Shown: positions 1 to 64,000 of the stretch, in pieces
How positions within the stretch are numbered: position 1 is the stretch's first letter
How the letters are laid out: every line of letters begins with the position of its first letter
From: a virus
Length of the DNA: 64,000 nucleotides
Virus record (IMG/VR): IMGVR_UViG_3300042473_001265
Span: 186,001-250,000 of that record
Direction: 5' to 3' (one strand)
Made by a program: the position numbers and the translations under genes
The notes under the pieces: model-generated
Databases searched by the model: none
Told to the model about the DNA's origin: nothing
What the model saw: only the letters and a program-made list of their open reading frames with translations

Positions 1-2
1 GC

Positions 3-617
3 CTGGCCGCAAGATCTGTTGAAGCTGATCCATATGATGAACAAATTGAAGAAATGCAAGCACAGGCCTTGCAAGAAGTCAGCTACGACACTGTGAACGA
101 GTTTACAAGACTGCAGGAACACCAGGAGTTTTTGTTGAAACTGCTGACCAGCAAGGACAGTTTCATTCGTAAAAAGATCATAGAACAAAATCTAAGTTAC
201 CTGAACACAAGACTCACACACTATCTTGATCGCATTGGATTGCCACACACTGTGGTGTTCCAAAATGATTTGAGCGTGAGCATTGAAGAATTGGGTCGCG
301 AACTGGACTTTGACAATCTGAGTCGTGGCGAACGCAACAGACTTATACTCAGCATGAGTTGGGCATTCCGAGATGTGTACGAAAGTTTGTACCAACCAAT
401 TAATGTGTTGTTCATTGACGAGATGATCGATTCTGGAATGGATACGCAAGGTGTCGAAAACAGCCTGGCCCTGCTCAAGCACATGAGTCGAGAACGTCAC
501 AAGAGTATTTGGCTTGTGAGCCATAGAGACGAATTGGCTGGCCGTGTTGAAAACATTCTCAAAGTGGTGAAAGAAAACGGCTTCACCAGCTATAATACGG
601 ATATTGAACTTGTTTAA
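3..617 (+). CDS. 46: gp46-like recombination endonuclease subunit (SMC/Rad50 ATPase), 5' truncated
   Basis: The frame is open from the window edge, so only the C-terminal part is present. It carries the ABC/SMC signature LSRGERNR, a Walker B strand ending VLFIDE and the H-loop motif VSHRDE in the right order, with a short helical stretch before them that should be the end of the coiled-coil arm. In T4, gp46 pairs with the gp47 nuclease to resect DNA ends for recombination-dependent replication. The stop overlaps the start of the next radical SAM gene by 14 bases, so the two are co-transcribed. Family assignment is strong; the N-terminal half lies outside the window. Confidence 0.9.
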   Translation: MAARSVEADPYDEQIEEMQAQALQEVSYDTVNEFTRLQEHQEFLLKLLTSKDSFIRKKIIEQNLSYLNTRLTHYLDRIGLPHTVVFQNDLSVSIEELGRELDFDNLSRGERNRLILSMSWAFRDVYESLYQPINVLFIDEMIDSGMDTQGVENSLALLKHMSRERHKSIWLVSHRDELAGRVENILKVVKENGFTSYNTDIELV

Positions 618-1572
618 CTATAAAACAGTACATCTTGAAATCAGTAGCAAATGCGTACTCAAATGTCCGCGCTGCCCTAGGACTGAGTTGAAGTTGGACC
701 GATTAAATCAAGAAATAACACTGAGCGACTTCAAGTCTGGATTTCCAGTGGATGTGCTGAGTCATATTGAACATTTTATATTTTGTGGTGACATTGGTGA
801 TCCAATATATGCTACAGAGTTTTTAGAAATTATACAATACATCAAACAACACAGCAAGATTCGTGTACGCATTGTGACCAATGGCAGTTACAAAAAACCC
901 GAATGGTGGCAACAGTTGGGTGCAATATTAACCGGTAACGATCAGATCACATTCAGTGTTGATGGATGGGACAACCAGTCAAACAATCAATATCGTGTCA
1001 ACAGCGATTTTGAAAGTATTGTATCAGGTATCACTGCGCTGAGAGCATCAAGCAGTTGCGTAATACAATGGTCTGCAATTTATTTTGCGTTTAATCAAGA
1101 CAAAATCAATGACATGCGTGATTTTGCAAAATCTTTAGGGTGCAACCAATTTCAAACTGTTAAAAGTTCAAAGTTTGATAATAGATACCTGGCCGACGGT
1201 ATAGACGAATTAAAGCCTGCCACAGAGTTTGTTGCAAGTACTTTGGTATACGAAACTAGTACAGAATTGTTAAATCAAACTGATTATATACCAATTGTAC
1301 CCAGAACCTCTGAACGGCCACATGCCTGGGCCAAATGTTTAAATTATAAAAAAGATTTGTTTGTTGGAATCAACGGACTAGTAATGCCGTGTCCTTGGTT
1401 CAACAACGGTTACAATGATAACGAGTTTATAAAAAAAAATCATACTCTCATGTCTATCAAAACTCGGCCATTTTTAGAAATAATAAATGATGTCGGTCTA
1501 TGGCAAAAATTACTAGATAGTTTTGATACATCGCCTTTGGAAATTTGTCAATTAAAGTGTAAAAATGGATAA
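604..1572 (+). CDS. Radical SAM protein with C-terminal SPASM/twitch-like cysteines
   Basis: The N-terminus has the radical SAM cluster motif CX3CX2C at C17, C21 and C24 (KCVLKCPRC), expected to bind a 4Fe-4S cluster and S-adenosylmethionine. The usual GGEP motif is replaced by GDIGDP. Near the C-terminus are C245 and C263 (C-X17-C), then C315 and C319 (CX3C), a plausible auxiliary cluster site of SPASM/twitch type. The start is a TTG inside the end of gene 46; a second TTG lies six bases downstream. The stop overlaps the next radical SAM gene by eight bases. DNA is AT-richer than the flanking phage genes, hinting at acquisition. The substrate is unknown. Confidence 0.85.
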   Translation: MNLFNYKTVHLEISSKCVLKCPRCPRTELKLDRLNQEITLSDFKSGFPVDVLSHIEHFIFCGDIGDPIYATEFLEIIQYIKQHSKIRVRIVTNGSYKKPEWWQQLGAILTGNDQITFSVDGWDNQSNNQYRVNSDFESIVSGITALRASSSCVIQWSAIYFAFNQDKINDMRDFAKSLGCNQFQTVKSSKFDNRYLADGIDELKPATEFVASTLVYETSTELLNQTDYIPIVPRTSERPHAWAKCLNYKKDLFVGINGLVMPCPWFNNGYNDNEFIKKNHTLMSIKTRPFLEIINDVGLWQKLLDSFDTSPLEICQLKCKNG

Positions 1573-2836
1573 TAAAAAAATATTTTGTACAGTACCTTGG
1601 TTTGAAGTTCATGTTAATGCTGACGGAACCTACCATACCTGCGGGGCACAGCCGACACCCAGCAGCATGCCGATGCTGTCGGGATTTACAGAAAAAAATA
1701 ATGTACATTCGATGCATATACAGGACTGGGTCAATGGTGAATACCAAAAAAGAGTCAGACTAGATAAACTCAATGGAGTTTACGAAAAAAGATGTTTGAT
1801 GTGTTATTCAGAAGAGGCCACTGGATCGTCTAGTAAAAGAATTAAAGAAAATTTAAAAAGCAAAATCTACGATGTCAAGTTTGATTTAACTTATAAACAC
1901 AGTCCAGATTTAGCAACCTTTGAGTTTTCAAGGCAAAATCAAGGACTGACTGATATTGTTAAGCCAATCAGCTATCACTTGAATCTTGGTAACGAATGCA
2001 ATTACGCTTGCAAAATGTGCGGACCGGCATGCAGCAGTAAACTAGCAGTTGAAGGAATAAAAGATGGCACATATAGCGGGCCAGCCAAATTAAACTGGAC
2101 CGAAGACACCGCTGCATGGAACTCGGTAACCGATTACATCTGTGCCACCGAAGATTTAAAATATGTTCATATCATTGGTGGCGAGCCACTGTTGAATCCA
2201 CGCTTTGAAGAACTGATTGATAAACTAATAGCAGCCGGCCGAACTGACATCTATTTTGGGTTCACTACAAACGGTTCTATAGTTGATATCAACTTGATTA
2301 AAAAACTAAATGTGTTCAGACATGTTGATATTGGTATCAGTATTGAATGCACCGGAACATTGAATGATTATATTAGAAAAGGTACCCGTACCGCAGAAGT
2401 GTTGGATAATATCGATATCTATTTAAAATATCGAAAAGAATCACATGTGTATGTCACAATCAGAACTGTACCTAGTGCGTTGAGTGTCGGCACTCTAGAC
2501 AGTCTTTATGCCTGGTGTGTAAATCGTCAACTTGATGTTATGACAAATTTATTAGTTAGACCAGATTATTTACAAATAAAAAATTTACCACTAGATGTAA
2601 AACAACGATTAATTAATCAATACGAGCAATGGGAACACAGTAAACCCATTGAAGGTTTTAGTAACCCTCGCGATCCTAACCGATTTAAAGAACACATTGA
2701 CAACGAAATTAATGTGGTACTTAGAAATTTGAAACTGGACAACGATCCAGTTATGACAACAAAATTATACGATATGCTGAAAAAATGGAATTGGCTCAGT
2801 AATCCTGAGATAGCAAAATATTTTGAAACCAAATAA
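1565..2836 (+). CDS. Radical SAM protein with N-terminal twitch-like domain
   Basis: The N-terminal region carries C8, C26, C77 and C80 (C-X17-C then CX2C), followed by the radical SAM motif at C145, C149 and C152 (ECNYACKMC) and the SAM-binding GGEP motif (IIGGEPLL). This layout, auxiliary cysteines before the barrel, matches the known class of twitch-domain radical SAM proteins whose extra domain is N-terminal. It overlaps the upstream radical SAM gene by eight bases, so the pair is probably translated together, possibly as partners in one pathway. Radical SAM identity is clear; reaction and substrate cannot be read from the sequence. Confidence 0.87.
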   Translation: MDNKKIFCTVPWFEVHVNADGTYHTCGAQPTPSSMPMLSGFTEKNNVHSMHIQDWVNGEYQKRVRLDKLNGVYEKRCLMCYSEEATGSSSKRIKENLKSKIYDVKFDLTYKHSPDLATFEFSRQNQGLTDIVKPISYHLNLGNECNYACKMCGPACSSKLAVEGIKDGTYSGPAKLNWTEDTAAWNSVTDYICATEDLKYVHIIGGEPLLNPRFEELIDKLIAAGRTDIYFGFTTNGSIVDINLIKKLNVFRHVDIGISIECTGTLNDYIRKGTRTAEVLDNIDIYLKYRKESHVYVTIRTVPSALSVGTLDSLYAWCVNRQLDVMTNLLVRPDYLQIKNLPLDVKQRLINQYEQWEHSKPIEGFSNPRDPNRFKEHIDNEINVVLRNLKLDNDPVMTTKLYDMLKKWNWLSNPEIAKYFETK

Positions 2837-2904
2837 CTGCAAAAATTTATACAAACACACTCAAAGGCATAACTATACAGCAAAGGTAATACAACAGATT
2901 CCGC

Positions 2905-3333
2905 ATGACATGGCACTATCAAAACACCCCAGTTGAGACACTGCCCGAAGAATGCATAGGATTTGTTTACCTGATCACCAATAATCTTTCTGGTCGCAAG
3001 TACATAGGCAAAAAACTAGCTAAATTTTCAAAAACCACTTACAAAACTGTAAAACAAAAAAACGGCATCAAGAAAAAAAAGAAAATTAGAACCAAAATTG
3101 ACAGTGATTGGCGCGAGTACTACGGTTCAAGCGAAAATCTAACTGTTGATGTCAACACCTTAGGCACCGAAAACTTCACCAGAGAAATACTTTACTATTG
3201 CACATCAAAAGCACAATGCAGTTACATTGAAGCTAGAGAACAGTTCAATCGCAAGGTATTGGAATCCACAGATTATTACAACGGCCAGATCTCAGTCAGA
3301 GTTCATGGCTCACACATCATAAACAAAATTTAA
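2905..3333 (+). CDS. SegE-like GIY-YIG endonuclease
   Basis: The N-terminal third has the two halves of a GIY-YIG nuclease motif, GFVYLITN and KYIGKK, then a lysine-rich stretch (KKKKKIRTK) and DWREYYGSS, typical of the SegE-type GIY-YIG proteins of T4-like phages. A glutamate in the helix YIEARE could be the metal-binding acid. At 142 residues it is a compact nuclease domain without an obvious extra DNA-binding domain. SegE-type enzymes are free-standing homing endonucleases that cut related phage DNA. It lies just before a 414-base gene-free stretch rich in hairpins. Confidence 0.75.
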   Translation: MTWHYQNTPVETLPEECIGFVYLITNNLSGRKYIGKKLAKFSKTTYKTVKQKNGIKKKKKIRTKIDSDWREYYGSSENLTVDVNTLGTENFTREILYYCTSKAQCSYIEAREQFNRKVLESTDYYNGQISVRVHGSHIINKI

Positions 3334-3747
3334 GGCAACACAAACGACACTGTGCCGGATGTTTGATTCGGCTCCATTGAGGAACGGTGAGATACCCGGT
3401 CTGGACTTGGACGTCAAAGGCAATTGCTAACTTAAGGCAACAAATGGTCGGGGCTCTGTGAAACAGATACAACCCCTGCTTATAGGACTTGGATCTATAT
3501 CGGGTTACTAGGGTTCCGTTGATATGTGAAGCTTGAGTAGGGGGTACCGGTCAACCGCCTCCGCGTAGGAAACTACAATCTCATTACTATAGATGACTGC
3601 TGTCACTCGGATGATGCTTTCAATTCACCGTGCATACGGTGAATTATGACCACATAATCTGGATGATACTAATACTTACTTTTCTAATTCAAACAAATGT
3701 CTGAGCGATAGCGATAGACATAGATACACGAAGTGTATCTTGAACTG
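3334..3747 (+). ncRNA. Gene-free stretch with many hairpins, candidate structured RNA
   Basis: No convincing coding frame is seen on either strand over about 410 bases, unusual in such a dense genome. It contains many stem-loops: GCCGGA/TTCGGC near 3354-3375, CTGT-GAA-ACAG nested in GGGG/CCCC near 3459-3477, GTAG-GAAA-CTAC (GNRA loop) at 3565-3576, CGG-TCAA-CCG near 3548-3557, AATTCACCG/CGGTGAATT near 3621-3645, and AGATACAC/GTGTATCT near 3722-3740. TTAAGGCAACA occurs twice (about 3330 and 3432) and GGACTTGGA twice. The last hairpins may be a terminator between converging genes. I could not match it to a tRNA, tmRNA, RNase P RNA or group I intron. Strand is assumed from the upstream gene. Confidence 0.35.
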
Positions 3748-4086
3748 TTAGAGATTAGTATCAGGCCAATCTCTAAACAAGGCATGTTGTATAGTTGAAC
3801 AATCTACAAACTGATTAAAGCTCTTGTGTTTGACTTCAAGTTCGCCTTCTAAAGGTGCTACTCTTTTAAATGCCTGATCCATTTGGGCCATGCCTGTGAA
3901 CTCCATGATGATCATCCATTCAGGCATGTCTGCAATGCTACGGAATCCCATCTTGCAGCGGGTGATTCTATAGTTCTCCATGTTGCCTTCAGAGATCAAA
4001 TGATCAAAGAAACTTTTCATGCCCGCGACCCATTCAAGGTCTGTGATGTCGCCTTCTTTGTTTGCCCAAATTGTGTATAAATCCAT
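3748..4086 (-). CDS. Conserved hypothetical protein, DUF6614-like
   Basis: A 112-residue protein starting MDLYTIWANKEGDITDLEW, with a central YRITRCKMGF and an end rich in H and F (QHALFRDWPD). The order of these blocks resembles my recollection of the small DUF6614 family of bacterial alpha/beta proteins of unknown function; this is a recalled resemblance. It is the last gene of the minus-strand group led by gene 26 and starts two bases after the stop of its upstream neighbour, so it is probably a late, co-transcribed gene. Confidence 0.6.
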   Translation of the reverse strand: MDLYTIWANKEGDITDLEWVAGMKSFFDHLISEGNMENYRITRCKMGFRSIADMPEWMIIMEFTGMAQMDQAFKRVAPLEGELEVKHKSFNQFVDCSTIQHALFRDWPDTNL

Positions 4087-4088
4087 AG

Positions 4089-4532
4089 TTACTCCAGTGG
4101 TCCTAGTATTTCAAATCCGTCCATGTCAGATTTGTACAAGTGTGCCTGTTCAAGATACAAGTATTCAAACCCTCGTTCCTTGTAGATAGCACACTCTGCT
4201 TTCATTGTTTCAATACCCAGTCTCAGCCGGGGCTTGTGATATGTCCATGCAAATTGATCACACAAGGCATTGTGCTGATCAAATCTGCGTATCAAGCTCC
4301 AGGCTACCAGTTGATCTTGATCAAAGTATCCAATGATGTCTGCCATGGGGTCAAAGTATCGACTGTGAAATATTGGCATTACTGATGCAAAGTGTTTGTA
4401 TGTGCAGTAAGTTTTGTAGATACTGTCCAACTGATCCAGTACTGACGGTTCTCTACTGGTGATATACTGCCACTTGATTGTGGGAACATAGTTGGTCTTG
4501 CTCAAGTCTATTCTAGCAAATTGATAGCTCAT
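4089..4532 (-). CDS. Hypothetical protein, GNAT-fold acyltransferase-like
   Basis: A 147-residue protein. The C-terminal half (LRLGIETMKAECAIYKERG, then YLYLEQ and a terminal GPLE) resembles the end of GNAT-fold aminoacyl transferases such as arginyl-tRNA-protein transferase: a long helix, a strand with YLYL, then a lysine/tyrosine segment. That suggests an acyltransferase fold, but no full catalytic signature is visible. Its ATG overlaps the stop of the upstream gene by four bases, typical of translational coupling. Function unknown. Confidence 0.6.
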   Translation of the reverse strand: MSYQFARIDLSKTNYVPTIKWQYITSREPSVLDQLDSIYKTYCTYKHFASVMPIFHSRYFDPMADIIGYFDQDQLVAWSLIRRFDQHNALCDQFAWTYHKPRLRLGIETMKAECAIYKERGFEYLYLEQAHLYKSDMDGFEILGPLE

Positions 4533-5035
4533 GCTCTGGGATCCTGTCTATGCTGAAACAACTGTTCAAGATACTGGTTGGGCCAAGAATTATAAAATCC
4601 TTTTGTATGCATTTGTGCTGCTGCTGTGTTCAGTTTGCTGAGACTTTGCAACATGGCCAGGGCATAGGTGCCTTGATTCATGCTGATGCCGTTGACAATT
4701 TCAGCATCTGCAGGATGATCTTCCAGCACCAGTAAATCATTCGCTAACAAAAAATCCTGGTTGGCCTGGTCCAGGCTAGAATGAAACAGATCATACGCCC
4801 ATTCTGCAGGATCATAAGCATAGATTATGACTTCTGCTGTGCCCAAGCCGTCTCTGCAGCGATTGCGTAGATCATAATATGGGTCTGACCCAACGATGAT
4901 TTTAACTGTGCCTGACAGTCGTGCTTTTCTAGCAAATGGACAAGGAGCCCAGTTGCCCAGTGCAGGATGCGGAACTTCTACAAAATTCTCTACCCAGTGC
5001 AGGATGTCTCGGGTTACAGCGTCTAAGTCTAACAT
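4529..5035 (-). CDS. Hypothetical protein with WAPCPFARKA motif
   Basis: A 168-residue protein of unknown function. The N-terminal third holds NWAPCPFARKARL followed by a strand KIIVGSDP, weakly like the CPFA motif of DUF1415 proteins. The middle has an alternating hydrophobic strand (AEVIIYAYDP) and the rest is helical. It lies between gene 51 (one base away) and the GNAT-like gene (four-base overlap) and so belongs to the gene 26 operon. A role in late infection is inferred from position only. Confidence 0.6.
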   Translation of the reverse strand: MLDLDAVTRDILHWVENFVEVPHPALGNWAPCPFARKARLSGTVKIIVGSDPYYDLRNRCRDGLGTAEVIIYAYDPAEWAYDLFHSSLDQANQDFLLANDLLVLEDHPADAEIVNGISMNQGTYALAMLQSLSKLNTAAAQMHTKGFYNSWPNQYLEQLFQHRQDPRA

Positions 5036-5036
5036 T

Positions 5037-5249
5037 TTAAAAAAACGGCAGTCCTGTCTTTTTTGTAGTTTCTAAATTTTCTTTGATAAGTGCAGAAATG
5101 GTAGTGCGCTCATCTGGACTGAGATTCAGCGCAGATTCATACGACAACCCACCACGCATGTACCATACCATTTTTAACGCCTCTTGCTTGATTTCTCTGC
5201 TTTCTTTTTCCATTTGGTCCACCCAGTTGGAAATTTGTTCAGAGTCCAA
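5037..5249 (-). CDS. 51: gp51-like baseplate hub assembly catalyst
   Basis: About 70 residues, with the conserved tryptophan helix WVDQMEKE, the segment MVWYMRGGLSYE and the end TTKKTGLPFF, as in T4-like gp51 proteins of marine phages. In T4, gp51 helps assemble the baseplate hub and is not retained in the virion. I chose a TTG start at 5249 because it begins two bases after the gene 26 stop, has GAGGA upstream and keeps the conserved N-terminal helix. The next ATG (5213) would remove part of that helix. The order 26 then 51 supports the call. Confidence 0.8.
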   Translation of the reverse strand: MDSEQISNWVDQMEKESREIKQEALKMVWYMRGGLSYESALNLSPDERTTISALIKENLETTKKTGLPFF

Positions 5250-5251
5250 GA

Positions 5252-6088
5252 CTAAGAGGCGTCCTCGAAAAAACTTGTCATGTCCAAGGTAACAGCTTGT
5301 TGGTAGTCTTTTTCGCATGCAGCACATTTCAACGTCATTGGTTGAATCTCTGCTTGGGATTTTATATTAACAATGTGATCTCGTATTTTAGCAAACAATC
5401 GTCGATCACAGTGTTTCAACATGTCTTCGATGTGTTCAGGATCACTGACCAATGCGTCGGGTGTTTTTACAGCAGCAATACTCTGTGACAACGCATGCAC
5501 TGTGATTTCTGTAATTTTCATCAAGGCTGCACTCAGTGCGGACATTCTCTGTTCGTTTGGCATTTCTACGCCAGGTAATGTTTCTAAGATTTTTTGTTCT
5601 TCAAACTGACGTTGATTGTTATCGTTGAGATTCTTATAAGTCATTGGTTTGAAAAAAATCTCAAGATCGCCAGCCGTCACTGGCATAGAATAGTCCGGCG
5701 CCTTCATGCGTTCCAACATTGTTCTCAAATCCATTCCGTAATCATCTTCGTTTTTACAATGAGGACAGGTGGTTGAAACTTCCATGATATGACCGTAACT
5801 GGCAATGCGAATAGCTACAAGAATAGTGTCAACATCCATAGCAGGTATTGCCCATGGATCAACAATGTTGGGTATACAACTTTTAATGACATTGGTAACA
5901 GCATTGCCGTTGAACAAGGCATCAGGAGTTCTGTAGGTAATTTCGTCAATGGCAGTCATTGGATAAACTGGCAGCTCACGGTTGGCTGGCATGGTCAACG
6001 CCCCGGGTGTATAATGCTCTCCGTTGCTGGGCAGTTTGACATAGATTGCTGGCTGTCTAAAATACTGTGTTAGCGGGTTAATTGACAT
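5252..6088 (-). CDS. 26: gp26-like baseplate hub protein
   Basis: A 278-residue protein with the T4-type baseplate start: YFRQPAIYVKLPSNG, then a proline-rich strand and the PMTAIDEI segment. Near the middle is a CxxC pair (CPHCKNED) and near the end a second pair (LKCAACEK), which could bind zinc. T4 gp26 is a hub component of the baseplate. The ATG has AGGAAAA upstream. The gene is the first of a five-gene minus-strand operon and is divergent from the tape-measure gene, with a late promoter for the other strand between them. Confidence 0.85.
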   Translation of the reverse strand: MSINPLTQYFRQPAIYVKLPSNGEHYTPGALTMPANRELPVYPMTAIDEITYRTPDALFNGNAVTNVIKSCIPNIVDPWAIPAMDVDTILVAIRIASYGHIMEVSTTCPHCKNEDDYGMDLRTMLERMKAPDYSMPVTAGDLEIFFKPMTYKNLNDNNQRQFEEQKILETLPGVEMPNEQRMSALSAALMKITEITVHALSQSIAAVKTPDALVSDPEHIEDMLKHCDRRLFAKIRDHIVNIKSQAEIQPMTLKCAACEKDYQQAVTLDMTSFFEDAS

Positions 6089-6100
6089 GAGATTTTCCTA

Positions 6101-6108
6101 TATAAATA
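6101..6108 (+). promoter_or_regulatory. T4-type late promoter TATAAATA
   Basis: Perfect match to the T4 late -10 box, between divergent genes 26 and tape measure. It is followed at 6114 by a tiny frame (MAIITQGE) and at 6144 by the tape-measure ATG. Confidence 0.75.
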
Positions 6109-6143
6109 TAGTTATGGCAATTATTACCCAAGGCGAATAAAAT

Positions 6144-8435
6144 ATGGCTGGATTTACACCCGAAGAAGCAGCAGCAATCAAACAGCAAGAGATAGAGGAC
6201 ATCCTACGGTTTGGGCGAGCCAGTGACGAAACTCGTAAACAGCTAATGGACTTGTCAGTTGGCGTCAAAGGCACCACTGAAGGGCTAACTAGAAATTTTA
6301 AAGCTCTTGGCACTAGTGGAATAAGTTTAGCCAAAGAACTAAATGCAGGTGTAGTTGGCGCCAGTGTTTTCAACGATTCCATTGGCAGTGTGTCTAATGC
6401 TTTGGGGGATTTGGTTGGACTAATTCCTTATGTGGGAGGTGCTCTTAAAACGCTGGTCAAAGGAGCAAGCGAGTATACTCAAGCAGTAAACAAGCAGGCT
6501 GATCAGCTGTATAGCACCTATAAACAAATGGGTGCAATTGGTGCAGCCGGTGCCGGCGGCATGCAGTCAGTGTATGACAATCTAAAAAAACTCAATCTTG
6601 GCGTCAACGAACTAAGCGACTTTGCCAGTCTCGTTGGTGAAAATGCTCAAACTCTGGCCAGTTTTGGAAAAACAGTTGGCAGTGGTCTTGATGAATTTGC
6701 AAACATATCCAATGCAATTCAACAAAGCGATGTAGGTGCAGAATTCCGTGACATGGGTATCAGCGTCATGGAAATAAACAAAGGCATTGCTGGTTACACC
6801 AAGATGCAAAATTTGGTAGGCGGCCGTCAAAAAATGACCACAGATCAATTGATTGCTGCGTCACAAGACTACATCAGAGAAGTGGATCTGTTGGCCAAGA
6901 TCACAGGCAAAAATAGAGCCGAGCAAGAAGCATCTAAAGAAAGTGCCATGGCAGAAGAACGCTATGCTGCTTACAAATACGAGTTGGATCAACGAGCCAA
7001 AATGGGCGACGAAGCAGCCAAGGCTCAACTGGCTACTGTTGAAGGCACACAAATCATGTTGGACAAGATGGCGCCAGAAACACGCAAAGGTTTCTTGAAC
7101 ATTCTTTCTGGCACATTAGATACTCCAGAAGCTGCTAAACTACTGATGACCATGCCTAATGCAGCAGCAATAGCCGGCAAACAAACATTTACACAAGCTG
7201 AATTTCAAGCAGCAGCACTCAAAGACATTACCAGCAACCTGCAAGGTGGCGGCCTGCAATTGGCCAAAATGGGATCTAATAATGATACATTTTTGTCTAT
7301 TCAAGAACAAATGAAGCTAAAAGCCCATCTTGAAGGCGCAACCTACGATGAAAGACTGGCTGCTGCCAAAACAGGTCAAAAGTTAACCGACCAAGCCACT
7401 AAAAACATGGGCAAGATCGAAGATGCAAATCGTACATCTCGTGACAATCTCAATGATTTGGTCAATGCCGGCATAGAACCTGTTACTGCAGGTATGAAAG
7501 GCTTGGCCAACGCTACTGATGCCACTATCACTGCCATGACAAAAATGGCAGGAATGGCAGGTGTAACAGTCAAGAAGCGCGATGCAGCACCAGCAGCAGC
7601 ATCAGCACCGCCAGCAGCGCCAACACCAAGTGGAGCAGCACCTAGAGCAAATATTAGTGGACAGTTAAAAGACGATTTATTAAGTCGTCTGTCATCTTCT
7701 GGAATCACTGATAAAAAAGCTCAAGCCAATGTATTGGCACAGTTTGATGCCGAGTCTGGTGGCAACACAGGCGCACAAGAAAAATTAGGCTACAGTGCCA
7801 AACGATTGTTAGAAGTATTTCCAAAGAAATTCAAAGATTTGCAGGATGCTGAATCTGTTGCATCAGCTGGACAAGAAGCCATAGGTAATCGAATCTACGG
7901 CGGCCGGATGGGCAATGCCGCAGACGAAGGATTCAAATACCGTGGTCGTGGTCTGGTACAGTTGACTGGCAAAGACAATTATAAAAAGTTTGGCGAGTTA
8001 TTGGGAATTGATTTAGTTAAAGATCCAGATTTGGCTGCAACTCCTGAAATTGCCAAAGCAATTGCTGTAGAATATGTCAAACAAAAACAACAATCTGGTA
8101 CAGATTTGACCAACATTGCAGATCTTGGCAAGGCCATTGGCTATGCTGGTGGCCAAGCAGAAACTGCAAAACGAGCCAACATAGCCACAGCATACATGGC
8201 AGGTGGTGGAGTAATCAAAGCCACGCCTGGTGGTGTAGATCTTGTAGCGGGAGAAGCTGGACAAAACGAAGCAATAGTTCCATTGCCTGATGGCAGATCA
8301 ATACCTGTGCAAATGCAAGGAGCTGATCAACAAACTGGAATTATGGCTGAACAATTGGCCCGTCTGGATGATATTATGCGTGTGTTGCAAAATCAATTGG
8401 GTGTGTCAGAAAAGATTTTAAAGTATGCACAGTAA
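6144..8435 (+). CDS. Tape-measure-like protein with C-terminal GH19 lysozyme domain
   Basis: A 763-residue protein. Residues 1-480 are mostly alpha-helical with a hydrophobic stretch (LVGLIPYVGGALKTLV) near 90-105, as in tail tape-measure proteins. An alanine/proline linker follows near 490. From about 500 to 690 is a GH19 chitinase/lysozyme-like domain with the acid E537 in QFDAESGG and the motif RGRGLVQLTGKDNY. The C-terminal tail has GEAGQNEAIVPLPDG, a frequent ending of tape-measure proteins. It probably sets tail length and locally cuts peptidoglycan on DNA entry. Placement beside baseplate gene 26 fits a hub/tape role equivalent to T4 gp29. Confidence 0.8.
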   Translation: MAGFTPEEAAAIKQQEIEDILRFGRASDETRKQLMDLSVGVKGTTEGLTRNFKALGTSGISLAKELNAGVVGASVFNDSIGSVSNALGDLVGLIPYVGGALKTLVKGASEYTQAVNKQADQLYSTYKQMGAIGAAGAGGMQSVYDNLKKLNLGVNELSDFASLVGENAQTLASFGKTVGSGLDEFANISNAIQQSDVGAEFRDMGISVMEINKGIAGYTKMQNLVGGRQKMTTDQLIAASQDYIREVDLLAKITGKNRAEQEASKESAMAEERYAAYKYELDQRAKMGDEAAKAQLATVEGTQIMLDKMAPETRKGFLNILSGTLDTPEAAKLLMTMPNAAAIAGKQTFTQAEFQAAALKDITSNLQGGGLQLAKMGSNNDTFLSIQEQMKLKAHLEGATYDERLAAAKTGQKLTDQATKNMGKIEDANRTSRDNLNDLVNAGIEPVTAGMKGLANATDATITAMTKMAGMAGVTVKKRDAAPAAASAPPAAPTPSGAAPRANISGQLKDDLLSRLSSSGITDKKAQANVLAQFDAESGGNTGAQEKLGYSAKRLLEVFPKKFKDLQDAESVASAGQEAIGNRIYGGRMGNAADEGFKYRGRGLVQLTGKDNYKKFGELLGIDLVKDPDLAATPEIAKAIAVEYVKQKQQSGTDLTNIADLGKAIGYAGGQAETAKRANIATAYMAGGGVIKATPGGVDLVAGEAGQNEAIVPLPDGRSIPVQMQGADQQTGIMAEQLARLDDIMRVLQNQLGVSEKILKYAQ

Positions 8436-8439
8436 TTGC

Positions 8440-8447
8440 GGTAAATA
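8440..8447 (+). promoter_or_regulatory. Late promoter GGTAAATA-type before gene 20
   Basis: CGGTAAATA box 26 bases before the portal ATG; the leader carries the Shine-Dalgarno AAAGGA. Confidence 0.6.
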
Positions 8448-8473
8448 CTACCGTATATTAAAGGACAACTCAA

Positions 8474-10300
8474 ATGGCTGAACAAAAATCAGTAGGTAAT
8501 GGCAGAAACGGCGGCTGGCGCAAGTATTTCAAAGTCGCCGACGGTGGCGCCAACGGACAACTCAGCCCTATTTCTGGAAACAACGCCAATGGTTTGCCTG
8601 GTTACAATCGACAAACTGGGTCGGGCAGCAACACAGCCACTGGCAACGATTTTGCTTTTCGCAACTATGCCAGCCGATTACCCGAAGTATATTCAGGTCA
8701 TCCCAACCGTGTCGAACGCTACAATCAATATGAAAACATGGACATGGATTCAGAGATCAATGCATGTCTGGACATCATTGCTGAGTTCAGCACACAAAAC
8801 AACGAAGACAACAATACTCCGTTTGACATAGTGTTCAAAGATACTCCCACTGACCACGAAGTGGAAATTATTAAAAAACAACTGCAACAATGGTGCAAGT
8901 TGAACAAACTGGACCAGCGCATGTTCAAGCTGTTTCGCAACACCATCAAGTATGGTGATCAAGTGTTTGTGCGCGACCCAGAAACATTTGAAATGTACTG
9001 GGTTGACATGGTCAAAGTCAGCAGAGTCATTGTGAATGAAAGCGAAGGCAAGCGTCCCGAGCAGTATGTTATCCGTGACATCAATCCCAACTTTGAAAAT
9101 CTAAGTATTGCTCCCAAAACCACCAGCGATTACTATGTGAGCCGTGCCACAGGATCTGTGGGGCAGAACAACTACTCGGCACCCAATGGCGGCGGTGGAG
9201 GCGGCTATGGTGGATCAGCCGGCAACAGCAGATTCACACAGGCCATGAACGAAACCACAGTGGATGCCAAGCATGTGGTACACCTGAGCTTGAACGAAGG
9301 TCTTGACTATTTTTGGCCGTTTGGACAGAGTATTTTAGAAAATATTTTCAAAGTTTACAAACAAAAAGAACTGTTGGAAGACTCAGTGCTGATATATCGT
9401 GTGAGTCGTGCTCCAGAACGCAGAGTGTTCAAGATTGACGTTGGCAACATGCCCAGCCACATGGCCATGGCCTTTGTGGAACGAGTAAAAAATGAAATGC
9501 ATCAGCGCAGAATTCCCACTGTGAGTGGTGGCGGTGCCAACATGATGGATGCTGCATACAATCCATTGAGCATCAACGAAGATTACTTTTTTCCGCAAAC
9601 AGCCGATGGTCGTGGCAGCAGCGTAGACACCTTGCCCGGTGGCACAGGATTAGGCGAAATTGACGATTTGAAGTATTTCAACAACAAAATGGCTCGTGGT
9701 CTGCGTGTGCCATCCAGCTATTTGCCCACTGGTCCCGACGACTCAGACCGTACAATGAACGACGGAAAAGTAGGCACAGCCCTGATACAAGAGTACAGAT
9801 TCAACCAATACTGTGAACGACTACAGCGTTTGATCATGCAAAAACTTGATGATGAATTCAAGATGTTTATGAAATGGCGTGGATTCAACATCGACAACAG
9901 CATTTTTGATATTGTGTTGGGTCCACCACAAAACTTTGCAAGTTATCGTCAAGCAGAAATGGACACCAGCCGTGTGAGTACATTTGGCGCATTGGAACAA
10001 TTGCCCTACATGAGCAAGCGTTTCTTGATGGAACGATACCTGGGTCTGAGTCAGGAAGAAATTACTGAAAACGCAAAACTTTGGAAAGAAGAGCGCGACG
10101 AGCCTGATCTGCAAACCACACAAGGGCAGGATCTGCGTAGTATTGGCATTACCCCAGCCGGCATGGAAAGTGATATTCAAGCTGGTGAAGCATTGGCTGC
10201 AATGCCGCCCGAAGGCAGTGCTGATGTAGGTGCAGTACCTGGTGCACCGCCTGGTCCTGGAACAGCACCCTCGGCTGTTCCTCCGCCGCCAACTGCATAA
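8474..10300 (+). CDS. 20: gp20 portal vertex protein
   Basis: A 608-residue portal protein. Diagnostic blocks are the N-terminal helix DMDSEINACLDIIAEF, then PFDIVFKDTP, the crown/stem region MARGLRVPSSYLPTGPDD and the C-terminal QEYRFNQYCERLQRL. A glycine-rich insertion (GGGGGYGGS) lies near 240. The dodecameric portal forms the DNA channel and docking site for gp17 terminase. The last 50 residues are proline/alanine-rich. Its TAA stop is itself part of the late-promoter box for the next gene. Confidence 0.95.
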   Translation: MAEQKSVGNGRNGGWRKYFKVADGGANGQLSPISGNNANGLPGYNRQTGSGSNTATGNDFAFRNYASRLPEVYSGHPNRVERYNQYENMDMDSEINACLDIIAEFSTQNNEDNNTPFDIVFKDTPTDHEVEIIKKQLQQWCKLNKLDQRMFKLFRNTIKYGDQVFVRDPETFEMYWVDMVKVSRVIVNESEGKRPEQYVIRDINPNFENLSIAPKTTSDYYVSRATGSVGQNNYSAPNGGGGGGYGGSAGNSRFTQAMNETTVDAKHVVHLSLNEGLDYFWPFGQSILENIFKVYKQKELLEDSVLIYRVSRAPERRVFKIDVGNMPSHMAMAFVERVKNEMHQRRIPTVSGGGANMMDAAYNPLSINEDYFFPQTADGRGSSVDTLPGGTGLGEIDDLKYFNNKMARGLRVPSSYLPTGPDDSDRTMNDGKVGTALIQEYRFNQYCERLQRLIMQKLDDEFKMFMKWRGFNIDNSIFDIVLGPPQNFASYRQAEMDTSRVSTFGALEQLPYMSKRFLMERYLGLSQEEITENAKLWKEERDEPDLQTTQGQDLRSIGITPAGMESDIQAGEALAAMPPEGSADVGAVPGAPPGPGTAPSAVPPPPTA

Positions 10301-10303
10301 ATA
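10296..10303 (+). promoter_or_regulatory. Late promoter CATAAATA overlapping the gene 20 stop codon
   Basis: The box contains the TAA stop of the portal gene (10298-10300) and ends five bases before the next ATG (10309), leaving no room for a leader. Confidence 0.65.
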
Positions 10304-10308
10304 CCTGT

Positions 10309-10530
10309 ATGATTTTAAACGAACTGTATCAGAAGCAACCTGAAGGATATCAAGATATTTCTCAGGACAACAGTCAGCCTCAACGAGGTCAGCTTCGTAA
10401 AACTCGTTTGACTTTGCGACAGTTGAGCAAATTGCGTCAGATGAATGATGTTAGAACCTTTGAGTACAAAGAAAAACTCAAAGACATTCGCAAACAGTAC
10501 GCACCTCCAGCAGCGCCACCAGGCCTGTAA
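10309..10530 (+). CDS. Small basic conserved protein between portal and gp67
   Basis: 73 residues, rich in R, K and Q (RKTRLTLRQLSKLRQMNDVR), ending in a proline tail. Proteins of this size and style sit between the portal and prohead core genes in T4-like marine phages, so a head-assembly role is likely by position. There is no Shine-Dalgarno; the late promoter ends five bases before the ATG, suggesting a leaderless message. Function not established. Confidence 0.7.
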   Translation: MILNELYQKQPEGYQDISQDNSQPQRGQLRKTRLTLRQLSKLRQMNDVRTFEYKEKLKDIRKQYAPPAAPPGL

Positions 10531-10541
10531 ATTTCCTTCAA

Positions 10542-10566
10542 AAACGCCACTTTTGGCGTTTAAATA
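10542..10566 (+). promoter_or_regulatory. Hairpin followed by late promoter TTTAAATA
   Basis: Stem AAACGCC/GGCGTTT with loop ACTTTT runs into the box TTTAAATA (10559-10566). No U-run follows, so the hairpin is a poor terminator. It may help insulate or process the messages of the two flanking genes. Confidence 0.5.
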
Positions 10567-10629
10567 TGCTAAGTTTACTACTTTTGTGTAAGTAATAAAC
10601 ATGAGCCATAACCCTTTGGAGGAAACAAT

Positions 10630-11391
10630 ATGACATCAAAATTTGAACAGTTAATTGAATTCGTAATTAACGATGAAGACGCAAAAGCTAGAGAACTTTT
10701 CCATGATATCGTAGTTGAGAAATCTCGCGAAATCTATGAAAGTCTGATGGATGACGATCAAGACCCAGTCGAAGAAGGCATGGATCCAATGGAAATGAAC
10801 GACGGCGATGCTGCCGACGATTTGATCACTGACGTTGAGACTGAAGAAGAAGGTCTCAGCGAAGAAGACGACATGGATGCTGAGTTTGACGATGGCGCAG
10901 AACAAGCCGGCGATGATCTCACACATGACATCGAAGGTGCCCACGACGAAGGCGACATCGAAGATCGCGTGGTTGACTTAGAAGACAAGCTAGACGAACT
11001 AATGGCGGAATTTGAAGCCATGATGGGCGGCGATACTGGCGATCAAGATTCGGAAGAATTTGAAATAGATGCCGGTGGCGATTCAATGGAAATGGATGAC
11101 ACCGCTGACATTATGCCAGAAATGGGCATGATGGAAAACGTCGATCTCAAAGCTGCTCCAAAGCCAGTTACTTCAGAACCAGCTGGTACAAACAGCCGTT
11201 CCACAGTGGCTGCCAACAGTGGTGCCCGAGGCATGCAAGGTTCCCCAGTTAGAATGACTGGCGACACAGCCCAAGGCCGCCCTGCTCCGTCTGCTAAAGA
11301 CATGGGCATGACAACCAGTCCCAAGCAAGGCGCCGCTCCAAAGCCTGTTACAACACAAGCTGCTGGCGTAAACACCAAGTCTCCAGTCTAA
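10630..11391 (+). CDS. 67: gp67-like prohead core protein, long acidic form
   Basis: The N-terminus (IEFVINDEDAKARELFHDIV) aligns with the start of T4 gp67, which reads in the same pattern of a helix with AAR.LF followed by a very acidic tail. Here the protein is 253 residues rather than about 80: an acidic core (EEEGLSEEDDMDAEFDD), a short coiled coil (EDRVVDLEDKLDELMAEFE) near 120, then repeated KPVT...AAGxN segments to the end. gp67 is part of the prohead core and is cleaved by gp21. A strong Shine-Dalgarno GGAGGAAA precedes the ATG. Confidence 0.75.
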   Translation: MTSKFEQLIEFVINDEDAKARELFHDIVVEKSREIYESLMDDDQDPVEEGMDPMEMNDGDAADDLITDVETEEEGLSEEDDMDAEFDDGAEQAGDDLTHDIEGAHDEGDIEDRVVDLEDKLDELMAEFEAMMGGDTGDQDSEEFEIDAGGDSMEMDDTADIMPEMGMMENVDLKAAPKPVTSEPAGTNSRSTVAANSGARGMQGSPVRMTGDTAQGRPAPSAKDMGMTTSPKQGAAPKPVTTQAAGVNTKSPV

Positions 11392-11397
11392 GAGAAT

Positions 11398-12045
11398 ATG
11401 GCTCGTTATCTACAAGAACATCTCAGCTTCTCGCAAGCGCAGGTAAAACTGCTGAGCGAGGACGCTGTTGATGGCTCTGGTAAAACCCTTTACATGCAAG
11501 GCATCTGCATTGAAGGTGACAAGCGCAATGCTAACGAAAGAATATACCCGGCTCACGAGATCCGCAAAGCAGTTGGCACTATCAATGAACAACTTGAAAA
11601 TGGCAACTCGGTATTAGGTGAAGTAGATCATCCTGATGATCTTAAAATTAACTTGGATCGTGTCAGCCACATGATAGACAAAATGTGGTGCGACGGCGCA
11701 ATAGGTTATGGAAAATTAAAAATATTACCAACCCCAATGGGTCAACTGGTTAAAACCATGTTGGACAGCGGTGTTAAATTAGGTGTTTCAAGTCGTGGGT
11801 CAGGAAACGTCGACGACAGAACAGGACATGTCAGTGACTTTGAAATCGTCACTGTAGATGTAGTTGCACAACCCAGTGCTCCAAATGCATATCCCACAGC
11901 AATTTACGAAGGACTCATGAATATGAAGTACGGACATAGATTGTTGGAAGTGGCACGCGAAGCCGGTGCGGACAACAAAGTACAAAGATATTTGACCAGC
12001 GAAGTAAAAAAGCTGATCAGAGATCTTAAAATTAGGGAGGAATAA
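11398..12045 (+). CDS. 21: gp21 prohead core protease
   Basis: A 215-residue serine protease of the herpesvirus-assemblin type used by T4. The catalytic histidine is H78 in GEVDHPDD and the nucleophile is the S131/S132 pair in GVSSRGSG, followed by DFEIVTVDVVAQPSAP, the usual core strand. It cleaves prohead core and capsid proteins after (I/L)-X-E during head maturation. It starts six bases after gene 67 and ends three bases before gene 22. Confidence 0.93.
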   Translation: MARYLQEHLSFSQAQVKLLSEDAVDGSGKTLYMQGICIEGDKRNANERIYPAHEIRKAVGTINEQLENGNSVLGEVDHPDDLKINLDRVSHMIDKMWCDGAIGYGKLKILPTPMGQLVKTMLDSGVKLGVSSRGSGNVDDRTGHVSDFEIVTVDVVAQPSAPNAYPTAIYEGLMNMKYGHRLLEVAREAGADNKVQRYLTSEVKKLIRDLKIREE

Positions 12046-12047
12046 GC

Positions 12048-13148
12048 ATGTTAGATGCTATTAAACCGTTACTAGATAGCGATTTGATCACCGAGGAAAC
12101 TCGCCAGGAGATCTCTGAAGCTTGGGAAGCCAAGATGACAGAAGCTCGTGAACAAGTTCGTGCGGAACTTCGTGAGGAGTTTGCACAGCGCTACGAACAT
12201 GACAAAACAGTGATGGTGGAAGCCCTAGATCGTATGGTTACAGATGGTCTGACCGCAGAGATCCAAGCAGTTGCAGCTGAAAAGCAAGCACTTGCTGAAG
12301 ACCGCGTTAAATTCACTGGCAAAATGAAAGAATCCGCAACGAAGTTTAACAGCTTTATGGTTTCTAAATTAGCCGAAGAAATTGGCGAACTGCGCAAAGA
12401 TCGCAAGCAGCACAACGAAGGCCTCCAGAAATTGGAAGGATTCATTGTGCATGCATTGGCCCGTGAGATTCAAGAATTTGCGACTGACAAACGAGATGTT
12501 GTAGAAACAAAAGTTCGTCTAGTTCGTGAAGCACGAGGCCAGTTGGAATCATTGAAGCGCAGATTCGTAAAAGAATCTGCACAGAAAATGACTCAGTCTG
12601 TAAGTCGTCATCTAAAGGCCGAACTCAGCCAACTACACGAAGACATTAAAGTTGCTCGCGAGAACAATTTTGGTCGTCGTATTTTTGAAGCATATGCCAG
12701 TGAATTTGGTGCTACCCATCTCAATGAGAAAGCGGAAGTACGCAAGTTACACGACACCATTGCACACAAAGATGCCAAGTTGTCTGAAGCCATCAAACTT
12801 ATTAAGAACGCAAAAGTTCTTAACGAGTCCAAAGAGCGTGAAATACGCATGATCAAGGAATCCAATGAGCGTCAAAGCACATTAGATGACTTGCTGGCTC
12901 CCTTAAACCGGGAAAAAGCAGCGGTCATGAGTAGTTTACTCGAAAGCGTCCAAACTAGCCGTTTGAAAAACGCATTTGAAAAGTATCTTCCAGCTGTTCT
13001 AACAGACCGCTCTGTAAAAGCCCCAAAAGTGATTACAGAATCCGTGTCCACAGTCACTGGCGATAAATCTGCCCGTAGCCAATATGAAGAAGAAACTGCT
13101 GAACACAGCAATGTAATCGACATCAAGCGGTTGGCAGGGTTGAATTAA
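12048..13148 (+). CDS. 22: gp22-like prohead scaffolding core protein
   Basis: A 366-residue almost wholly helical, charged protein with long coiled-coil stretches (AEKQALAEDRVKFTGKMKE and later REIRMIKESNER). Content and position between the protease and the capsid gene match T4 gp22, the main scaffold degraded by gp21. Shine-Dalgarno AGGGAGGAA overlaps the end of gene 21. Confidence 0.9.
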   Translation: MLDAIKPLLDSDLITEETRQEISEAWEAKMTEAREQVRAELREEFAQRYEHDKTVMVEALDRMVTDGLTAEIQAVAAEKQALAEDRVKFTGKMKESATKFNSFMVSKLAEEIGELRKDRKQHNEGLQKLEGFIVHALAREIQEFATDKRDVVETKVRLVREARGQLESLKRRFVKESAQKMTQSVSRHLKAELSQLHEDIKVARENNFGRRIFEAYASEFGATHLNEKAEVRKLHDTIAHKDAKLSEAIKLIKNAKVLNESKEREIRMIKESNERQSTLDDLLAPLNREKAAVMSSLLESVQTSRLKNAFEKYLPAVLTDRSVKAPKVITESVSTVTGDKSARSQYEEETAEHSNVIDIKRLAGLN

Positions 13149-13166
13149 TTTTAAAGGAGACATTAA

Positions 13167-14375
13167 ATGTCACAACAATTATTAGAAGGTCGCTGGGACG
13201 AGACCAAGGAAGCACTGCTTGAAGGTCTAAACGGTTCAAAGCGTAGTAGTATGAACGTTATTCTTGAGAATACTCGTAAGTACTTGAAAGAGAATGCAAG
13301 TGCTGGTTCCACAGCATCTGGTAACATTGCCACATTAAACCGTGTGATTCTGCCAGTGATTCGACGTGTTATGCCAACTGTTATTGCTAACGAGTTGGTT
13401 GGCGTTCAGCCAATGACAGGTCCGGTTGGTCAGATCCACACTCTGCGTGTGCGTTACGCCTCTGCGTTGACAGACAATTCAGCTGCACAAACAAGTGTTG
13501 CTGCTGGTCAAGAAGCACTGAGCCCGTTCACAATTGCCACAGCTTATTCATCAAGCCCAGCTGCTGCTGCTAACGCAGGCACAACTACTACCAACTACCA
13601 GGGCGCTAGCACAGCATCCATGGAAGGTAACGGCGGTAAGACTGTGTCTGTTCAAATCTTGAAGCAAGCTGTTGAAGCTAAAACTCGTAAGCTACAGGCT
13701 CGCTGGACATTTGAATCTGCACAAGACGCACAAGCCATGCATGGTATTGACGTTGAAGCAGAAATCATGGCTGCTCTTGCACAAGAGATTACAGCTGAGA
13801 TTGACCAAGAGATTTTACTCAGCTTGAGCAGTCTGGCTGCCACTGAGTACACATACAACCAAGCTACTGTGAGTGGTACTGCTACATTCGTTGGTGATGA
13901 ACACGCTGCTCTAGCTGTTCTGATCAATCGTGTTGCCAACCTGATCGCTCAGCGTACACGTCGTGGCGCTGGTAACTGGGCTGTTGTTTCACCAGCTAGT
14001 TTGACAGTGCTGCAAAGTGCTACTACCAGTGCGTTTGCTCGTACTACAGAAGGCACATTCGAAGCACCTACAAACACCAAGTTTGTTGGTACATTGAACG
14101 GCGCAATGCGTGTGTTTGTTAACAGCTATGCTAACGATTCGTCACCAGTTCTGGTCGGATACAAAGGTTCTAGTGAGGCTGATGCAGCCGCATTCTATTG
14201 CCCTTACATTCCGTTGATGAGCTCTGGTGTTGTGTTGGATCCAAGCACATTCGAACCAGTCGTGTCATTCATGACAAGATATGGCTTCGTCGAATTGACA
14301 AATACTGCAAGCAGTTTTGGTAACGCTGCCGATTATGTTGGCGAAATAGCAGTACAAAACCTTAGTTTCTCCTAA
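13167..14375 (+). CDS. 23: gp23 major capsid protein
   Basis: A 402-residue capsid protein, shorter than T4 gp23 (521). Conserved blocks include LNRVILPVIRRVMPTVIANE, VGVQPMTGPVGQI and the C-terminal FVELTNTASSFGN. A likely gp21 cleavage site is L40-K41-E42 before N43, matching the (L/I)-X-E rule. It forms the hexamers of the icosahedral head. Preceded by AAAGGAGA and followed by a strong terminator. Confidence 0.95.
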   Translation: MSQQLLEGRWDETKEALLEGLNGSKRSSMNVILENTRKYLKENASAGSTASGNIATLNRVILPVIRRVMPTVIANELVGVQPMTGPVGQIHTLRVRYASALTDNSAAQTSVAAGQEALSPFTIATAYSSSPAAAANAGTTTTNYQGASTASMEGNGGKTVSVQILKQAVEAKTRKLQARWTFESAQDAQAMHGIDVEAEIMAALAQEITAEIDQEILLSLSSLAATEYTYNQATVSGTATFVGDEHAALAVLINRVANLIAQRTRRGAGNWAVVSPASLTVLQSATTSAFARTTEGTFEAPTNTKFVGTLNGAMRVFVNSYANDSSPVLVGYKGSSEADAAAFYCPYIPLMSSGVVLDPSTFEPVVSFMTRYGFVELTNTASSFGNAADYVGEIAVQNLSFS

Positions 14376-14418
14376 TCAGAGATTGTTTGTTTTATTCATC
14401 TCAGGGATGGGAAGAATC

Positions 14419-14444
14419 AAAAAAGCGCCGCAAGGCGCTTTTTT
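14419..14444 (+). terminator. Rho-independent terminator after gene 23
   Basis: GCGCC-GCAA-GGCGC stem with GNRA loop, flanked by an A-run and a run of six T. It ends the capsid operon. Confidence 0.85.
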
Positions 14445-14445
14445 G

Positions 14446-14474
14446 TTGACTTATGTATCTATAAATGTTATTAT
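14446..14474 (+). promoter_or_regulatory. Host-type promoter for the HNH gene
   Basis: TTGACT (14446-14451), 17-base spacer, TATTAT (14469-14474). A late-like box TATAAATG (14460-14467) lies in the spacer, so either RNA polymerase form may use the site. Confidence 0.6.
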
Positions 14475-14499
14475 AGAGCTTACTAACATAAATAAACAT

Positions 14500-15249
14500 A
14501 TGAACAAATATAACCAATGGTACAAAAATATTACAGAACAAGCTAAAAATCGTGTTCTGGAAACATATACTGAAAGTCATCATATAGTGCCTCGTAGTTT
14601 AGGTGGCAGTGATGACCCAGACAATCTAGTCAATCTTACAGCCAGAGAGCATTTTATTTGTCATTGGCTATTAGTTAAAATAACAGTAGGAGACTCTAGA
14701 TCTAAAATGATCTATGCTTTGCGTATGCTAAGAGCAGAAAAACACGGACAACAACGATATCATACCAAAATTACTAGTAGAGTTTATGAAAGTATTAAAC
14801 AAGAATATTCTAAAATAGCGTCAAACAACAGCATGGGAGAAAAAAATTCCATGTGGGGTAAAACACACACCCCAGAAGCAAGAGAAAAAATTAGACAAAA
14901 GAATTTAGGAAATAAACTAACACCAGACCAACATGCTAGATTGGTAGCAAACACAACTGGTAAAAAGAAACCTCCTATCACTGAAGCACATAGAGCAAAG
15001 TTATCTGATAATCATAAAAGCAAGCAACCTGATTTTAATGGGTCGTTGTCAGATGATACTCGTAAAAAAATTGGCGATAAAATTCGTGGTCGCAAACAGA
15101 CCGAAGAAGAAAAACTGGTTCGCAGTTTGGCCAACATGGGCAAGAAGCGTGAGAAACGACTCTGTCCGCACTGTGATCAACTAGTGGCAGTGAATGGGTA
15201 CGCTCGCTGGCACGGTGCCCATTGCCGCCACCGGATAAATATGTCATGA
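14500..15249 (+). CDS. Free-standing HNH homing endonuclease with NUMOD3 repeats
   Basis: The nuclease core SHHIVPRSLGGSDDPDNL and AREHFICHW contains the HNH-type histidines and asparagine. The middle has NUMOD3 DNA-binding repeats (SMWGKTHTPEAREKIRQ and related copies), and the end has a CPHC plus C/H zinc-ribbon-like segment. I start at the ATG giving MNKYNQWYKN, since the longer frame would translate the gene 23 terminator. The gene sits directly after the capsid gene with its own promoter and is AT-richer, as expected of a mobile homing gene. Confidence 0.85.
   Translation: MNKYNQWYKNITEQAKNRVLETYTESHHIVPRSLGGSDDPDNLVNLTAREHFICHWLLVKITVGDSRSKMIYALRMLRAEKHGQQRYHTKITSRVYESIKQEYSKIASNNSMGEKNSMWGKTHTPEAREKIRQKNLGNKLTPDQHARLVANTTGKKKPPITEAHRAKLSDNHKSKQPDFNGSLSDDTRKKIGDKIRGRKQTEEEKLVRSLANMGKKREKRLCPHCDQLVAVNGYARWHGAHCRHRINMS
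15234..15241 (+). promoter_or_regulatory. Late promoter GATAAATA inside the end of the HNH gene
   Basis: The box ends four bases before the ATG at 15246, fitting a leaderless small late gene. Confidence 0.5.
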
Positions 15250-15380
15250 TCAACCAAATAAAATACTCGGGCCTGTTTCCAGAACCGCATATCAGTCCAG
15301 TGGGCACCGTCCTGGGACTTAATCAACCTCAACCGCAGCCAGCAGTGGTGCCAGTGGCGCAGCAGCCCGTTAAATCTTAA
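15246..15380 (+). CDS. Small proline/glutamine-rich ORF (44 residues)
   Basis: Begins MINQIKYSGLFPEPH and ends in a Q/P/V-rich tail. Its ATG overlaps the HNH stop (ATGA) and a late promoter lies just upstream. It ends at 15380, overlapping the convergent glycosyltransferase by 11 bases. No family recognised. Promoter placement and full use of the space are the main support. Confidence 0.45.
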   Translation: MINQIKYSGLFPEPHISPVGTVLGLNQPQPQPAVVPVAQQPVKS

Positions 15381-16530
15381 ACAGTTTCAAGTGTAGGTTG
15401 ATTCGTTTGACCACCGTAGCCCAGTCGCCCATTGCAGGTTGTCGGAATAGTCTGGCTGTGGCATACCACGGAGTATCGTCTCGGTTCAACAGCCAGCGCC
15501 AGCATAGTCCATAACTGTTCAGCATGATCCAAGTGGGCTTGCCCAGAGCAGCAGCCAAGTGTGCAGTAGCAGTGTCCACACTCACAACCACATCAAGATT
15601 GGTCATCAATGCAGCAGTGTCATTGAATGTGGGCAAGCCACCGGGAAAACAATGAACCCCTGCTGCTACCAATTGCGCTTGTTCCGCCGCGGTGCAATCC
15701 GTTTGCAAGTTGTACCAGTCATAGTCAGTGTTGGATTGGATCAACTCCAGCATGGTTTCAAATGGCATTCCCTTGTGTTGGTTGATCCAACTGTCCCTGC
15801 GTCCTGACCAGGCAAATCCCACTCGTAATTTATGCTTGGCGCCTAGGTTCCTTCGCCAATCGTCAATGAGATTACGATCGGGTTTTAAATACTGTATGGT
15901 TGAGGGCAAGTTTTCCACACGCACATTTATTCGACCCGGAATAGTCATCAAGGGAATCCAATAATCAAAATGATCACCAGGCGATTGCGTATAAGTCAAC
16001 ACTGTGACACCTTGTCCCACATCACTGCTTTGAATCAGTGTGACCATGGCATCAGTAACTTGTATGGTCACAACAGCACCAATGTTTTTTAAGTTTTGTA
16101 CAAATCGCACAAACTGTATGATATCACCATGACCTTGTTCGCCACGAACAAAAATAGTCTTGCCTGTCAATTCTTCACCGTTCCAAACGGGCCAAGGATA
16201 ATCAGGCAAGGTGCCTTTCAAATGTTCAAAGTTGTGTCTTGCTTCGTATGCAGGCCATCCACGCTCATAGTCACCACTCATCAAATAAGCAACAGCAAGA
16301 TTAAAGTGATTGGTCACTGTGCCAGGATCCAGCTGTATGGCTCGTTGGTTGAACGGAATGGCGCCCTCAGGATCTCCCAGTTCTCTCAACACATTGCCGT
16401 AGTTGTTGAATGCACTGGCACTAGATCGATCTCCAACCATGGCATGCATGTACTGCTGTAAGGCCAGTTCTGGTTGATGTTGTTCTCTAAAGGTGTTGCC
16501 CTGGGCAATGAGTAATTCTGTGTTTTGCAT
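15370..16530 (-). CDS. TPR protein fused to a GT9-like glycosyltransferase domain
   Basis: About 386 residues from the chosen ATG at 16530 (MQNTELLIAQGN). The first 110 residues are tetratricopeptide repeats (SASAFNNYGNVLRELGDPEGA, NHFNLAVAYLMSGDYERGW). The rest resembles the GT9/GT41-type GT-B fold that often follows TPRs in bacteria: GEQGHGDIIQFVR, RVGFAWSGRRDSW and the C-terminal sugar-nucleotide loop VVVSVDTATAHLAAALGKPTW. The start is set by a late promoter (TGTAAATA on the minus strand) ending five bases upstream; the longer frame would read through it. Likely adds a sugar to a phage or host surface acceptor. Acceptor unknown. Confidence 0.8.
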   Translation of the reverse strand: MQNTELLIAQGNTFREQHQPELALQQYMHAMVGDRSSASAFNNYGNVLRELGDPEGAIPFNQRAIQLDPGTVTNHFNLAVAYLMSGDYERGWPAYEARHNFEHLKGTLPDYPWPVWNGEELTGKTIFVRGEQGHGDIIQFVRFVQNLKNIGAVVTIQVTDAMVTLIQSSDVGQGVTVLTYTQSPGDHFDYWIPLMTIPGRINVRVENLPSTIQYLKPDRNLIDDWRRNLGAKHKLRVGFAWSGRRDSWINQHKGMPFETMLELIQSNTDYDWYNLQTDCTAAEQAQLVAAGVHCFPGGLPTFNDTAALMTNLDVVVSVDTATAHLAAALGKPTWIMLNSYGLCWRWLLNRDDTPWYATARLFRQPAMGDWATVVKRINLHLKLFKI

Positions 16531-16535
16531 GGCAA

Positions 16536-16543
16536 TATTTACA
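16536..16543 (-). promoter_or_regulatory. Late promoter TGTAAATA for the glycosyltransferase
   Basis: On the minus strand, five bases before the ATG at 16530; no Shine-Dalgarno between. Confidence 0.6.
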
Positions 16544-16575
16544 CAGTATTGGGGCAGGTTGAAAATATCATTACA

Positions 16576-16583
16576 GCTAAATA
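16576..16583 (+). promoter_or_regulatory. Late promoter GCTAAATA for the 271-residue virion protein
   Basis: About 87 bases before the ATG at 16671. The leader contains a hairpin (GCGGC ACACCA GCCGC near 16613-16626) and a Shine-Dalgarno AAGGAGA. Confidence 0.6.
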
Positions 16584-16670
16584 ACACTAACGCAATACTG
16601 TGTTTTATGCGGCACACCAGCCGCGTAGTAGGCTAGAACCTGCATCGGACTTCTTTAAGGAGAAAACAAA

Positions 16671-17486
16671 ATGGGTCGTCCTCTAAAAATTCAAAAATAT
16701 TCTGCCAATTCTGGCATCAACTCACCTGGCGCTGCTGTTGCTATTGACCAGGGTTACAATCCGTTTGCTGCACCCACTGCATTGGACACTGCCACTGTGG
16801 TACTACCAAGCCCGGCAACATCACCATTGCCATTTACCGGCGTGGTTGGCGGTATTGACGGCGCTGGAGTCAGCACTACATATCCCATTGTTTCAGTCAC
16901 TTGCAACATTGAAAACAGCTATTCTGGATCTGCTGCTGGCGCAATTATTCGCCAGAAAGGTTCTCACAAATTCCTAGTGGCCACTACCACTGCTATTGAT
17001 CCTGAAAATGCAGTAGTTGGCGTTGCTCTTCAGATTGCAGTGCTGGGCGATACAGACTGGCAAGCCATGGGTGCTCCAGTTGGCGCCGATGTTGGTACCT
17101 TGTTCACTGCAACAGCAGCCGCAGGCGCAGGCACATCTGGCACAGCATTTGAAGTTGGTCAGTGTGTGTTGGCCAACGATGCAACTCCGGCCGCTGGCGA
17201 AATGAACATTGCAATGGCAGTGTCCAACGACAGTACCAATGTTTACATCAGCAAATTGACCAACAAGTTTGTACAAGACTTCAACGGTGGCGGCACTGGT
17301 GGTGTTGCCAACACTGGCGATGTTTGGGCATACACAGATGTAGTTGACGACATCGAGTATGCAGCTAACTTCTTCACTGACGTGTCTACATTTGCCAAAT
17401 CTGGTGCAGAAGTTGCTACTTGGGCAAGTACTCAACAAAACAGTGATGGCACTTTGGGACTGGCACAAGTTGACAGTACAACCTAA
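16671..17486 (+). CDS. Putative virion surface/structural protein
   Basis: 271 residues starting MGRPLKIQKYSANSG, an N-terminal pattern I associate with structural proteins of T4-like aquatic phages. The rest is rich in G, A, T and V with short beta-strand runs and a single glycine cluster (DFNGGGTGGVANTG), as expected for a head decoration or tail surface protein. It has its own late promoter and a terminator, so it is probably made in quantity. No enzymatic motif is seen. Confidence 0.65.
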   Translation: MGRPLKIQKYSANSGINSPGAAVAIDQGYNPFAAPTALDTATVVLPSPATSPLPFTGVVGGIDGAGVSTTYPIVSVTCNIENSYSGSAAGAIIRQKGSHKFLVATTTAIDPENAVVGVALQIAVLGDTDWQAMGAPVGADVGTLFTATAAAGAGTSGTAFEVGQCVLANDATPAAGEMNIAMAVSNDSTNVYISKLTNKFVQDFNGGGTGGVANTGDVWAYTDVVDDIEYAANFFTDVSTFAKSGAEVATWASTQQNSDGTLGLAQVDSTT

Positions 17487-17515
17487 TAGTTCAGTTAGGT
17501 AATTTTCAACAGCCG

Positions 17516-17548
17516 ATCCCCGCAGTTAAATACTGTGGGGATTTTTTA
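17516..17548 (+). terminator. Terminator whose loop holds a late promoter
   Basis: Stem ATCCCCGCAGT/ACTGTGGGGAT (17516-17526 with 17532-17542, one G-T pair) followed by six T running into the next ATG. The loop and stem edges contain GTTAAATA (17525-17532), a late-promoter box. Confidence 0.7.
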
Positions 17549-18135
17549 TGACCGTAGCATTTGTGTTGGGAAACGGCGTCAGCAGGTCTGGCCTTCCGTT
17601 GGAACAGATTCAAAAATTGGGAAAAATTTATGGGTGTAATGCTCTCTACAGAGAGTTTACACCTGACGTTCTTGTGGCCACAGATCGTGCCATCGCTCAG
17701 CGAATACAAGAAACAGGATATTCTGCTAAAAATAAATTTTATACTCGCAAACCCATGGACGGCTTAGGTGCTCTGCGTGTGCCAACAGAATATTACGGAT
17801 TCAGTTCAGGTCCAAATGCAGTGGGCATTGCAGCCTTGGATCAGCACAATAAAATTTATATTCTAGGATTTGACATGGGACCAAGCGTACACAATCAATT
17901 CAACAACATATACGAAGGTACAGAGTTCTACAAGCCATCAGGATCCACACCCACTTATACTGGAAATTGGGTAAAACAATTGGCAAAGATAACAAAAGAT
18001 TTCTCAAACACCCAATTTATTCGCGTTTGCGGCAATACTACAGCACGATTACCAACTTTGGATAATATTACAAATTTGTCTCATGAGGATTTGGCCACCT
18101 TTCAAATGCGGATAAATAATCAAAAGGATCTATAA
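17548..18135 (+). CDS. Possible sugar-transferase-like protein (DUF115/GT42-like)
   Basis: 195 residues. The N-terminus VAFVLGNGVSRSGLP is a Rossmann-like nucleotide-binding start, followed by YGCNALYREFTPDVLVATD and later SSGPNAVGIAALDQHNKIY and ILGFDMG. The order GNG-S, GCN, D-D, SG-A, GFD resembles DUF115/MptE-like and GT42 sialyltransferase-like proteins. A glycan-modifying role is therefore plausible but not proven. It precedes the fiber genes and may act on the fiber or on host sugars. Confidence 0.6.
   Translation: MTVAFVLGNGVSRSGLPLEQIQKLGKIYGCNALYREFTPDVLVATDRAIAQRIQETGYSAKNKFYTRKPMDGLGALRVPTEYYGFSSGPNAVGIAALDQHNKIYILGFDMGPSVHNQFNNIYEGTEFYKPSGSTPTYTGNWVKQLAKITKDFSNTQFIRVCGNTTARLPTLDNITNLSHEDLATFQMRINNQKDL
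18111..18118 (+). promoter_or_regulatory. Late promoter GATAAATA
   Basis: Inside the end of the upstream gene, 17 bases before the ATG at 18136, with AAGGA between. Confidence 0.6.
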
Positions 18136-18741
18136 ATGGCTACAGTAAAAAACACCAGCGACGACTACACTATCACAGTAGCAAATGGTCTTGGCCTGTT
18201 GACCATCAATGCTGATCTTGACGTTGTTGGTAACATCACATACATTGACTCCAGCGAACTTAGAGTCACAGACCCATTTATCACAGTGGCGTATGACAAC
18301 AATGGTGCAATACAGAGCATGGGTCTGGTGGCCCAAAAATCCACTACCACCTACGCAGGCCTGCGTTTCAACACAGTGGCAGGTGATTGGGAAATTAGCC
18401 CAGCGGTCGCAGCAAACGGTGCTCCGATAACAGCATATTCTACTATTTCAACCGGCGGCGCAGCCCCTGGCCTGCCATTTAATTCGGTGCAGTTCAATGG
18501 AGCAGGCACATTCACCGGCAACTCAGCTTTTACATTTGACGCTGGCAATGCCAAAGTAAACATAACAGGACAATTGGTGTTGGCCAACATAGTGTCAACA
18601 CCGGCTACCACGCCTGATGTGGCAGCACTGTACAACAAACAAGTTGGCTCCGGCGGCACAGGCGTTTATGTCATAAGTTCCGCAGTCAACGATGAACTGG
18701 TTAGCAAAACCAAAGCAATTGTATTTGGCATTATATTTTAA
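18136..18741 (+). CDS. Putative tail fiber/virion protein
   Basis: 201 residues of mostly beta-type sequence. Residues 25-45 (NADLDVVGNITYIDSSELRV) match the module VxGNxTxIDT found in the giant fiber at 23055, and the middle has a T/G-rich fiber-like stretch (FNGAGTFTGNSAFTFD). Likely a fiber or fiber-attached protein. First of a string of closely spaced fiber-region genes. Confidence 0.6.
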   Translation: MATVKNTSDDYTITVANGLGLLTINADLDVVGNITYIDSSELRVTDPFITVAYDNNGAIQSMGLVAQKSTTTYAGLRFNTVAGDWEISPAVAANGAPITAYSTISTGGAAPGLPFNSVQFNGAGTFTGNSAFTFDAGNAKVNITGQLVLANIVSTPATTPDVAALYNKQVGSGGTGVYVISSAVNDELVSKTKAIVFGIIF

Positions 18742-18750
18742 GGAATCAAC

Positions 18751-19068
18751 ATGGCAATCACCAACACTCGGTTATATGATACTAACCCAACCACTGTATT
18801 TGCAGCAACAGGACAACAAGCTATCACAGTAATGTATTTTTGTAACACAACTTCAACCACTTGCTTGATAGATGTGTTTGTAATTGACAGTTCTGACAGT
18901 ACGGGCGCTGCCTTTAGCAATATGGTATATTCTTCACTTGAACTCACAGCAAACGAAACATATGTTATATCATTGGAAAAACTCATACTTGACAACGGTG
19001 ATCTAGTTGAAGTAGAAGCCAGCGTAGCAGATTGTGTCACAGTAACAGTGAGTTCAATCGCTGTGTAA
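18751..19068 (+). CDS. Small putative virion protein
   Basis: 105 residues, beta-rich (VMYFCNTTSTTCLIDVFVI) with one possible cysteine pair and no enzymatic motif. Similar small beta proteins occur among fiber genes of T4-like aquatic phages. Shine-Dalgarno AAGGA upstream, one base before the next gene. Confidence 0.55.
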   Translation: MAITNTRLYDTNPTTVFAATGQQAITVMYFCNTTSTTCLIDVFVIDSSDSTGAAFSNMVYSSLELTANETYVISLEKLILDNGDLVEVEASVADCVTVTVSSIAV

Positions 19069-19069
19069 C

Positions 19070-19468
19070 ATGGGAAACTGGACAAAAAATCGTGTTTTGG
19101 AATCCGGCAGCACTTCAGTTGTAATGCCGTCGGGTAGTTCTGGAACTCGTCCATTGGCTCCCGTTTTTGGTCAGTTTAGATTCAACACCGATAGTGCCAG
19201 TGTAGAATTTTATAACGGATCAATCTGGGTTACTTTGGCCAACGGTGGCGGTGTGTCATATGATGTTGACAGTTTTGTTGGCGACGGCAGTACTACTGTG
19301 TTCACAATGTCTATTCCTGAAAGTCTGGCGTCACAACTGATTGTGTTTGTGGGCAGTGTCTATCAAATACCCACTACAAACTACACTGTAAACGGTGGTT
19401 TCAGTATTACATTTACCAGTGCTCCGCCAAATGGATTGCCAATCAATGTAATTCACAGCACCAGTTAA
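19070..19468 (+). CDS. Fiber-region protein with GDGSTT-VFTM module
   Basis: 132 residues. Residues 20-60 carry a fiber tip phrase (GQFRFNTDSASVEFYNGSIW) and residues 68-132 the beta-module VGDGSTTVFTM...YQIPTTNYTV...ITFTSAPP, also present in the proteins at 21589 and 23055. Likely a fiber or fiber-tip subunit. Confidence 0.6.
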   Translation: MGNWTKNRVLESGSTSVVMPSGSSGTRPLAPVFGQFRFNTDSASVEFYNGSIWVTLANGGGVSYDVDSFVGDGSTTVFTMSIPESLASQLIVFVGSVYQIPTTNYTVNGGFSITFTSAPPNGLPINVIHSTS

Positions 19469-19471
19469 CTA

Positions 19472-19479
19472 ACTAAATA
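19472..19479 (+). promoter_or_regulatory. Late promoter ACTAAATA
   Basis: 20 bases before the ATG at 19499; leader contains TTAGGGA. Confidence 0.6.
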
Positions 19480-19498
19480 CCCTGTTAGGGAAAAACCA

Positions 19499-21589
19499 AT
19501 GGCCATTAGTAAAATTGCAGGACAGATGTTGAAAGACAATCTCGAAAGAGACGGTGCTAATCTGGCAATTTCTGACACTGTGGCTGATACTCCAGTGGTG
19601 TTTGTTGACATACCCAACAGTCGTGTTGGATTTAACACTGCTGCACCTAACGCTACCGTAGATGTAGTGGGAAATATTCTAGCAGGAAATATTGCTGCGG
19701 CAGCAAACATATCGTCTGTGACACAGATATCCAATGTGCTGGTAGTTGTACAAACTGCCAACATTGGTGGTGTTAATATTGTAGGCAATGCTATTTCTGC
19801 AGACTCTGGTATATTGGCACTGGGATCTGCTGCAAACATTTCAATCACCGGCGGCTCACTCAATTACATTCTATCCACAGACGGAACAGGCAATCTATCC
19901 TGGGCGTCAATTAGCAATGTTGGCGCCATCGGCAATAACATTGCAATGGGCACCAACACATTGGGAAATCTTGTTAGTAATGCAGTTACATTGACAACCA
20001 CAACATCTGTCACAGATGGTATAACACAATTGAACTTGGTGCTGGGCAAACTGGTACCACCTAGCCCGCCCAATTTTCCCGGCGGCCAAACACTCAGTAT
20101 ATCCAGTGTTGCGACCTACAGAATGGCCAACATTGTTCAGACTGACAACACTCCTGGTGCCAACAAAGCAGTTGCAGCCGGCACCTCGGTGGCCAGTGTG
20201 CGTAGAGCAGCTACTTACGCCACCAACACTATCAGCACAGTGGGGCCTGGAGATACTGGTGTAATTACCGCAGTGGTCAATGGTGCCAATGTGGGAACAG
20301 TGACACTCAATGCTGCGGCAACCCCAACTGCCAATGGCACATACGGCGGCAATCTTGTTATCACTAACAACTATGATTACAATGTGGCCAATGCCAGTGT
20401 TGCATCAGGTTTTTGGTATGTGTTTTCGTCGGCAATTTCTGGCAGTAATGCACCGGCCGGGTGGAATGAACTTTACATAGCAGATTCTGCTGTGGGCAAT
20501 ACCAATACCCCCAGCTGGTACTATGACAACAGCAGTCCTGCAACTCCCAGTTTCAGCAGCAGCACAATGACACCACCGGGGTCACCAACTGTGGCCTACA
20601 GCAGTACTATTCCGCATTACACCAGTGCTACTCAATTTGCCATTACTGCCAATGTGGCCAATGTCAGTGGCAATACATATCCAACTTCAAATGTGTTAGC
20701 GTCTGGCACTGCTGCCGGAAGTTTTGCAGCGCCTGCGTCAGTCAATTACAATGCCAGCAACATTGGCAGCAATGTGCTTAATTCTTTTGCATCAGCGTCT
20801 TTTTCAACAACCAGCACTGTGACCACTGGATTTGGATCTAGCTCAACAGGGCCCAGTATAAGTGTCAACAACAGTTACAGCACAGGTACATTGACGTTGA
20901 CCGCAGCACTGGGCAATATAGTACTGCGTAAAACTGGTTCTGCTACCGCAGTGGACGAAGGCAACATTGTTGTGACCAGTGTTGGTTCTGGCAGTGGAAA
21001 TGCTGTGCGTATTGTGAACCCCGGCAGTGGAAACACACCTGCGTACACGGGCAGCGAAGCAAATTTTGATAGCCAATCATCTACTTTGGAAACATACGAT
21101 GCTGTTGTGGTAGGCAGTGCGTCTCAGGGTGTGCTCAAACACGATCAAACCAACTATGCCACTGGGTATTTGCCAGCAGGCCCCAATCTAAGCGCAGGCC
21201 GATCTGGAACACAGTACTTTACATTTAAGTTTGTGCGGGCCGATGTGAGTAAATTTGATATCACCTATGCTGGCAATGTGGCCGGCATGTGGGTGGCATT
21301 GCCCGGCAGTGTGATAGACGCCAGTTCTGGAGCAAACGGTTGGATCAACATGACAGTGGCCTACGCAGGAGCCGGATATCCCGGTGTCAACTCGCCCGGC
21401 AACGGGTCTGATGGTTGCAGTCTTGGCGGTGTGGTTGTGCCCAATGTGAACACAGCAAGCGTCAGCAAGACCTGTACATTTGGCACAGTGTCAAGTTCAA
21501 GCACTGGCACAAACGAAATTTATGTGAGACTGAGTCTTACATCTGGTCAATCAGTTACTGGCCTTTCATTAAAAGCAGCGAGTAACTGA
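19499..21589 (+). CDS. Putative tail fiber protein (696 residues)
   Basis: The N-terminus (ISKIAGQMLKDNLERDGANLAI) looks like a virion-attachment segment. The following repeat-like strands (VDVVGNILAGNI, ISGSNAPAGWNELYIADS) and a long T/S/N/G-rich beta region are typical of fibers. The C-terminal part ends in a C-containing strand (SKTCTFGTVSSSSTGTNEIYVRL) and likely forms the receptor-facing domain. No enzymatic motif. The stop overlaps the next ATG by one base, so the two fiber genes are coupled. Confidence 0.7.
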   Translation: MAISKIAGQMLKDNLERDGANLAISDTVADTPVVFVDIPNSRVGFNTAAPNATVDVVGNILAGNIAAAANISSVTQISNVLVVVQTANIGGVNIVGNAISADSGILALGSAANISITGGSLNYILSTDGTGNLSWASISNVGAIGNNIAMGTNTLGNLVSNAVTLTTTTSVTDGITQLNLVLGKLVPPSPPNFPGGQTLSISSVATYRMANIVQTDNTPGANKAVAAGTSVASVRRAATYATNTISTVGPGDTGVITAVVNGANVGTVTLNAAATPTANGTYGGNLVITNNYDYNVANASVASGFWYVFSSAISGSNAPAGWNELYIADSAVGNTNTPSWYYDNSSPATPSFSSSTMTPPGSPTVAYSSTIPHYTSATQFAITANVANVSGNTYPTSNVLASGTAAGSFAAPASVNYNASNIGSNVLNSFASASFSTTSTVTTGFGSSSTGPSISVNNSYSTGTLTLTAALGNIVLRKTGSATAVDEGNIVVTSVGSGSGNAVRIVNPGSGNTPAYTGSEANFDSQSSTLETYDAVVVGSASQGVLKHDQTNYATGYLPAGPNLSAGRSGTQYFTFKFVRADVSKFDITYAGNVAGMWVALPGSVIDASSGANGWINMTVAYAGAGYPGVNSPGNGSDGCSLGGVVVPNVNTASVSKTCTFGTVSSSSTGTNEIYVRLSLTSGQSVTGLSLKAASN

Positions 21590-22908
21590 TGGCCATTGCA
21601 ATTGCACAATATGTTGACCTGCTGTTCAAGAAGCTGCAAGGCGTAGCAAAAACAGCCAACAGTGTAACCAAAGGAGCATCCAACGAAAGCATTGCCAGCC
21701 CGGCATTTATCCGTGGCGACATTGTGTGGATGCAGTCCGACCAGATTACTTCTACGGCTGCGGCAATTGCCAACATTGCCAACGCTAGAATAAATGGAAA
21801 TTCTGTAGAATGCATAGCAGATATCACGGTGCCACCTATTGGCGGCATACGCCCCACTTGGTTGTCCAATGTGACCTACTGGATCCCGCAAGAATTTGGG
21901 CCCACTTGGTTGCCAAAAGTGTTTGTGGGCCCGACAGGCGCAGCCAATATACAAGCAACAGGCACACAGATATTCACTGCTGGTATCGGCGGCGTTGGTG
22001 AATACTTTTTTGACACACAGGCCGGGGTACTTAATTTCATTGGTGAAACTATTCCCAGCGTACTCACAGCAGGCAATGTGGTGTACATTTCTGGCTATGA
22101 ATACATAGGCGCTCTTGGGGTAACCAATAATCCAGGTAATGCAATCATTGGCAATTTAACCATAGCCAATACTACTATATCAACATCGTTGGTTGATGGC
22201 AACATAACTCTTGCTGCAACAGGCAACGCCATAGTACAAATTACCGGCACTGCCGGCGTGTCAATTCCATCGGGCAACACAGCTCAACGGCCGGATCCGG
22301 CCGTTGAAGGCACATTGCGATTCAACACAGCCACAGGCATTGTGGAAATCTACACAGGAACTGCGTGGAAAGGTGCTGGCGAAGTAATAGCATCCATTAC
22401 CAATCAAACAATCAATGGCGACGGCAGCACTGCCACTTTTACCCTGGATAACCCGGCCACCGCAGCCAGTATTTTGGTCACTATCAACGGCGTTAATCAA
22501 ACTCCAGCAGTTGATTACACTGTGGCCAATGATGTAGACATAACATTTACCACAGTTCCTATTACATCAGATGTGATACAAATTCGATTTATTTCACAAG
22601 TTACCACTGTTGCTTCGGTCACAAACGCCAGTGGCAACACATCAGTCACGGCCACAGACAGCGGAAACATCAACTTTGAGATAAATAATTCCACAGTAGC
22701 ACAGATAACCAATGCCAGCATTTTGGATATCAGTGCCAGCCACAGCCTTCAATTGCCCACATACACAGTGGCAGAGGCCACTGGTCTAGCCAATGTAGCA
22801 ACAGGACAGGTGATCTATGTTTCCAACGGAGCAGCCGGATCACCGTGTTTAGCGGTCTACAGCGGCGGCTGGAAACAAGTTGCCATCGGCAACGCCATCA
22901 CAACTTGA
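21589..22908 (+). CDS. Putative tail fiber protein with shared beta-modules (439 residues)
   Basis: N-terminal helix (VDLLFKKLQGVAKTANSVTKG), then beta-rich sequence. It contains a fiber phrase RPDPAVEGTLRFNTATGIVE, and the module NGDGSTATFTL...NQTPAVDYTV...ITFTTVP shared with the proteins at 19070 and 23055. Ends with a compact segment (VATGQVIYVSNGAAGSP) also found in similar form at the end of the 357-residue protein. Likely a distal fiber or fiber-tip component. Confidence 0.7.
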   Translation: MAIAIAQYVDLLFKKLQGVAKTANSVTKGASNESIASPAFIRGDIVWMQSDQITSTAAAIANIANARINGNSVECIADITVPPIGGIRPTWLSNVTYWIPQEFGPTWLPKVFVGPTGAANIQATGTQIFTAGIGGVGEYFFDTQAGVLNFIGETIPSVLTAGNVVYISGYEYIGALGVTNNPGNAIIGNLTIANTTISTSLVDGNITLAATGNAIVQITGTAGVSIPSGNTAQRPDPAVEGTLRFNTATGIVEIYTGTAWKGAGEVIASITNQTINGDGSTATFTLDNPATAASILVTINGVNQTPAVDYTVANDVDITFTTVPITSDVIQIRFISQVTTVASVTNASGNTSVTATDSGNINFEINNSTVAQITNASILDISASHSLQLPTYTVAEATGLANVATGQVIYVSNGAAGSPCLAVYSGGWKQVAIGNAITT

Positions 22909-22972
22909 AATAATTTTTTCCCTGCTTCATTGTCAATTTAACAACTGCTGAGCAGTGTATTCCTACGATTTT

Positions 22973-22980
22973 GGTAAATA
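22973..22980 (+). promoter_or_regulatory. Late promoter GGTAAATA for the giant fiber
   Basis: 75 bases before the ATG at 23055; the leader has GGGAG before the start. A small hairpin ACTGC-TGA-GCAGT precedes it at 22944-22956. Confidence 0.6.
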
Positions 22981-23054
22981 ACACTGTAATACTATACATT
23001 TGGCAAAATAAGTTGTTGGGTGAGCGAAACAGAATACCAAAACGGGAGTTTTAA

Positions 23055-26000
23055 ATGGCTGTAACAAGAATTAAGAATAATCAGATCACTGATGCAACCA
23101 TTGTTGCCAGTTCAAAGTTGGTTGATTATTCGATCAGTGCGGCAAAAATCGCCAACAACTTGACATACGGGTCAGACTTGACCATCACCGGGAACTTGAC
23201 AGTTCAAGGTAATACCACTGCAATTGACACCAACATCACTACCATTGAAGATCCAGTTATTTTGCTGGCATCAACACAGACAGGTAATGCAGCAGTTGAC
23301 ATTGGTTTCATTGGACAACGCGGTTTGCAAACAAACATTGCGTTTGTGTGGGATGAAAGCCAGGGTGTTTTTGTAACAGCATTCACAGACACACCTGAAA
23401 CAGCAACAACAATCAACATCACTGCGTATGCCAGCACAAAAGTATTGAATTCAGAAGTGACTGGCAATCTAGCTGTCACCGGTCAGAGCAATTTGGCCAA
23501 CATCCTAGTTGCTGCAAATTCATCTGTGAGTTTTGGCAACAATAAAATTAGCAATGTGGCTGACCCAGTAGGCGCTCAAGACGCAGCAACCAAAAACTAT
23601 GTTGACAGTGAACTCAGTAGTTCTGCGTTTAGTATCAGTGATGGGGTTACTACAGAATCAATTGTTGGCGGCGACACCATTGACTTTGAAGGCAGCACAA
23701 ACATCACCGTTGCAGTTGCCTCGGTCACTGGCAATATAAGCAGTGTCACTGCCACACTGACAAACGACGTCTCTATCAGTGGCAACTTTAGTGCCACTGG
23801 AACAATCACATCAAATACCACAATCACAGGTGGCAATGTGGCCACTGGTGGCACAGTCAGTGCTACTGGCACAATCACAGGTGGCAATGTGGCCACTGGT
23901 GGAACTGTCAGCTCCACCGGAACTGCCACAGTGGGTAATTTGGACACAGGTGGAACTGTCAGCTCAACCGGAACTGCCACAGTGGGTAATTTGGCCACAG
24001 GTGGCACTGTCAGCGCGACCAGTACAATCACTGGTGGCAATGTCAGTGCAGGCAGTGGATATATTTCTACAACTGGCAATGTCAACGCTGGCAATGTCAA
24101 CACAACAAGTATTGTTGGTGCAACAGTAACTGTTACATCTGCAGGTACTATTACATTTGCTGGCACACAGATTGATGCCAACAGCACAAAAATTATTAAT
24201 CTGGGTACTCCAACTGCTGGAACTGATGCTGCCAATAAAGATTATGTTGACAGCGTAGCACAAGGATTGAATATCAAAGCGTCAGTTCGTGTTGCTACTG
24301 CTGCTGCACTGCCAGCATACACCTACAACAATGGTACTGCTGGAGTTGGTGCAACTATTACTGCCGATGCAGTTGGTGCATTGGTTGTGGACGGGCAAAC
24401 ACTCACAGTGGTAGGTACTAGAGTTCTAGTTAAAAACGAAATAGGTGATGTTTCCGGCGCAAACTCAGCATACAACGGTATCTACACATTGACCACAGTT
24501 GGCACTGGCGGCGTGGCATTTGTGTTGACTCGTTCATTGGATATGAATGTGGCAGCAGAATTTGATGGTGCATTTACTTTTGTTTCCATTGGTACTGTAA
24601 ATGCAGACACTGGTTGGGTACAAACAAATGAAATTGCCACAGTTGGTACAACTCCGGTGTATTGGACACAGTTCTCCGGCGCTGGAGAATACACTGCTGG
24701 CAATGGTTTAACTTTAACAGGCACAGTATTCAGCGTCAATGTTGACGAAGTCACAACCACAATCAGCGGTGACAATGTTATTGTCAAAGCAAGCGCTCAA
24801 TTTACCACACCAAACATTGGTGCTGCTACCGGTACAAGTTTAAGTGTCACTGGTACAATTGCTGCTGATGGCACAGCCACAGTAGGTAATGTTGCAACTG
24901 GTGGAACTGTCAGTGCAACCGGCAACATCACCGGTGGTAATATTTTAACAAGTGGTGCAGGCGGCGCCATTTCTGGTTCTGGTAATATCACAGGTGGTAA
25001 TATCTTAACAGGTGGATTAATTAGTGCAGCTGGCACTGTTACAGGTGGCAACATTGCCACTGGTGGAACAGTTAGTTCAACTGGAACTGCTACTTTAGGT
25101 AATGTTGCAACTGGTGGCACAGTCAGTGCTACTGGTACAATCACATCAGCCGACACAATCACCGGTGGCAACTTGGCCACAGGCGGCACAGTCAGTGCAA
25201 CTGGCACAGCCACAGTAGGCAATTTGGCCACAGGTGGCACAGTCAGTGCAACCGGCACTGCTACTGTAGGTAATGTGGCTACAGGTGGCACTGTAAGTGC
25301 TACAGGCAATATCACCGGCGGTAATATCACAACAGCTGGTACCAGCACACTGGGCAACATTGTGATCAGCGGTGACGATATCACTGACACAAATGGCCGA
25401 GTAAACTTCAACACAGCCGGTGGCGATGTGGACTTTGCAGTCAACGGCGACACAGTGGCCAATGTGTTCTATGTGGATGCCGGCACAGGCACAGCCAGTT
25501 TTGGTAGTGCTACACAAACTACCGGTGCTGTGCTAGCATTGAACGCTGTTACATCGTTCTTGGTTCCGGTTGGAAATATTGGTCAACGACCAACTGGTGT
25601 AACTGGTATGTTGCGTTTCAACAGCCAAGAAAACTATATGGAAGTGTTCGACAACACTGAATGGACAGCAGTTGCTGCGCCACCTATCACTGTGATCACT
25701 GACGACCAGTTCAACGGTGACGGCAGCACAACAGTGTTTACATTGAGTGTGGCATCTACCACAGCTGGTACTATTGTGGCAATCAACGGTGTACAACAGT
25801 TGCCCACAGTGGCCTACGCCATATCAGGTACAACACTGACATTCACAGAAGCTCCAGCATCAGGCGACGTGATTGACAGTCGTGTGTTGACCACTACCAG
25901 CTCTGTTACTGCTCTACAAAACGGCAACAGTTCTGTTCAAATTCCATCCAGCGCCGGCAACATTGTTACCGATGTCAACGGTACAACAATAATGACTGTG

Positions 26001-26972
26001 AGTCCCGGCCTAGTAAATATACAAGGCAACTTGACTGTGAGTGGCAACGCCACACTGAGCGGCAACATTCTAGGCGATAGAATCCAAAACGGCACAACCA
26101 GTTTGGATATTCAATCACCTGGTGGCAATGCCAACATCAGTATAGGTGGTACCAGCAATGTGGCAGTGTTTACCACTGCTGGATTAAATGTTACTGGGGT
26201 AATTAGTGCAACCGGCAACATCACTGGTAATTATATTTTTGGTAATGGCTCGCAACTGACTGGTATTGATGCAACTAGTATTCAAAATGGCACATCAAGT
26301 TTATCAGTTATTGCCAGTGGTGGAAACATCCGTGGCAACATAGCTGGCAACACCGTAACAACAACACACGCAGGCGGGTTTGATGTGACTGGCAATATAG
26401 TCTTGAGCGGTGGAATTCAAGACTATGCCCAATTGGATATCCAGACCACCGCCGGCAATGCCAATATCGTGTTGACACCCCATGGCACTGGTAATGTTAA
26501 CTTTGGCAGCAACATCATGCCAACAGCCAATGCCACTGCCAATATTGGCAGTGCTACATCAAGCTTCAACACTATATTTGCCAAAGCAACATCGGCACAA
26601 TACGCTGACTTGGCAGAGAAGTATGCAGCAGATGCTGAATACGCTCCAGGCACAGTGGTATCGTTTGGTGGTGATGCAGAGGTCACTGCCAGTATCGATG
26701 CCGACAGTCGTGTAGCAGGTGTGGTCAGTACAAACCCAAGTTACATCATGAACGGTGGATTACAAGCCGAACATGTTGTCACAGTGGCGTTGACAGGTCG
26801 TGTACCAACTCGTGTCACTGGAACTGTACGCAAAGGTGATTTGATGGTAAGCGCTGGCGATGGCGCAGCTCGTGCTGAAGCTGTTCCAGCACCAGGTACA
26901 ATCATTGGTAAAGCACTGGCCAACCATGACGGTGCAGAAGGTACTATAGAAGTGGTAGTGGGACGCTTCTAA
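23055..26972 (+). CDS. Giant tail fiber protein with tandem repeats (1305 residues)
   Basis: The N-terminus (AVTRIKNNQITDATIVASSKL) is an attachment-type start. Two repeat blocks, about residues 245-335 and 610-765, are built of about 16-residue units of the form TGGTVSATGTATVGN. A module KNYVDS/DYVDSVAQGLNIKASVRVAT lies between them, and GDGSTTVFTL near residue 895. The last 190 residues (KATSAQYADLAEKY, then VAGVVSTNPSYIMNGG and GRVPTRVTGTVRKGD) form a C-terminal domain common at phage fiber ends, possibly an intramolecular chaperone/peptidase-like domain. The same domain ends the 359-residue protein at 28871. Followed by a strong terminator. Confidence 0.8.
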   Translation: MAVTRIKNNQITDATIVASSKLVDYSISAAKIANNLTYGSDLTITGNLTVQGNTTAIDTNITTIEDPVILLASTQTGNAAVDIGFIGQRGLQTNIAFVWDESQGVFVTAFTDTPETATTINITAYASTKVLNSEVTGNLAVTGQSNLANILVAANSSVSFGNNKISNVADPVGAQDAATKNYVDSELSSSAFSISDGVTTESIVGGDTIDFEGSTNITVAVASVTGNISSVTATLTNDVSISGNFSATGTITSNTTITGGNVATGGTVSATGTITGGNVATGGTVSSTGTATVGNLDTGGTVSSTGTATVGNLATGGTVSATSTITGGNVSAGSGYISTTGNVNAGNVNTTSIVGATVTVTSAGTITFAGTQIDANSTKIINLGTPTAGTDAANKDYVDSVAQGLNIKASVRVATAAALPAYTYNNGTAGVGATITADAVGALVVDGQTLTVVGTRVLVKNEIGDVSGANSAYNGIYTLTTVGTGGVAFVLTRSLDMNVAAEFDGAFTFVSIGTVNADTGWVQTNEIATVGTTPVYWTQFSGAGEYTAGNGLTLTGTVFSVNVDEVTTTISGDNVIVKASAQFTTPNIGAATGTSLSVTGTIAADGTATVGNVATGGTVSATGNITGGNILTSGAGGAISGSGNITGGNILTGGLISAAGTVTGGNIATGGTVSSTGTATLGNVATGGTVSATGTITSADTITGGNLATGGTVSATGTATVGNLATGGTVSATGTATVGNVATGGTVSATGNITGGNITTAGTSTLGNIVISGDDITDTNGRVNFNTAGGDVDFAVNGDTVANVFYVDAGTGTASFGSATQTTGAVLALNAVTSFLVPVGNIGQRPTGVTGMLRFNSQENYMEVFDNTEWTAVAAPPITVITDDQFNGDGSTTVFTLSVASTTAGTIVAINGVQQLPTVAYAISGTTLTFTEAPASGDVIDSRVLTTTSSVTALQNGNSSVQIPSSAGNIVTDVNGTTIMTVSPGLVNIQGNLTVSGNATLSGNILGDRIQNGTTSLDIQSPGGNANISIGGTSNVAVFTTAGLNVTGVISATGNITGNYIFGNGSQLTGIDATSIQNGTSSLSVIASGGNIRGNIAGNTVTTTHAGGFDVTGNIVLSGGIQDYAQLDIQTTAGNANIVLTPHGTGNVNFGSNIMPTANATANIGSATSSFNTIFAKATSAQYADLAEKYAADAEYAPGTVVSFGGDAEVTASIDADSRVAGVVSTNPSYIMNGGLQAEHVVTVALTGRVPTRVTGTVRKGDLMVSAGDGAARAEAVPAPGTIIGKALANHDGAEGTIEVVVGRF
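23779..25345 (+). repeat. In-frame tandem repeats coding for the fiber shaft
   Basis: Two blocks (about 23790-24060 and 24880-25340) of roughly 48-base units reading GGTGGCACAGTCAGTGC with variants, in frame with the fiber gene. Unit number is likely to vary by recombination. Confidence 0.75.
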
Positions 26973-26990
26973 ACAGGTAACGCTGTACAG

Positions 26991-27017
26991 GATAGGGTCT
27001 TCGGACCCTATCTTTTT
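26991..27017 (+). terminator. Terminator after the giant fiber gene
   Basis: GATAGGGTC-TTCG-GACCCTATC stem with UUCG loop and five T. Confidence 0.9.
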
Positions 27018-27036
27018 ATCGGATAGGTAGAATATT

Positions 27037-27360
27037 ATGACAGTAAGCATTGGACCAGGATGGACGATAGGAGCAGGTTGGCAAATAGGTGTAGAAGTAT
27101 TTCTTACTACTACAGGTGCTCAAAATTATGCAGCCGATGGTGCAACCATGAACACTTTCAGAGTGTTACTCAGAGGCGGCAACTGGGATGAGTTTTATGC
27201 AAATTATACCAACGGCACTTGGTCTTGTGTAGAAATTCCTGGATCAGTAGTCGTCAATATGGCTATCCCTGATCCTAGCGAACCAGAGAGTCCAAGCATT
27301 ACCATCACTGGTGGCACGTTTGTTCTGAATAACTCCTACACTTTCCAAGGATACGCATAA
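27037..27360 (+). CDS. Small paralogous protein A (GPGWTIGAGW family)
   Basis: 107 residues, starting MTVSIGPGWTIGAGWQIG and ending YTFQGYA. The following gene begins and ends in almost the same way, so they are tandem duplicates. Tryptophan and glycine-rich, possibly a small surface or fiber-associated domain. It lies between two terminators. Function unknown. Confidence 0.6.
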   Translation: MTVSIGPGWTIGAGWQIGVEVFLTTTGAQNYAADGATMNTFRVLLRGGNWDEFYANYTNGTWSCVEIPGSVVVNMAIPDPSEPESPSITITGGTFVLNNSYTFQGYA

Positions 27361-27362
27361 TC

Positions 27363-27695
27363 ATGCCAGTAACAATAGGACCAGGATGGACCATAGGCGC
27401 AGGGTGGGCAATAGATGGTGGCCCCACTCTTGTCACGACCAGCAGTGGTCAAAACGTTGGCGGCAGTCCAAACACTCAAGGATTTTTCTTTGCTGTGTTA
27501 AACAGAAGCGAACCGGGTTGGGATTACTTTGCAGCCAATGGCAACAACGGAAATTGGACAGCCACTGGTGATTTTGGCAGCGGTACTGCCACTGTTCCTG
27601 TACTCAGCGTGCCACAAGATGCTGATTCAGTTTACCCAATAGTAAGCGGCGGCCTATTTCAGCCTGGGTTATTTTATACTTTCCAGGGATATTAA
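27363..27695 (+). CDS. Small paralogous protein B (GPGWTIGAGW family)
   Basis: 110 residues starting MPVTIGPGWTIGAGWAID and ending FYTFQGY, a diverged tandem copy of the preceding gene, two bases away. The shared ends and divergent middles suggest an exchangeable surface domain. Function unknown. Confidence 0.6.
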   Translation: MPVTIGPGWTIGAGWAIDGGPTLVTTSSGQNVGGSPNTQGFFFAVLNRSEPGWDYFAANGNNGNWTATGDFGSGTATVPVLSVPQDADSVYPIVSGGLFQPGLFYTFQGY

Positions 27696-27712
27696 ACTAT
27701 AATTTTTAACTC

Positions 27713-27743
27713 AAAACAGGACTCTTCGGAGTCCTGTTTTTTT
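27713..27743 (+). terminator. Terminator after the paralog pair
   Basis: AAAACAGGACTC-TTCG-GAGTCCTGTTTT stem with UUCG loop and trailing T-run. Confidence 0.9.
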
Positions 27744-27744
27744 G

Positions 27745-27752
27745 GCTAAATA
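27745..27752 (+). promoter_or_regulatory. Late promoter GCTAAATA
   Basis: Directly after the terminator, 24 bases before the ATG at 27777. Confidence 0.6.
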
Positions 27753-27776
27753 CAGCTAACAAACTGGAAAAAATCA

Positions 27777-28850
27777 ATGGGATTAACTAGACCTCGCGCC
27801 GCACAGATTTTTGATATAGACTACAAGCAAGCAACTCGTGTAATTACCGTTGCCAACATAACTTTGGCCGGCGGAGCTCCAGCAGTGGTCGACGGTGTCA
27901 GCTTGGTCTTGAACGATCGTGTATTGGTCACAGGTCAAACCACAGCCAGTCAAAACGGTTTGTATGATGTAACTGTGGTGGGTGTGGGATCTGACGGCAC
28001 CTGGGAAAGAACCAGCGATGGCAATCAAACAGGAGAAATTCTTGCCGGCATGATTGTCATGGTGACCGAAGGTACAATCTATGCTGACACACAGTGGAAA
28101 CTAATAACAGACAATCCCATTGTGATTGGAACAACTGCACTGACATTTGAACTCAACACCAGTGGCAATTCAATTTCCAATGGCACAAGCAACATAACAG
28201 TTCTAAACAATGCCAATGTCAATGTCACAGTGGCCAATGTTCAAATTGCTGCGTTTGCATCAACTGGATCGTATGTAACCGGATTGATTTCCGCAACTGG
28301 TAATGTTACTGTAGGTAATTTATTAACTGGGGGGATCATCAGTACCACTGGCAACATCACCGGTAACAATATTCTGGGCAATGGCGCTGCTCTTTCTGGC
28401 ATCAATGCGTTCAGCAACGTCACTGTCACTGGCGGAAACAGTGCAGTAGCAGACTCAATTTCCGATACTCTAACTTTAACAGCTGGCAGCGGTATTAGTA
28501 TTGTGATTGATTCAACCACAGATACCATAACCATTGGCACTCAACTTGGTAGTGAAATTTTTGTAGACGGCGCAGATTTTGGCACAGTAACTGAAACAGT
28601 GACCGTGAGTGACGATCTAGGGCTGGTCACTGCCGCCGTGGAGAGTGAAGCAGATCTTGGCACACTGGTGTTGTCGGGCCTGATCTATCCAGATCAGTTT
28701 GTTTTGCCCAGTTATACCACCAGTACATTGCCCAGCGCCGCAGTGACAGGCTCCATGATATATGTGACCAATGAATCTGGTGGAGCAGTGCCAGCCTTTG
28801 CTGACGGCACAAATTGGCGCAGGGTAACAGACCGTGCCATAATAACATAA
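27777..28850 (+). CDS. Putative tail fiber protein (357 residues)
   Basis: Residues 18-120 (ATRVITVANITLAGG ... DRVLVTGQTTASQNGLYDV ... DTQWKLITD) form the same module as DGQTLTVVGTRVLVKNE...NGIYTL in the giant fiber. The middle carries two fiber repeat units (ISATGNVTVGNLLTGG) and the C-terminus the segment SYTTSTLPSAAVTGSMIYVTN shared with the 439-residue protein. A mosaic of modules seen elsewhere in this region. Its stop codon lies inside the late promoter of the next gene. Confidence 0.7.
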   Translation: MGLTRPRAAQIFDIDYKQATRVITVANITLAGGAPAVVDGVSLVLNDRVLVTGQTTASQNGLYDVTVVGVGSDGTWERTSDGNQTGEILAGMIVMVTEGTIYADTQWKLITDNPIVIGTTALTFELNTSGNSISNGTSNITVLNNANVNVTVANVQIAAFASTGSYVTGLISATGNVTVGNLLTGGIISTTGNITGNNILGNGAALSGINAFSNVTVTGGNSAVADSISDTLTLTAGSGISIVIDSTTDTITIGTQLGSEIFVDGADFGTVTETVTVSDDLGLVTAAVESEADLGTLVLSGLIYPDQFVLPSYTTSTLPSAAVTGSMIYVTNESGGAVPAFADGTNWRRVTDRAIIT

Positions 28851-28853
28851 ATA
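28846..28853 (+). promoter_or_regulatory. Late promoter CATAAATA overlapping a stop codon
   Basis: Contains the TAA stop (28848-28850) of the 357-residue fiber; the next ATG is at 28871 after ATAGGAA. Confidence 0.6.
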
Positions 28854-28870
28854 GCATATAGGAATTTAAA

Positions 28871-29950
28871 ATGTCTTCACAAGTACAATACAGACGCGGA
28901 ACTAACGCACAAAATGCAGCATTCACCGGCGCCTTGGCTGAAATCACTGTGGACACCACAAATGGCACTTTGCGAGTGCATGATGCCATCACAGTGGGCG
29001 GTAGCAATATTGCCACAGTGGCTTATGTAACATCACAAATCAGTGCTCTAAGTGCCAATTCAATTACATCTGGTACCAGCAATTTTTCAATCATTGCCAG
29101 TGGCGGCAACATCCGTGGAAATGTAGGCGGAGCAACTGTAACAAATATTTATTCTGGTGGTATAGAACTGACTGGATTGCTCAGTGCCACAGGCAACGTC
29201 TCGGCTGAAAACTTAAATATCACAGGTAATATTGTTGACACAGGTGCATTGAGTATTATCACAGGCAGCAACGGAAACATTGCATTGTCGCCCAACGGCA
29301 CTGGTATGGTCAATATCAGCAGTGCGTTAAGTGTTACAGGCAACATTACCACTGGTAATTTACTCATAGGTGGTGCAATTCAAGACTATGCTCAATTGGA
29401 CATTCAGACCACTGCTGGCAATGCTAATATTGTGTTGACACCCAATGGTACCGGTAATGTTAATTTTGGCAGCAACATTATGCCAACTGCCAATGCCACT
29501 GCTAATATTGGCAGTGCCACTTCAAGTTTCAACACTGTGTTTGCCAAGGCCACATCGGCACAATACGCTGACTTGGCAGAAAATTATCTAGCTGATGCTG
29601 CATATGCCCCGGGCACCGTGATTGAATTTGGCGGCAACAGCGAAGTCACAGTATCTACTGTGGACCACAGCACAGCCGTTGCTGGTATTGTCAGCACAGA
29701 TCCTGCTTATTTGATGAATTCACATTTGCAAGGCGTTTATGCTGTGGCTGTTGCTTTGATCGGTCGTGTGCCGTGTCGAGTGCAGGGGCCTGTGAAAAAA
29801 GGATCTGTATTGGTCACCGGCACAGTTCCTGGAACAGCTATGGCCATTGATAATTTAAAATTTAAACCAGGCTGTGTGGTTGGCAAGGCAATGGAAACAA
29901 TTGATTCCGTTGATGTAAAAACTATTGAAGTGGCCGTTGGACGATTATGA
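28871..29950 (+). CDS. Putative tail fiber protein with shared C-terminal domain (359 residues)
   Basis: N-terminus VQYRRGTNAQNAAFTGALAE is the hyperstable-tail start seen in many phage fiber/tail proteins. From GGAIQDYAQLDIQTTAGNAN on, about 70 residues are almost identical to the giant fiber at 23055, followed by the diverged C-terminal domain (KATSAQYADLAENY, STDPAYLMNSHLQGV, GRVPCRVQGPVKKGS). The nucleotide copies differ mostly at silent sites, so the shared block is an old or protein-selected duplication. Stop overlaps the next ATG (ATGA). Confidence 0.75.
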   Translation: MSSQVQYRRGTNAQNAAFTGALAEITVDTTNGTLRVHDAITVGGSNIATVAYVTSQISALSANSITSGTSNFSIIASGGNIRGNVGGATVTNIYSGGIELTGLLSATGNVSAENLNITGNIVDTGALSIITGSNGNIALSPNGTGMVNISSALSVTGNITTGNLLIGGAIQDYAQLDIQTTAGNANIVLTPNGTGNVNFGSNIMPTANATANIGSATSSFNTVFAKATSAQYADLAENYLADAAYAPGTVIEFGGNSEVTVSTVDHSTAVAGIVSTDPAYLMNSHLQGVYAVAVALIGRVPCRVQGPVKKGSVLVTGTVPGTAMAIDNLKFKPGCVVGKAMETIDSVDVKTIEVAVGRL

Positions 29951-30612
29951 TCACGGCTCATTATCGTAGTGATTACGAAGGCGAATTTGTAATTACCGAA
30001 AGCCGATGGTCCGGCGGCAAAAAAACACAAACCAGAGAATGGATTGCCAATCCAATTGCTAACCAACACATCAGCGGCCGAGCTGCGTGTATTGCCAGCG
30101 GCATTGACAAAGAAAAATTTGATTACAAAAAATTAGAACGACATCGGGGCGGCTTGCTGGGCTCAAAAAAACTACAAACATACGGAACCGGTTCTATCAC
30201 AAAAGAAATGCGATTGGATTTTGCTGTTGAAATTAACAAACTGATTCTCAAAGACATATTAGATCGTGGATATTCCACTGACAACATTGTGTACACCACC
30301 ACACGAAATTGTTTGGTCAATCCCGGTGAGTTCTATTTGATACCATACAACACTCTCATGGCAATGGAAGCATTGATACTATGGCTGGCAGCATTTGACG
30401 GACATAAAGAAATATTCATGTTAGGCTACAACAACTTGACACCGGGCACCACCAGTGAATGGATGTCACATGTGAATTCAGTGATTGCTGCATTTCCGTC
30501 GGTTAAATTTATATTAGCTGGCGAAGAAACTGTTATGCCACGAGAATGGCGAAAAAATGCCAATGTTGAGTGTATAAATTATCGTGAGTTCGTCACTCAC
30601 TGCGACGTTTGA
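29947..30612 (+). CDS. Hypothetical protein, possible sugar-transferase-like fold
   Basis: 221 residues. The second half (VYTTTRNCLVNPGEFYLIPY then AALILWLAAFDGHKEIFMLGYNN spread over helix-strand-loop) resembles the end of the 195-residue protein at 17548 (IAALDQHNKIYILGFD). Both sit at the borders of the fiber region. Translationally coupled to the fiber gene by ATGA. I cannot name a family; glycan modification is an inference. Confidence 0.55.
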   Translation: MITAHYRSDYEGEFVITESRWSGGKKTQTREWIANPIANQHISGRAACIASGIDKEKFDYKKLERHRGGLLGSKKLQTYGTGSITKEMRLDFAVEINKLILKDILDRGYSTDNIVYTTTRNCLVNPGEFYLIPYNTLMAMEALILWLAAFDGHKEIFMLGYNNLTPGTTSEWMSHVNSVIAAFPSVKFILAGEETVMPREWRKNANVECINYREFVTHCDV

Positions 30613-31037
30613 ACGCCATGTTCCACTGTGGCCATTTTGTTACGCACAGCGTCAAAATTCACAGTTGACCACAGTCCTGGGTGCATGGGTCTAGGCCATG
30701 TGCCACTGGCAATCCAAGCCCATCCAATATGTTCGTCGTTGAGAGTTGGCGCAAATTCTTCTGCAACACTGCAAAAGAATGTGTGATAAGAAAATCCACC
30801 GTCGGCACTGGTAAATTTTTCAATGGGAACCAGCTTTATATAATCCGGCATTGAACCCAATTCTTCTTCACACTCGCGAATCATTGCCTGCATAAGTGTT
30901 TCGTGTTCTTCAATTTTGCCACCAGGCAGACCCCATGAATCTGGATGCCGAGCGTCATTGCGCATGAGATATAGATATCGCTGTGTGCTGATGCTGTAAA
31001 ACCAAACTCCCACTGCGTTCAAAGCACTATTCTCCAT
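30597..31037 (-). CDS. Nudix hydrolase
   Basis: Contains the Nudix box GGKIEEHETLMQAMIRECEE followed by ELG, matching GX5EX7REUXEEXGU, which binds Mg2+ and hydrolyses nucleoside diphosphates linked to another group. I start at MENSALNAVGVWF (31037) because the upstream residues lie within gene 15. The gene overlaps gene 15 by 19 bases and converges with the + strand gene by 16 bases. Similar Nudix enzymes occur in many T4-like phages; the substrate cannot be told from sequence. Confidence 0.85.
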   Translation of the reverse strand: MENSALNAVGVWFYSISTQRYLYLMRNDARHPDSWGLPGGKIEEHETLMQAMIRECEEELGSMPDYIKLVPIEKFTSADGGFSYHTFFCSVAEEFAPTLNDEHIGWAWIASGTWPRPMHPGLWSTVNFDAVRNKMATVEHGVQTSQ

Positions 31038-32431
31038 TGACCGCCAGGATACAAGCCTTGGTAACTCTTGACCCAAGTTGCACCAGTCCATTTGTACTGT
31101 ATTGCAGTGGTGATATTGGTGACATATTGCGCATTGTCCGGGCTTGATGTGTTATCAAACACCACTTGCCAACGCCCATCAATGTATTCAATGATGTCAT
31201 TTGTCTTGGCCGTCAATGGCTGTCCTGATGTGCCAGTCCATGCTGCTGCATTACCGTTGTCGCTGCCAGTGTTTTCGGTCAGCAAGTATCTCTGACCTGC
31301 CACCGCAGCCGGCAATCCAACACCAGGTCCACTGCGCAACGGATCAATTACTGAACGCACCGGAGATAGAGTATTTTGTGGTTTGGTGTCTTCATCAATG
31401 GTAAACAGCATAAAGCGATCGTCGCTGGGGTCATAGGCCACTGTGCCAGCAACTTCTGTGCCGTCTGCTTGTTCTAAAAATACTTGACTAATGCCCGGTC
31501 GTAACACGCCGTACGCACCAATCAATGCGGTCCACAACAGGTTGCTGGCCGGTGAGTCCGGCGGTGTCAAACTGGAGTTGGGTTGATCTACCACAGCACT
31601 GGGGCGTAACGCTTGTAATTTATTGCCAATCAGCAAAGTTTGATATTCCCACGGTGTAATCACCAGTCGTGTGCCCAGCAATAAATCATTGTCTACGACC
31701 GCGTTGGCAGCATCACCATTGGCATCATGTATGTTGGAAATGATTCGTTCAACAACACCCAACTTCTTAACTTTGGCAGGACTACTGATCCAGATTGGCA
31801 ATGAAAATGTCATTGTGGCAATGTCAATGGCATCATCAGTGCCAGTGGGAATTGATCGGCTACTCCATTGTGTTGACTCCAGCTGTACTATGCTCAAACT
31901 GGTCCAGTCAATGTAGTTGTCGGTGCTTTGTATTTCCAGCGCTGGATTAAACAGCACAGCAATCTGCTCCAGCAGTTGCATTTTTTGATTGGTGTTGGAT
32001 GTCCATATATCCAACTTGAGAGTGAGTTTGTATGGCACTGGCATCAAGCGTTCAATTGTGAATGCATTGCCCTGTGTTGTTTCGTAGGTTTGAGTGTTGT
32101 CGTCGTAGGTGCGTTGACGCACTGCAATGTTGTTTACAAAATACGGTTCTTGCATTCTGGGACGATCGTAATCAAATCCTGACACATAAAAACTCATCAT
32201 GGGAACAGATGTCATAAAGTTTGCAGAGTTGTTCTGCATCACAGTTTGTACTTGTCGACTGGAGTCGCCGTAGCGAATTGGCACCCGCACTAGGGTGTGT
32301 GCTGTTCCTTCCTCGTTGCGTCCGTATTCGACTTGAAAGTTTGAAAAGATTCGTGTGAATTGCAGCAGGAAACGACGAATTTGTTCATCGTAGAAAAAAT
32401 ATGGATTGGTGTTGGAAGGTGTAGTTGCCAT
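31019..32431 (-). CDS. 15: gp15-like tail sheath stabiliser, with C-terminal extension
   Basis: The N-terminal 260 residues match T4 gp15: YFFYDEQIRRFLLQFTRIFSNFQVEYG-type start, VRVPIRYGDSSRQ, then EQIAVLFNPALEIQ and the strand MTFSLPIWIS. gp15 caps the tail and binds sheath and neck. At 470 residues it is much longer than T4 gp15 (272). The extra half includes AGQRYLLTENTGSDN and NDIIEYIDGRWQVVFD, a beta domain of the kind added to virion proteins of aquatic phages. Confidence 0.82.
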   Translation of the reverse strand: MATTPSNTNPYFFYDEQIRRFLLQFTRIFSNFQVEYGRNEEGTAHTLVRVPIRYGDSSRQVQTVMQNNSANFMTSVPMMSFYVSGFDYDRPRMQEPYFVNNIAVRQRTYDDNTQTYETTQGNAFTIERLMPVPYKLTLKLDIWTSNTNQKMQLLEQIAVLFNPALEIQSTDNYIDWTSLSIVQLESTQWSSRSIPTGTDDAIDIATMTFSLPIWISSPAKVKKLGVVERIISNIHDANGDAANAVVDNDLLLGTRLVITPWEYQTLLIGNKLQALRPSAVVDQPNSSLTPPDSPASNLLWTALIGAYGVLRPGISQVFLEQADGTEVAGTVAYDPSDDRFMLFTIDEDTKPQNTLSPVRSVIDPLRSGPGVGLPAAVAGQRYLLTENTGSDNGNAAAWTGTSGQPLTAKTNDIIEYIDGRWQVVFDNTSSPDNAQYVTNITTAIQYKWTGATWVKSYQGLYPGGQWRIVL

Positions 32432-32433
32432 TA

Positions 32434-33759
32434 TTAACCGCCGTTGTCTGCGTTGGGTTTGAGTATGTCACTTAGACTCTGACGACTTGGGATAGCACCA
32501 CGATCATTGGTCTGCACAGTTTCTCTGTTGTTGACAAATCCTGCTCGCAATGAAGAATTTTTGTATGTGGTTTCATTGTAGCCAGTTGTGGGTTCAAACA
32601 CCGGTGCAGTACGAACACTGTCTTCGATCTTGACCCAGGCCACACCATCGTAACGGAACAGTCGATTGGGAAAGTAATCCAAACGCAAGGTGTAATCACC
32701 AGCAGCCGCACCAGATGGAAATCCAACACCAGCAGTGATTGGCAACCCGTTGGGAGCAACACCGTCACCGGTCAGGTACCCAACTGTGTAGCCGTCGCTG
32801 CGTGGTGTAGTACCTTCGCCGCCCTGTGTACCGTCCACAGTGGGCGGTGTTTGATCCGCAGTGAGTCCAGACGCAGCCGGTTGCCCATCTTCTGTGGTAG
32901 GAAGAATATAAAACTTAACAGTATCATAGCCAGTCAGGGGCACTTCCACAGCGGCCTGTGTCAGGATAGCATCGTTGATCTCTAGATCTTTTGTGCGGGT
33001 AGAAGTTTTACCTCCAATGGTATCTGGAGTTTTTTCGGTCCAGTATGTGGTGTTGGTAATGTCAGTGCCTGGAGGAACTTCTCTGATGGCAGTGTAAAAT
33101 TTATCGCCATTGTTGACCACAGTGCCAGCAGGATACAAATTGCCCGGATCCCAGATGTTGTTGGGCTCAAACGCCTGTTTGGTAATGCTGTTGTATTCTT
33201 GAGCATTGACCATGGGTGTGGCCTTGACACGCCACAGGTGCGGCAACCAAGTTTGGCTAAATCCTTCGCTGGCATACGAAGCGTCCTGTATCACATACCA
33301 TTTGGGCAGTGCTTTGACAATGCTGGTATCCAGCGGATGGTAATCTTTCAAGTTCGGCACTTCGATCACATCGCCGCTCATGAGTTTGCGTCCAATGGTG
33401 TCAATCATGTCATTGTAATGAAATGTGATAAACAGTGTGTCGTTGTTCAGAAACAGGCCAAATTGAGTCAGATCAAAATCAATGTCAGCCACACGATAAA
33501 CGCCACGCTGCACATACACATCCGGATCGTAGGTGCGGTCTCTGTTTTCCAACAGCAGTAAATCTTCAATGAACAAGGGATTTTGTGTGTCGTACACTGG
33601 TAATGTAGCATCTGCATCGCCAGGATCACCAGTGGATGGGCCGATGTATTTGTGGATATAGATATCTAATCCGCCAACAGTGTACATTTCTGATATAGTT
33701 CTGTCCAGAAACTTATAGTCGGATGTTTTATTTGGGCGATACAGTGAGAGTCTCGGCAT
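32434..33759 (-). CDS. 14: gp14-like neck protein
   Basis: The start PRLSLYRPNKTSDYKFLDRTI, then ENRDRTYDPDVYVQRGVY, YRVADIDFDLTQFGLF and ASYASEGFSQTWLPHLWRVK are the conserved blocks of gp14 in T4-like marine phages. gp14 with gp13 closes the head neck and receives the tail. Two bases separate it from gene 15, so these are one operon. The longer C-terminus contains a carbohydrate-binding-like segment (NNIWDPGNLYPAGTVVNNG). The late promoter (GATAAATA, minus strand) ends five bases before the ATG, with no Shine-Dalgarno. Confidence 0.85.
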   Translation of the reverse strand: MPRLSLYRPNKTSDYKFLDRTISEMYTVGGLDIYIHKYIGPSTGDPGDADATLPVYDTQNPLFIEDLLLLENRDRTYDPDVYVQRGVYRVADIDFDLTQFGLFLNNDTLFITFHYNDMIDTIGRKLMSGDVIEVPNLKDYHPLDTSIVKALPKWYVIQDASYASEGFSQTWLPHLWRVKATPMVNAQEYNSITKQAFEPNNIWDPGNLYPAGTVVNNGDKFYTAIREVPPGTDITNTTYWTEKTPDTIGGKTSTRTKDLEINDAILTQAAVEVPLTGYDTVKFYILPTTEDGQPAASGLTADQTPPTVDGTQGGEGTTPRSDGYTVGYLTGDGVAPNGLPITAGVGFPSGAAAGDYTLRLDYFPNRLFRYDGVAWVKIEDSVRTAPVFEPTTGYNETTYKNSSLRAGFVNNRETVQTNDRGAIPSRQSLSDILKPNADNGG

Positions 33760-33764
33760 ATAGT

Positions 33765-33772
33765 TATTTATC
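33765..33772 (-). promoter_or_regulatory. Late promoter GATAAATA for gene 14
   Basis: Minus strand, five bases before the ATG at 33759; predicts a leaderless message. Confidence 0.6.
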
Positions 33773-33779
33773 GCACCAC

Positions 33780-33808
33780 TTGACCAATAAATCCAGAAGT
33801 GCTACAAT
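33780..33808 (+). promoter_or_regulatory. Host-type promoter, extended -10
   Basis: TTGACC (33780-33785), 17-base spacer, TGC-TACAAT (-10 at 33803-33808). The ATG at 33815 is six bases further, near the expected start of transcription. Confidence 0.75.
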
Positions 33809-33814
33809 GGCTGT

Positions 33815-34087
33815 ATGAAAGTAGTCAAACTGAACCGCAGATTTCGCCAATTCAAAGAACACGGGCACACCATTGCTCTAAGATTTCCCTCATACACTGA
33901 ATCTGTGCCATACGAAAAAACAACTCGCAATAAATTGGGCGTTGGCGGCTGGCAGCGGCATGATTCATGGTACAGTTACTTTGGACACGGTCGGGTTGCC
34001 GGGTACCGTCCGTACTGGATCACATTCCGCAACGAAGCAGATGCTACTTTAGTGTTGCTTTGTACTGACTTGACCAAAAATACATGA
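33815..34087 (+). CDS. Small hypothetical early gene
   Basis: 90 residues, basic and aromatic (RFRQFKEHGHTIALRFPSY, RHDSWYSYFGHGRVAGYRPYW). No family recognised. It has a host-type promoter and no Shine-Dalgarno; the ATG lies where transcription should begin, suggesting a leaderless early message. Probably expressed soon after infection. Confidence 0.55.
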   Translation: MKVVKLNRRFRQFKEHGHTIALRFPSYTESVPYEKTTRNKLGVGGWQRHDSWYSYFGHGRVAGYRPYWITFRNEADATLVLLCTDLTKNT

Positions 34088-34098
34088 AGTGCTATAAT
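34070..34098 (+). promoter_or_regulatory. Host-type promoter, extended -10
   Basis: TTGACC (34070-34075), 17-base spacer, TGC-TATAAT (34093-34098), overlapping the end of the upstream gene. Confidence 0.8.
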
Positions 34099-34125
34099 TA
34101 ACACTTAAACAACAAAGGAGCCACT

Positions 34126-34416
34126 ATGTTAGCATTTGCCCCGCAAACACAAAAGCAATTTACCGCATTGTTGCAGTATGTAGATAAAAACAGGCCTGCC
34201 ATTGAGTCACGCAAAACAGCAGAATATAAACAGGCAGTGGCCAATGTGCGCGAGATAATGCGGGCATATTTTGCAGTTAATCCTCCTAAACTAACTGCTT
34301 TTTCCCCATGGAAACATTTGGGCACAAGAGATATGTGTGTGCAAATAGCAGAAAAATACAGTATCCCCATATGGGATATACGGGGAGAGGCAAACCCGTA
34401 TACTTACAGTAACTAA
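34126..34416 (+). CDS. Small hypothetical early gene
   Basis: 96 residues, mostly helical (FTALLQYVDKNRPAIESRKT then VANVREIMRAYFAVN). No family recognised. Own host-type promoter, Shine-Dalgarno AAAGGAG and a terminator after it, so it is an isolated early unit. Confidence 0.6.
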   Translation: MLAFAPQTQKQFTALLQYVDKNRPAIESRKTAEYKQAVANVREIMRAYFAVNPPKLTAFSPWKHLGTRDMCVQIAEKYSIPIWDIRGEANPYTYSN

Positions 34417-34421
34417 CAGTC

Positions 34422-34451
34422 AAAACCCGTCATTTTGGCGGGTTTTCTTTT
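34422..34451 (+). terminator. Terminator between two early genes
   Basis: AAAACCCG/CGGGTTTT stem with nine-base loop, then CTTTT. Confidence 0.75.
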
Positions 34452-34453
34452 GG

Positions 34454-34482
34454 TTGACAATAATTATCAAAACTGCTATAAT
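34454..34482 (+). promoter_or_regulatory. Consensus host-type promoter
   Basis: Perfect TTGACA (34454-34459), 17-base spacer, TGC-TATAAT (34477-34482). Confidence 0.9.
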
Positions 34483-34511
34483 TACACTAATTGAACAAAG
34501 GAGCTGACACA

Positions 34512-35651
34512 ATGATTGCACACACTCGCGTTAAAGCACTGAATCCCCGTAGCCCTGACACCAAATTTATGGGGCAGGAACCCACCTGGGAAGTGCAGCC
34601 ACGCCCAGAATTGCGAACCGGATTGATGTCGGCTGCATTCACATGGTACAATTACTTTTACAATAAAAAAGATGCTAGAGACATGATTGTTTCATATCTG
34701 GAACAGCATGGCCGTCGGGCAGATATCAAACGCCTGCGTGGCGTCAGCGACAGCACTATTGTTTTGACAGCGGCATGGCTGTGCCGTATGAGTGCGGTGG
34801 GACTGGAATTGACCGATTCAGAGTCAGCCAAACTACAATCGCTGTTGGAGCAAACCATGGGCTCGAGACCGCAAGAAGTGGCAGAAGTGGATCCTGGTGC
34901 TGCCAGTGCAGTCAAGCTGACCATTCAAGACCGTCTGCGTGACAAGGTGACTGAATGCGCCGGCGAGTTGGAAGGCATGCTGGACGATTTTATTGCCGCC
35001 GGCGCCAAGATGAGTGCAGACTGGAAACCCATTGCACAAATCCGCGGCATGAATGTGGCACCACAAATGGTCAAAGATATTGCCGAAGTTTGGCAACGAA
35101 AGCTACCGGAATTTGAAGCAGTGGTAGCCGGCAAAGATGCAGACCTAACAGAAGCCTACAGTCATCTCAGCAAAATCCAAATGCGCAATGTAATCAAGTT
35201 TTGTGAAGCAGTGATCAACGACTGCGGTGCTTATGTGCAAATCAAGAAAGTTGAACGCAAGCCCCGTGCAGTCAAAGCAATTGCACCAGAAAAACGAGCT
35301 GCAAAATTCAAACATCAGCTTGAGTTTGCGGAACTCAAGCTCAAAGGCCTGCCGGCTGCAAATCTTGTTGAAAAAACTGAAGCCTGGTTGTACGACACCA
35401 AAAAGCGCAAACTTATCCATGTGGTAGCAGACAGTCATGTGGGCACATTCACTGTGAAGAGCAACAGTATCATTGGGTTTTCCACAGTGGAAAGCCAACA
35501 ACGCACTGTTCGCAAGCCAGCTGACATTCTAAAAGCAATGAGTGCCGCAGGCAAGCCGGCAGCCAGGAAGATATACAAAGATCTTACCACAGCAGAAACA
35601 GTGTTCAACGGGCGTGGCACAGAGAATTTGATCATTCTAAAAGCCTGGTAA
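34512..35651 (+). CDS. Hypothetical early protein (379 residues)
   Basis: Start at the ATG after AAAGGAGC rather than an upstream TTG. The protein is helical and basic, with a first part (KDARDMIVSYLEQHGR), a central acidic-helical part (DRLRDKVTECAGELEGMLDDF) and a C-terminal beta-rich part (TEAWLYDTKKRKLIHVV) rich in lysine. Proteins of this style are frequent next to structural genes in T4-like marine phages, but I know no function. The perfect promoter implies strong early expression. Confidence 0.65.
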   Translation: MIAHTRVKALNPRSPDTKFMGQEPTWEVQPRPELRTGLMSAAFTWYNYFYNKKDARDMIVSYLEQHGRRADIKRLRGVSDSTIVLTAAWLCRMSAVGLELTDSESAKLQSLLEQTMGSRPQEVAEVDPGAASAVKLTIQDRLRDKVTECAGELEGMLDDFIAAGAKMSADWKPIAQIRGMNVAPQMVKDIAEVWQRKLPEFEAVVAGKDADLTEAYSHLSKIQMRNVIKFCEAVINDCGAYVQIKKVERKPRAVKAIAPEKRAAKFKHQLEFAELKLKGLPAANLVEKTEAWLYDTKKRKLIHVVADSHVGTFTVKSNSIIGFSTVESQQRTVRKPADILKAMSAAGKPAARKIYKDLTTAETVFNGRGTENLIILKAW

Positions 35652-35670
35652 GACTGGATTCATTCAGTGC

Positions 35671-35678
35671 CATAAATA
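35671..35678 (+). promoter_or_regulatory. Late promoter CATAAATA for gene 13
   Basis: 20 bases before the ATG; leader contains CGGAG. Confidence 0.6.
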
Positions 35679-35697
35679 TAAGCAACGGAGTTCTTAC

Positions 35698-36468
35698 ATG
35701 GCCATTGAAGTCGAAACCAGTCTTAACACACTAAAACAAAATCTCATTGAATATGTGCGCCTGCAACTGGGCTCACAAATTATTGACCTTGAGCTGGATG
35801 CAGAACACTACGAATCCGCATACCAACGCACCCTTGGAGTTTATCGTCAGCGAGCACAGAATGCCTACGAAGAAAGCTACAGTTACCTGGAACTGGTAGA
35901 CGGTGTGGCCATCTACGATTTGCCACAGGAAGTTATTCAAGTCAAACAGATCTTCCGAAGAACATTTGGAAATTCCCAAGGCCCATTTGCATCAAACTTT
36001 GATCCGTTTGCTCAGGCACAAATGAGCGTGTATCTCATGAACTTCAATGTAGCAGGCGGTCTGGCCACATACGACTTTTACAGCCAATATGTGGAACTGG
36101 CCGCAAGAATGTTTGGTGGTTACATGAACTTCACATGGAATCCAGTTACTAAAAAGCTGCAACTGATCCGCGATCCCAACGGATCCGGCGAAAATGTACT
36201 GTTGTGGACCTACAATCTCAAGCCAGAATTCAATCTGTTGCGTGACTTTCAAATATCACAATGGATTCGTGACTACATGGTGGCCAACTGTAAAATGATC
36301 ATTGGTGAAGCTCGTGAAAAGTTTGGTACCATTGCTGGACCGCAAGGTGGCGGCACACTAAACGGTGCTGCAATGAAAAGCGAAGCACAGACACAAATGG
36401 ATAACTTATTGGTAGATCTCAAGAACTATATAGATGGATCCGAACCACTCAGTTGGGTAATTGGCTAA
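35698..36468 (+). CDS. 13: gp13-like neck protein
   Basis: 256 residues. Conserved blocks: SLNTLKQNLIEYVRLQLG, YESAYQRTLGVYRQRAQNAYEE, QEVIQVKQIFRRTFGN, ARMFGGYMNFTWNP and EAREKFGTIAGPQGGGTLNG. gp13 binds the portal and, with gp14, closes the filled head. Distant from gene 14 here, which is on the other strand. Confidence 0.88.
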   Translation: MAIEVETSLNTLKQNLIEYVRLQLGSQIIDLELDAEHYESAYQRTLGVYRQRAQNAYEESYSYLELVDGVAIYDLPQEVIQVKQIFRRTFGNSQGPFASNFDPFAQAQMSVYLMNFNVAGGLATYDFYSQYVELAARMFGGYMNFTWNPVTKKLQLIRDPNGSGENVLLWTYNLKPEFNLLRDFQISQWIRDYMVANCKMIIGEAREKFGTIAGPQGGGTLNGAAMKSEAQTQMDNLLVDLKNYIDGSEPLSWVIG

Positions 36469-36516
36469 TAAAACCAGTTGTTTGAACAAACACTGCTAGG
36501 CAAATTGTCATAAATC

Positions 36517-36525
36517 TGTTATACT
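36517..36525 (+). promoter_or_regulatory. Possible extended -10 promoter
   Basis: TGT-TATACT (-10 at 36520-36525) without a clear -35; six bases before the ATG at 36532, hence also a possible leaderless start. Confidence 0.35.
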
Positions 36526-36531
36526 ATCAGT

Positions 36532-37056
36532 ATGGCAGACTTAATGATCGATCTTGAAGGACTTGGTACAGGTCCCGACACCACAATACTAACCATAGCC
36601 GCCCAGAGCTTTGATCCCTTGGGCACCGGTTACTACCAACGGCATTACTATGCTCGTATTGATCTTGAAAGTCAATCCGCTCGCAGTATACAGCAAGACA
36701 CTATAGACTGGTGGGCGACCCAACCCGCTGCGGCTCGCGACGAAGCATTCAATGAAGCAGATCGTGTTCCATTGGATCAAGCCCTGGACGAGCTGGGCAA
36801 ACTGATATGGCAAAGCAAGCGCATATGGGCGCAAGGTCCCACATATGATATGAATATTCTTGAACATGCATATAAAAGTTACAGCAAACCCCTGCCGTGG
36901 TTGTTTTATGTAGTTCGTGATAGTCGTACTGTGTTCGGGCTGTGGCCCGAGCTGCCTAAGCCGCCCACAAGCCACCACGCTTTGGAAGATTGTCGTAGGC
37001 AAATTGCCATGTTGCAGACAACCCTGCAACATCTAAATGTAACGGAACTGTCATGA
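36532..37056 (+). CDS. DexA/RNase T-like 3'-5' exonuclease
   Basis: 174 residues with the DnaQ-type acidic sites: DLEGLG near the N-terminus (D7, E9), AQGPTYDMNIL in the middle and HHALEDC near the end. The block IQQDTIDWWATQPAAAR matches T4 DexA (STIEWWKNQSPEAR), so this is most likely the DexA-type exonuclease domain, which degrades DNA or RNA 3' ends. It overlaps the next gene by four bases. Confidence 0.8.
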   Translation: MADLMIDLEGLGTGPDTTILTIAAQSFDPLGTGYYQRHYYARIDLESQSARSIQQDTIDWWATQPAAARDEAFNEADRVPLDQALDELGKLIWQSKRIWAQGPTYDMNILEHAYKSYSKPLPWLFYVVRDSRTVFGLWPELPKPPTSHHALEDCRRQIAMLQTTLQHLNVTELS

Positions 37057-37769
37057 AAATTGGTATATTTGGTGATAGTTATGCAGCAGAAAAGTATGGC
37101 CCTATAGCCTGGAGTCACTTATTGCGAACACAATATCACTACAACATATACAATTATGCGTGGTCTGGTACTTGTTTGTTCTGGTCGTATCAACAGTTAA
37201 TAAAACATATTGATAATCTCGACACTGTAATATTTGTTGCAACTCAAAGCGGTCGGCTTGCCGGACCGGATCCGACCACGACGCCGGATTCACTGCATAA
37301 TATTTCTTGTATGTTCAACACCCAATATGCAATTAAAAATAATCCATCAATGGATCTAAATCGTTTGGCTGTGTTTAAAGCTGCTGAGCAGTATCATTTA
37401 AACTTGACCAATGACCAGTTTGATACATTTGTGCATAATCAAACTATAAAAGAGATTATCAGGCTATGTGGGAAACGCGGAAAAAAACTCATAATGATTC
37501 CGGCATTTGATGTGAACATTACTCGTCGGTCGGCATTTCGGTGTTCGCTAACCGATGTATCACATAAGGAATTAACTACACAATTTGGTTCACAACATCA
37601 AGGATATGTTCTGGAAAAGGGTACACGAGCCAATCACATGAGTAAAGAAAATAACATAGTCTTTGCTGGAATTGTTGATAGACTGTTGCGTGACGAAGTC
37701 TTTTCAATCGGCCTAGACGATTTTGTATTTAAAAAAGTTGCTGATCCCGAGTTGTATTGGGACATTTAA
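37053..37769 (+). CDS. SGNH/GDSL-like hydrolase
   Basis: 238 residues. The N-terminus IGIFGDSYAAEKYG has the GDS block with the presumed serine nucleophile, a following WSHLLRTQY helix, WSGTCLFW (block II-like), and a late NHMS segment that could provide the catalytic histidine. SGNH enzymes cut or move acyl groups on sugars and lipids. The gene is AT-richer than the neighbouring phage genes. Assignment rests on motifs only; the asparagine block is not clear. Confidence 0.6.
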   Translation: MKIGIFGDSYAAEKYGPIAWSHLLRTQYHYNIYNYAWSGTCLFWSYQQLIKHIDNLDTVIFVATQSGRLAGPDPTTTPDSLHNISCMFNTQYAIKNNPSMDLNRLAVFKAAEQYHLNLTNDQFDTFVHNQTIKEIIRLCGKRGKKLIMIPAFDVNITRRSAFRCSLTDVSHKELTTQFGSQHQGYVLEKGTRANHMSKENNIVFAGIVDRLLRDEVFSIGLDDFVFKKVADPELYWDI

Positions 37770-37784
37770 AATAAGGTAAAATTT

Positions 37785-38447
37785 ATGATCATTGGTGTAT
37801 GCGGATTCATTGGTAGCGGCAAAGACACTGTTGCGGATTACTTGACTAACTTTCATGGATTTCGTCGAGAATCGTTTGCCAACAGTTTAAAAGATGCTGT
37901 GGCACAGGTGTTTGGATGGGATCGAATCATGCTGGAAGGTCGCACAACACAAGCTCGTGCCTGGCGCGAACAAGTTGATCCATGGTGGGCTCAGCGGCTT
38001 GATATGCCCGATCTTACACCGCGTTGGGTACTGCAACACTGGGGCACTGAAGTGTGCCGAAAAGCGTTTCACGATGATATTTGGATTGCTTCATTAGAAA
38101 ATAAACTGCGAAACAGCACCGACAACATTGTTATCAGTGACTGTCGCTTTCCCAACGAAATTCGATCAATTAAAGATGCAGGTGGCATTGTTATTCGTGT
38201 AAAACGTGGCGCTGAGCCAGACTGGTACAATGATGCTGCGGATATGAATGCCGGCGATCGGTGTTTAAACTACATGACTGCTAAAGTACGGATGCAAAAA
38301 CTAGGAATACATGCCAGTGAAACAGCATGGGTAGGCACCAAGTTTGATGCAGTATTGCTCAATGACTCTACCATCGACGATTTGTTTGAGCAAGTTAAAA
38401 GTCTGGCGTTAAGTCACCTGGCTGCCAAGGCAAATCAGACTTTTTGA
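37785..38447 (+). CDS. 1: gp1-like deoxynucleoside monophosphate kinase
   Basis: 220 residues with the P-loop GFIGSGKDT at residues 7-15, then FANSLKDAVAQVFGWDR, RWVLQHWGTEVCR and the strand IVISDCRFPNE. These match T4 gp1, which phosphorylates dNMPs to supply replication. The 3' end overlaps the convergent zinc-finger gene by 53 bases. Confidence 0.88.
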   Translation: MIIGVCGFIGSGKDTVADYLTNFHGFRRESFANSLKDAVAQVFGWDRIMLEGRTTQARAWREQVDPWWAQRLDMPDLTPRWVLQHWGTEVCRKAFHDDIWIASLENKLRNSTDNIVISDCRFPNEIRSIKDAGGIVIRVKRGAEPDWYNDAADMNAGDRCLNYMTAKVRMQKLGIHASETAWVGTKFDAVLLNDSTIDDLFEQVKSLALSHLAAKANQTF

Positions 38448-38742
38448 TTTCAACTGTACAATTCAAACATACGGTCTTTAAATTGGTTGCATTGGTATTG
38501 TGCAGATTACTGTCTGCATGATATACCAACAACTGAGCTGCATATTTTGATTTGAACCCACACCGGTCACAGGTGGTTTTTTTCTTGTAGCCGGCTGATT
38601 GCCATCGAGCCACCGGAGGTTTGATGCGCCGTTTTTTCTTAATGCATTGATCGCATCGAGATCTATAGTGTGCCATGCCATCACGATAGTAGTTAACAGC
38701 ACACAGTCGTTGGCTGCAAGCAGTACACATTGGTCTTTCCAT
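38395..38742 (-). CDS. Conserved zinc-finger protein of T4-like aquatic phages
   Basis: 115 residues with three CxxC-type pairs: CTACSQRLC, RCDQCIKKK and CDRCGF, then CLNC near the end, so two zinc ribbons are likely. The text RSRCDQCIKKKRRIKPP and GYKKKTTCDRCGFKSK recalls a conserved gene of T4-like marine phages without known function. It may bind nucleic acid. Late promoter GGTAAATA (minus) ends four bases before the ATG. Confidence 0.7.
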   Translation of the reverse strand: MERPMCTACSQRLCAVNYYRDGMAHYRSRCDQCIKKKRRIKPPVARWQSAGYKKKTTCDRCGFKSKYAAQLLVYHADSNLHNTNATNLKTVCLNCTVEIKKSDLPWQPGDLTPDF

Positions 38743-38746
38743 GATG

Positions 38747-38754
38747 TATTTACC
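38747..38754 (-). promoter_or_regulatory. Late promoter GGTAAATA for the zinc-finger gene
   Basis: Minus strand, four bases before the ATG at 38742; no Shine-Dalgarno. Confidence 0.6.
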
Positions 38755-38803
38755 ATAAAACCTTTCCTAAAGGACAACATCGTGGCGGTTTTTCTGCGCA
38801 AGC

Positions 38804-38811
38804 GCTAAATA
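38804..38811 (+). promoter_or_regulatory. Late promoter GCTAAATA for gene 18
   Basis: 27 bases before the ATG; leader has AGGAAAAGGA. A GCGCAAGCGC mini-hairpin lies just upstream. Confidence 0.65.
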
Positions 38812-38837
38812 TTAGCAACTAGGAAAAGGACCAGACC

Positions 38838-41800
38838 ATGGCACTAACATCACCAGGCGTAGAAGTAACCATCATTGACGAGAGTCAGTATATCCCGTCG
38901 GCTACCAATTCGGTACCGTACATTTTATTGGCAACTGCCCAGAACAAAGCCAGTGCAGCCGGAGTAGGCGTAGCACCAGGAACATTGGCAGCCAACGCTA
39001 ATAGAGTATACTTAATTACAAGTCAGCGTGATTTGGCCGCCACATACGGTAATCCATTCTTCTACAAAACAACTGCTGGTACACCAATCAATGGTTACGA
39101 GCTGAACGAATACGGATTATTGGCTGCTTACTCTGCATTGGGTGCAAGCAATCGTGTGTATGTTCAGCGTGTTGACATTGACTTGACTGAGCTAACAGCC
39201 ACATTGACTCGCCCAACTGGTTCGCCAAACAACAATACTTACTGGTTAGATACTACCAACTCACGATGGGGTATTTTTCAATGGAATGAAACCACTGCTG
39301 CGTTCACTGTGCAAACTCCATTGGTGATTACAAGCACAACACAATTGGAAGTTTCCAGCACAGTTCCTTTACAAACAGTTGGCAGCATTGGTGATTATGC
39401 TATCACCGCTGCTACCGCTGCCACAACATTTAATCCAGGATATTTCAAGCGTGGAGGTCCAACATCTGCTCAGACCAGCTCTGTAGAATTGGCAGACCTG
39501 TACAACACTTGGGTGTTGATTGGCAGCGATGAATGGAAAACTTCATGGCCCACAGTTTCTGGCACATTGGCTCCAACATCATTGACTGCCGGCAATACAT
39601 TCACAGTGAATGACACTTTGATCACTGTGCCAGTTAGCCCTAACAACACAGTAGATGGTATTGCAGATGCAATCAACAGTGCAAATATCACAGGTGTATA
39701 TGCTGCTACCATTGGTGGTAGACTGTACATGTACGCTGATTCTACCGCGTCCAATGACGGTAGCACAGGCAACGGCGGCATTATTTCAATTGCAACCGGC
39801 ACAGGCACGCCACTAACTACATTGGGCATTACAGCTGGTGATTCGTATGCTCCGGCTTTCTTGGCTGCACCTAGTTATGATGCACCACGCTGGGGTTCCA
39901 CACAAACTCAACCACACCCAACTGGCAGTGTATGGCAAAAGATTTCAAGCGTAAACGAAGGTGCTGCATTATCTGTCAAGCAATGGAGCACTGCCTTGGC
40001 CTTGTTTGTACAGCAGGCCTGCCCATTGTACACAACTACTCGAGAGGCAACATATGACCTTGACCCAAGTGGCGGCGGCGCAAATATTCCAGCTGGATCC
40101 ACAATTGGCCGAATTGATGACCTCAACAACAACACCAGTTCTATAGTCATATTTGAACGATTTGCTACCGGTGCAACAGAGATCACCGGTGATGACGACA
40201 CCCCGGGTCCGTTTGTAAACGGCAACTCGTTTACAATAGCTGCTTCACAACCAGGAACATCAGCATTGACAACTGCCACTGCTACCGTGCTTGGCACTAC
40301 CACTGCTGATTTTATTGCCGCAGTCAGTGCAGCAAACATTCCTTATGTCAGTGCTGCTGTCAACAGCGCTGGCGCAATTGTGTTTACACATGCCACTGGC
40401 GGTCAAATAACTTTGACCAACGTGACAGGAACACCTATTGCTACAGCTGGATTTAATTCATCTGTGCGCGGATGTAGTCTATCTTATACCGCAGGCGTAG
40501 CCACCGGACTGGTTTTGATGAACTGGGTATCAACACCAACATTTACCTACATTGCCAGTGCGGATGCCCCAGATCAAGATCCAGCAGACGGTCGTTTATG
40601 GTACTACAGTGCAGTTGATGAGGTTGATATCATGATTCAAGACAACGGATCATGGCAAGGTTATCAAAATGTAACAAACGATGTTCGTGGTTACGATTTG
40701 AGCAATACCAATGCCACCGGTCCTATCATCAGTGCCACTGCACCAGTTACACAAACTGATGAATCCGAGTCTCCATTGGTGTACGGTGACTTGTGGATTG
40801 ACACAAGTGACTTAGAAAATTATCCAGTGATCAGTCGCTGGGAGTCAGTCAGCGGACAAGACCAATGGGTTCCGATCGACAACACTGACCAGACCACACA
40901 AAGTGGTGTGTTATTTGCAGATGCTCGTTGGGCACCAAATGGTACTACAGATCCTATCACAGGTGCCTTTCCAACAATTACAAGTTTATTAACCAGCGAT
41001 TATTTGGATTTAGATGCTCCTACGCCAACACTATATCCACAAGGCATGTTGTTGTTCAACACACGCCGTTCGGGATTCAATGTCAAGAGTTTCCAGGTAA
41101 ATTACTTCAACTCCGTCACATTCCCAGACGACACATTACCGGCTGAAACCAATGCATGGGTAACAGCAAGTGGACTAAGAGCCGACGGTTCTCCATACAT
41201 GGGCCGTCAAGCTCAACGAGCATTGATTGTTGCTGCCATGAAAGCAGGTATTGATACAAACACTGATATCCGTGAAGAACAGCGTCAATTCAACTTGATG
41301 GCAACACCTGCATATCCAGAACTAATGCCCAACATGATTGCACTGAACAATGAGCGTGGCAACACTGGCTTTATCATCGGTGACACTCCGTTGCGTTTAG
41401 ATCCACAAGATATTTTGACTTGGGCAAGCAACAACAACGGTCTAGGATTGCCCACTGGTGATGGCCTGATTGCCGGTAACCAATACATGGGTGTGTTCTA
41501 TCCAAGTTGCCAAACAACTGATTTAAGTGGCAGCCCAGTGGTAACTGCGCCAAGTCACATGATGATTAGAACAATTATCCGCAGTGACGAAGTATCGTTT
41601 CCTTGGTTTGCACCAGCTGGTACACGCCGTGGTGTAGTTGACAATGCTTTACAAATTGGCTACATCAATTCGGGCACAGGCGAATTTGAGTCATTGGGTG
41701 TTCGCCAAGGCCTGCGCGATGTACTGTATGAAAATGCAATCAACCCAATAACATTTATTCCTGGAGTTGGTATCACCAACTTTGGTAATAAAACAACAAC

Positions 41801-42143
41801 TTCGATCACAAGTGCGTTGGATCGTATCAATGTGGCCCGCTTGGTTGCGTTCATACGTGGTCGCTTAGACGTGATTGGCAAGCAGTATTTGTTTGAACCA
41901 AACGATCAAATCACTCGCAATCAGATCAAGAATGCCATTGACGGTCTGATGATTGACCTGGTTGCCAAGCGTGGTTTGTATGACTACTTGGTTGTGTGTG
42001 ATTTGACAAACAATACGCCAGCTCGTATTGATCGTAACGAGTTGTATGTTGACATTGCAATTGAGCCGGTCAAGGCAGTTGAATTCATCTACATTCCAGT
42101 GCGTATCAAGAACACAGGAGAGATATCTGGCGTAGCTAGCTAA
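38838..42143 (+). CDS. 18: gp18-like tail sheath protein, enlarged (1101 residues)
   Basis: N-terminus MALTSPGVEVTIIDESQY and the C-terminal region (NPITFIPGVGITNFGNKTT, RLVAFIRGRLDVIGKQYLF, PARIDRNELYVDIAIEP) are those of contractile sheath proteins. It is far longer than T4 gp18 (659). Inserted sequence includes two related beta-modules near residues 240-300 and 455-530, each with an AINSANI/AVSAANIPYVSAAV pattern followed by GGRLY or GAIVF. These probably project from the sheath surface. A strong terminator follows. Confidence 0.9.
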   Translation: MALTSPGVEVTIIDESQYIPSATNSVPYILLATAQNKASAAGVGVAPGTLAANANRVYLITSQRDLAATYGNPFFYKTTAGTPINGYELNEYGLLAAYSALGASNRVYVQRVDIDLTELTATLTRPTGSPNNNTYWLDTTNSRWGIFQWNETTAAFTVQTPLVITSTTQLEVSSTVPLQTVGSIGDYAITAATAATTFNPGYFKRGGPTSAQTSSVELADLYNTWVLIGSDEWKTSWPTVSGTLAPTSLTAGNTFTVNDTLITVPVSPNNTVDGIADAINSANITGVYAATIGGRLYMYADSTASNDGSTGNGGIISIATGTGTPLTTLGITAGDSYAPAFLAAPSYDAPRWGSTQTQPHPTGSVWQKISSVNEGAALSVKQWSTALALFVQQACPLYTTTREATYDLDPSGGGANIPAGSTIGRIDDLNNNTSSIVIFERFATGATEITGDDDTPGPFVNGNSFTIAASQPGTSALTTATATVLGTTTADFIAAVSAANIPYVSAAVNSAGAIVFTHATGGQITLTNVTGTPIATAGFNSSVRGCSLSYTAGVATGLVLMNWVSTPTFTYIASADAPDQDPADGRLWYYSAVDEVDIMIQDNGSWQGYQNVTNDVRGYDLSNTNATGPIISATAPVTQTDESESPLVYGDLWIDTSDLENYPVISRWESVSGQDQWVPIDNTDQTTQSGVLFADARWAPNGTTDPITGAFPTITSLLTSDYLDLDAPTPTLYPQGMLLFNTRRSGFNVKSFQVNYFNSVTFPDDTLPAETNAWVTASGLRADGSPYMGRQAQRALIVAAMKAGIDTNTDIREEQRQFNLMATPAYPELMPNMIALNNERGNTGFIIGDTPLRLDPQDILTWASNNNGLGLPTGDGLIAGNQYMGVFYPSCQTTDLSGSPVVTAPSHMMIRTIIRSDEVSFPWFAPAGTRRGVVDNALQIGYINSGTGEFESLGVRQGLRDVLYENAINPITFIPGVGITNFGNKTTTSITSALDRINVARLVAFIRGRLDVIGKQYLFEPNDQITRNQIKNAIDGLMIDLVAKRGLYDYLVVCDLTNNTPARIDRNELYVDIAIEPVKAVEFIYIPVRIKNTGEISGVAS

Positions 42144-42145
42144 GG

Positions 42146-42172
42146 AAAAAGGAGTGGCAACACTCCTTTTTT
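42146..42172 (+). terminator. Terminator after gene 18
   Basis: GGAGTG-GCAA-CACTCC stem, preceded by an A-run and followed by six T. Confidence 0.85.
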
Positions 42173-42188
42173 GACCAGACTCAATCAC

Positions 42189-42196
42189 CATAAATA
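42189..42196 (+). promoter_or_regulatory. Late promoter CATAAATA for gene 19
   Basis: 23 bases before the ATG; leader has TATAGGAGA. Confidence 0.7.
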
Positions 42197-42218
42197 ACAG
42201 TATATAGGAGAACAACAA

Positions 42219-42863
42219 ATGGCCGTATCATCACTAAGCAAAATGACAGTTCCTTTGGCCAGCGACCAAAGTGCTTCGACACAGGGTGTATTAATGCCCA
42301 AACTCAAATATCGCTTCAGAGTGTTATTTGAAAATTTCGGAGCCGCTAACAATGCTGCACCTGTAACAGAATTGACCAAGCAGGTGATTGATTTTACCCG
42401 GCCAACTGTTACTTTTGCACAAATTGATTTGCCAATTTACAATTCCACAATCAAGCTGGCTGGCAAGCATTCATGGAATGATATCACCTGCAATCTGCGT
42501 GATGATGCTGGCGCAAATGTACAAAAACTTGTGGGCGAACAGCTACAGAAACAACTGGACTTTATGGAAATGGCCAGCGCCAGTGCTGGTATTGACTACA
42601 AGTTCATTACCAAATTTGAAGTGCTGGACGGCGGCAACGGTGCTGTACAACCAGTGGTTCTTGAATCATGGGAACTGTACGGTTGCTACCTGAAAGAAGT
42701 AAACTACAACGACGCCAACTATGCTTCCAGTGAAGCAATGACCATTGGATTGTCGATCACATTTGACAATGCCAATCAAGTTGTTGGTGGCGGTGTTGGT
42801 TCAGCAGGCACATTGGTTGGTCGAGCAGGAGACGTTGCTACTGGCGTAACTACTGGACTCTAA
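42219..42863 (+). CDS. 19: gp19 tail tube protein
   Basis: 214 residues: LMPKLKYRFRVLFENFG start, then DLPIYNSTIKLAGKHSW, and the late strand ESWELYGCYLKEVNYND followed by MTIGLSITFDNA, all conserved in T4-type tube proteins. Stacked hexamers form the inner tube. Last base of the stop is shared with the next ATG. Confidence 0.92.
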   Translation: MAVSSLSKMTVPLASDQSASTQGVLMPKLKYRFRVLFENFGAANNAAPVTELTKQVIDFTRPTVTFAQIDLPIYNSTIKLAGKHSWNDITCNLRDDAGANVQKLVGEQLQKQLDFMEMASASAGIDYKFITKFEVLDGGNGAVQPVVLESWELYGCYLKEVNYNDANYASSEAMTIGLSITFDNANQVVGGGVGSAGTLVGRAGDVATGVTTGL

Positions 42864-43987
42864 TGAGTTTTGGACAAGATTTTCTCAAAGGTTTTATTGG
42901 CGACAACGGGTTAAGAGATTATACCCACGCTAGTAAAACCTTTCGCACGAATGGCTACGAACTTGCGCCTCGGCTCAAGTTTCTGTTCCATACATATTTC
43001 AATCTGAATCCACAAATACCCGGCGTACAACAACTGTTGGGCAACGGCAATGTTGCCAGCATAGGATTATCTGTCAAAACAGTCGACCTGCCCAGTTATC
43101 AAATCAGTGTTGACACACTGAATCAATACAATCGTAAGCGCCTGGTACAAAGTAAAATTAAATATCAGCCCATTCAAATAACATTCAACGATGACGGCGG
43201 CGACCTAATTCGTAATTTGTGGTACACTTATTTTAACTATTACTACAAAGATCCAGTGAACAAGTACGAAGGTGTTCCCAACACCAATGGCAACAGTGGC
43301 GATTTACAAACAACACCTGCAGGATTCAGTTACAACGCCAGCGATACCTACAGCAATCGTTTTGTGAACGACTGGGGCTACGCTGGCGAATCATATTCAG
43401 ACGGCACATTCACTGGCGCTGGAAAACCTGCATTTTTTAAAGACATTAAAATTTACGGCCTAAATCAACACAAGTTTGCTGCGTATGTGTTGATAAATCC
43501 CATGATCACCGACTGGCGCCACGACACCTACGACTACAGTCAAGGCAACGGCACAATGACACACACTGTCACAATAGATTATGAAACTGTAAAATATTAT
43601 TCTGGTGCCATTGGTGCAGCACGACCAGATACCAATGTGGTTGGGTTTGCTGATCCAAATTATTATGATCAAATTAGAAGTTCGTTGGCACGGCCCGGCA
43701 GTCAGGCCACTGTGTTGGGTCAAGGCGGACTGCTTGATGCTGGAGTGGGTATAATGGAAGATATTCAAGCCTTGGCCTCTGGCAACGGAAGTCTTGCCAA
43801 TGTGTTGGGCGGAGTACAAAAAGCTCTCAATGTGAATGCCACATTGAAAAAGAACTCCATTGGCGATTTGGTAAGAAACGATGCCAAAACAGTACAACAA
43901 GATGTGTTGCGCAACAGCTTGCCCGGCGCAGTTAGAGCTGCTGCAAATTCAGTCAACAGTCAAATATTTCCCAAGGCACCACGATAA
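42863..43987 (+). CDS. Tube-related baseplate protein (gp48/gp54-like)
   Basis: 374 residues. Parts of the tube fold recur: APRLKFLFHTYFNLNP, SIGLSVKTVDLPSYQI, NQYNRKRLVQSKIKYQPIQITFND and TITVTHTVTIDYETV-type strands. Tube cap and initiator proteins gp48 and gp54 are tube homologues, and position directly after gene 19 suits one of them; I cannot tell which. The C-terminal 100 residues are helical and may contact the tape measure. One-base overlap with both neighbours. Confidence 0.7.
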   Translation: MSFGQDFLKGFIGDNGLRDYTHASKTFRTNGYELAPRLKFLFHTYFNLNPQIPGVQQLLGNGNVASIGLSVKTVDLPSYQISVDTLNQYNRKRLVQSKIKYQPIQITFNDDGGDLIRNLWYTYFNYYYKDPVNKYEGVPNTNGNSGDLQTTPAGFSYNASDTYSNRFVNDWGYAGESYSDGTFTGAGKPAFFKDIKIYGLNQHKFAAYVLINPMITDWRHDTYDYSQGNGTMTHTVTIDYETVKYYSGAIGAARPDTNVVGFADPNYYDQIRSSLARPGSQATVLGQGGLLDAGVGIMEDIQALASGNGSLANVLGGVQKALNVNATLKKNSIGDLVRNDAKTVQQDVLRNSLPGAVRAAANSVNSQIFPKAPR

Positions 43988-44349
43988 TGGGCACCATTAA
44001 CGATACCAACTACAACATAGATCTCACAGTTCGTGTGTTTGACGAATTTTACGGATTTGAATCGGTTGTTCCTGTGAATGAATGGGACGCTGTGAGTTCG
44101 TATTTTGAATCAATCTACACCACACGAGAAGCAGCAAGAAATTTTGCAACTGCCATATTCAGAGTTGCTAACCAACAAGGCATATCTGCCATGACCTTGC
44201 TGGCACAGATACAAACAGCCAGCGGTCCAGCAGAATTAGATATAACCATTGCGTACTATCTCAATAACCTGCGCAGCAACAGCACTTTGTTGGGTGTGTC
44301 ACAGCCGGTGCAGCCAAACTACTATGCAGCCCGCAATGTCCGAGCATGA
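43987..44349 (+). CDS. Conserved virion-module hypothetical protein
   Basis: 120 residues, mixed alpha/beta, with a helical core (VSSYFESIYTTREAARNFA) and a tail NLRSNSTLLGVSQ. Located between a baseplate and a head-completion gene and overlapping both by 1-4 bases, so a structural role is likely. No family named with confidence. Confidence 0.65.
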   Translation: MGTINDTNYNIDLTVRVFDEFYGFESVVPVNEWDAVSSYFESIYTTREAARNFATAIFRVANQQGISAMTLLAQIQTASGPAELDITIAYYLNNLRSNSTLLGVSQPVQPNYYAARNVRA

Positions 44350-44777
44350 GCAAGTTTGCACAAGGTCCCTACACCGTTAAAAATGCCGCCAAGTATGTGG
44401 GCAAGGGTGTTCCGCGTTATAGATCGGGCTGGGAGTTGTCATTTATGCAATTTCTCGACAACAACGACCATGTGATGCAATGGGCCAGTGAATCAATTCA
44501 GATACCCTATCGTAATCCCATCACTGGCAAACAAAGCATATATGTTCCGGACTTTTTGATCACCTATAGAACACGGCAAAACACCCTGATTGCTGAAGTG
44601 GTTGAAATCAAACCCAAGAAACAAAGCGTAATTGAAAGCAAAATGAGCAACCGAGATCGTATGGTAGTTGCTATCAACTATGCCAAATGGGACCAGGCCA
44701 CCAAGTGGTGCAACCGTAACGGCTTGAAGTTCCGTGTCATTACTGAAGACGACATGTTCAGGAACGGCGGAAAATAA
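44346..44777 (+). CDS. 4: gp4-like head completion protein
   Basis: 143 residues: NAAKYVGKGVPRYRSGWELSFM, VMQWASESIQIPY, then the nuclease-like strands YVPDFLITYR and EVVEIKPKKQ. The E-x-W start and PD...EIKPK pattern are those of TnsA/PD-(D/E)XK nucleases, as in T4 gp4, needed to finish heads after packaging. A clear match. Confidence 0.88.
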   Translation: MSKFAQGPYTVKNAAKYVGKGVPRYRSGWELSFMQFLDNNDHVMQWASESIQIPYRNPITGKQSIYVPDFLITYRTRQNTLIAEVVEIKPKKQSVIESKMSNRDRMVVAINYAKWDQATKWCNRNGLKFRVITEDDMFRNGGK

Positions 44778-44799
44778 GCTACCCTAAACCGTAGATGCG

Positions 44800-44807
44800 G
44801 TAAATAC
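44800..44807 (+). promoter_or_regulatory. Late promoter GGTAAATA for gene 16
   Basis: Ends three bases before the ATG at 44811; no Shine-Dalgarno. Confidence 0.65.
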
Positions 44808-44810
44808 GGC

Positions 44811-45317
44811 ATGACGAGAAAACTTGAAGAGCTTTTTGATTTGCCATCCGGCACCGCTGACACAGATGAAACTGTGACAGACATTGCGGCCACACAATAC
44901 AGCATAACAGAAATTGATTCGGCCATTGACAAAATTGATGCAGCCCTGCCCGGCATCCGCGACCTTGAAACCAGCGATAAAGAAATGGATGATTTGGCTG
45001 TCAAAGCAACAGAAACATTCGACGATCTAATGGATCTTGGCATGCAGGTGGACAGTCGTTATGCCAGCGAAATATTTGCTGTGGCCGGTGCCATGCTGGG
45101 TCATGCACTCACTGCCAAAACAGCCAAGATGAACAAGAAATTAAAGATGATTCAGTTGCAGTTACAAAAAGCCAAACTGGATCTTGACAAGGAAAAAGCT
45201 GCTGGTCACGACGACGATGACGACCCTGCTGCAACTGCCGAAGGACAAGTGCTGAGCCGCAATGATTTACTTGAGCGCTTGATTGGCACACGGGATCAAA
45301 AGAATAAACCTGCATAA
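44811..45317 (+). CDS. 16: gp16-like small terminase subunit
   Basis: 168 residues: an acidic N-terminus (LEELFDLPSGTADTDET), a helix (IDSAIDKIDAALPGIRDLE), a second long helix region (YASEIFAVAGAMLGHALTAK) and a basic coiled coil (KMNKKLKMIQLQLQKAK), the domain plan of T4-type gp16. It recognises DNA and stimulates gp17. Genes 16 and 17 are separated here by nine other genes, unlike T4. Its TAA stop lies within the next late promoter. Confidence 0.8.
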   Translation: MTRKLEELFDLPSGTADTDETVTDIAATQYSITEIDSAIDKIDAALPGIRDLETSDKEMDDLAVKATETFDDLMDLGMQVDSRYASEIFAVAGAMLGHALTAKTAKMNKKLKMIQLQLQKAKLDLDKEKAAGHDDDDDPAATAEGQVLSRNDLLERLIGTRDQKNKPA

Positions 45318-45320
45318 ATA
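45313..45320 (+). promoter_or_regulatory. Late promoter CATAAATA overlapping the gene 16 stop
   Basis: Contains the TAA at 45315-45317; next ATG at 45338 after ATAGGGA. Confidence 0.65.
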
Positions 45321-45337
45321 TCATATAGGGATCAAAC

Positions 45338-45943
45338 ATGAAACACTTCAGAGAATATTTGTTAGAAAACGAAAGAGTATACAACTACCGCATTAAAATC
45401 GCCGGTGATACTCCCAAAGACTTTGTTCGAGCTCTTGAAGAAAAACTTCAACAGTTTGACATTGTTAAAATTTCTGCACCAAAAACAACGCCGGTTATGG
45501 CCAAGTTGGCAGACTTTCCAGCGTTTGACAACGAAAGTTGCACACACATGGATGTGGAGTTTCGCTATCCAGCCATTGAACCACAGATACAACAGATAGC
45601 ACAATTGCTGGGCCTTGATCCAAATCGTGTGCGTATGTTGACTGTGCCATATGAAAACAGCAATGAAAAACTCACTGCTGATGTAGAAGCACAAAACAAA
45701 GATTTACTAAATTCTCCTTACCCTGCTCCGGACGCTGAACAAAAGGCCTTGTACAAGGACTACTCGGCTGCACCGATGGATCATGCAGTGTTGAAGAATA
45801 CCTATCGCAGTGAATTCACAGTGGCTGGTGGCAAGACACCACCTGCTGTGACCACAAACAGTTTACCAATGGGCAACAAGAGCCCAATGACCTCGGTCAA
45901 GCGTCCACCACGGCCAGCAACTGGTTACAACCCAAGAGGATAA
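45338..45943 (+). CDS. Candidate internal head protein with capsid-targeting-like start
   Basis: 201 residues. The start MKHFREYLLE closely follows the T4 internal-protein capsid-targeting sequence (MKTYQEFIAE), with L-L-E as a possible gp21 cleavage site before N11. A compact alpha/beta part follows (RIKIAGDTPKDFVRALEEKL, VRMLTVPYEN), then a proline-rich basic tail (KRPPRPATGYNPRG). Packaging into the head with the DNA is an inference from the start sequence. Gene spacing to the next is four bases. Confidence 0.65.
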   Translation: MKHFREYLLENERVYNYRIKIAGDTPKDFVRALEEKLQQFDIVKISAPKTTPVMAKLADFPAFDNESCTHMDVEFRYPAIEPQIQQIAQLLGLDPNRVRMLTVPYENSNEKLTADVEAQNKDLLNSPYPAPDAEQKALYKDYSAAPMDHAVLKNTYRSEFTVAGGKTPPAVTTNSLPMGNKSPMTSVKRPPRPATGYNPRG

Positions 45944-45947
45944 TACA

Positions 45948-47825
45948 ATGAGCTTTTTTCACAACCTAAACAAAAAACTAGATGGCATTGCTGCCCGCCC
46001 TGAATCTGCACAGCTGAATGAGCGTGACATGGGCAAGCACAACAATGCCACAACCGGCTTTGCAGCCTTGGCCAAGAAAGCCGGTGGCGGCGAAAAGGGT
46101 CAAAAGATTGCCGGCGCACAATTCCAGAAGATGAAGAAAGCTGGCCAATTAGAAGAAGGCAATGATTACGACGAGCTACATGATAAAATACAATGGCTGA
46201 TGGGCGCACCAAATTATCTAAGTCGCGACGAAGCTAAAGAAACAGCAGCTTACAATGAAGATCCTGCTATATGGAAAGACAGCGAGTGGGAGGTTGAACT
46301 CGACGAAGGTGTAGACAAGGTAGCATTTGCTGCATTGGCACCCCCTAAAAACAAAATTACTTTTGCTGACAAGATAGCCGGCGCCAAAAAAGAAGTTGAC
46401 GAAATGCTGGGCGACGTTGCTGCTGAAGCAATGAAGAACGCACTCAGTGGCGGCCAAAAGAAATTGGATAAAAATCAAAACGGCAAACTAGATGCCATGG
46501 ACTTTGAGATATTGCGCAAAGGCGCTGGCAAACAATCCATGGGCGAGACGCAAGGCGCCACCACTTACACAGTTGCTTATAAAGATCCTAGCAAACCTGG
46601 CAAGTCATACAGCACTCAAGTCAAAGCCACCAGCGCAGCACAAGCAAAAGCAGCGTTTCAGGAATGGAATCACACAGGTCGTTTCACTTATCTAGGTTCT
46701 AGACCCGACGTTGATGAAGTTTATGAAACCGATCGTGAAAATGCATTCACTGCACACAAACGCCCTAGAGCCGAAACGCCTAAGGTAGGTACAATTACTC
46801 ATGGTTCCAAACATGATGTGGAAGAAATTCCCGGTGGTCGCAGAGTCACTCGTCGCACTGATGCACAAGGCATCAGTGTTGGCGCTGATGATGGTCAAGG
46901 CAGCAGCGATGCTCCACGCGGTCGCGGTCGTCCAAAAGGACCTGCCAAAGCACCTGAGCGTGTGACCGGTGGAGCCACCCGTCACAAAGGTGGTCGTAAA
47001 ATGACCAAAGAAGGCGACATTGAAATTACAGATCAAGGCGAGTACGATCAAGAAGGCGACATGGCCAAAGACAGCATCAAGACTGTGGTGCGTCATGCTC
47101 AGGCTTTGGAAAAAATACTGGGCGACAACGATAACTTGCCAGAATGGGTACAATCCAAATTGGCCAAGATTGAAAGCATGATGACTGCGGTAGATGACTA
47201 CATGCAGAATCAAGAAACTGATCAAGACGATGAAATGGCCATGGGCGAAGAAAAAACTTCTACTCGTGACAACCGTGCTGAAAAGGCCGGCAAGCGAGTG
47301 GCCAAAGATATTGAGCACGATGAAAAAGAAGACGACGAAAAAGAAGACGAACCCAAGAAGTCCAAGAGCAAATTCAAGTTCGGCGGCAGTGTGTATGAAA
47401 ACCTAGATGCACAATTGGAAACCTTGATCAACGAAAGCATGAATGTCACCGTCAACATGGCCACAAGCGACGACGGTCAAGGCGACAACACTATCACTGT
47501 CACTGCCAGCGGCGAAGATGCCATGACATTGGCTCAGTTGTTAAAGAGTGCTGGACTAGCACAGAGTTCACATTCAGGTTGCTCCACTTGCGGTCAAAGC
47601 AGTTGTGGTTGCGAACAAGTGGATGAGAACAGTCCAGACTATCCAACCAATACTGAAACCAGCAACAATGCATTTCAGTATTCGGGTGGTTTAAACAAGC
47701 CCAAGTCAACCGGACAAACAACTACTCCTGTGCTGGCCAGTCAACTGCGCCGCCAGGTCAGTATGGAAGAAAGTGTAAAGATTGAACGCAATTTGTTTGA
47801 CCTATATAAAAATTTTGCAAAATAA
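45948..47825 (+). CDS. Large virion-module protein with AT-hook and EF-hand-like motifs
   Basis: 625 residues, charged and low-complexity. Features in order: a helical basic start; DKNQNGKLDAMDFEIL near residue 175, close to an EF-hand/dockerin calcium loop; an AT-hook RGRGRPKGP near 325, a minor-groove DNA-binding motif; helices around 380-430; a D/E/K-rich tract (KEDDEKEDEPKKSKSKFKF); and a C-terminal cysteine cluster CSTCGQSSCGC near 545. Position among candidate internal proteins suggests it is packaged with DNA. No known function. Confidence 0.65.
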   Translation: MSFFHNLNKKLDGIAARPESAQLNERDMGKHNNATTGFAALAKKAGGGEKGQKIAGAQFQKMKKAGQLEEGNDYDELHDKIQWLMGAPNYLSRDEAKETAAYNEDPAIWKDSEWEVELDEGVDKVAFAALAPPKNKITFADKIAGAKKEVDEMLGDVAAEAMKNALSGGQKKLDKNQNGKLDAMDFEILRKGAGKQSMGETQGATTYTVAYKDPSKPGKSYSTQVKATSAAQAKAAFQEWNHTGRFTYLGSRPDVDEVYETDRENAFTAHKRPRAETPKVGTITHGSKHDVEEIPGGRRVTRRTDAQGISVGADDGQGSSDAPRGRGRPKGPAKAPERVTGGATRHKGGRKMTKEGDIEITDQGEYDQEGDMAKDSIKTVVRHAQALEKILGDNDNLPEWVQSKLAKIESMMTAVDDYMQNQETDQDDEMAMGEEKTSTRDNRAEKAGKRVAKDIEHDEKEDDEKEDEPKKSKSKFKFGGSVYENLDAQLETLINESMNVTVNMATSDDGQGDNTITVTASGEDAMTLAQLLKSAGLAQSSHSGCSTCGQSSCGCEQVDENSPDYPTNTETSNNAFQYSGGLNKPKSTGQTTTPVLASQLRRQVSMEESVKIERNLFDLYKNFAK

Positions 47826-47843
47826 ACGACAAAGGAAAACAAA

Positions 47844-48146
47844 ATGCCAACACAAGTAGTCAATGCAGCAGGCAATGTATTATGGACCTCCGACAAGGTA
47901 GAAATTTCTGCGGTAACTGATGTTACATTTCAAGTGGGCGTAACAGAACTTGGTAACACTGCCAACATCACCGGTAACTTGTATGCCAATGCAGTATCTG
48001 TGCCAGCCGGCACTTCAACACAGGCCTATGTTGGTGTGGGCAATCGACTTTATCTCACTGGTAATACCTTTACTGCGGTAGCACTAGGAACAGAAAGTTC
48101 TGCTCAGGCCAGCATATACACTGGCCCATCTTACGGCGCTGTGTAA
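47844..48146 (+). CDS. Small putative virion protein
   Basis: 100 residues, beta-rich and G/T/A-rich (ANITGNLYANAVSVPAGTS, GVGNRLYLTGNTF), of the kind seen in fiber and decoration proteins. Shine-Dalgarno AAAGGAAA upstream. No family known. Confidence 0.55.
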   Translation: MPTQVVNAAGNVLWTSDKVEISAVTDVTFQVGVTELGNTANITGNLYANAVSVPAGTSTQAYVGVGNRLYLTGNTFTAVALGTESSAQASIYTGPSYGAV

Positions 48147-48155
48147 CAGTATCAT

Positions 48156-48530
48156 ATGAGAGCTACAGAATTTGTTTTGGAAGCTAGCCAGGGCAAAATA
48201 TCTAAACGTCAACAACAATCAACCCGTGGGTTAAATATTTTCTCAAAGAAAATAGACACTTATGACAGGATGTATGATTTGAATCGTTTAATGATGGCAG
48301 TTGCAAGCAGTGACGGAGTAAACCCAATTGAGATGGACAGTGAAAGTTGGGTAGGTAAACACAATACCACACATCCCTACACTAAAGAAGAACAGGCCAT
48401 GCTCAAGTTGGCATACAAAGCAGCCGACCTAGAATATATAGATTTAAACAACGGTGATATGGACAGTGAAGAACTGCCGGATACAAATGTCAAAAGCATA
48501 GTTAAACCCTTCAAAGGCTATCCAAGATGA
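48156..48530 (+). CDS. Candidate internal head protein, MRATEF family (copy A)
   Basis: 124 residues. Starts MRATEFVLEAS, resembling the T4 capsid-targeting start, and ends VKPFKGYPR. The next gene begins MRAREFIAEQ and ends VKAFKGYPR, so they are diverged paralogs with shared ends. The middle is helical and acidic. Four-base overlap with the next gene. Confidence 0.6.
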   Translation: MRATEFVLEASQGKISKRQQQSTRGLNIFSKKIDTYDRMYDLNRLMMAVASSDGVNPIEMDSESWVGKHNTTHPYTKEEQAMLKLAYKAADLEYIDLNNGDMDSEELPDTNVKSIVKPFKGYPR

Positions 48531-48913
48531 GAGCTCGTGAGTTTATTGCGGAGCAAAAAGATCTGCCAGATGAATATGCTGATCCGATGCGTTATACCTT
48601 TGTGATTCCTGGACTCAGTGCCAGCGATCCTTATAACAACTACAGGTTTGGTGTGGCCATGGCTCGAGCAAGAAGTGATGCCGGCACCGACGGGCTAACC
48701 AAAGATATGCCTGAGTGGAGCGCAGAAACAGCATTTGGCGAACACGGAGTAGTAATAGGCATGAACAGCGATATTGAACAAATTATTGATCAAGCACTGG
48801 CAATGACCGACACTGCTGGCGGCAAAAAATTAGTTGGCTCGCCCAACAGTGAAGAACCCGCATTTGTTGATACACAAAGTCCTGTCAAGGCATTCAAAGG
48901 CTATCCAAGATAA
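48527..48913 (+). CDS. Candidate internal head protein, MRATEF family (copy B)
   Basis: 128 residues. The start MRAREFIAE|Q contains I-A-E, exactly the kind of gp21 site that ends the T4 capsid-targeting sequence. The middle (RFGVAMARARSDAGTDGLTKDMPEW spread over helix and loop) is not recognised. Ends VKAFKGYPR like copy A. One-base overlap with the next gene. Confidence 0.6.
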   Translation: MRAREFIAEQKDLPDEYADPMRYTFVIPGLSASDPYNNYRFGVAMARARSDAGTDGLTKDMPEWSAETAFGEHGVVIGMNSDIEQIIDQALAMTDTAGGKKLVGSPNSEEPAFVDTQSPVKAFKGYPR

Positions 48914-49548
48914 TGGCCAATCCACCACCACCATACGACAACATCACAGGCATCAGCCGTGCTGTGATGAAAGACAACGCACAAGAGACATTAGTCAACT
49001 ACGACGGTAATGCTCGTCCTGGCGAAATGACTGTTAATCTCACGAACAATAATGTATACATTGGTAATACTAACGGTGATTTAACGTTAATAGCTCGAGG
49101 TACTGGCTTATCGGCATACATTAATTACTTTGATTTCAGCAATGATTTAACTACAGGGCCGTTTGCTGATCCAATAGGCGGGCCAAATTGGATAAAACTA
49201 AATGCTAATACTACCTCGCCTTATTCTAGTGGCACACTAACTGCTACAAACAATCGAGTAACAAATACAGGCACAGTTTCTATGATAATTAAAATGGAAG
49301 GCATTATTTCTGTAGCACCTACATTAGACTACTCAGAGATTGGTGCTGCCTTTTTTCAAAATGAAACATTGATTCCATGTAGCGCACAAACAGTGTTATG
49401 TGGCCTTATTGGAGAGACATCAGCATTACCATTCCATTGCGTTACGCAACTAGACCCAGATGATTATGTTGAAGTTTGGGTTCAGAATATTTCAAATGAA
49501 ACCAGTATAACGCTAGACAATGTTAACGTAATTATTACTCAACTGTAA
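48913..49548 (+). CDS. Putative virion surface protein
   Basis: 211 residues: a proline start (ANPPPPYDNITGISRAVMKD), a tail phrase GEMTVNLTNNNVYIGN typical of fiber proteins, and a jelly-roll-like beta C-terminal part. AT-richer after residue 40, possibly a replaced distal domain. Its TAA stop is in the late promoter of the nuclease gene. Confidence 0.55.
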   Translation: MANPPPPYDNITGISRAVMKDNAQETLVNYDGNARPGEMTVNLTNNNVYIGNTNGDLTLIARGTGLSAYINYFDFSNDLTTGPFADPIGGPNWIKLNANTTSPYSSGTLTATNNRVTNTGTVSMIIKMEGIISVAPTLDYSEIGAAFFQNETLIPCSAQTVLCGLIGETSALPFHCVTQLDPDDYVEVWVQNISNETSITLDNVNVIITQL

Positions 49549-49551
49549 ATA
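49544..49551 (+). promoter_or_regulatory. Late promoter TGTAAATA overlapping a stop codon
   Basis: Contains the TAA at 49546-49548 and ends five bases before the ATG at 49557. Confidence 0.65.
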
Positions 49552-49556
49552 ATAAC

Positions 49557-49994
49557 ATGAAAAAACTATTCTTACTATTATTGATCGTGCCTGTGCTGGC
49601 TGTTGCACAACCCCGACAAAAACCAGGCGTGACCTATGACGCTGTGATCACCAGAGTCATAGACGGCGATACAGTGGCTTTTCAAGCAGACTTTTTGCCT
49701 GCACCACTCAAAAAAGAACTCAGTATTCGTGTATACGGTGTGGACACTCCTGAAAAAGGACATCGTGCGGCTTGCCCAAGTGAAGCACAGCGTGGCGAAG
49801 CAGCAAGTGCATTTACCAAACAAGCTGTTGCAGCCAGCACCAAGCGTCAGGTTGTACTGATGGACTGGGACAAATACGGCGGCCGAGTGCTAGGCGACGT
49901 TTTACTCAACGGCCAAAGCCTGCGAGTCATGCTGATACAGAATGGATTTGCACGAGAATACTACGGCGAAGCCAAAACATCCTGGTGCAATTAA
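49557..49994 (+). CDS. Exported thermonuclease (SNase-like)
   Basis: 145 residues. Residues 1-17 are a signal peptide (MKKLFLLLLIVPVLAVA before Q18). The nuclease domain has VIDGDTV (D36, D38), IRVYGVDTPE (R58, D63, E66) and GGRVLGDV (R110), the staphylococcal-nuclease pattern of metal ligands and catalytic R/E. It should degrade nucleic acid outside the cytoplasm, in the periplasm or medium. Late, leaderless-type promoter. Two C-terminal-region cysteines (C73, C144) could form a disulphide after export. Confidence 0.88.
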   Translation: MKKLFLLLLIVPVLAVAQPRQKPGVTYDAVITRVIDGDTVAFQADFLPAPLKKELSIRVYGVDTPEKGHRAACPSEAQRGEAASAFTKQAVAASTKRQVVLMDWDKYGGRVLGDVLLNGQSLRVMLIQNGFAREYYGEAKTSWCN

Positions 49995-50024
49995 TCTCCC
50001 GTCAACACTGGTGAATAATTCAAA

Positions 50025-51059
50025 GTGAAAGTTTTTGACTTTATGAATCCCACTTCTTGTCAAGAAATTGTGGGAACTACCAATGCCTATCGCATGCTTC
50101 CAGACAACTCAATAGTGTTAATGGGTACTCCGTACACCACTATTGATCGAACCTCATGGGCAAACTACTATAAAAATTTGCAAACACTCAAGGATCAGTC
50201 AATTACAGATCGCTATGTGTTTATTGATGCCAGCTGTGATCCTCTGTGGTTCAGCAATCAAGCCATGCTGGATCATCTTGCTGCCACAAAAGAATTTTTT
50301 CCTAACGCCAAAGTTGCAGTTTTAACCAGTCGATGTCAAAACTGGTTTGATGATATTCCAGGATTGATATACTATCCATTTTTCTTTAATATTATATACA
50401 ATTCATATGAGCCACGACCAAGAGCTGGACGAATTGGCTGCCTCAATAGACAAAACAGTCCACATCGTGCCTGGCTCATGCACTCTTTGTTGAGTGAAAA
50501 TTTGATTGATTCTTCTCGGGACGTTTATAGTATAGGATTTGCCAATCCTTACGACCTTACATTTTACTGTAGATTAAGTTCGTTTATCGAGAACAGACAT
50601 GATCTCGATGAAGCTATCCAAAAATATCCACCGCAGATAGCCACACACCCAGATAATTTTCCCAACGACTACACTATCAATCATCCTGCTTGGCATACAG
50701 GCATTGCTGTGGTGACAGAAACTCATCCAGGTGACAAAACTTTGATTACTGAAAAAACAGCCAAAGCCATAATCAGCCAAAGTTGTTTTTCCATCTACAT
50801 GGCAGAAGCAGGCTACAAAGTTTTAGAAGAATTAGGCTTTGAGCCTAGATTTTTCCCTGACCATGCCAGCGAAACCAACATCGAACCCATTATACAACTG
50901 TGCAAAACCATTGACACTGAATCAGCAGCCATGGATTATAGACAACAGCACATGGACAAAATCAATCACAACGCAGAATGGTTCAATCAAGGTCCAGTAT
51001 TTGGGCCATGGTATGATCAATACAACCCAAAATTTCAACGCGACCTAGACCGTCTGTAA
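50025..51059 (+). CDS. Possible glycosyltransferase (GT10-like C-terminal motif)
   Basis: 344 residues from a GTG start; an ATG six codons later is possible. The C-terminal part has VVTETHPGDKTLITEKTAKA followed by SQSCFSIYMAEAGYKVLEELGFEPRF, a layout like the fucosyltransferase-type segment in which TEK lies before a strand and G-F. The first part has strands and a histidine but no certain donor motif. It precedes a radical SAM gene by seven bases. Assignment is tentative. Confidence 0.5.
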   Translation: MKVFDFMNPTSCQEIVGTTNAYRMLPDNSIVLMGTPYTTIDRTSWANYYKNLQTLKDQSITDRYVFIDASCDPLWFSNQAMLDHLAATKEFFPNAKVAVLTSRCQNWFDDIPGLIYYPFFFNIIYNSYEPRPRAGRIGCLNRQNSPHRAWLMHSLLSENLIDSSRDVYSIGFANPYDLTFYCRLSSFIENRHDLDEAIQKYPPQIATHPDNFPNDYTINHPAWHTGIAVVTETHPGDKTLITEKTAKAIISQSCFSIYMAEAGYKVLEELGFEPRFFPDHASETNIEPIIQLCKTIDTESAAMDYRQQHMDKINHNAEWFNQGPVFGPWYDQYNPKFQRDLDRL

Positions 51060-51062
51060 ATA
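51055..51062 (+). promoter_or_regulatory. Late promoter TGTAAATA overlapping a stop codon
   Basis: Contains the TAA at 51057-51059 and ends four bases before the ATG at 51067. Confidence 0.65.
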
Positions 51063-51066
51063 CAGC

Positions 51067-52215
51067 ATGAGTAATTTTTATTGTGCTGCACCCTGGCGTG
51101 GCCTTCATATAAATGTCCGCGGTGACATCAAAACCTGTTGTGCCGGCAATCCCAACATGCTGGGCAATCTCAACAGCAAAACAATTGAACAAGTATTGAA
51201 CGGGCCAGAGCTAACAGAAATTAGAAAAACATTGAGTCAAGGCAAACAACATCCTTATTGCGTTAACTGTATCAATGCCGAAACAAACAGCACCAGCAGC
51301 GAGCGTGAATGGCACAACAATATAAATGAGGGCTTTGATACTACACAAGCCGGCGACAATTACGATTTCCCCGCACTGCTTGATATAAGATGGAATACCA
51401 CTTGTAATCTAAGCTGTAATTATTGTGGACCACTGGACAGTTCAACATGGTCTGCACTTAAAAAAATACCAATAAACACCAGCACTAGAAAATACTATGA
51501 AGATGTATGTGATTTTATTGCCAAACATCAGCAGCATGTAAAAGAAGTAGCACTGGTTGGTGGCGAACCCTTGCTGCTGCCAGAAAATGAAAGATTGCTG
51601 GATGTGCTGCCAGAAGATTGTGTGATAACTGTCATTACCAATCTGAGCAATCCATTGGAAAACAACAAAATATTTAAAAAACTAGCTCAACGAAAAAATG
51701 TTGGGTGGAGCATGAGTTTTGATAATATTGGTCCGCAATTTGAATATGTACGCCACGGCGCAGCTTGGTCTATGATTTTACATAATCTTGACATCTTGCA
51801 ATCCATCATGAATGATCCTGCTCGCAAGCACTGGGGAGGGATACATGCAGTTTATAATTTATACAATGCCACAAGACTGTGCGACCTCAAACAATTTGCT
51901 GTGGATAGAGGATTGTCAATACACTGGCAAAATCTTGGCGGCAACATAGCACTTGATACTCGCAAACACGGTGTTGAGATTGCTGCCAAGGCCGCCGCGG
52001 AAATTGAAAAATTTTTTGCCACATTTGATCCAAGTGAAGAAGAAAAAATGTTGTTTGGTGCTGCCCTGCAACACTATCGGTCTATAACCAATTCCAAACC
52101 AGACATGATTGCAGTATTACAAAAATTTGTGTCAGACATTGAAGATGTTTACCATCCTGATGCCAAAGGTCAATTTGCCGCACTGTGGCCGGAGTTAAAT
52201 AAAAATTATGGCTAA
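51067..52215 (+). CDS. Radical SAM protein with N-terminal twitch-like domain
   Basis: 382 residues. Auxiliary cysteines C6, C24, C65 and C68 (FYCAAPW start, C-X17-C, then CX2C), radical SAM motif at C113, C117 and C120 (TCNLSCNYC), and GGEP (LVGGEPLLLP). Unlike the other radical SAM genes here it has a late promoter with no leader, so it is expressed with the virion genes. It is wedged before gene 17 with an eight-base overlap, an odd place for a metabolic enzyme. Substrate unknown. Confidence 0.85.
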   Translation: MSNFYCAAPWRGLHINVRGDIKTCCAGNPNMLGNLNSKTIEQVLNGPELTEIRKTLSQGKQHPYCVNCINAETNSTSSEREWHNNINEGFDTTQAGDNYDFPALLDIRWNTTCNLSCNYCGPLDSSTWSALKKIPINTSTRKYYEDVCDFIAKHQQHVKEVALVGGEPLLLPENERLLDVLPEDCVITVITNLSNPLENNKIFKKLAQRKNVGWSMSFDNIGPQFEYVRHGAAWSMILHNLDILQSIMNDPARKHWGGIHAVYNLYNATRLCDLKQFAVDRGLSIHWQNLGGNIALDTRKHGVEIAAKAAAEIEKFFATFDPSEEEKMLFGAALQHYRSITNSKPDMIAVLQKFVSDIEDVYHPDAKGQFAALWPELNKNYG

Positions 52216-53782
52216 AAGTTTAGAAGGCGTACTGATCAAGGCGCCTCATCGTCGGCAAGCATTCACTGAAGCTGAAATGATAGAATTCATGCACTGCGCT
52301 GACAGTGCAACTGGGCCAGCATATTTTCTTGATCATTATTTCTACATACAGCATCCTACACAGGGAAAAATGTTGTATCATGCTTTTGAATATCAGGAAC
52401 GATTGGTTGATGTGTACCACAACTATCGTTTCAGCATATCAATGATGCCGCGCCAAACTGGTAAAAGTACCAGTGCAGCAGGATATCTGCTGTGGTATGC
52501 AATGTTTGTTCCGGATTCAACTATTCTTATTGCTGCACACAAGTACACTGGTGCTCAAGAGATCATGCAGCGTATTCGTTTTGCATACGAGTTGTGTCCA
52601 GATCATATCCGAGCAGGTGTCACCAGCTACAACAAAGGCAGCATAGACTTTGAAAATGGCAGTCGTATTATATCGGCCACCACAACTGAAACAACTGGTC
52701 GCGGTATGAGTATATCCCTGCTGTACGCTGACGAATTTGCATTTGTACGCCCTACCATTGCCAAAGAATTCTGGACTAGTATCAGTCCTACCTTGGCCAC
52801 AGGCGGTAAAGCAATCATCACAAGTACGCCCAACAGTGACGAAGATCAGTTTGCATTGTTGTGGAAAAGCGCTCTCAAGTGCGAAGACGAATATGGCAAC
52901 CCGACGCCGTTGGGCATAAATGGATTCAAAGCATTCCGTAGTTATTGGCAGGAGCACCCAGATCGCGACGAGGCTTGGGGCAAAAGTATGGAAGCCCAAT
53001 TGGGCGTTGATCGATTCCGCCGAGAGATTGGATGTGAATTTATCATCAACGATGAAACACTCATTGCGCCAGCCATACTGGTCGATCTGCAAGGCCAACA
53101 CGATCCCTTGTTTAGAACCGGTCAAGTGCGATGGTACAAGAAGCCTGAGCCCGGCAAAATCTATGTAGTGGCACTGGATCCCAGTCTGGGTACCGGCAGC
53201 GATCCTGCAGCCATACAAGTTTTTGAAGCCAACACCACTACACAGATAGCCGAATGGCGTCACAACCGAACTGCAATTCCGGCACAGATACGCATACTGG
53301 CAGATATTTGTAAATTCATAAATGAAACTGTAAAAGATTCAAAGAGCATCTACTACAGCATAGAAAACAACACCATCGGTGAAGCAGCACTTATTTCTAT
53401 TGCTGAGTACGGCGAAGAAAAAATTGAAGGATACTTTCTAAGCGACAACTCAGTAGCCGGCGGCGCAAGACGCATACGAAAAGGCTTCAATACTACACAT
53501 AAAAGCAAGCTGTCGGCCTGCAACAAGTTAAAAATTTTGGTAGAATCTAAAAAAATGCAAATCAACAGTGCGCCGTTAATATCAGAACTAAAAACATTTG
53601 TGGCGCACGGCACCAGCTATGCGGCCAAGCCCGGCGAAACAGATGACCTAGTGATGGGCACAGTGCTGGCCATTCGCATGATGATGCTGCTGCAAAATTA
53701 TCACACTGAAATGGACTCGCAGATGCGTGATTTTGGCGACACTATGGTGGAACCAATGCCGTTTTTTGCCACATTCCGCTAA
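52208..53782 (+). CDS. 17: gp17 large terminase subunit
   Basis: 524 residues. ATPase half: Walker A MPRQTGKST (about 80-88), Walker B LLYADEF (D175, E176), coupling motif TSTPN. Nuclease half: first acid D324 in VALDPSLGTGSDP, later E in SIENNTIGE, and a final D in ETDDLVMG. It drives DNA packaging and cuts concatemers. Eight-base overlap with the radical SAM gene. Confidence 0.95.
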   Translation: MAKSLEGVLIKAPHRRQAFTEAEMIEFMHCADSATGPAYFLDHYFYIQHPTQGKMLYHAFEYQERLVDVYHNYRFSISMMPRQTGKSTSAAGYLLWYAMFVPDSTILIAAHKYTGAQEIMQRIRFAYELCPDHIRAGVTSYNKGSIDFENGSRIISATTTETTGRGMSISLLYADEFAFVRPTIAKEFWTSISPTLATGGKAIITSTPNSDEDQFALLWKSALKCEDEYGNPTPLGINGFKAFRSYWQEHPDRDEAWGKSMEAQLGVDRFRREIGCEFIINDETLIAPAILVDLQGQHDPLFRTGQVRWYKKPEPGKIYVVALDPSLGTGSDPAAIQVFEANTTTQIAEWRHNRTAIPAQIRILADICKFINETVKDSKSIYYSIENNTIGEAALISIAEYGEEKIEGYFLSDNSVAGGARRIRKGFNTTHKSKLSACNKLKILVESKKMQINSAPLISELKTFVAHGTSYAAKPGETDDLVMGTVLAIRMMMLLQNYHTEMDSQMRDFGDTMVEPMPFFATFR

Positions 53783-53794
53783 TGCTAAAACTTT

Positions 53795-53802
53795 AATAAA
53801 TA
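53795..53802 (+). promoter_or_regulatory. Late promoter AATAAATA
   Basis: Ends four bases before the ATG at 53807; no Shine-Dalgarno. Confidence 0.65.
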
Positions 53803-53806
53803 CACT

Positions 53807-56800
53807 ATGGCACAAAATAATCCAGGACAACAACTTTCAGACCTTTTGGTCACCCGCGGCTACGACCCAGAGATGCTGGACAGCGCAGGCAAAGCAGCGC
53901 CCACAGCACAAGATGCTGAAATTTTCAGCTTTGATTTTGTCACAGCAAATGGCACCAATCACGGATCAGTGGTTGTGATGCTGGGCGATGATAAAGAATT
54001 AACTGTGTTCAGCGGCGACAATGTTGGCCGTAACATGGACAGCGAAGACAAAACAGAATGGTACGAGTTTCAGCATCAATTGAAAAACTTTGCCACAAAG
54101 AATTTTATGACATTTGCTAGTCAAAACATCAACAAACTCAAATACAGCATGCAAGGGCAAGCAGCCCTTAAAGAAGGCCTGTGCGAAAGTTGGAACGGCA
54201 CAAAGAATGTCAGTTGGAACGGTGGTCCTGATTCTGTTCGACTGATGATACGTCACAAGCGTCCAATGGGCATTGACGAAGCCAGATTTCGTCAGGTAGA
54301 AAGTCTGTTTGTAGAAACCGCAGATGGTGAACGCTACCGATTGCCATTCCGCAATCTAGCCGGCGGTCGTGCCATGGTCGAACATGTTCGTCAAGGCGGT
54401 AAGCCATATGACATGCGCGGCCACCATATTGCTACCATAATTGAAGAACTCAATGTGCTGAGTCGTTTCCGCAGAGCCAGCAAAGGCCAAGTGTTTGAAG
54501 GCGACACAGCCAATTTGATAGCAGAAGCCAATAACTACTACGAAACAATGTGTCGAACCGTAAAAGGACTGTCATCCAGCAAAGGATACAACAGCTATTT
54601 TGAAAGCTGGAATCCTGGCAATATAACTGAACAAGATTTGATCATTGAAGATATCAAAACATTATTCGTGCAAGAAACAATTGATTCACGAATTGAACAG
54701 GCCCTACCTATCCTGGCCCGCATACAACAACAAGGAACCGCTATGAAAGAAGCAAACATATTTGAAGCCTGGGCTGAACGCCTGTTAGAAGGCACATGGG
54801 CAACACCAAATACCCCAGAACAAAAAGAACAGTTGATTGAGTTACTGTCACAAGAACTGCCAGTCGGACCTGACGCCACCAATGCAACAGAACAGTTGTA
54901 CAGTTTGTTTGGCGATGACGAATTGTTTGATCAGTTGCAAGAACTGGCCGAAACCGATCCCGACGCTGATGCTCGTGAAATAGTCATTGCTCGTATGACA
55001 GAATTGGCAGACAGCGGATCAGATCCTGACCTTATGGAAGTACTTGCTGCGTTAGAACCCACAGTGCCTGAACCACAAGCTGCGGCCAACCCAGAAGCCG
55101 TAGTGGAAAGTTGGGTAGGCAATATTGTAAATACCGCTAAATCTATGTTTGCTAAAAATGCAGACCCGGTACCAGTGAGTGAATCTGCAGAACTCAACAC
55201 CATACTGAAGTATGCTGGCATTCCATTAAGAGAAGGCGTGTTAGATGACGTCAGAGCCAGAATGGATGCAAGACGCAATCCTGCTGCAACTCCTGCTACT
55301 GCACAGCCGGCACAATCTCCTACTACACAGGCACCTAAATTCAAAGTTGGGGACACTGTGAGTTTTGGTATAGGTAGAGGCATACCGAGCACCGGTACAA
55401 TTACTGCTATGGGTCCAGGCCCTACTCAACTGACTGTTAAAACTGCTGAGGGTGAGAATCAATTAGATACCAGAATGAAAAGTCTGTATCTACAGTTAGT
55501 ACCGTCAACAACATCTGCAGAGTCCCAACAATCAACACCTGATCTGCCGCGGGCAGAAGTGGTGTCCACAATGGGCATGCCTAGCCGATCTCTGATTGGT
55601 TATAAAGACAACACATATACACCTTCAGGACCATATACCAAGGCGCCAGAGGGTGCAACCGGAACACAAGTACTTGTGCCTGCCGCAGCATTTGGTATTA
55701 GAAGCATGGGTGATGTTGTTGCTTTGCTAACTGACGATGGTACAGCCTATGCTGAACAACCAATAAAAGTGTCTAATCCTTTTGGTCGAGCAGCAGGCAG
55801 CGCAAGTCGTCAACCAAACCCAACACAAGGGCTAGACGAAGCTGGTGAGTGGAAAGCAGAAGCCGAAGACTTTAAAGAATGGTCAAACCATGTCAAAGAC
55901 TCATTGCTTGGTGTTGCTCCAAGTCAACGATTTGCTATGGCAAAACGACTAAGTCAAATTGAAATGAAACATTTTGGCGACAGTCAGGCAGCTAGCTCAT
56001 TCAATGCACAAACAGGCCGACCAACGGGCAATACCAGTGGCATGACAACCACAGTACAACACATCTTGGATGCAATTAACGATGGTAAACTTACCAATGC
56101 AAGCTCGCCGGATGCTGCTGCTGCTGTAGCCAGTGGCGGAACTACACAACAAACACCGTTTGGATCAGTTACTAGACCAGCAGGCCAACCAGATCCGTAT
56201 CAAGCATCACCCGCTTTGCCTAACGGCGACCGTCCGGCTGCTGTTGCTGCACAGAATCGACCAAGACCACAAAAAGGCGGCGGCAGTATCCAAATATTAA
56301 AAACTGAAGAAGATTGGGAAGAAGCGTTAAGTAACCCTGACCTAGGGCGCGACTTAGACGCTGATAATCGTCCAACAACTGCTGCTGGACTTGATTCGGC
56401 AATGTCAAAATTACCAAGTTGGAAAGTAATGCTGGCAACTATTATAATGGGTTCAAAACTTCCTATCATTGGTGACAAGATAAAAAATACAATAGTATCG
56501 TCAATTGAAAAAGAGTTTGGAGTACGCATGTCTTTTAAAGATGCACTGGAATATATGAAGCATGTTAGAAATACTCCAGCTGCACAAATTGTACCACCAG
56601 CTGTTTGGAAGTTTGAAAGAGATGGCGGCGATTATGAAACTGCCATTGAGCAATTGCCCGATGACGCAGTAGACGTACAACCAGCAGAAGTTATGTCTAC
56701 CATTGCAACTGACTTGATCGACGCTGGAGTAGCCCAAGAGATCAAACCCGGAGACGAAACTCCAAGCAATGCTGGCGCAGATGCATTTGGTAATATGGCA

Positions 56801-57769
56801 TCACAATTGACAAAAAAGGATGAACCAGTGGCAGAATCTACAGAACTCAACACCATACTGAAGTATGCTGGTATCCCGGTGGCCGAAAGCCGTGTGCTGG
56901 ACGAAGCAGGCGAAACAATCGATCACATATTGAATCGTTTCAAACACGAAGTCAAACAGTTCGAACAAGGCCACGACTTGGATTCCGACCTGTATGAAGC
57001 CCTGTTTGACTACTATTCAGACGCAGGAGAACTGCCATACGGCATTGCCAAAGCCCGCACAGGTGATCCATTCAACTGGGTCAGTGACAAATTGGCTGAT
57101 CATCTTGGTGTGAACGAAGGATGGAAAGGTGCAATTGCAGGCGGCCTAGCAGGCGGAGCACTGGGCAGTGTAGTGCCAGCACTGGGTACATTGGCTGGCG
57201 CAGCCGCAGGCGCCTACGCTGGTCACAAACTAGGCGATGAAGGATTTAAAGATCCAGACGCAGAGTATAAAAAGGCGCAAAAACTCAAACAAACACCACC
57301 AGTAGCCGAAGGTCCGGTTGGTAGTTTAGTGGGCGGAATTGCTGGCGCAGCACTTACCAAAACACCCAGCGGCGCAATGGCAGGTTCTAGACTGGGCAGT
57401 GCTGTGGGCGATGCAATGTCGGGTAGCGAAGAAACAGACGAAGGCCAGCATACACAGCATGGCATGGATGCCACTCCGGGTCGCGTTGATTACAAAGATG
57501 AAAAATTTTCAGACATAAAACCAATGGGTTTTCGACAAGACCCAATTCAGGCAACTACAGATCGTGCTCTCAAGTACAGCGCACAAGGCGTAAACAAGTT
57601 GCGTGACCTGTTCCGCGAAGACGAACAGGCCGTGGTTGAGAATCAGGACAAATTTTCGGCCTTGAGCGGACAATACGGACATTCGGGCAAACTGCAAAAG
57701 TTTGATGATGTTGAACAGGATGTGCTGGCCAGACTCAAACAACTGTCCGGAATGATTAGACCAATGTAA
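53807..57769 (+). CDS. Giant late protein with repeated ELNTILKYAGIP motif
   Basis: 1320 residues. The N-terminal 200 residues form an alpha/beta part (SFDFVTANGTNHGSVVVMLG; NGGPDSVRLMIRHKRP). Acidic helical regions follow, with a duplicated motif ELNTILKYAGIP near residues 464 and 1013, a beta-barrel-like stretch (FKVGDTVSFGIGRGIPSTGT), then a glycine-zipper-rich segment (GGLAGGALGSVVPALG, GAYAGHKLGDEG) and an end DVLARLKQLSGM of similar type to the repeat. Large late proteins of this style are probably virion proteins, perhaps internal. No known fold for the whole. Confidence 0.65.
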   Translation: MAQNNPGQQLSDLLVTRGYDPEMLDSAGKAAPTAQDAEIFSFDFVTANGTNHGSVVVMLGDDKELTVFSGDNVGRNMDSEDKTEWYEFQHQLKNFATKNFMTFASQNINKLKYSMQGQAALKEGLCESWNGTKNVSWNGGPDSVRLMIRHKRPMGIDEARFRQVESLFVETADGERYRLPFRNLAGGRAMVEHVRQGGKPYDMRGHHIATIIEELNVLSRFRRASKGQVFEGDTANLIAEANNYYETMCRTVKGLSSSKGYNSYFESWNPGNITEQDLIIEDIKTLFVQETIDSRIEQALPILARIQQQGTAMKEANIFEAWAERLLEGTWATPNTPEQKEQLIELLSQELPVGPDATNATEQLYSLFGDDELFDQLQELAETDPDADAREIVIARMTELADSGSDPDLMEVLAALEPTVPEPQAAANPEAVVESWVGNIVNTAKSMFAKNADPVPVSESAELNTILKYAGIPLREGVLDDVRARMDARRNPAATPATAQPAQSPTTQAPKFKVGDTVSFGIGRGIPSTGTITAMGPGPTQLTVKTAEGENQLDTRMKSLYLQLVPSTTSAESQQSTPDLPRAEVVSTMGMPSRSLIGYKDNTYTPSGPYTKAPEGATGTQVLVPAAAFGIRSMGDVVALLTDDGTAYAEQPIKVSNPFGRAAGSASRQPNPTQGLDEAGEWKAEAEDFKEWSNHVKDSLLGVAPSQRFAMAKRLSQIEMKHFGDSQAASSFNAQTGRPTGNTSGMTTTVQHILDAINDGKLTNASSPDAAAAVASGGTTQQTPFGSVTRPAGQPDPYQASPALPNGDRPAAVAAQNRPRPQKGGGSIQILKTEEDWEEALSNPDLGRDLDADNRPTTAAGLDSAMSKLPSWKVMLATIIMGSKLPIIGDKIKNTIVSSIEKEFGVRMSFKDALEYMKHVRNTPAAQIVPPAVWKFERDGGDYETAIEQLPDDAVDVQPAEVMSTIATDLIDAGVAQEIKPGDETPSNAGADAFGNMASQLTKKDEPVAESTELNTILKYAGIPVAESRVLDEAGETIDHILNRFKHEVKQFEQGHDLDSDLYEALFDYYSDAGELPYGIAKARTGDPFNWVSDKLADHLGVNEGWKGAIAGGLAGGALGSVVPALGTLAGAAAGAYAGHKLGDEGFKDPDAEYKKAQKLKQTPPVAEGPVGSLVGGIAGAALTKTPSGAMAGSRLGSAVGDAMSGSEETDEGQHTQHGMDATPGRVDYKDEKFSDIKPMGFRQDPIQATTDRALKYSAQGVNKLRDLFREDEQAVVENQDKFSALSGQYGHSGKLQKFDDVEQDVLARLKQLSGMIRPM

Positions 57770-57803
57770 ATTTGTCATTAGAACAACCGCGTCATAAATA
57801 CTC

Positions 57804-57832
57804 TTGACGCTAACACTAAAAGCGTGTACACT
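57804..57832 (+). promoter_or_regulatory. Host-type promoter for gene 32
   Basis: TTGACG (57804-57809), 17-base spacer, TACACT (57827-57832). The -10 is inside the left arm of the terminator stem that follows. Confidence 0.7.
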
Positions 57833-57854
57833 ACATCAGTGCATACGCTTTTTT
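57822..57854 (+). terminator. Terminator overlapping the gene 32 promoter
   Basis: GCGTGTACACT-ACATC-AGTGCATACGC stem (one G-T pair, one mismatch) followed by six T. It should stop readthrough from the late giant gene. Confidence 0.8.
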
Positions 57855-57911
57855 CTTTAGTATCACAGGCAACTTTAAAAACATTTTACAACACTTTGAA
57901 AGGCAATTAAA

Positions 57912-58904
57912 ATGGCAACATCACTAGCAGAAATCCGAGCAAGACTCGCAGCATCCGAAGGTAACAACAAAGGTGGTTCATCCACTGGTGGCGATAACGC
58001 AATTTATCCACACTGGAACATGGAAGAAGGATCATCAACTACACTCCGTTTCCTCCCCGACGGCAACACCAAGAACACATTCTTTTGGCAAGAACGAGCA
58101 ATGATTCGTTTGCCATTCAATGGTATCAAAGGTGAAATGGAATCCAAACAGGTATATGTGCAGATTCCCTGTATGGAAATGTGGCAAGAAACTTGTCCAG
58201 TGCTGACCGAAGTTCGCGGTTGGTTCAAAGACAAAAGTCTCGAAGACATGGGCCGTAAGTACTGGAAAAAACGCAGTTACATTTTCCAAGGCTTTGTGCG
58301 TGAAAATCCAATGGCCGATGAGAAAACTCCGGCAAATCCAATCCGTAGATTCATCATTGGTCCACAACTGTTCACCATCATCAAAGGTGCCCTAATGGAT
58401 CCAGAACTGGAAGAAATGCCAACTGACATTCTGCGTGGCTTGGATTTCCGTATCACAAAAACATCCAAAGGTGGATATGCTGACTACAACACATCAAAGT
58501 GGGCTCGTAAAGAATCTGCTCTGACTGAGGAAGAACAAGCAGCCATTGACACCAATGGTCTGTGGGACTTGAGCACATTCTTGCCCAAGAAACCAGATGC
58601 AGCCGCTGTTAAGGTGATCAAGGAAATGTTCGAAGCCAGTGTTGATGGACAGGCCTACGATGCCGAGCGTTGGAGCGCATACTTCCGTCCAGCAGGCGTA
58701 TCCGCGCCAGCAGGCAGTTCTGATTCGGCACCTGCTGCTCATGTAGCACCTGCGGCAAAAGCAGCGCCCGCTGCGGAATCAGACTTTGACGAAGACGTTG
58801 AAGTAGCAGAAAAATCGTTTGCTGCTGAACCTGTTGCTGCTCCAAAATCAACACAGAAGGCCGAAGACATTTTGGCCATGATTCGGGCTCGTCAACAAAA
58901 GTAA
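57912..58904 (+). CDS. 32: gp32-like single-stranded DNA-binding protein
   Basis: 330 residues: N-terminal SLAEIRARLAA helix, the core YPHWNMEEGSSTTLRFLPDG, FWQERAMIRLPFNG, then SKQVYVQIPCMEMW, and a low-complexity A/P linker to an acidic tail (ESDFDEDVEVAEKSF). Acidic tails recruit partner proteins in this family. The region of the T4 zinc site has only C87 and C95, without the CX2C pair, so zinc binding may be altered or lost. It coats single-stranded DNA in replication and recombination. Confidence 0.92.
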   Translation: MATSLAEIRARLAASEGNNKGGSSTGGDNAIYPHWNMEEGSSTTLRFLPDGNTKNTFFWQERAMIRLPFNGIKGEMESKQVYVQIPCMEMWQETCPVLTEVRGWFKDKSLEDMGRKYWKKRSYIFQGFVRENPMADEKTPANPIRRFIIGPQLFTIIKGALMDPELEEMPTDILRGLDFRITKTSKGGYADYNTSKWARKESALTEEEQAAIDTNGLWDLSTFLPKKPDAAAVKVIKEMFEASVDGQAYDAERWSAYFRPAGVSAPAGSSDSAPAAHVAPAAKAAPAAESDFDEDVEVAEKSFAAEPVAAPKSTQKAEDILAMIRARQQK

Positions 58905-58908
58905 ATTA

Positions 58909-59574
58909 ATGCTATCGCAGTTAGATTGCATTATATTTCCAGACCGCTGTGAGGTAATAGAAATTATACCCTCACAGCGGTATGTTTACCCAATTTTTAA
59001 AAATTGTAGTTCGAGTATATCGGTTGCGGCCAAAAAAAATAAATGGCGCACTTGTCTAAACGAACAAATTAACAAAATTAATAGCATTGATGTAATTTTA
59101 CGAGAACCACAAGATCGTTTGATATCTGGAATCAATACATTTATACAACTCGTCTTACGAGACAATCCTGGTCTTGATCAAAAAACGGTGCAATGGTTTG
59201 CCCAAAACTATTTGTTTTTGAACCGTCACTATTGCTCTCAATTTTTATGGTTAGTTAACCTGGCAAGATTTTTAAATACTGATACAAAATTAAATTTTAT
59301 ATCAATGGATGATGTTCATACAATAACTACGCTTCATAAAAAGCCTAGCGGAATTACACCAGCGTCTGCTGATTTTGTTACCGAGATTAATGAAATAAAA
59401 AACAATGAAATGCATCATCGAATCGATACAATTTTATTCAGATGCATCGGCAAGTCAATGAGCTTTGGTCAACTGCTGCAACATATAAACAACACTGACC
59501 CCACTGCATACAAGTATGTAATTGGACGGAGCCAACAAATATTAAAATCAACTTATGCATTGCCCCAGGCTTGA
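58909..59574 (+). CDS. Sulfotransferase-like protein
   Basis: 221 residues. The stretch VYPIFKNCSSSI (about 26-37) is like the PAPS 5'-phosphosulfate loop (PKxGSTS) of sulfotransferases, and VILREPQDRLISG (62-74) like the 3'-phosphate-binding strand and helix that carry the conserved R and S. Families of this type transfer sulfate to sugars, proteins or small molecules. Four bases after gene 32 and overlapping the next radical SAM gene by 20 bases, so translation is coupled. AT-richer than gene 32. Confidence 0.7.
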   Translation: MLSQLDCIIFPDRCEVIEIIPSQRYVYPIFKNCSSSISVAAKKNKWRTCLNEQINKINSIDVILREPQDRLISGINTFIQLVLRDNPGLDQKTVQWFAQNYLFLNRHYCSQFLWLVNLARFLNTDTKLNFISMDDVHTITTLHKKPSGITPASADFVTEINEIKNNEMHHRIDTILFRCIGKSMSFGQLLQHINNTDPTAYKYVIGRSQQILKSTYALPQA

Positions 59575-60439
59575 TCATTTTGTTCGATTTAATTCAAACG
59601 GAACAATAAGTCGTTGCGGACACATGATTGATCCGGCACAGTTCGACTCATTGGAAGCAATGGATTCTAGTTCCTGGTTGAGTAATATACAAGAACAATT
59701 TAATAAAGATATTTGGCCCAAAGAATGTCATCGTTGCCAGGAGATTGAACAAAAAAATCTTAGCAGTATACGAATGTATGCCATCGAAGTTGATCAAGCA
59801 GAAACACAAAGAGACTACTTACAAGTAGGTGGTGTGCTGGATAATATATGCAATGCTGCATGTCAGACGTGTAATCCAGAGTGCAGTACTCGTATCGGAG
59901 CACTGGCCGGGAAAAATTTTCCCATAGTAAACAACAGCAATCAATTTTGGAATCTTCCACAAGAACGCATTGTACATCTGGACATCAACGGCGGCGAGCC
60001 CAGCTACAGTAAAAATTACAAACGATTACTTGCAAATCTTCCACCAAATTTAAAGACACTGAGACTCAATACAAATTGCAATGTGGTGTTAGACGAGTTG
60101 ACAGATATAGTCTCCAAAGGAATAGAAGTCACAGTCACTGTGAGTTGCGACGGAATTGAGTCAATGCATGAATTTATGCGTTGGCCAATAACATGGGATA
60201 CCTTTTATAAAAACTTAATAACATACAAAAGTATGCCGGTCAAGTTAAATCTATGGACCACTGTTAGTGTATTAAATGTCAATGACTTGCCTAACATACA
60301 GGCATTTGCTCGGGATCATAATATAGATCATAGCTATGCCTATCTTAAACACCCATATGAATTGTCAGTGGACAATACAGACATAGCAGCAAGAAACAAA
60401 TACATACAAAAACAAAAAGAACTCAGGGGCATTGAATGA
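59555..60439 (+). CDS. Radical SAM protein, short, N-terminal auxiliary cysteines
   Basis: 294 residues. Auxiliary cysteines C3 and C21 (C-X17-C), C58 and C61 (CX2C), radical SAM motif C99, C103 and C106 (ICNAACQTC), and GGEP (INGGEPSY). It ends about 90 residues earlier than the other N-terminal-twitch enzymes here, so the end of the barrel may be reduced. Second gene of the cassette between 32 and uvsX; four-base overlap with the next. Confidence 0.82.
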   Translation: MHCPRLDHFVRFNSNGTISRCGHMIDPAQFDSLEAMDSSSWLSNIQEQFNKDIWPKECHRCQEIEQKNLSSIRMYAIEVDQAETQRDYLQVGGVLDNICNAACQTCNPECSTRIGALAGKNFPIVNNSNQFWNLPQERIVHLDINGGEPSYSKNYKRLLANLPPNLKTLRLNTNCNVVLDELTDIVSKGIEVTVTVSCDGIESMHEFMRWPITWDTFYKNLITYKSMPVKLNLWTTVSVLNVNDLPNIQAFARDHNIDHSYAYLKHPYELSVDNTDIAARNKYIQKQKELRGIE

Positions 60440-60909
60440 AATATTATACTCTAGTAGAGTGCGCCGACGCACAGGTCATTGCTGATAAGATTTATAACTT
60501 CTTAGAGACTCAAACGGATCTATTAGAAAAAATAAATTTTGGTTGGAATTTTATTGATTGCAACGCAGTGCTTGTTCATGTGCCAGAATTGTTTGAGTTT
60601 TTTAAAAAGAACAAACTAGTACCAAGAAATGCAGCCATTACCATAATTGAAACCAACAAACATTTATCTCGCCATATTGACGAGTTACCAGTTGTAGCAA
60701 AAATGAATTTTCCTGTAATCAACACTCAAGGCTGGTCCAATCGTTGGTATGTTGATAACAATTTGGTTGAAGAATTACAAGATATGCCTGCTCCAATTGT
60801 GTTCAATTCGCAAGTTGAACACAGTGTAGAACTGACACATGCAACTGAATTTCCTAGAATCGTTGCCAGTTTTACATTCCATAACGAACCATTGCATCTA
60901 CTACAATGA
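60436..60909 (+). CDS. Cassette hypothetical protein, jelly-roll/2OG-oxygenase-like
   Basis: 157 residues. The second half reads FPVINTQGWSNRWYV, then PAPIVFNSQVEHSVE and RIVASFTFHN, a strand order with one clear histidine that resembles the double-stranded beta-helix of some 2-oxoglutarate oxygenase-like or cupin proteins of marine phages. A full iron-binding HxD...H set is not evident, so it may be a binding or non-catalytic partner. Overlaps both neighbours by four bases. Confidence 0.5.
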   Translation: MKYYTLVECADAQVIADKIYNFLETQTDLLEKINFGWNFIDCNAVLVHVPELFEFFKKNKLVPRNAAITIIETNKHLSRHIDELPVVAKMNFPVINTQGWSNRWYVDNNLVEELQDMPAPIVFNSQVEHSVELTHATEFPRIVASFTFHNEPLHLLQ

Positions 60910-61445
60910 AAATAGCAGTAACTGGACATACCGCAGGAATTGGCATGGCGCTGAGTGGTCAACTGACCAAGCAAGGCCACGAAATTGTTGGTCTCAGCAA
61001 AAGACATGGCGATAACATACGCAACATACCTAAAATTTGTGATCAAATTGAACCTTGTGACATGTTCATTAACAATGCGCAAGCTGGGTATGCACAAACT
61101 GAACTGTTGTTTGAAATGGCCGATCGCTGGGCAGGAACCGGTAAACATATTTTGGTAATTTCGACCATAATGACACAACAGCCTGTGTCACCATTGACCG
61201 GGTTAGATATGGATCATTATCGTGTGCAGAAAATAGCACTCGAAGAAGCAGTAAAACAAATACGCAATCGTAAATTAAAAATAAAAATTACCATTGTCAG
61301 GCCCGGTAACATAGCTACCAGCGCGGACAAAACTGTGCCGCCAGCCGCTGATGTAGACAATTGGGCAAGAACATTGATAAACTTACTCGATACAGCCAAA
61401 AACAATAATTTAGTGATTCCAGACATATCACTAGGACCCATTTAA
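60906..61445 (+). CDS. Short-chain dehydrogenase/reductase
   Basis: 179 residues with the NAD(P) motif TGHTAGIG (6-13), NNAQAG (56-61), a serine in VIST and the catalytic YRVQK (Y105, K109), then the VRPGNIAT loop. This is a compact SDR, shorter than the usual 230-260 residues, lacking parts of the substrate domain. It may oxidise or reduce a sugar or an alcohol made or used by the adjacent radical SAM enzymes. One base before the next radical SAM gene. Confidence 0.85.
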   Translation: MKIAVTGHTAGIGMALSGQLTKQGHEIVGLSKRHGDNIRNIPKICDQIEPCDMFINNAQAGYAQTELLFEMADRWAGTGKHILVISTIMTQQPVSPLTGLDMDHYRVQKIALEEAVKQIRNRKLKIKITIVRPGNIATSADKTVPPAADVDNWARTLINLLDTAKNNNLVIPDISLGPI

Positions 61446-61446
61446 A

Positions 61447-62601
61447 ATGACACCAAAAGATGTATTAACAAATAAACATTTTTGTCCTATGCCGTGGACA
61501 GGGCTAATGTACAATTTTGATGGCAAAGTTAAAAATTGTATTCGCAGTGACACGGCAACCGGACTGCTAGGAAATATTAAAAAAACACCAATTGAAGAAA
61601 TACTATTGGGCCCTATCAATGTAACTAAACAAACAAACATAACAAATAACAAATCGGCAGCTGGTTGTCATACCTGTTATGATTTAGAACATGGTAAAGA
61701 AGGGCTTGACATTATCAGTGATAGAATTTTTTACATAAGAGAATTTAAAAAAACGCCACTGGACACTTACCGGCCCGGCAATTTTGACTTACAAACCATT
61801 GACGTGCGGTGGACCAATTTGTGTAATTTTGCCTGTGTATATTGTAGTGAACAATTCAGTAGCAAATGGGCCAACGAACTCAATATCAAAATAGAAACTC
61901 CGGCTGATAAACAATTGTCAGACTTTCGGGAATACATCTATCGTCATGCTAAACAACTCAAACATGTGTATCTTGCCGGCGGCGAACCGCTGCTGATGAA
62001 GGAAAATTTAGAATTACTTCAAGAATTGAATCCCGATGTCAATCTTAGGATAAACACTAATCTTAGCAAGGTAGATACTGGAGTGTTTGATGCTGTTTGT
62101 AGATTTAAAAATGTCCATTGGACCGTAAGTGTAGAAACTACTGAAGATGAATTTGAATACATACGATTTGGTGGCCGATGGCAGGATTTTTTAGATAATC
62201 TAAACACAATTAGAAAACTAGATCATAAGATAAGTTTTAATATGTTATGGTTTTTGCTAAATCATGACAGTGTTTTTGATTGTGTAGATTATTTAAAAGG
62301 ATTGGGATTTCATAACAATAGCTTTGTGATTGGAGCACTGCTAGGCCCTGATTACCTAAACATTAGACATTTACCGGAAAATGTGTTAAACTCATTGAAG
62401 TTAAAATTAGAATCACGAATCAATGAGAATCCTGGATATCTACTTGAAGACAGTTATCAGAACATGCTACACTATATAACGCAACCAATTGAAAAGAATT
62501 TAACAAATTCGTTTGATCAATTAGCAATAATGGATCAGCGGCGTGAAGTAGACAGCAGTAAAATTTTTACAGAATTATATACACTCAAAGAAGGAAAGTA
62601 A
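61447..62601 (+). CDS. Radical SAM protein with N-terminal twitch-like domain
   Basis: 384 residues. Auxiliary cysteines C13, C31, C74 and C77 (FCPMPW start, C-X17-C, CX2C), radical SAM motif C126, C130 and C133 (LCNFACVYC), and GGEP (LAGGEPLLM). Very similar in plan to the enzymes at 1565 and 51067. Last gene of the cassette, two bases before uvsX. Confidence 0.87.
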   Translation: MTPKDVLTNKHFCPMPWTGLMYNFDGKVKNCIRSDTATGLLGNIKKTPIEEILLGPINVTKQTNITNNKSAAGCHTCYDLEHGKEGLDIISDRIFYIREFKKTPLDTYRPGNFDLQTIDVRWTNLCNFACVYCSEQFSSKWANELNIKIETPADKQLSDFREYIYRHAKQLKHVYLAGGEPLLMKENLELLQELNPDVNLRINTNLSKVDTGVFDAVCRFKNVHWTVSVETTEDEFEYIRFGGRWQDFLDNLNTIRKLDHKISFNMLWFLLNHDSVFDCVDYLKGLGFHNNSFVIGALLGPDYLNIRHLPENVLNSLKLKLESRINENPGYLLEDSYQNMLHYITQPIEKNLTNSFDQLAIMDQRREVDSSKIFTELYTLKEGK

Positions 62602-62603
62602 TC

Positions 62604-63662
62604 ATGGCAAAACCATTTGACATCTCAAAGTTCCGCAAGGACATCACAAAAAGCATCCAAGGACTCAGCATTGGATTCAATGATCCCACAGACTGGATTA
62701 GCACAGGCAACTATGCACTCAACTATCTAATCTCAGGAGACTTCAACAAAGGCATTCCACTGGGTAAAGTTACTGTATTTGCTGGTGAATCCGGCGCAGG
62801 CAAGAGTTATATTTGCAGTGGCAACATTGTAAAGAACGCACAGGATCAAGGCATCTTTGTTATTCTTGTTGACACAGAAAACGCACTTGACGAATCTTGG
62901 TTACACGCACTTGGTGTCAACACGGGTCCAGACAAGTTGCTCAAACTCAACATGAGCATGATTGATGATGTTGCCAAAGCAATCTCCACATTCATGACAG
63001 ACTACAAAGCACTACCAGAAGAAGAACGCATGAAAGTTCTGTGGGTCATTGACTCATTGGGCATGTTGCTGACTCCTACTGATGTCAATCAGTTCGAAGC
63101 CGGTGACATGAAAGGTGACATGGGTCGTAAGCCCAAAGCACTGACAAGTCTTGTTCGTAACTCTGTCAACATGTTTGGCAGTTACAATGTGGGCTTGGTG
63201 GCCACAAACCATACCTATGCCAGTCAAGACATGTTTGATCCTGATGACAAGATCTCCGGTGGACAAGGCTTTATCTACGCAAGTTCAATCGTGGTTGCCA
63301 TGAAAAAAATGAAACTCAAAGAAGATGAAGATGGCAACAAGATCACTGATGTCATGGGCATCCGTGCCGGTTGCAAAGTGATGAAAACACGCTATGCCAA
63401 ACCGTTTGAAGGCATGCAGGTCAAGATCCCTTACTCCACTGGTATGAGTCCGCATTCGGGACTGGTTGACCTGGCAGAGAAGAAAGAGATTCTCAAGAAA
63501 GAAGGCAACAGTTTGGTACTTGTTACCAGCGACGGCGAAATTATCAAACAGTTCCGCAAAAAGTGGGAAGCCAATGAAGGCGGATGTTTAGATAAACTGA
63601 TGGCGGACTTTGCCAATCAGAAAGAAGAAAAACCGGTACTCGAAACAACAACGGAGGAATAA
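62604..63662 (+). CDS. uvsX: UvsX RecA-like recombinase
   Basis: 352 residues. Walker A GESGAGKS at 61-68, Walker B strand KVLWVIDSLGML, then GLVATNHTYASQDMF and SGGQGFIYASS, as in T4 UvsX. It pairs single-stranded DNA coated with gp32 with duplex DNA for recombination-dependent replication. Immediately preceded by the radical SAM cassette, so the cassette is probably expressed with recombination genes. Confidence 0.93.
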   Translation: MAKPFDISKFRKDITKSIQGLSIGFNDPTDWISTGNYALNYLISGDFNKGIPLGKVTVFAGESGAGKSYICSGNIVKNAQDQGIFVILVDTENALDESWLHALGVNTGPDKLLKLNMSMIDDVAKAISTFMTDYKALPEEERMKVLWVIDSLGMLLTPTDVNQFEAGDMKGDMGRKPKALTSLVRNSVNMFGSYNVGLVATNHTYASQDMFDPDDKISGGQGFIYASSIVVAMKKMKLKEDEDGNKITDVMGIRAGCKVMKTRYAKPFEGMQVKIPYSTGMSPHSGLVDLAEKKEILKKEGNSLVLVTSDGEIIKQFRKKWEANEGGCLDKLMADFANQKEEKPVLETTTEE

Positions 63663-63664
63663 CC

Positions 63665-63922
63665 ATGTCAGTAGACCTATCAAGTGAAATCTGGAATGAA
63701 CTAAAACGATACATCAACACAGTTGATCGTACAGAAGCAGCAGAAGTGTTGGTTTCTGTACTGGTTGACAATGACGTTGCCCCGGACGAAATTCGTGCCA
63801 CATTCAAAGGCGACACGGATGTCAAAGCAGCATTGGCCGCGTATATCAAGGATCTCGACGACGAGCCCGAAGAAGAAGACTTTGATCAAGACGATGATAT
63901 TGAGTCCGAGTACGAAGATTAA
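63665..63922 (+). CDS. Small acidic protein downstream of uvsX
   Basis: 85 residues; helical N-terminal part (IWNELKRYINTVDRTEAAEVL) and a very acidic tail (DEPEEEDFDQDDDIESEYED). Similar small acidic proteins follow uvsX in T4-like aquatic phages. Function unknown. Confidence 0.65.
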   Translation: MSVDLSSEIWNELKRYINTVDRTEAAEVLVSVLVDNDVAPDEIRATFKGDTDVKAALAAYIKDLDDEPEEEDFDQDDDIESEYED

Positions 63923-63924
63923 TC

Positions 63925-64000
63925 ATGTGGCTCAGCCGTGTCACTAGTGATCTGGGAGCAATCCCAGATTTCATTGCTCACTTTGAGCAAGAACTCACTG
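63925..64000 (+). CDS. Start of next gene (truncated by window end)
   Basis: The ATG, two bases after the previous stop, opens a frame MWLSRVTSDLGAIPDFIAHF that runs to the window edge. Too short to identify. Confidence 0.5.
   Translation, partial: MWLSRVTSDLGAIPDFIAHFEQELT

Follow-up and report, generated by a model that had tools for sequence, protein, structure and literature searches.

Five genes lying on the plus strand between gp32 and uvsX, at 58909-62601 of the window (i.e. the whole stretch of 64,000 nucleotides of viral DNA that was analysed), almost certainly form a single functional module that is conserved and sits in an exchangeable slot. We read this as a phage-borne module for the tailoring of a small molecule or glycan, acting on a sugar-like substrate and comprising two enzyme pairs plus a fifth protein that is often absent; taken jointly with the exchangeable slot, we give this reading a probability of about one half. 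We infer that the likeliest role would be to tailor, in the cytosol, a sugar-like compound decorating the host surface or the virion, and the surface modification proposed in a preliminary description of this DNA is of the same conjectural kind.

The five genes and their flanks

Both the ORF coordinates and the phrog matches of the flanking proteins bear out the placing of five plus-strand open reading frames between gp32 and uvsX in that description. The features are:

57912..58904, +, left flank, single-strand DNA-binding protein of gp32 type (phrog_1192, E 4e-68); the left breakpoint of the cassette falls at its stop codon
58909..59574, +, A, PAPS-type sulfotransferase-fold protein, 221 aa (AlphaFold model match and motifs)
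59555..60439, +, B, radical SAM enzyme whose N-terminal cysteines are twitch-like, 294 aa (CxxxCxxC; NF033640 below cut-off)
60436..60909, +, C, probably an Asp/Asn-hydroxylase-type 2OG/Fe(II) oxygenase, 157 aa, missing in many cases (HxD...H motif; PF05118 below cut-off)
60906..61445, +, D, short-chain dehydrogenase/reductase (SDR), 179 aa (PF01370 and SDR motifs)
61447..62601, +, E, twitch-domain radical SAM enzyme, 384 aa (NF033640, PF04055, PF13186 SPASM)
62604..63662, +, uvsX recombinase, right flank (phrog_97, E 1e-65); the right breakpoint of the cassette falls at its ATG

Inside the block the genes are packed with overlaps or with gaps of no more than two bases, as had been described (A/B overlap 20, B/C overlap 4, C/D overlap 4, D/E gap 1, E/uvsX gap 2), but this does not extend to the gp32/A junction, where the gap is 4. 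The block is also richer in AT than its neighbours, in agreement with the earlier account, having a GC content of about 0.32-0.42 compared with 0.42-0.49 for gp32 and 0.41-0.46 for uvsX. It is 99.9-100% identical in contigs from other samples, and an assembly artefact is therefore ruled out. Nor are the five ORFs the product of chance, because dozens of contigs have them at this position, with their catalytic residues kept and with dN/dS far below 1.

Protein A has no match in Pfam or NCBIfam. Its AlphaFold model matches the BFVD model of a phage protein annotated 'Sulfotransferase family' (E 3e-13, TM 0.78/0.84); sulfotransferase matches of the fold in the PDB are below significance. Residues K31, R65, P67, R70, S73 and G74 are invariant in 32 sequences, providing both the lysine loop of the 5'-PSB and the R...S motif of the 3'-PB. 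In a wider set the equivalents of R65 and R70 remain invariant, and the Lys is present in at least 90%. The assignment of A as a predicted PAPS-dependent sulfotransferase is supported by the model and these motifs.

E is a member of NF033640 (N_Twi_rSAM), scoring 239.6 bits against a curated cut-off of 170, and additionally matches PF04055 (E 2e-16) and PF13186 (SPASM). B scores 140.3 bits against the same cut-off, and is thus a shorter relative rather than a member; its predicted structure has a pTM of 0.82. The CxxxCxxC motif is invariant in both proteins (n = 32), and in B (where it comprises C99, C103 and C106) also across lineages. C3, C21, C58 and C61 of B are likewise invariant (n = 32).

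The match of C to PF05118 (E 0.014, 15.7 bits) falls below the Pfam cut-off of 22.6. H80, D82, H129 and R141 are invariant in eight sequences from two lineages, corresponding to the HxD...H iron triad and the following Arg, and on this sequence pattern C is probably a 2OG oxygenase of the Asp/Asn-hydroxylase type. D is above the cut-off for PF01370 (E 2e-7), and TGxxxGIG (with G7, G11, I12 and G13), S86 and Y105xxxK109 are invariant (n = 31); by these motifs it is a short-chain dehydrogenase/reductase, though a short one. Thus the identities first proposed (a sulfotransferase, two radical SAM enzymes, an SDR and a jelly-roll-type protein) hold, the last being the probable HxD...H 2-oxoglutarate oxygenase.

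An exchangeable slot and its cargo

In a sister phage (L099) the gp32 and uvsX proteins are near-identical and the block is absent. Similarity to this empty site stops at 58904 and resumes at 62604, with the breakpoints at the stop codon of gp32 and the start codon of uvsX; a terminator-like hairpin occupies the empty slot. The same slot in other phages contains other enzymes, including a formyltransferase and a hexapeptide transferase; the gp32-uvsX junction is therefore an exchangeable cargo site in the replication region. Absence from closely related genomes had been named in the preliminary description as something that would refute the proposal. Such absence is literally what is found in L099, and we read it as exchange of cargo, not as absence of the module. 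There are also half-module variants, with AB alone or with DE and a replaced front half, and the AB and DE halves are swapped within the same slot in L394, L411, L412 and L415.

The suggested search of metagenomes for the same gene order next to uvsX was positive: among the matches listed in scans of IMG/VR, the block occupies the gp32-uvsX interval in dozens of contigs of uncultivated jumbo phages, and at the gp32-uvsX junctions among those matches the presence of A-E is close to all-or-none. With junction occupancy called by tblastn, AB and DE co-occur with a Fisher p of 5e-17 (junctions selected by their flanks), and C is present in 6 of the 53 unique ABDE junctions.

The A-E families are also clustered in a second phage lineage, lying downstream of primase-helicase in a permuted order (C, D-E-A-B), and one contig of this lineage (L344) contains all five. 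That the families came together independently here argues more strongly than anything else for their joint action. We note that replication genes adjoin the module in both lineages. The original proposal of an acquired set of pathway genes is strongly supported as concerns an acquired functional set, because the block is kept in many contigs, the site is empty in a sister phage and the families are clustered in the second lineage. It does not stand as a single five-gene unit; the cassette is made up of the sub-modules AB and DE, together with the often-absent C.

A cargo hot spot in which the cassette state switches 20-29 times on the uvsX tree, and a sister phage that lacks the cassette, might be expected of neutral or selfish genes that hitch-hike without any joint function. 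This scarcely credible explanation is already contradicted, however, by purifying selection (dN/dS of 0.21 for A, 0.087 for B, 0.087 for D and 0.077 for E) with conservation of catalytic residues, by the near all-or-none presence and by the permuted assembly in another lineage.

No sequenced cultured phage was found to carry the five-gene block, and A, B, C and D gave no match among 50,697 phage records. Among named phages, only the Vibrio phages K566/K567, which have a radical SAM cluster, gave a tblastn match to E (25% identity), and no homologue of A, B, C or D was found in any named phage. The best cultured match to gp32 (52% identity) is in the Arenbergviridae (Pseudomonas phage Ettore/PA5oct), where gp32 is also near uvsX but the interval contains two unrelated hypothetical genes in place of the cassette. 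Pattern scans of 84,980 genomes for a bacterial source, each using only two patterns and so amounting to a weak negative, gave no match for E and 1 match for B. The latter is adjoined by a phage-type helicase, and for that reason is probably phage sequence that was binned into a MAG.

Possible chemistry and substrate

The enzymes may be viewed as two pairs, i.e. the sulfotransferase A with the radical SAM enzyme B, and the SDR D with the radical SAM enzyme E. B and E would form a radical on a sugar-like substrate, leading to oxidation, dehydration or epimerisation, with the twitch cluster acting as electron acceptor. D could then use NAD(P)H to reduce the resulting ketone, giving net epimerisation or deoxygenation, comparable to AprD4/AprD3, a radical SAM dehydratase and NADPH reductase of apramycin biosynthesis (PMC5461906). 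The likeness of E and D to that pair is offered as an analogy of working (a radical SAM step, then nicotinamide-dependent reduction on a sugar), and no membership is claimed. When present, C would perform a hydroxylation, and A would transfer sulfate from PAPS. The product might decorate the virion or the host envelope, where it could for example exclude competing phages.

The fold does not give the class of substrate, because among the closest solved structures of radical SAM proteins are enzymes that act on peptides and on nucleotides (SkfB, anSME and viperin). A sugar-like class is suggested by the formyltransferase and hexapeptide transferase among the slot cargo, by the main NF033640 cluster of the genome, which adjoins a carbamoyltransferase, and by the AprD4/AprD3 precedent for a radical SAM enzyme with a reductase (PMC5461906). 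It is further suggested by the published reading of the pelagimyophages, where radical SAM cassettes lie next to LPS-type glycosyltransferases in host-recognition (hypervariable) islands (PMC7029224). Profile searches found no glycosyltransferase among A-E, which counts against a sugar. The pelagimyophage islands resemble the present case in having radical SAM cassettes that vary between close relatives, with surface-glycan genes in the genome (PMC7029224). By contrast, their cassettes adjoin tail-fibre genes, between VrlC and gp14 (PMC7029224), whereas the present block is confined to the gp32-uvsX interval or the neighbourhood of primase-helicase, and its set of genes is fixed, including a sulfotransferase, an SDR and a 2OG oxygenase.

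It is conceivable, if unlikely, that the target is instead a phage or host protein, with B and E acting as SPASM/twitch maturases, C hydroxylating a side chain and A adding sulfate. By profile and by fold alike, B has its best solved relatives in SkfB and anSME, and the Asp/Asn hydroxylases of PF05118 act on proteins, both of which are consistent with such modification. However, NF033640 gives by far the best score for B and E, with every maturase equivalog matched weakly; an SDR would be unusual in a maturase cassette, and the tightly packed block has no spare ORF between A-E that could encode a precursor peptide. A RiPP cassette was rejected on the last point.

Hypermodification of phage DNA or of a nucleotide, which would explain the place of the module among replication genes in two lineages (gp32-uvsX, and downstream of primase-helicase), seems to us improbable. 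Judged by gene order, this neighbourhood would fit a nucleic-acid substrate as well as it fits mere timing of expression. The model of B also resembles viperin and BlsE, enzymes that act on nucleotides, and a QueE-like protein was seen by eye elsewhere in the genome. Against this, no thymidylate-synthase-fold protein (PF00303) was matched in the 340-kb record by a search in which control genomes gave matches, leaving no classical route through hydroxymethyl-dNMP, and that route was rejected. Moreover, structure search identifies A as a sulfotransferase, not a nucleotide kinase.

There is only a very small chance that B or E makes a modified nucleotide in the manner of viperin, for counter-defence or superinfection defence. 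PADLOC pVip is matched by E at 3e-10 and by B at 5e-4, but these matches are limited to some 100 residues in the core of the radical SAM domain. With NF033640 E gives 6e-71 and with viperin 1e-9, its 37.6 bits against the viperin equivalog being far below the cut-off of 180, and viperins have no N-terminal twitch. Identity as viperin was rejected, the similarity being confined to the core domain.

We suggest tentatively, at somewhat less than even odds, that this is an undescribed phage system making a sulfated, radically rearranged sugar or nucleotide beyond the capacity of host enzymes, with two interchangeable halves and common to two lineages by way of cargo slots in their replication regions. 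As the preliminary description had anticipated, no account of the exact five-enzyme set was found in the open-licence PMC literature.

The genome as a whole has 13 matches to NF033640, together with IscU and two A-type carriers. The T4-like marine phage TARA_ERS488813_N000010 has 12 radical SAM genes, and some phages encode IscU (PMC5332604). The two genomes are alike in their many radical SAM genes, and phage-encoded Fe-S assembly is a likeness too (PMC5332604), but a defined module with a sulfotransferase or SDR was not found in that paper, where the word 'sulfotransferase' is absent from the text. Radical SAM genes numbering a dozen or more per phage have been reported, and we found no paper assigning these genes a job. 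Sister phages with and without the cassette, together with the half-module variants, offer a tractable place to learn phage radical SAM chemistry, to which the compact, strongly selected and nearly all-or-none nature of the module adds; the gp32-uvsX junction is also marked out as a site for cargo within the replication region. Glycosyltransferase-like genes were seen by eye elsewhere in the genome.

Identity and layout of the cassette genes

The window, bases 186001-250000 of the virus record (340,172 bp), carries five genes, A to E, between gp32 and uvsX, and their preliminary description as a tightly packed, AT-richer block was borne out. Successive ORFs overlap by 20, 4 and 4 bases and are then followed by gaps of 1 and 2, and the GC content is 0.32-0.42 in the block versus 0.41-0.49 in the flanks. 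A consensus scan from gp32 to uvsX found no forward terminator-like site.

Genes of the cassette and its flanks
57912-58904, +, gp32-type SSB, left flank
58909-59574, +, A, 221 aa, sulfotransferase-type (fold match and PAPS-loop-type residues)
59555-60439, +, B, 294 aa, radical SAM, shorter relative (NF033640, 140 bits)
60436-60909, +, C, 157 aa, probable 2OG/Fe(II) oxygenase (sub-threshold PF05118 match and HxD...H...R)
60906-61445, +, D, 179 aa, SDR (TGxxxGIG, S86, YxxxK)
61447-62601, +, E, 384 aa, twitch-domain radical SAM (NF033640, 239.6 bits; SPASM PF13186)
62604-63662, +, uvsX recombinase, right flank

E lies above the NF033640 cut-off of 170 bits and B below it. B has a CxxxCxxC motif plus four invariant N-terminal cysteines, and its model bears a low TM-score resemblance to SkfB, viperin, anSME and BlsE. 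The listed residues of D do not vary in 31 sequences, and the HxD...H...R of C is kept in two lineages. Catalytic residues of the cassette proteins vary little or not at all between lineages. Family searches with A gave no match. Its AlphaFold model (pLDDT 83.5) matched a phage 'Sulfotransferase family' model (E 3e-13, TM 0.78/0.84), while a PDB fold search listed the sulfotransferases NDST1, Teg12, Teg14 and StaL, none of them significant. All 32 aligned sequences keep the PAPS-loop-type residues K31, R65, P67, R70, S73 and G74.

A conserved module in an exchangeable slot

The cassette is a conserved module that is under selection, is exchanged, and is built of modular halves, AB and DE. A scan of viral contigs with E gave 228 relatives, the best 80 of which are arranged almost throughout as gp32-A-B-(C)-D-E-uvsX. 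A scan with D alone recovered the same block at the same location. Two further scans used the flanks alone and so carry no bias towards the cassette; their 96 unique junctions comprise 77 that are cassette-free (28 of these empty), 17 carrying A, B, D and E, and two carrying just AB. For the co-occurrence of AB and DE the Fisher p is 5e-17, which overstates independence as kin contigs were counted separately. All 139 unique junctions divide into 47 ABDE, 6 ABCDE, 6 DE, 2 AB, 1 E and 77 with none. In the six DE junctions the place of AB is taken by a different protein, P-loop-like as judged by eye, together with another NF033640 radical SAM enzyme. Median dN/dS is 0.21 for A, 0.087 for B, 0.087 for D and 0.077 for E, with 0.13 for gp32 and 0.05 for uvsX.

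In a sister phage (IMGVR_UViG_3300042892_002380; stretches L099 and L174) the cassette is absent, and its gp32 and uvsX are 98% and 100% identical in protein and 93-94% in DNA. The window resembles L099 up to the gp32 stop codon (58904) and again from the uvsX ATG (62604). Empty spacers (n=16, 56-76 bp) contain a GC-rich hairpin, in most cases with a T-rich stretch after it; six of eight pairs show compensatory changes. The window lacks this spacer, A beginning 4 bases past gp32.

Conserved terminator-like hairpin in empty gp32-uvsX junctions
L099:2284-2353, L104:6929-7000, L119:4263-4324 and others

Other cargo of the slot includes a formyltransferase, a hexapeptide transferase, an AMP-binding enzyme, a desaturase, an Asp_Arg_Hydrox oxygenase, further radical SAM enzymes and proteins of unknown type. 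Mapped onto a 126-row uvsX tree, the full cassette switches state 20 times (shuffled mean 29) and the presence of any of its genes 29 times (shuffled mean 40.5), counts that are approximate since they predate recovery of some E genes by tblastn; the cassette therefore tracks phylogeny only loosely. Pairwise distances correlate with rho 0.40-0.66 among cassette genes, versus 0.26-0.48 between cassette and flanks. The commonest alternative cargo is a protein of ~305 aa without family (L101:749-1672; cluster c3, 16 junctions), by eye like the gene at record 137951-139054, inside a cluster at 132-150 kb.

A second assembly in permuted order

Homologues of C, D, A and B lie together on L280, a contig of a 'Porticoccaceae' MAG with a phage-type helicase, and the common arrangement on related viral contigs is primase-helicase ... 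C(-)-D-(E)-A-B-SGNH-like. One of these contigs, L344, has all five families, with D-E-A-B in one run, C divergent and E 48% identical. This second independent assembly is the strongest evidence that the cassette genes act jointly. A profile scan with B, pooled with earlier loci, brought the list to 85, with a few contigs appearing twice; in 84 of these A sits immediately upstream of B, and in four D-E-A-B lies within the gp32-uvsX slot, i.e. with the halves swapped. Habitats, which we take to be freshwater and marine, were read off IMG sample numbers and the MED13 isolate name. Among 50,697 phage records tblastn gave no match to A, B, C or D at 1e-5, and E matched only two Vibrio phages, at 25%.

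We note that in the window's own record a radical SAM gene and then a P-loop-like protein (L098:5395-7154, record 274395-276154) lie downstream of the primase-helicase, where the second lineage has its C-D-E-A-B block.

Proposed function and related genes

We suggest that A-E, which by eye have no membrane segment and would be cytosolic, work one after another on a sugar-like substrate. B and E would carry out its radical oxidation, dehydration or epimerisation, D would reduce the product with NAD(P)H, by functional analogy with AprD4/AprD3 (PMC5461906), A would sulfate, and C, where present, would hydroxylate. The substrate may instead be a peptide or a nucleic acid. For the product we favour decoration of the surface or virion, since tailoring-type enzymes make up some of the alternative cargo as well as the genome's other radical SAM cluster, and comparable pelagimyophage cassettes sit in islands so read (PMC7029224).

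Some phages are already known to carry many radical SAM and Fe-S genes (PMC5332604), and hypervariable islands with radical SAM cassettes have also been described (PMC7029224). We found no description of the A-E set in the open-licence PMC papers searched; the original remark was likewise that no described phage system with this exact set was known to its author. The chemistry itself has a substantial chance of being novel.

The genome has 13 NF033640 matches, 10 of them over the cut-off. Five lie at 139-147 kb, adjoining a carbamoyltransferase (PF16861/PF02543), together with amidinotransferase-like, 2OG-like and glycosyltransferase-like proteins identified by eye. Related contigs have 0 to 14 matches; since some occur in cassette-free contigs, the family is not cassette-specific. 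The genome also encodes IscU (PF01592), two A-type Fe-S carriers (PF01521) and an Fe/Mn superoxide dismutase (L098:14382-15085 and L093:8161-9026, stretches of the same record), which plausibly supply the many radical SAM enzymes.

The cluster of five NF033640 genes adjoins tail-fibre-like genes (L095, record 132-150 kb), and a QueE-like radical SAM protein was seen by eye at L094:5482-6357. Vibrio phage K566 has six NF033640 matches genome-wide, including a cluster (L092:6852-11254) with a PagP gene nearby, and might give laboratory access to enzymes of this family.
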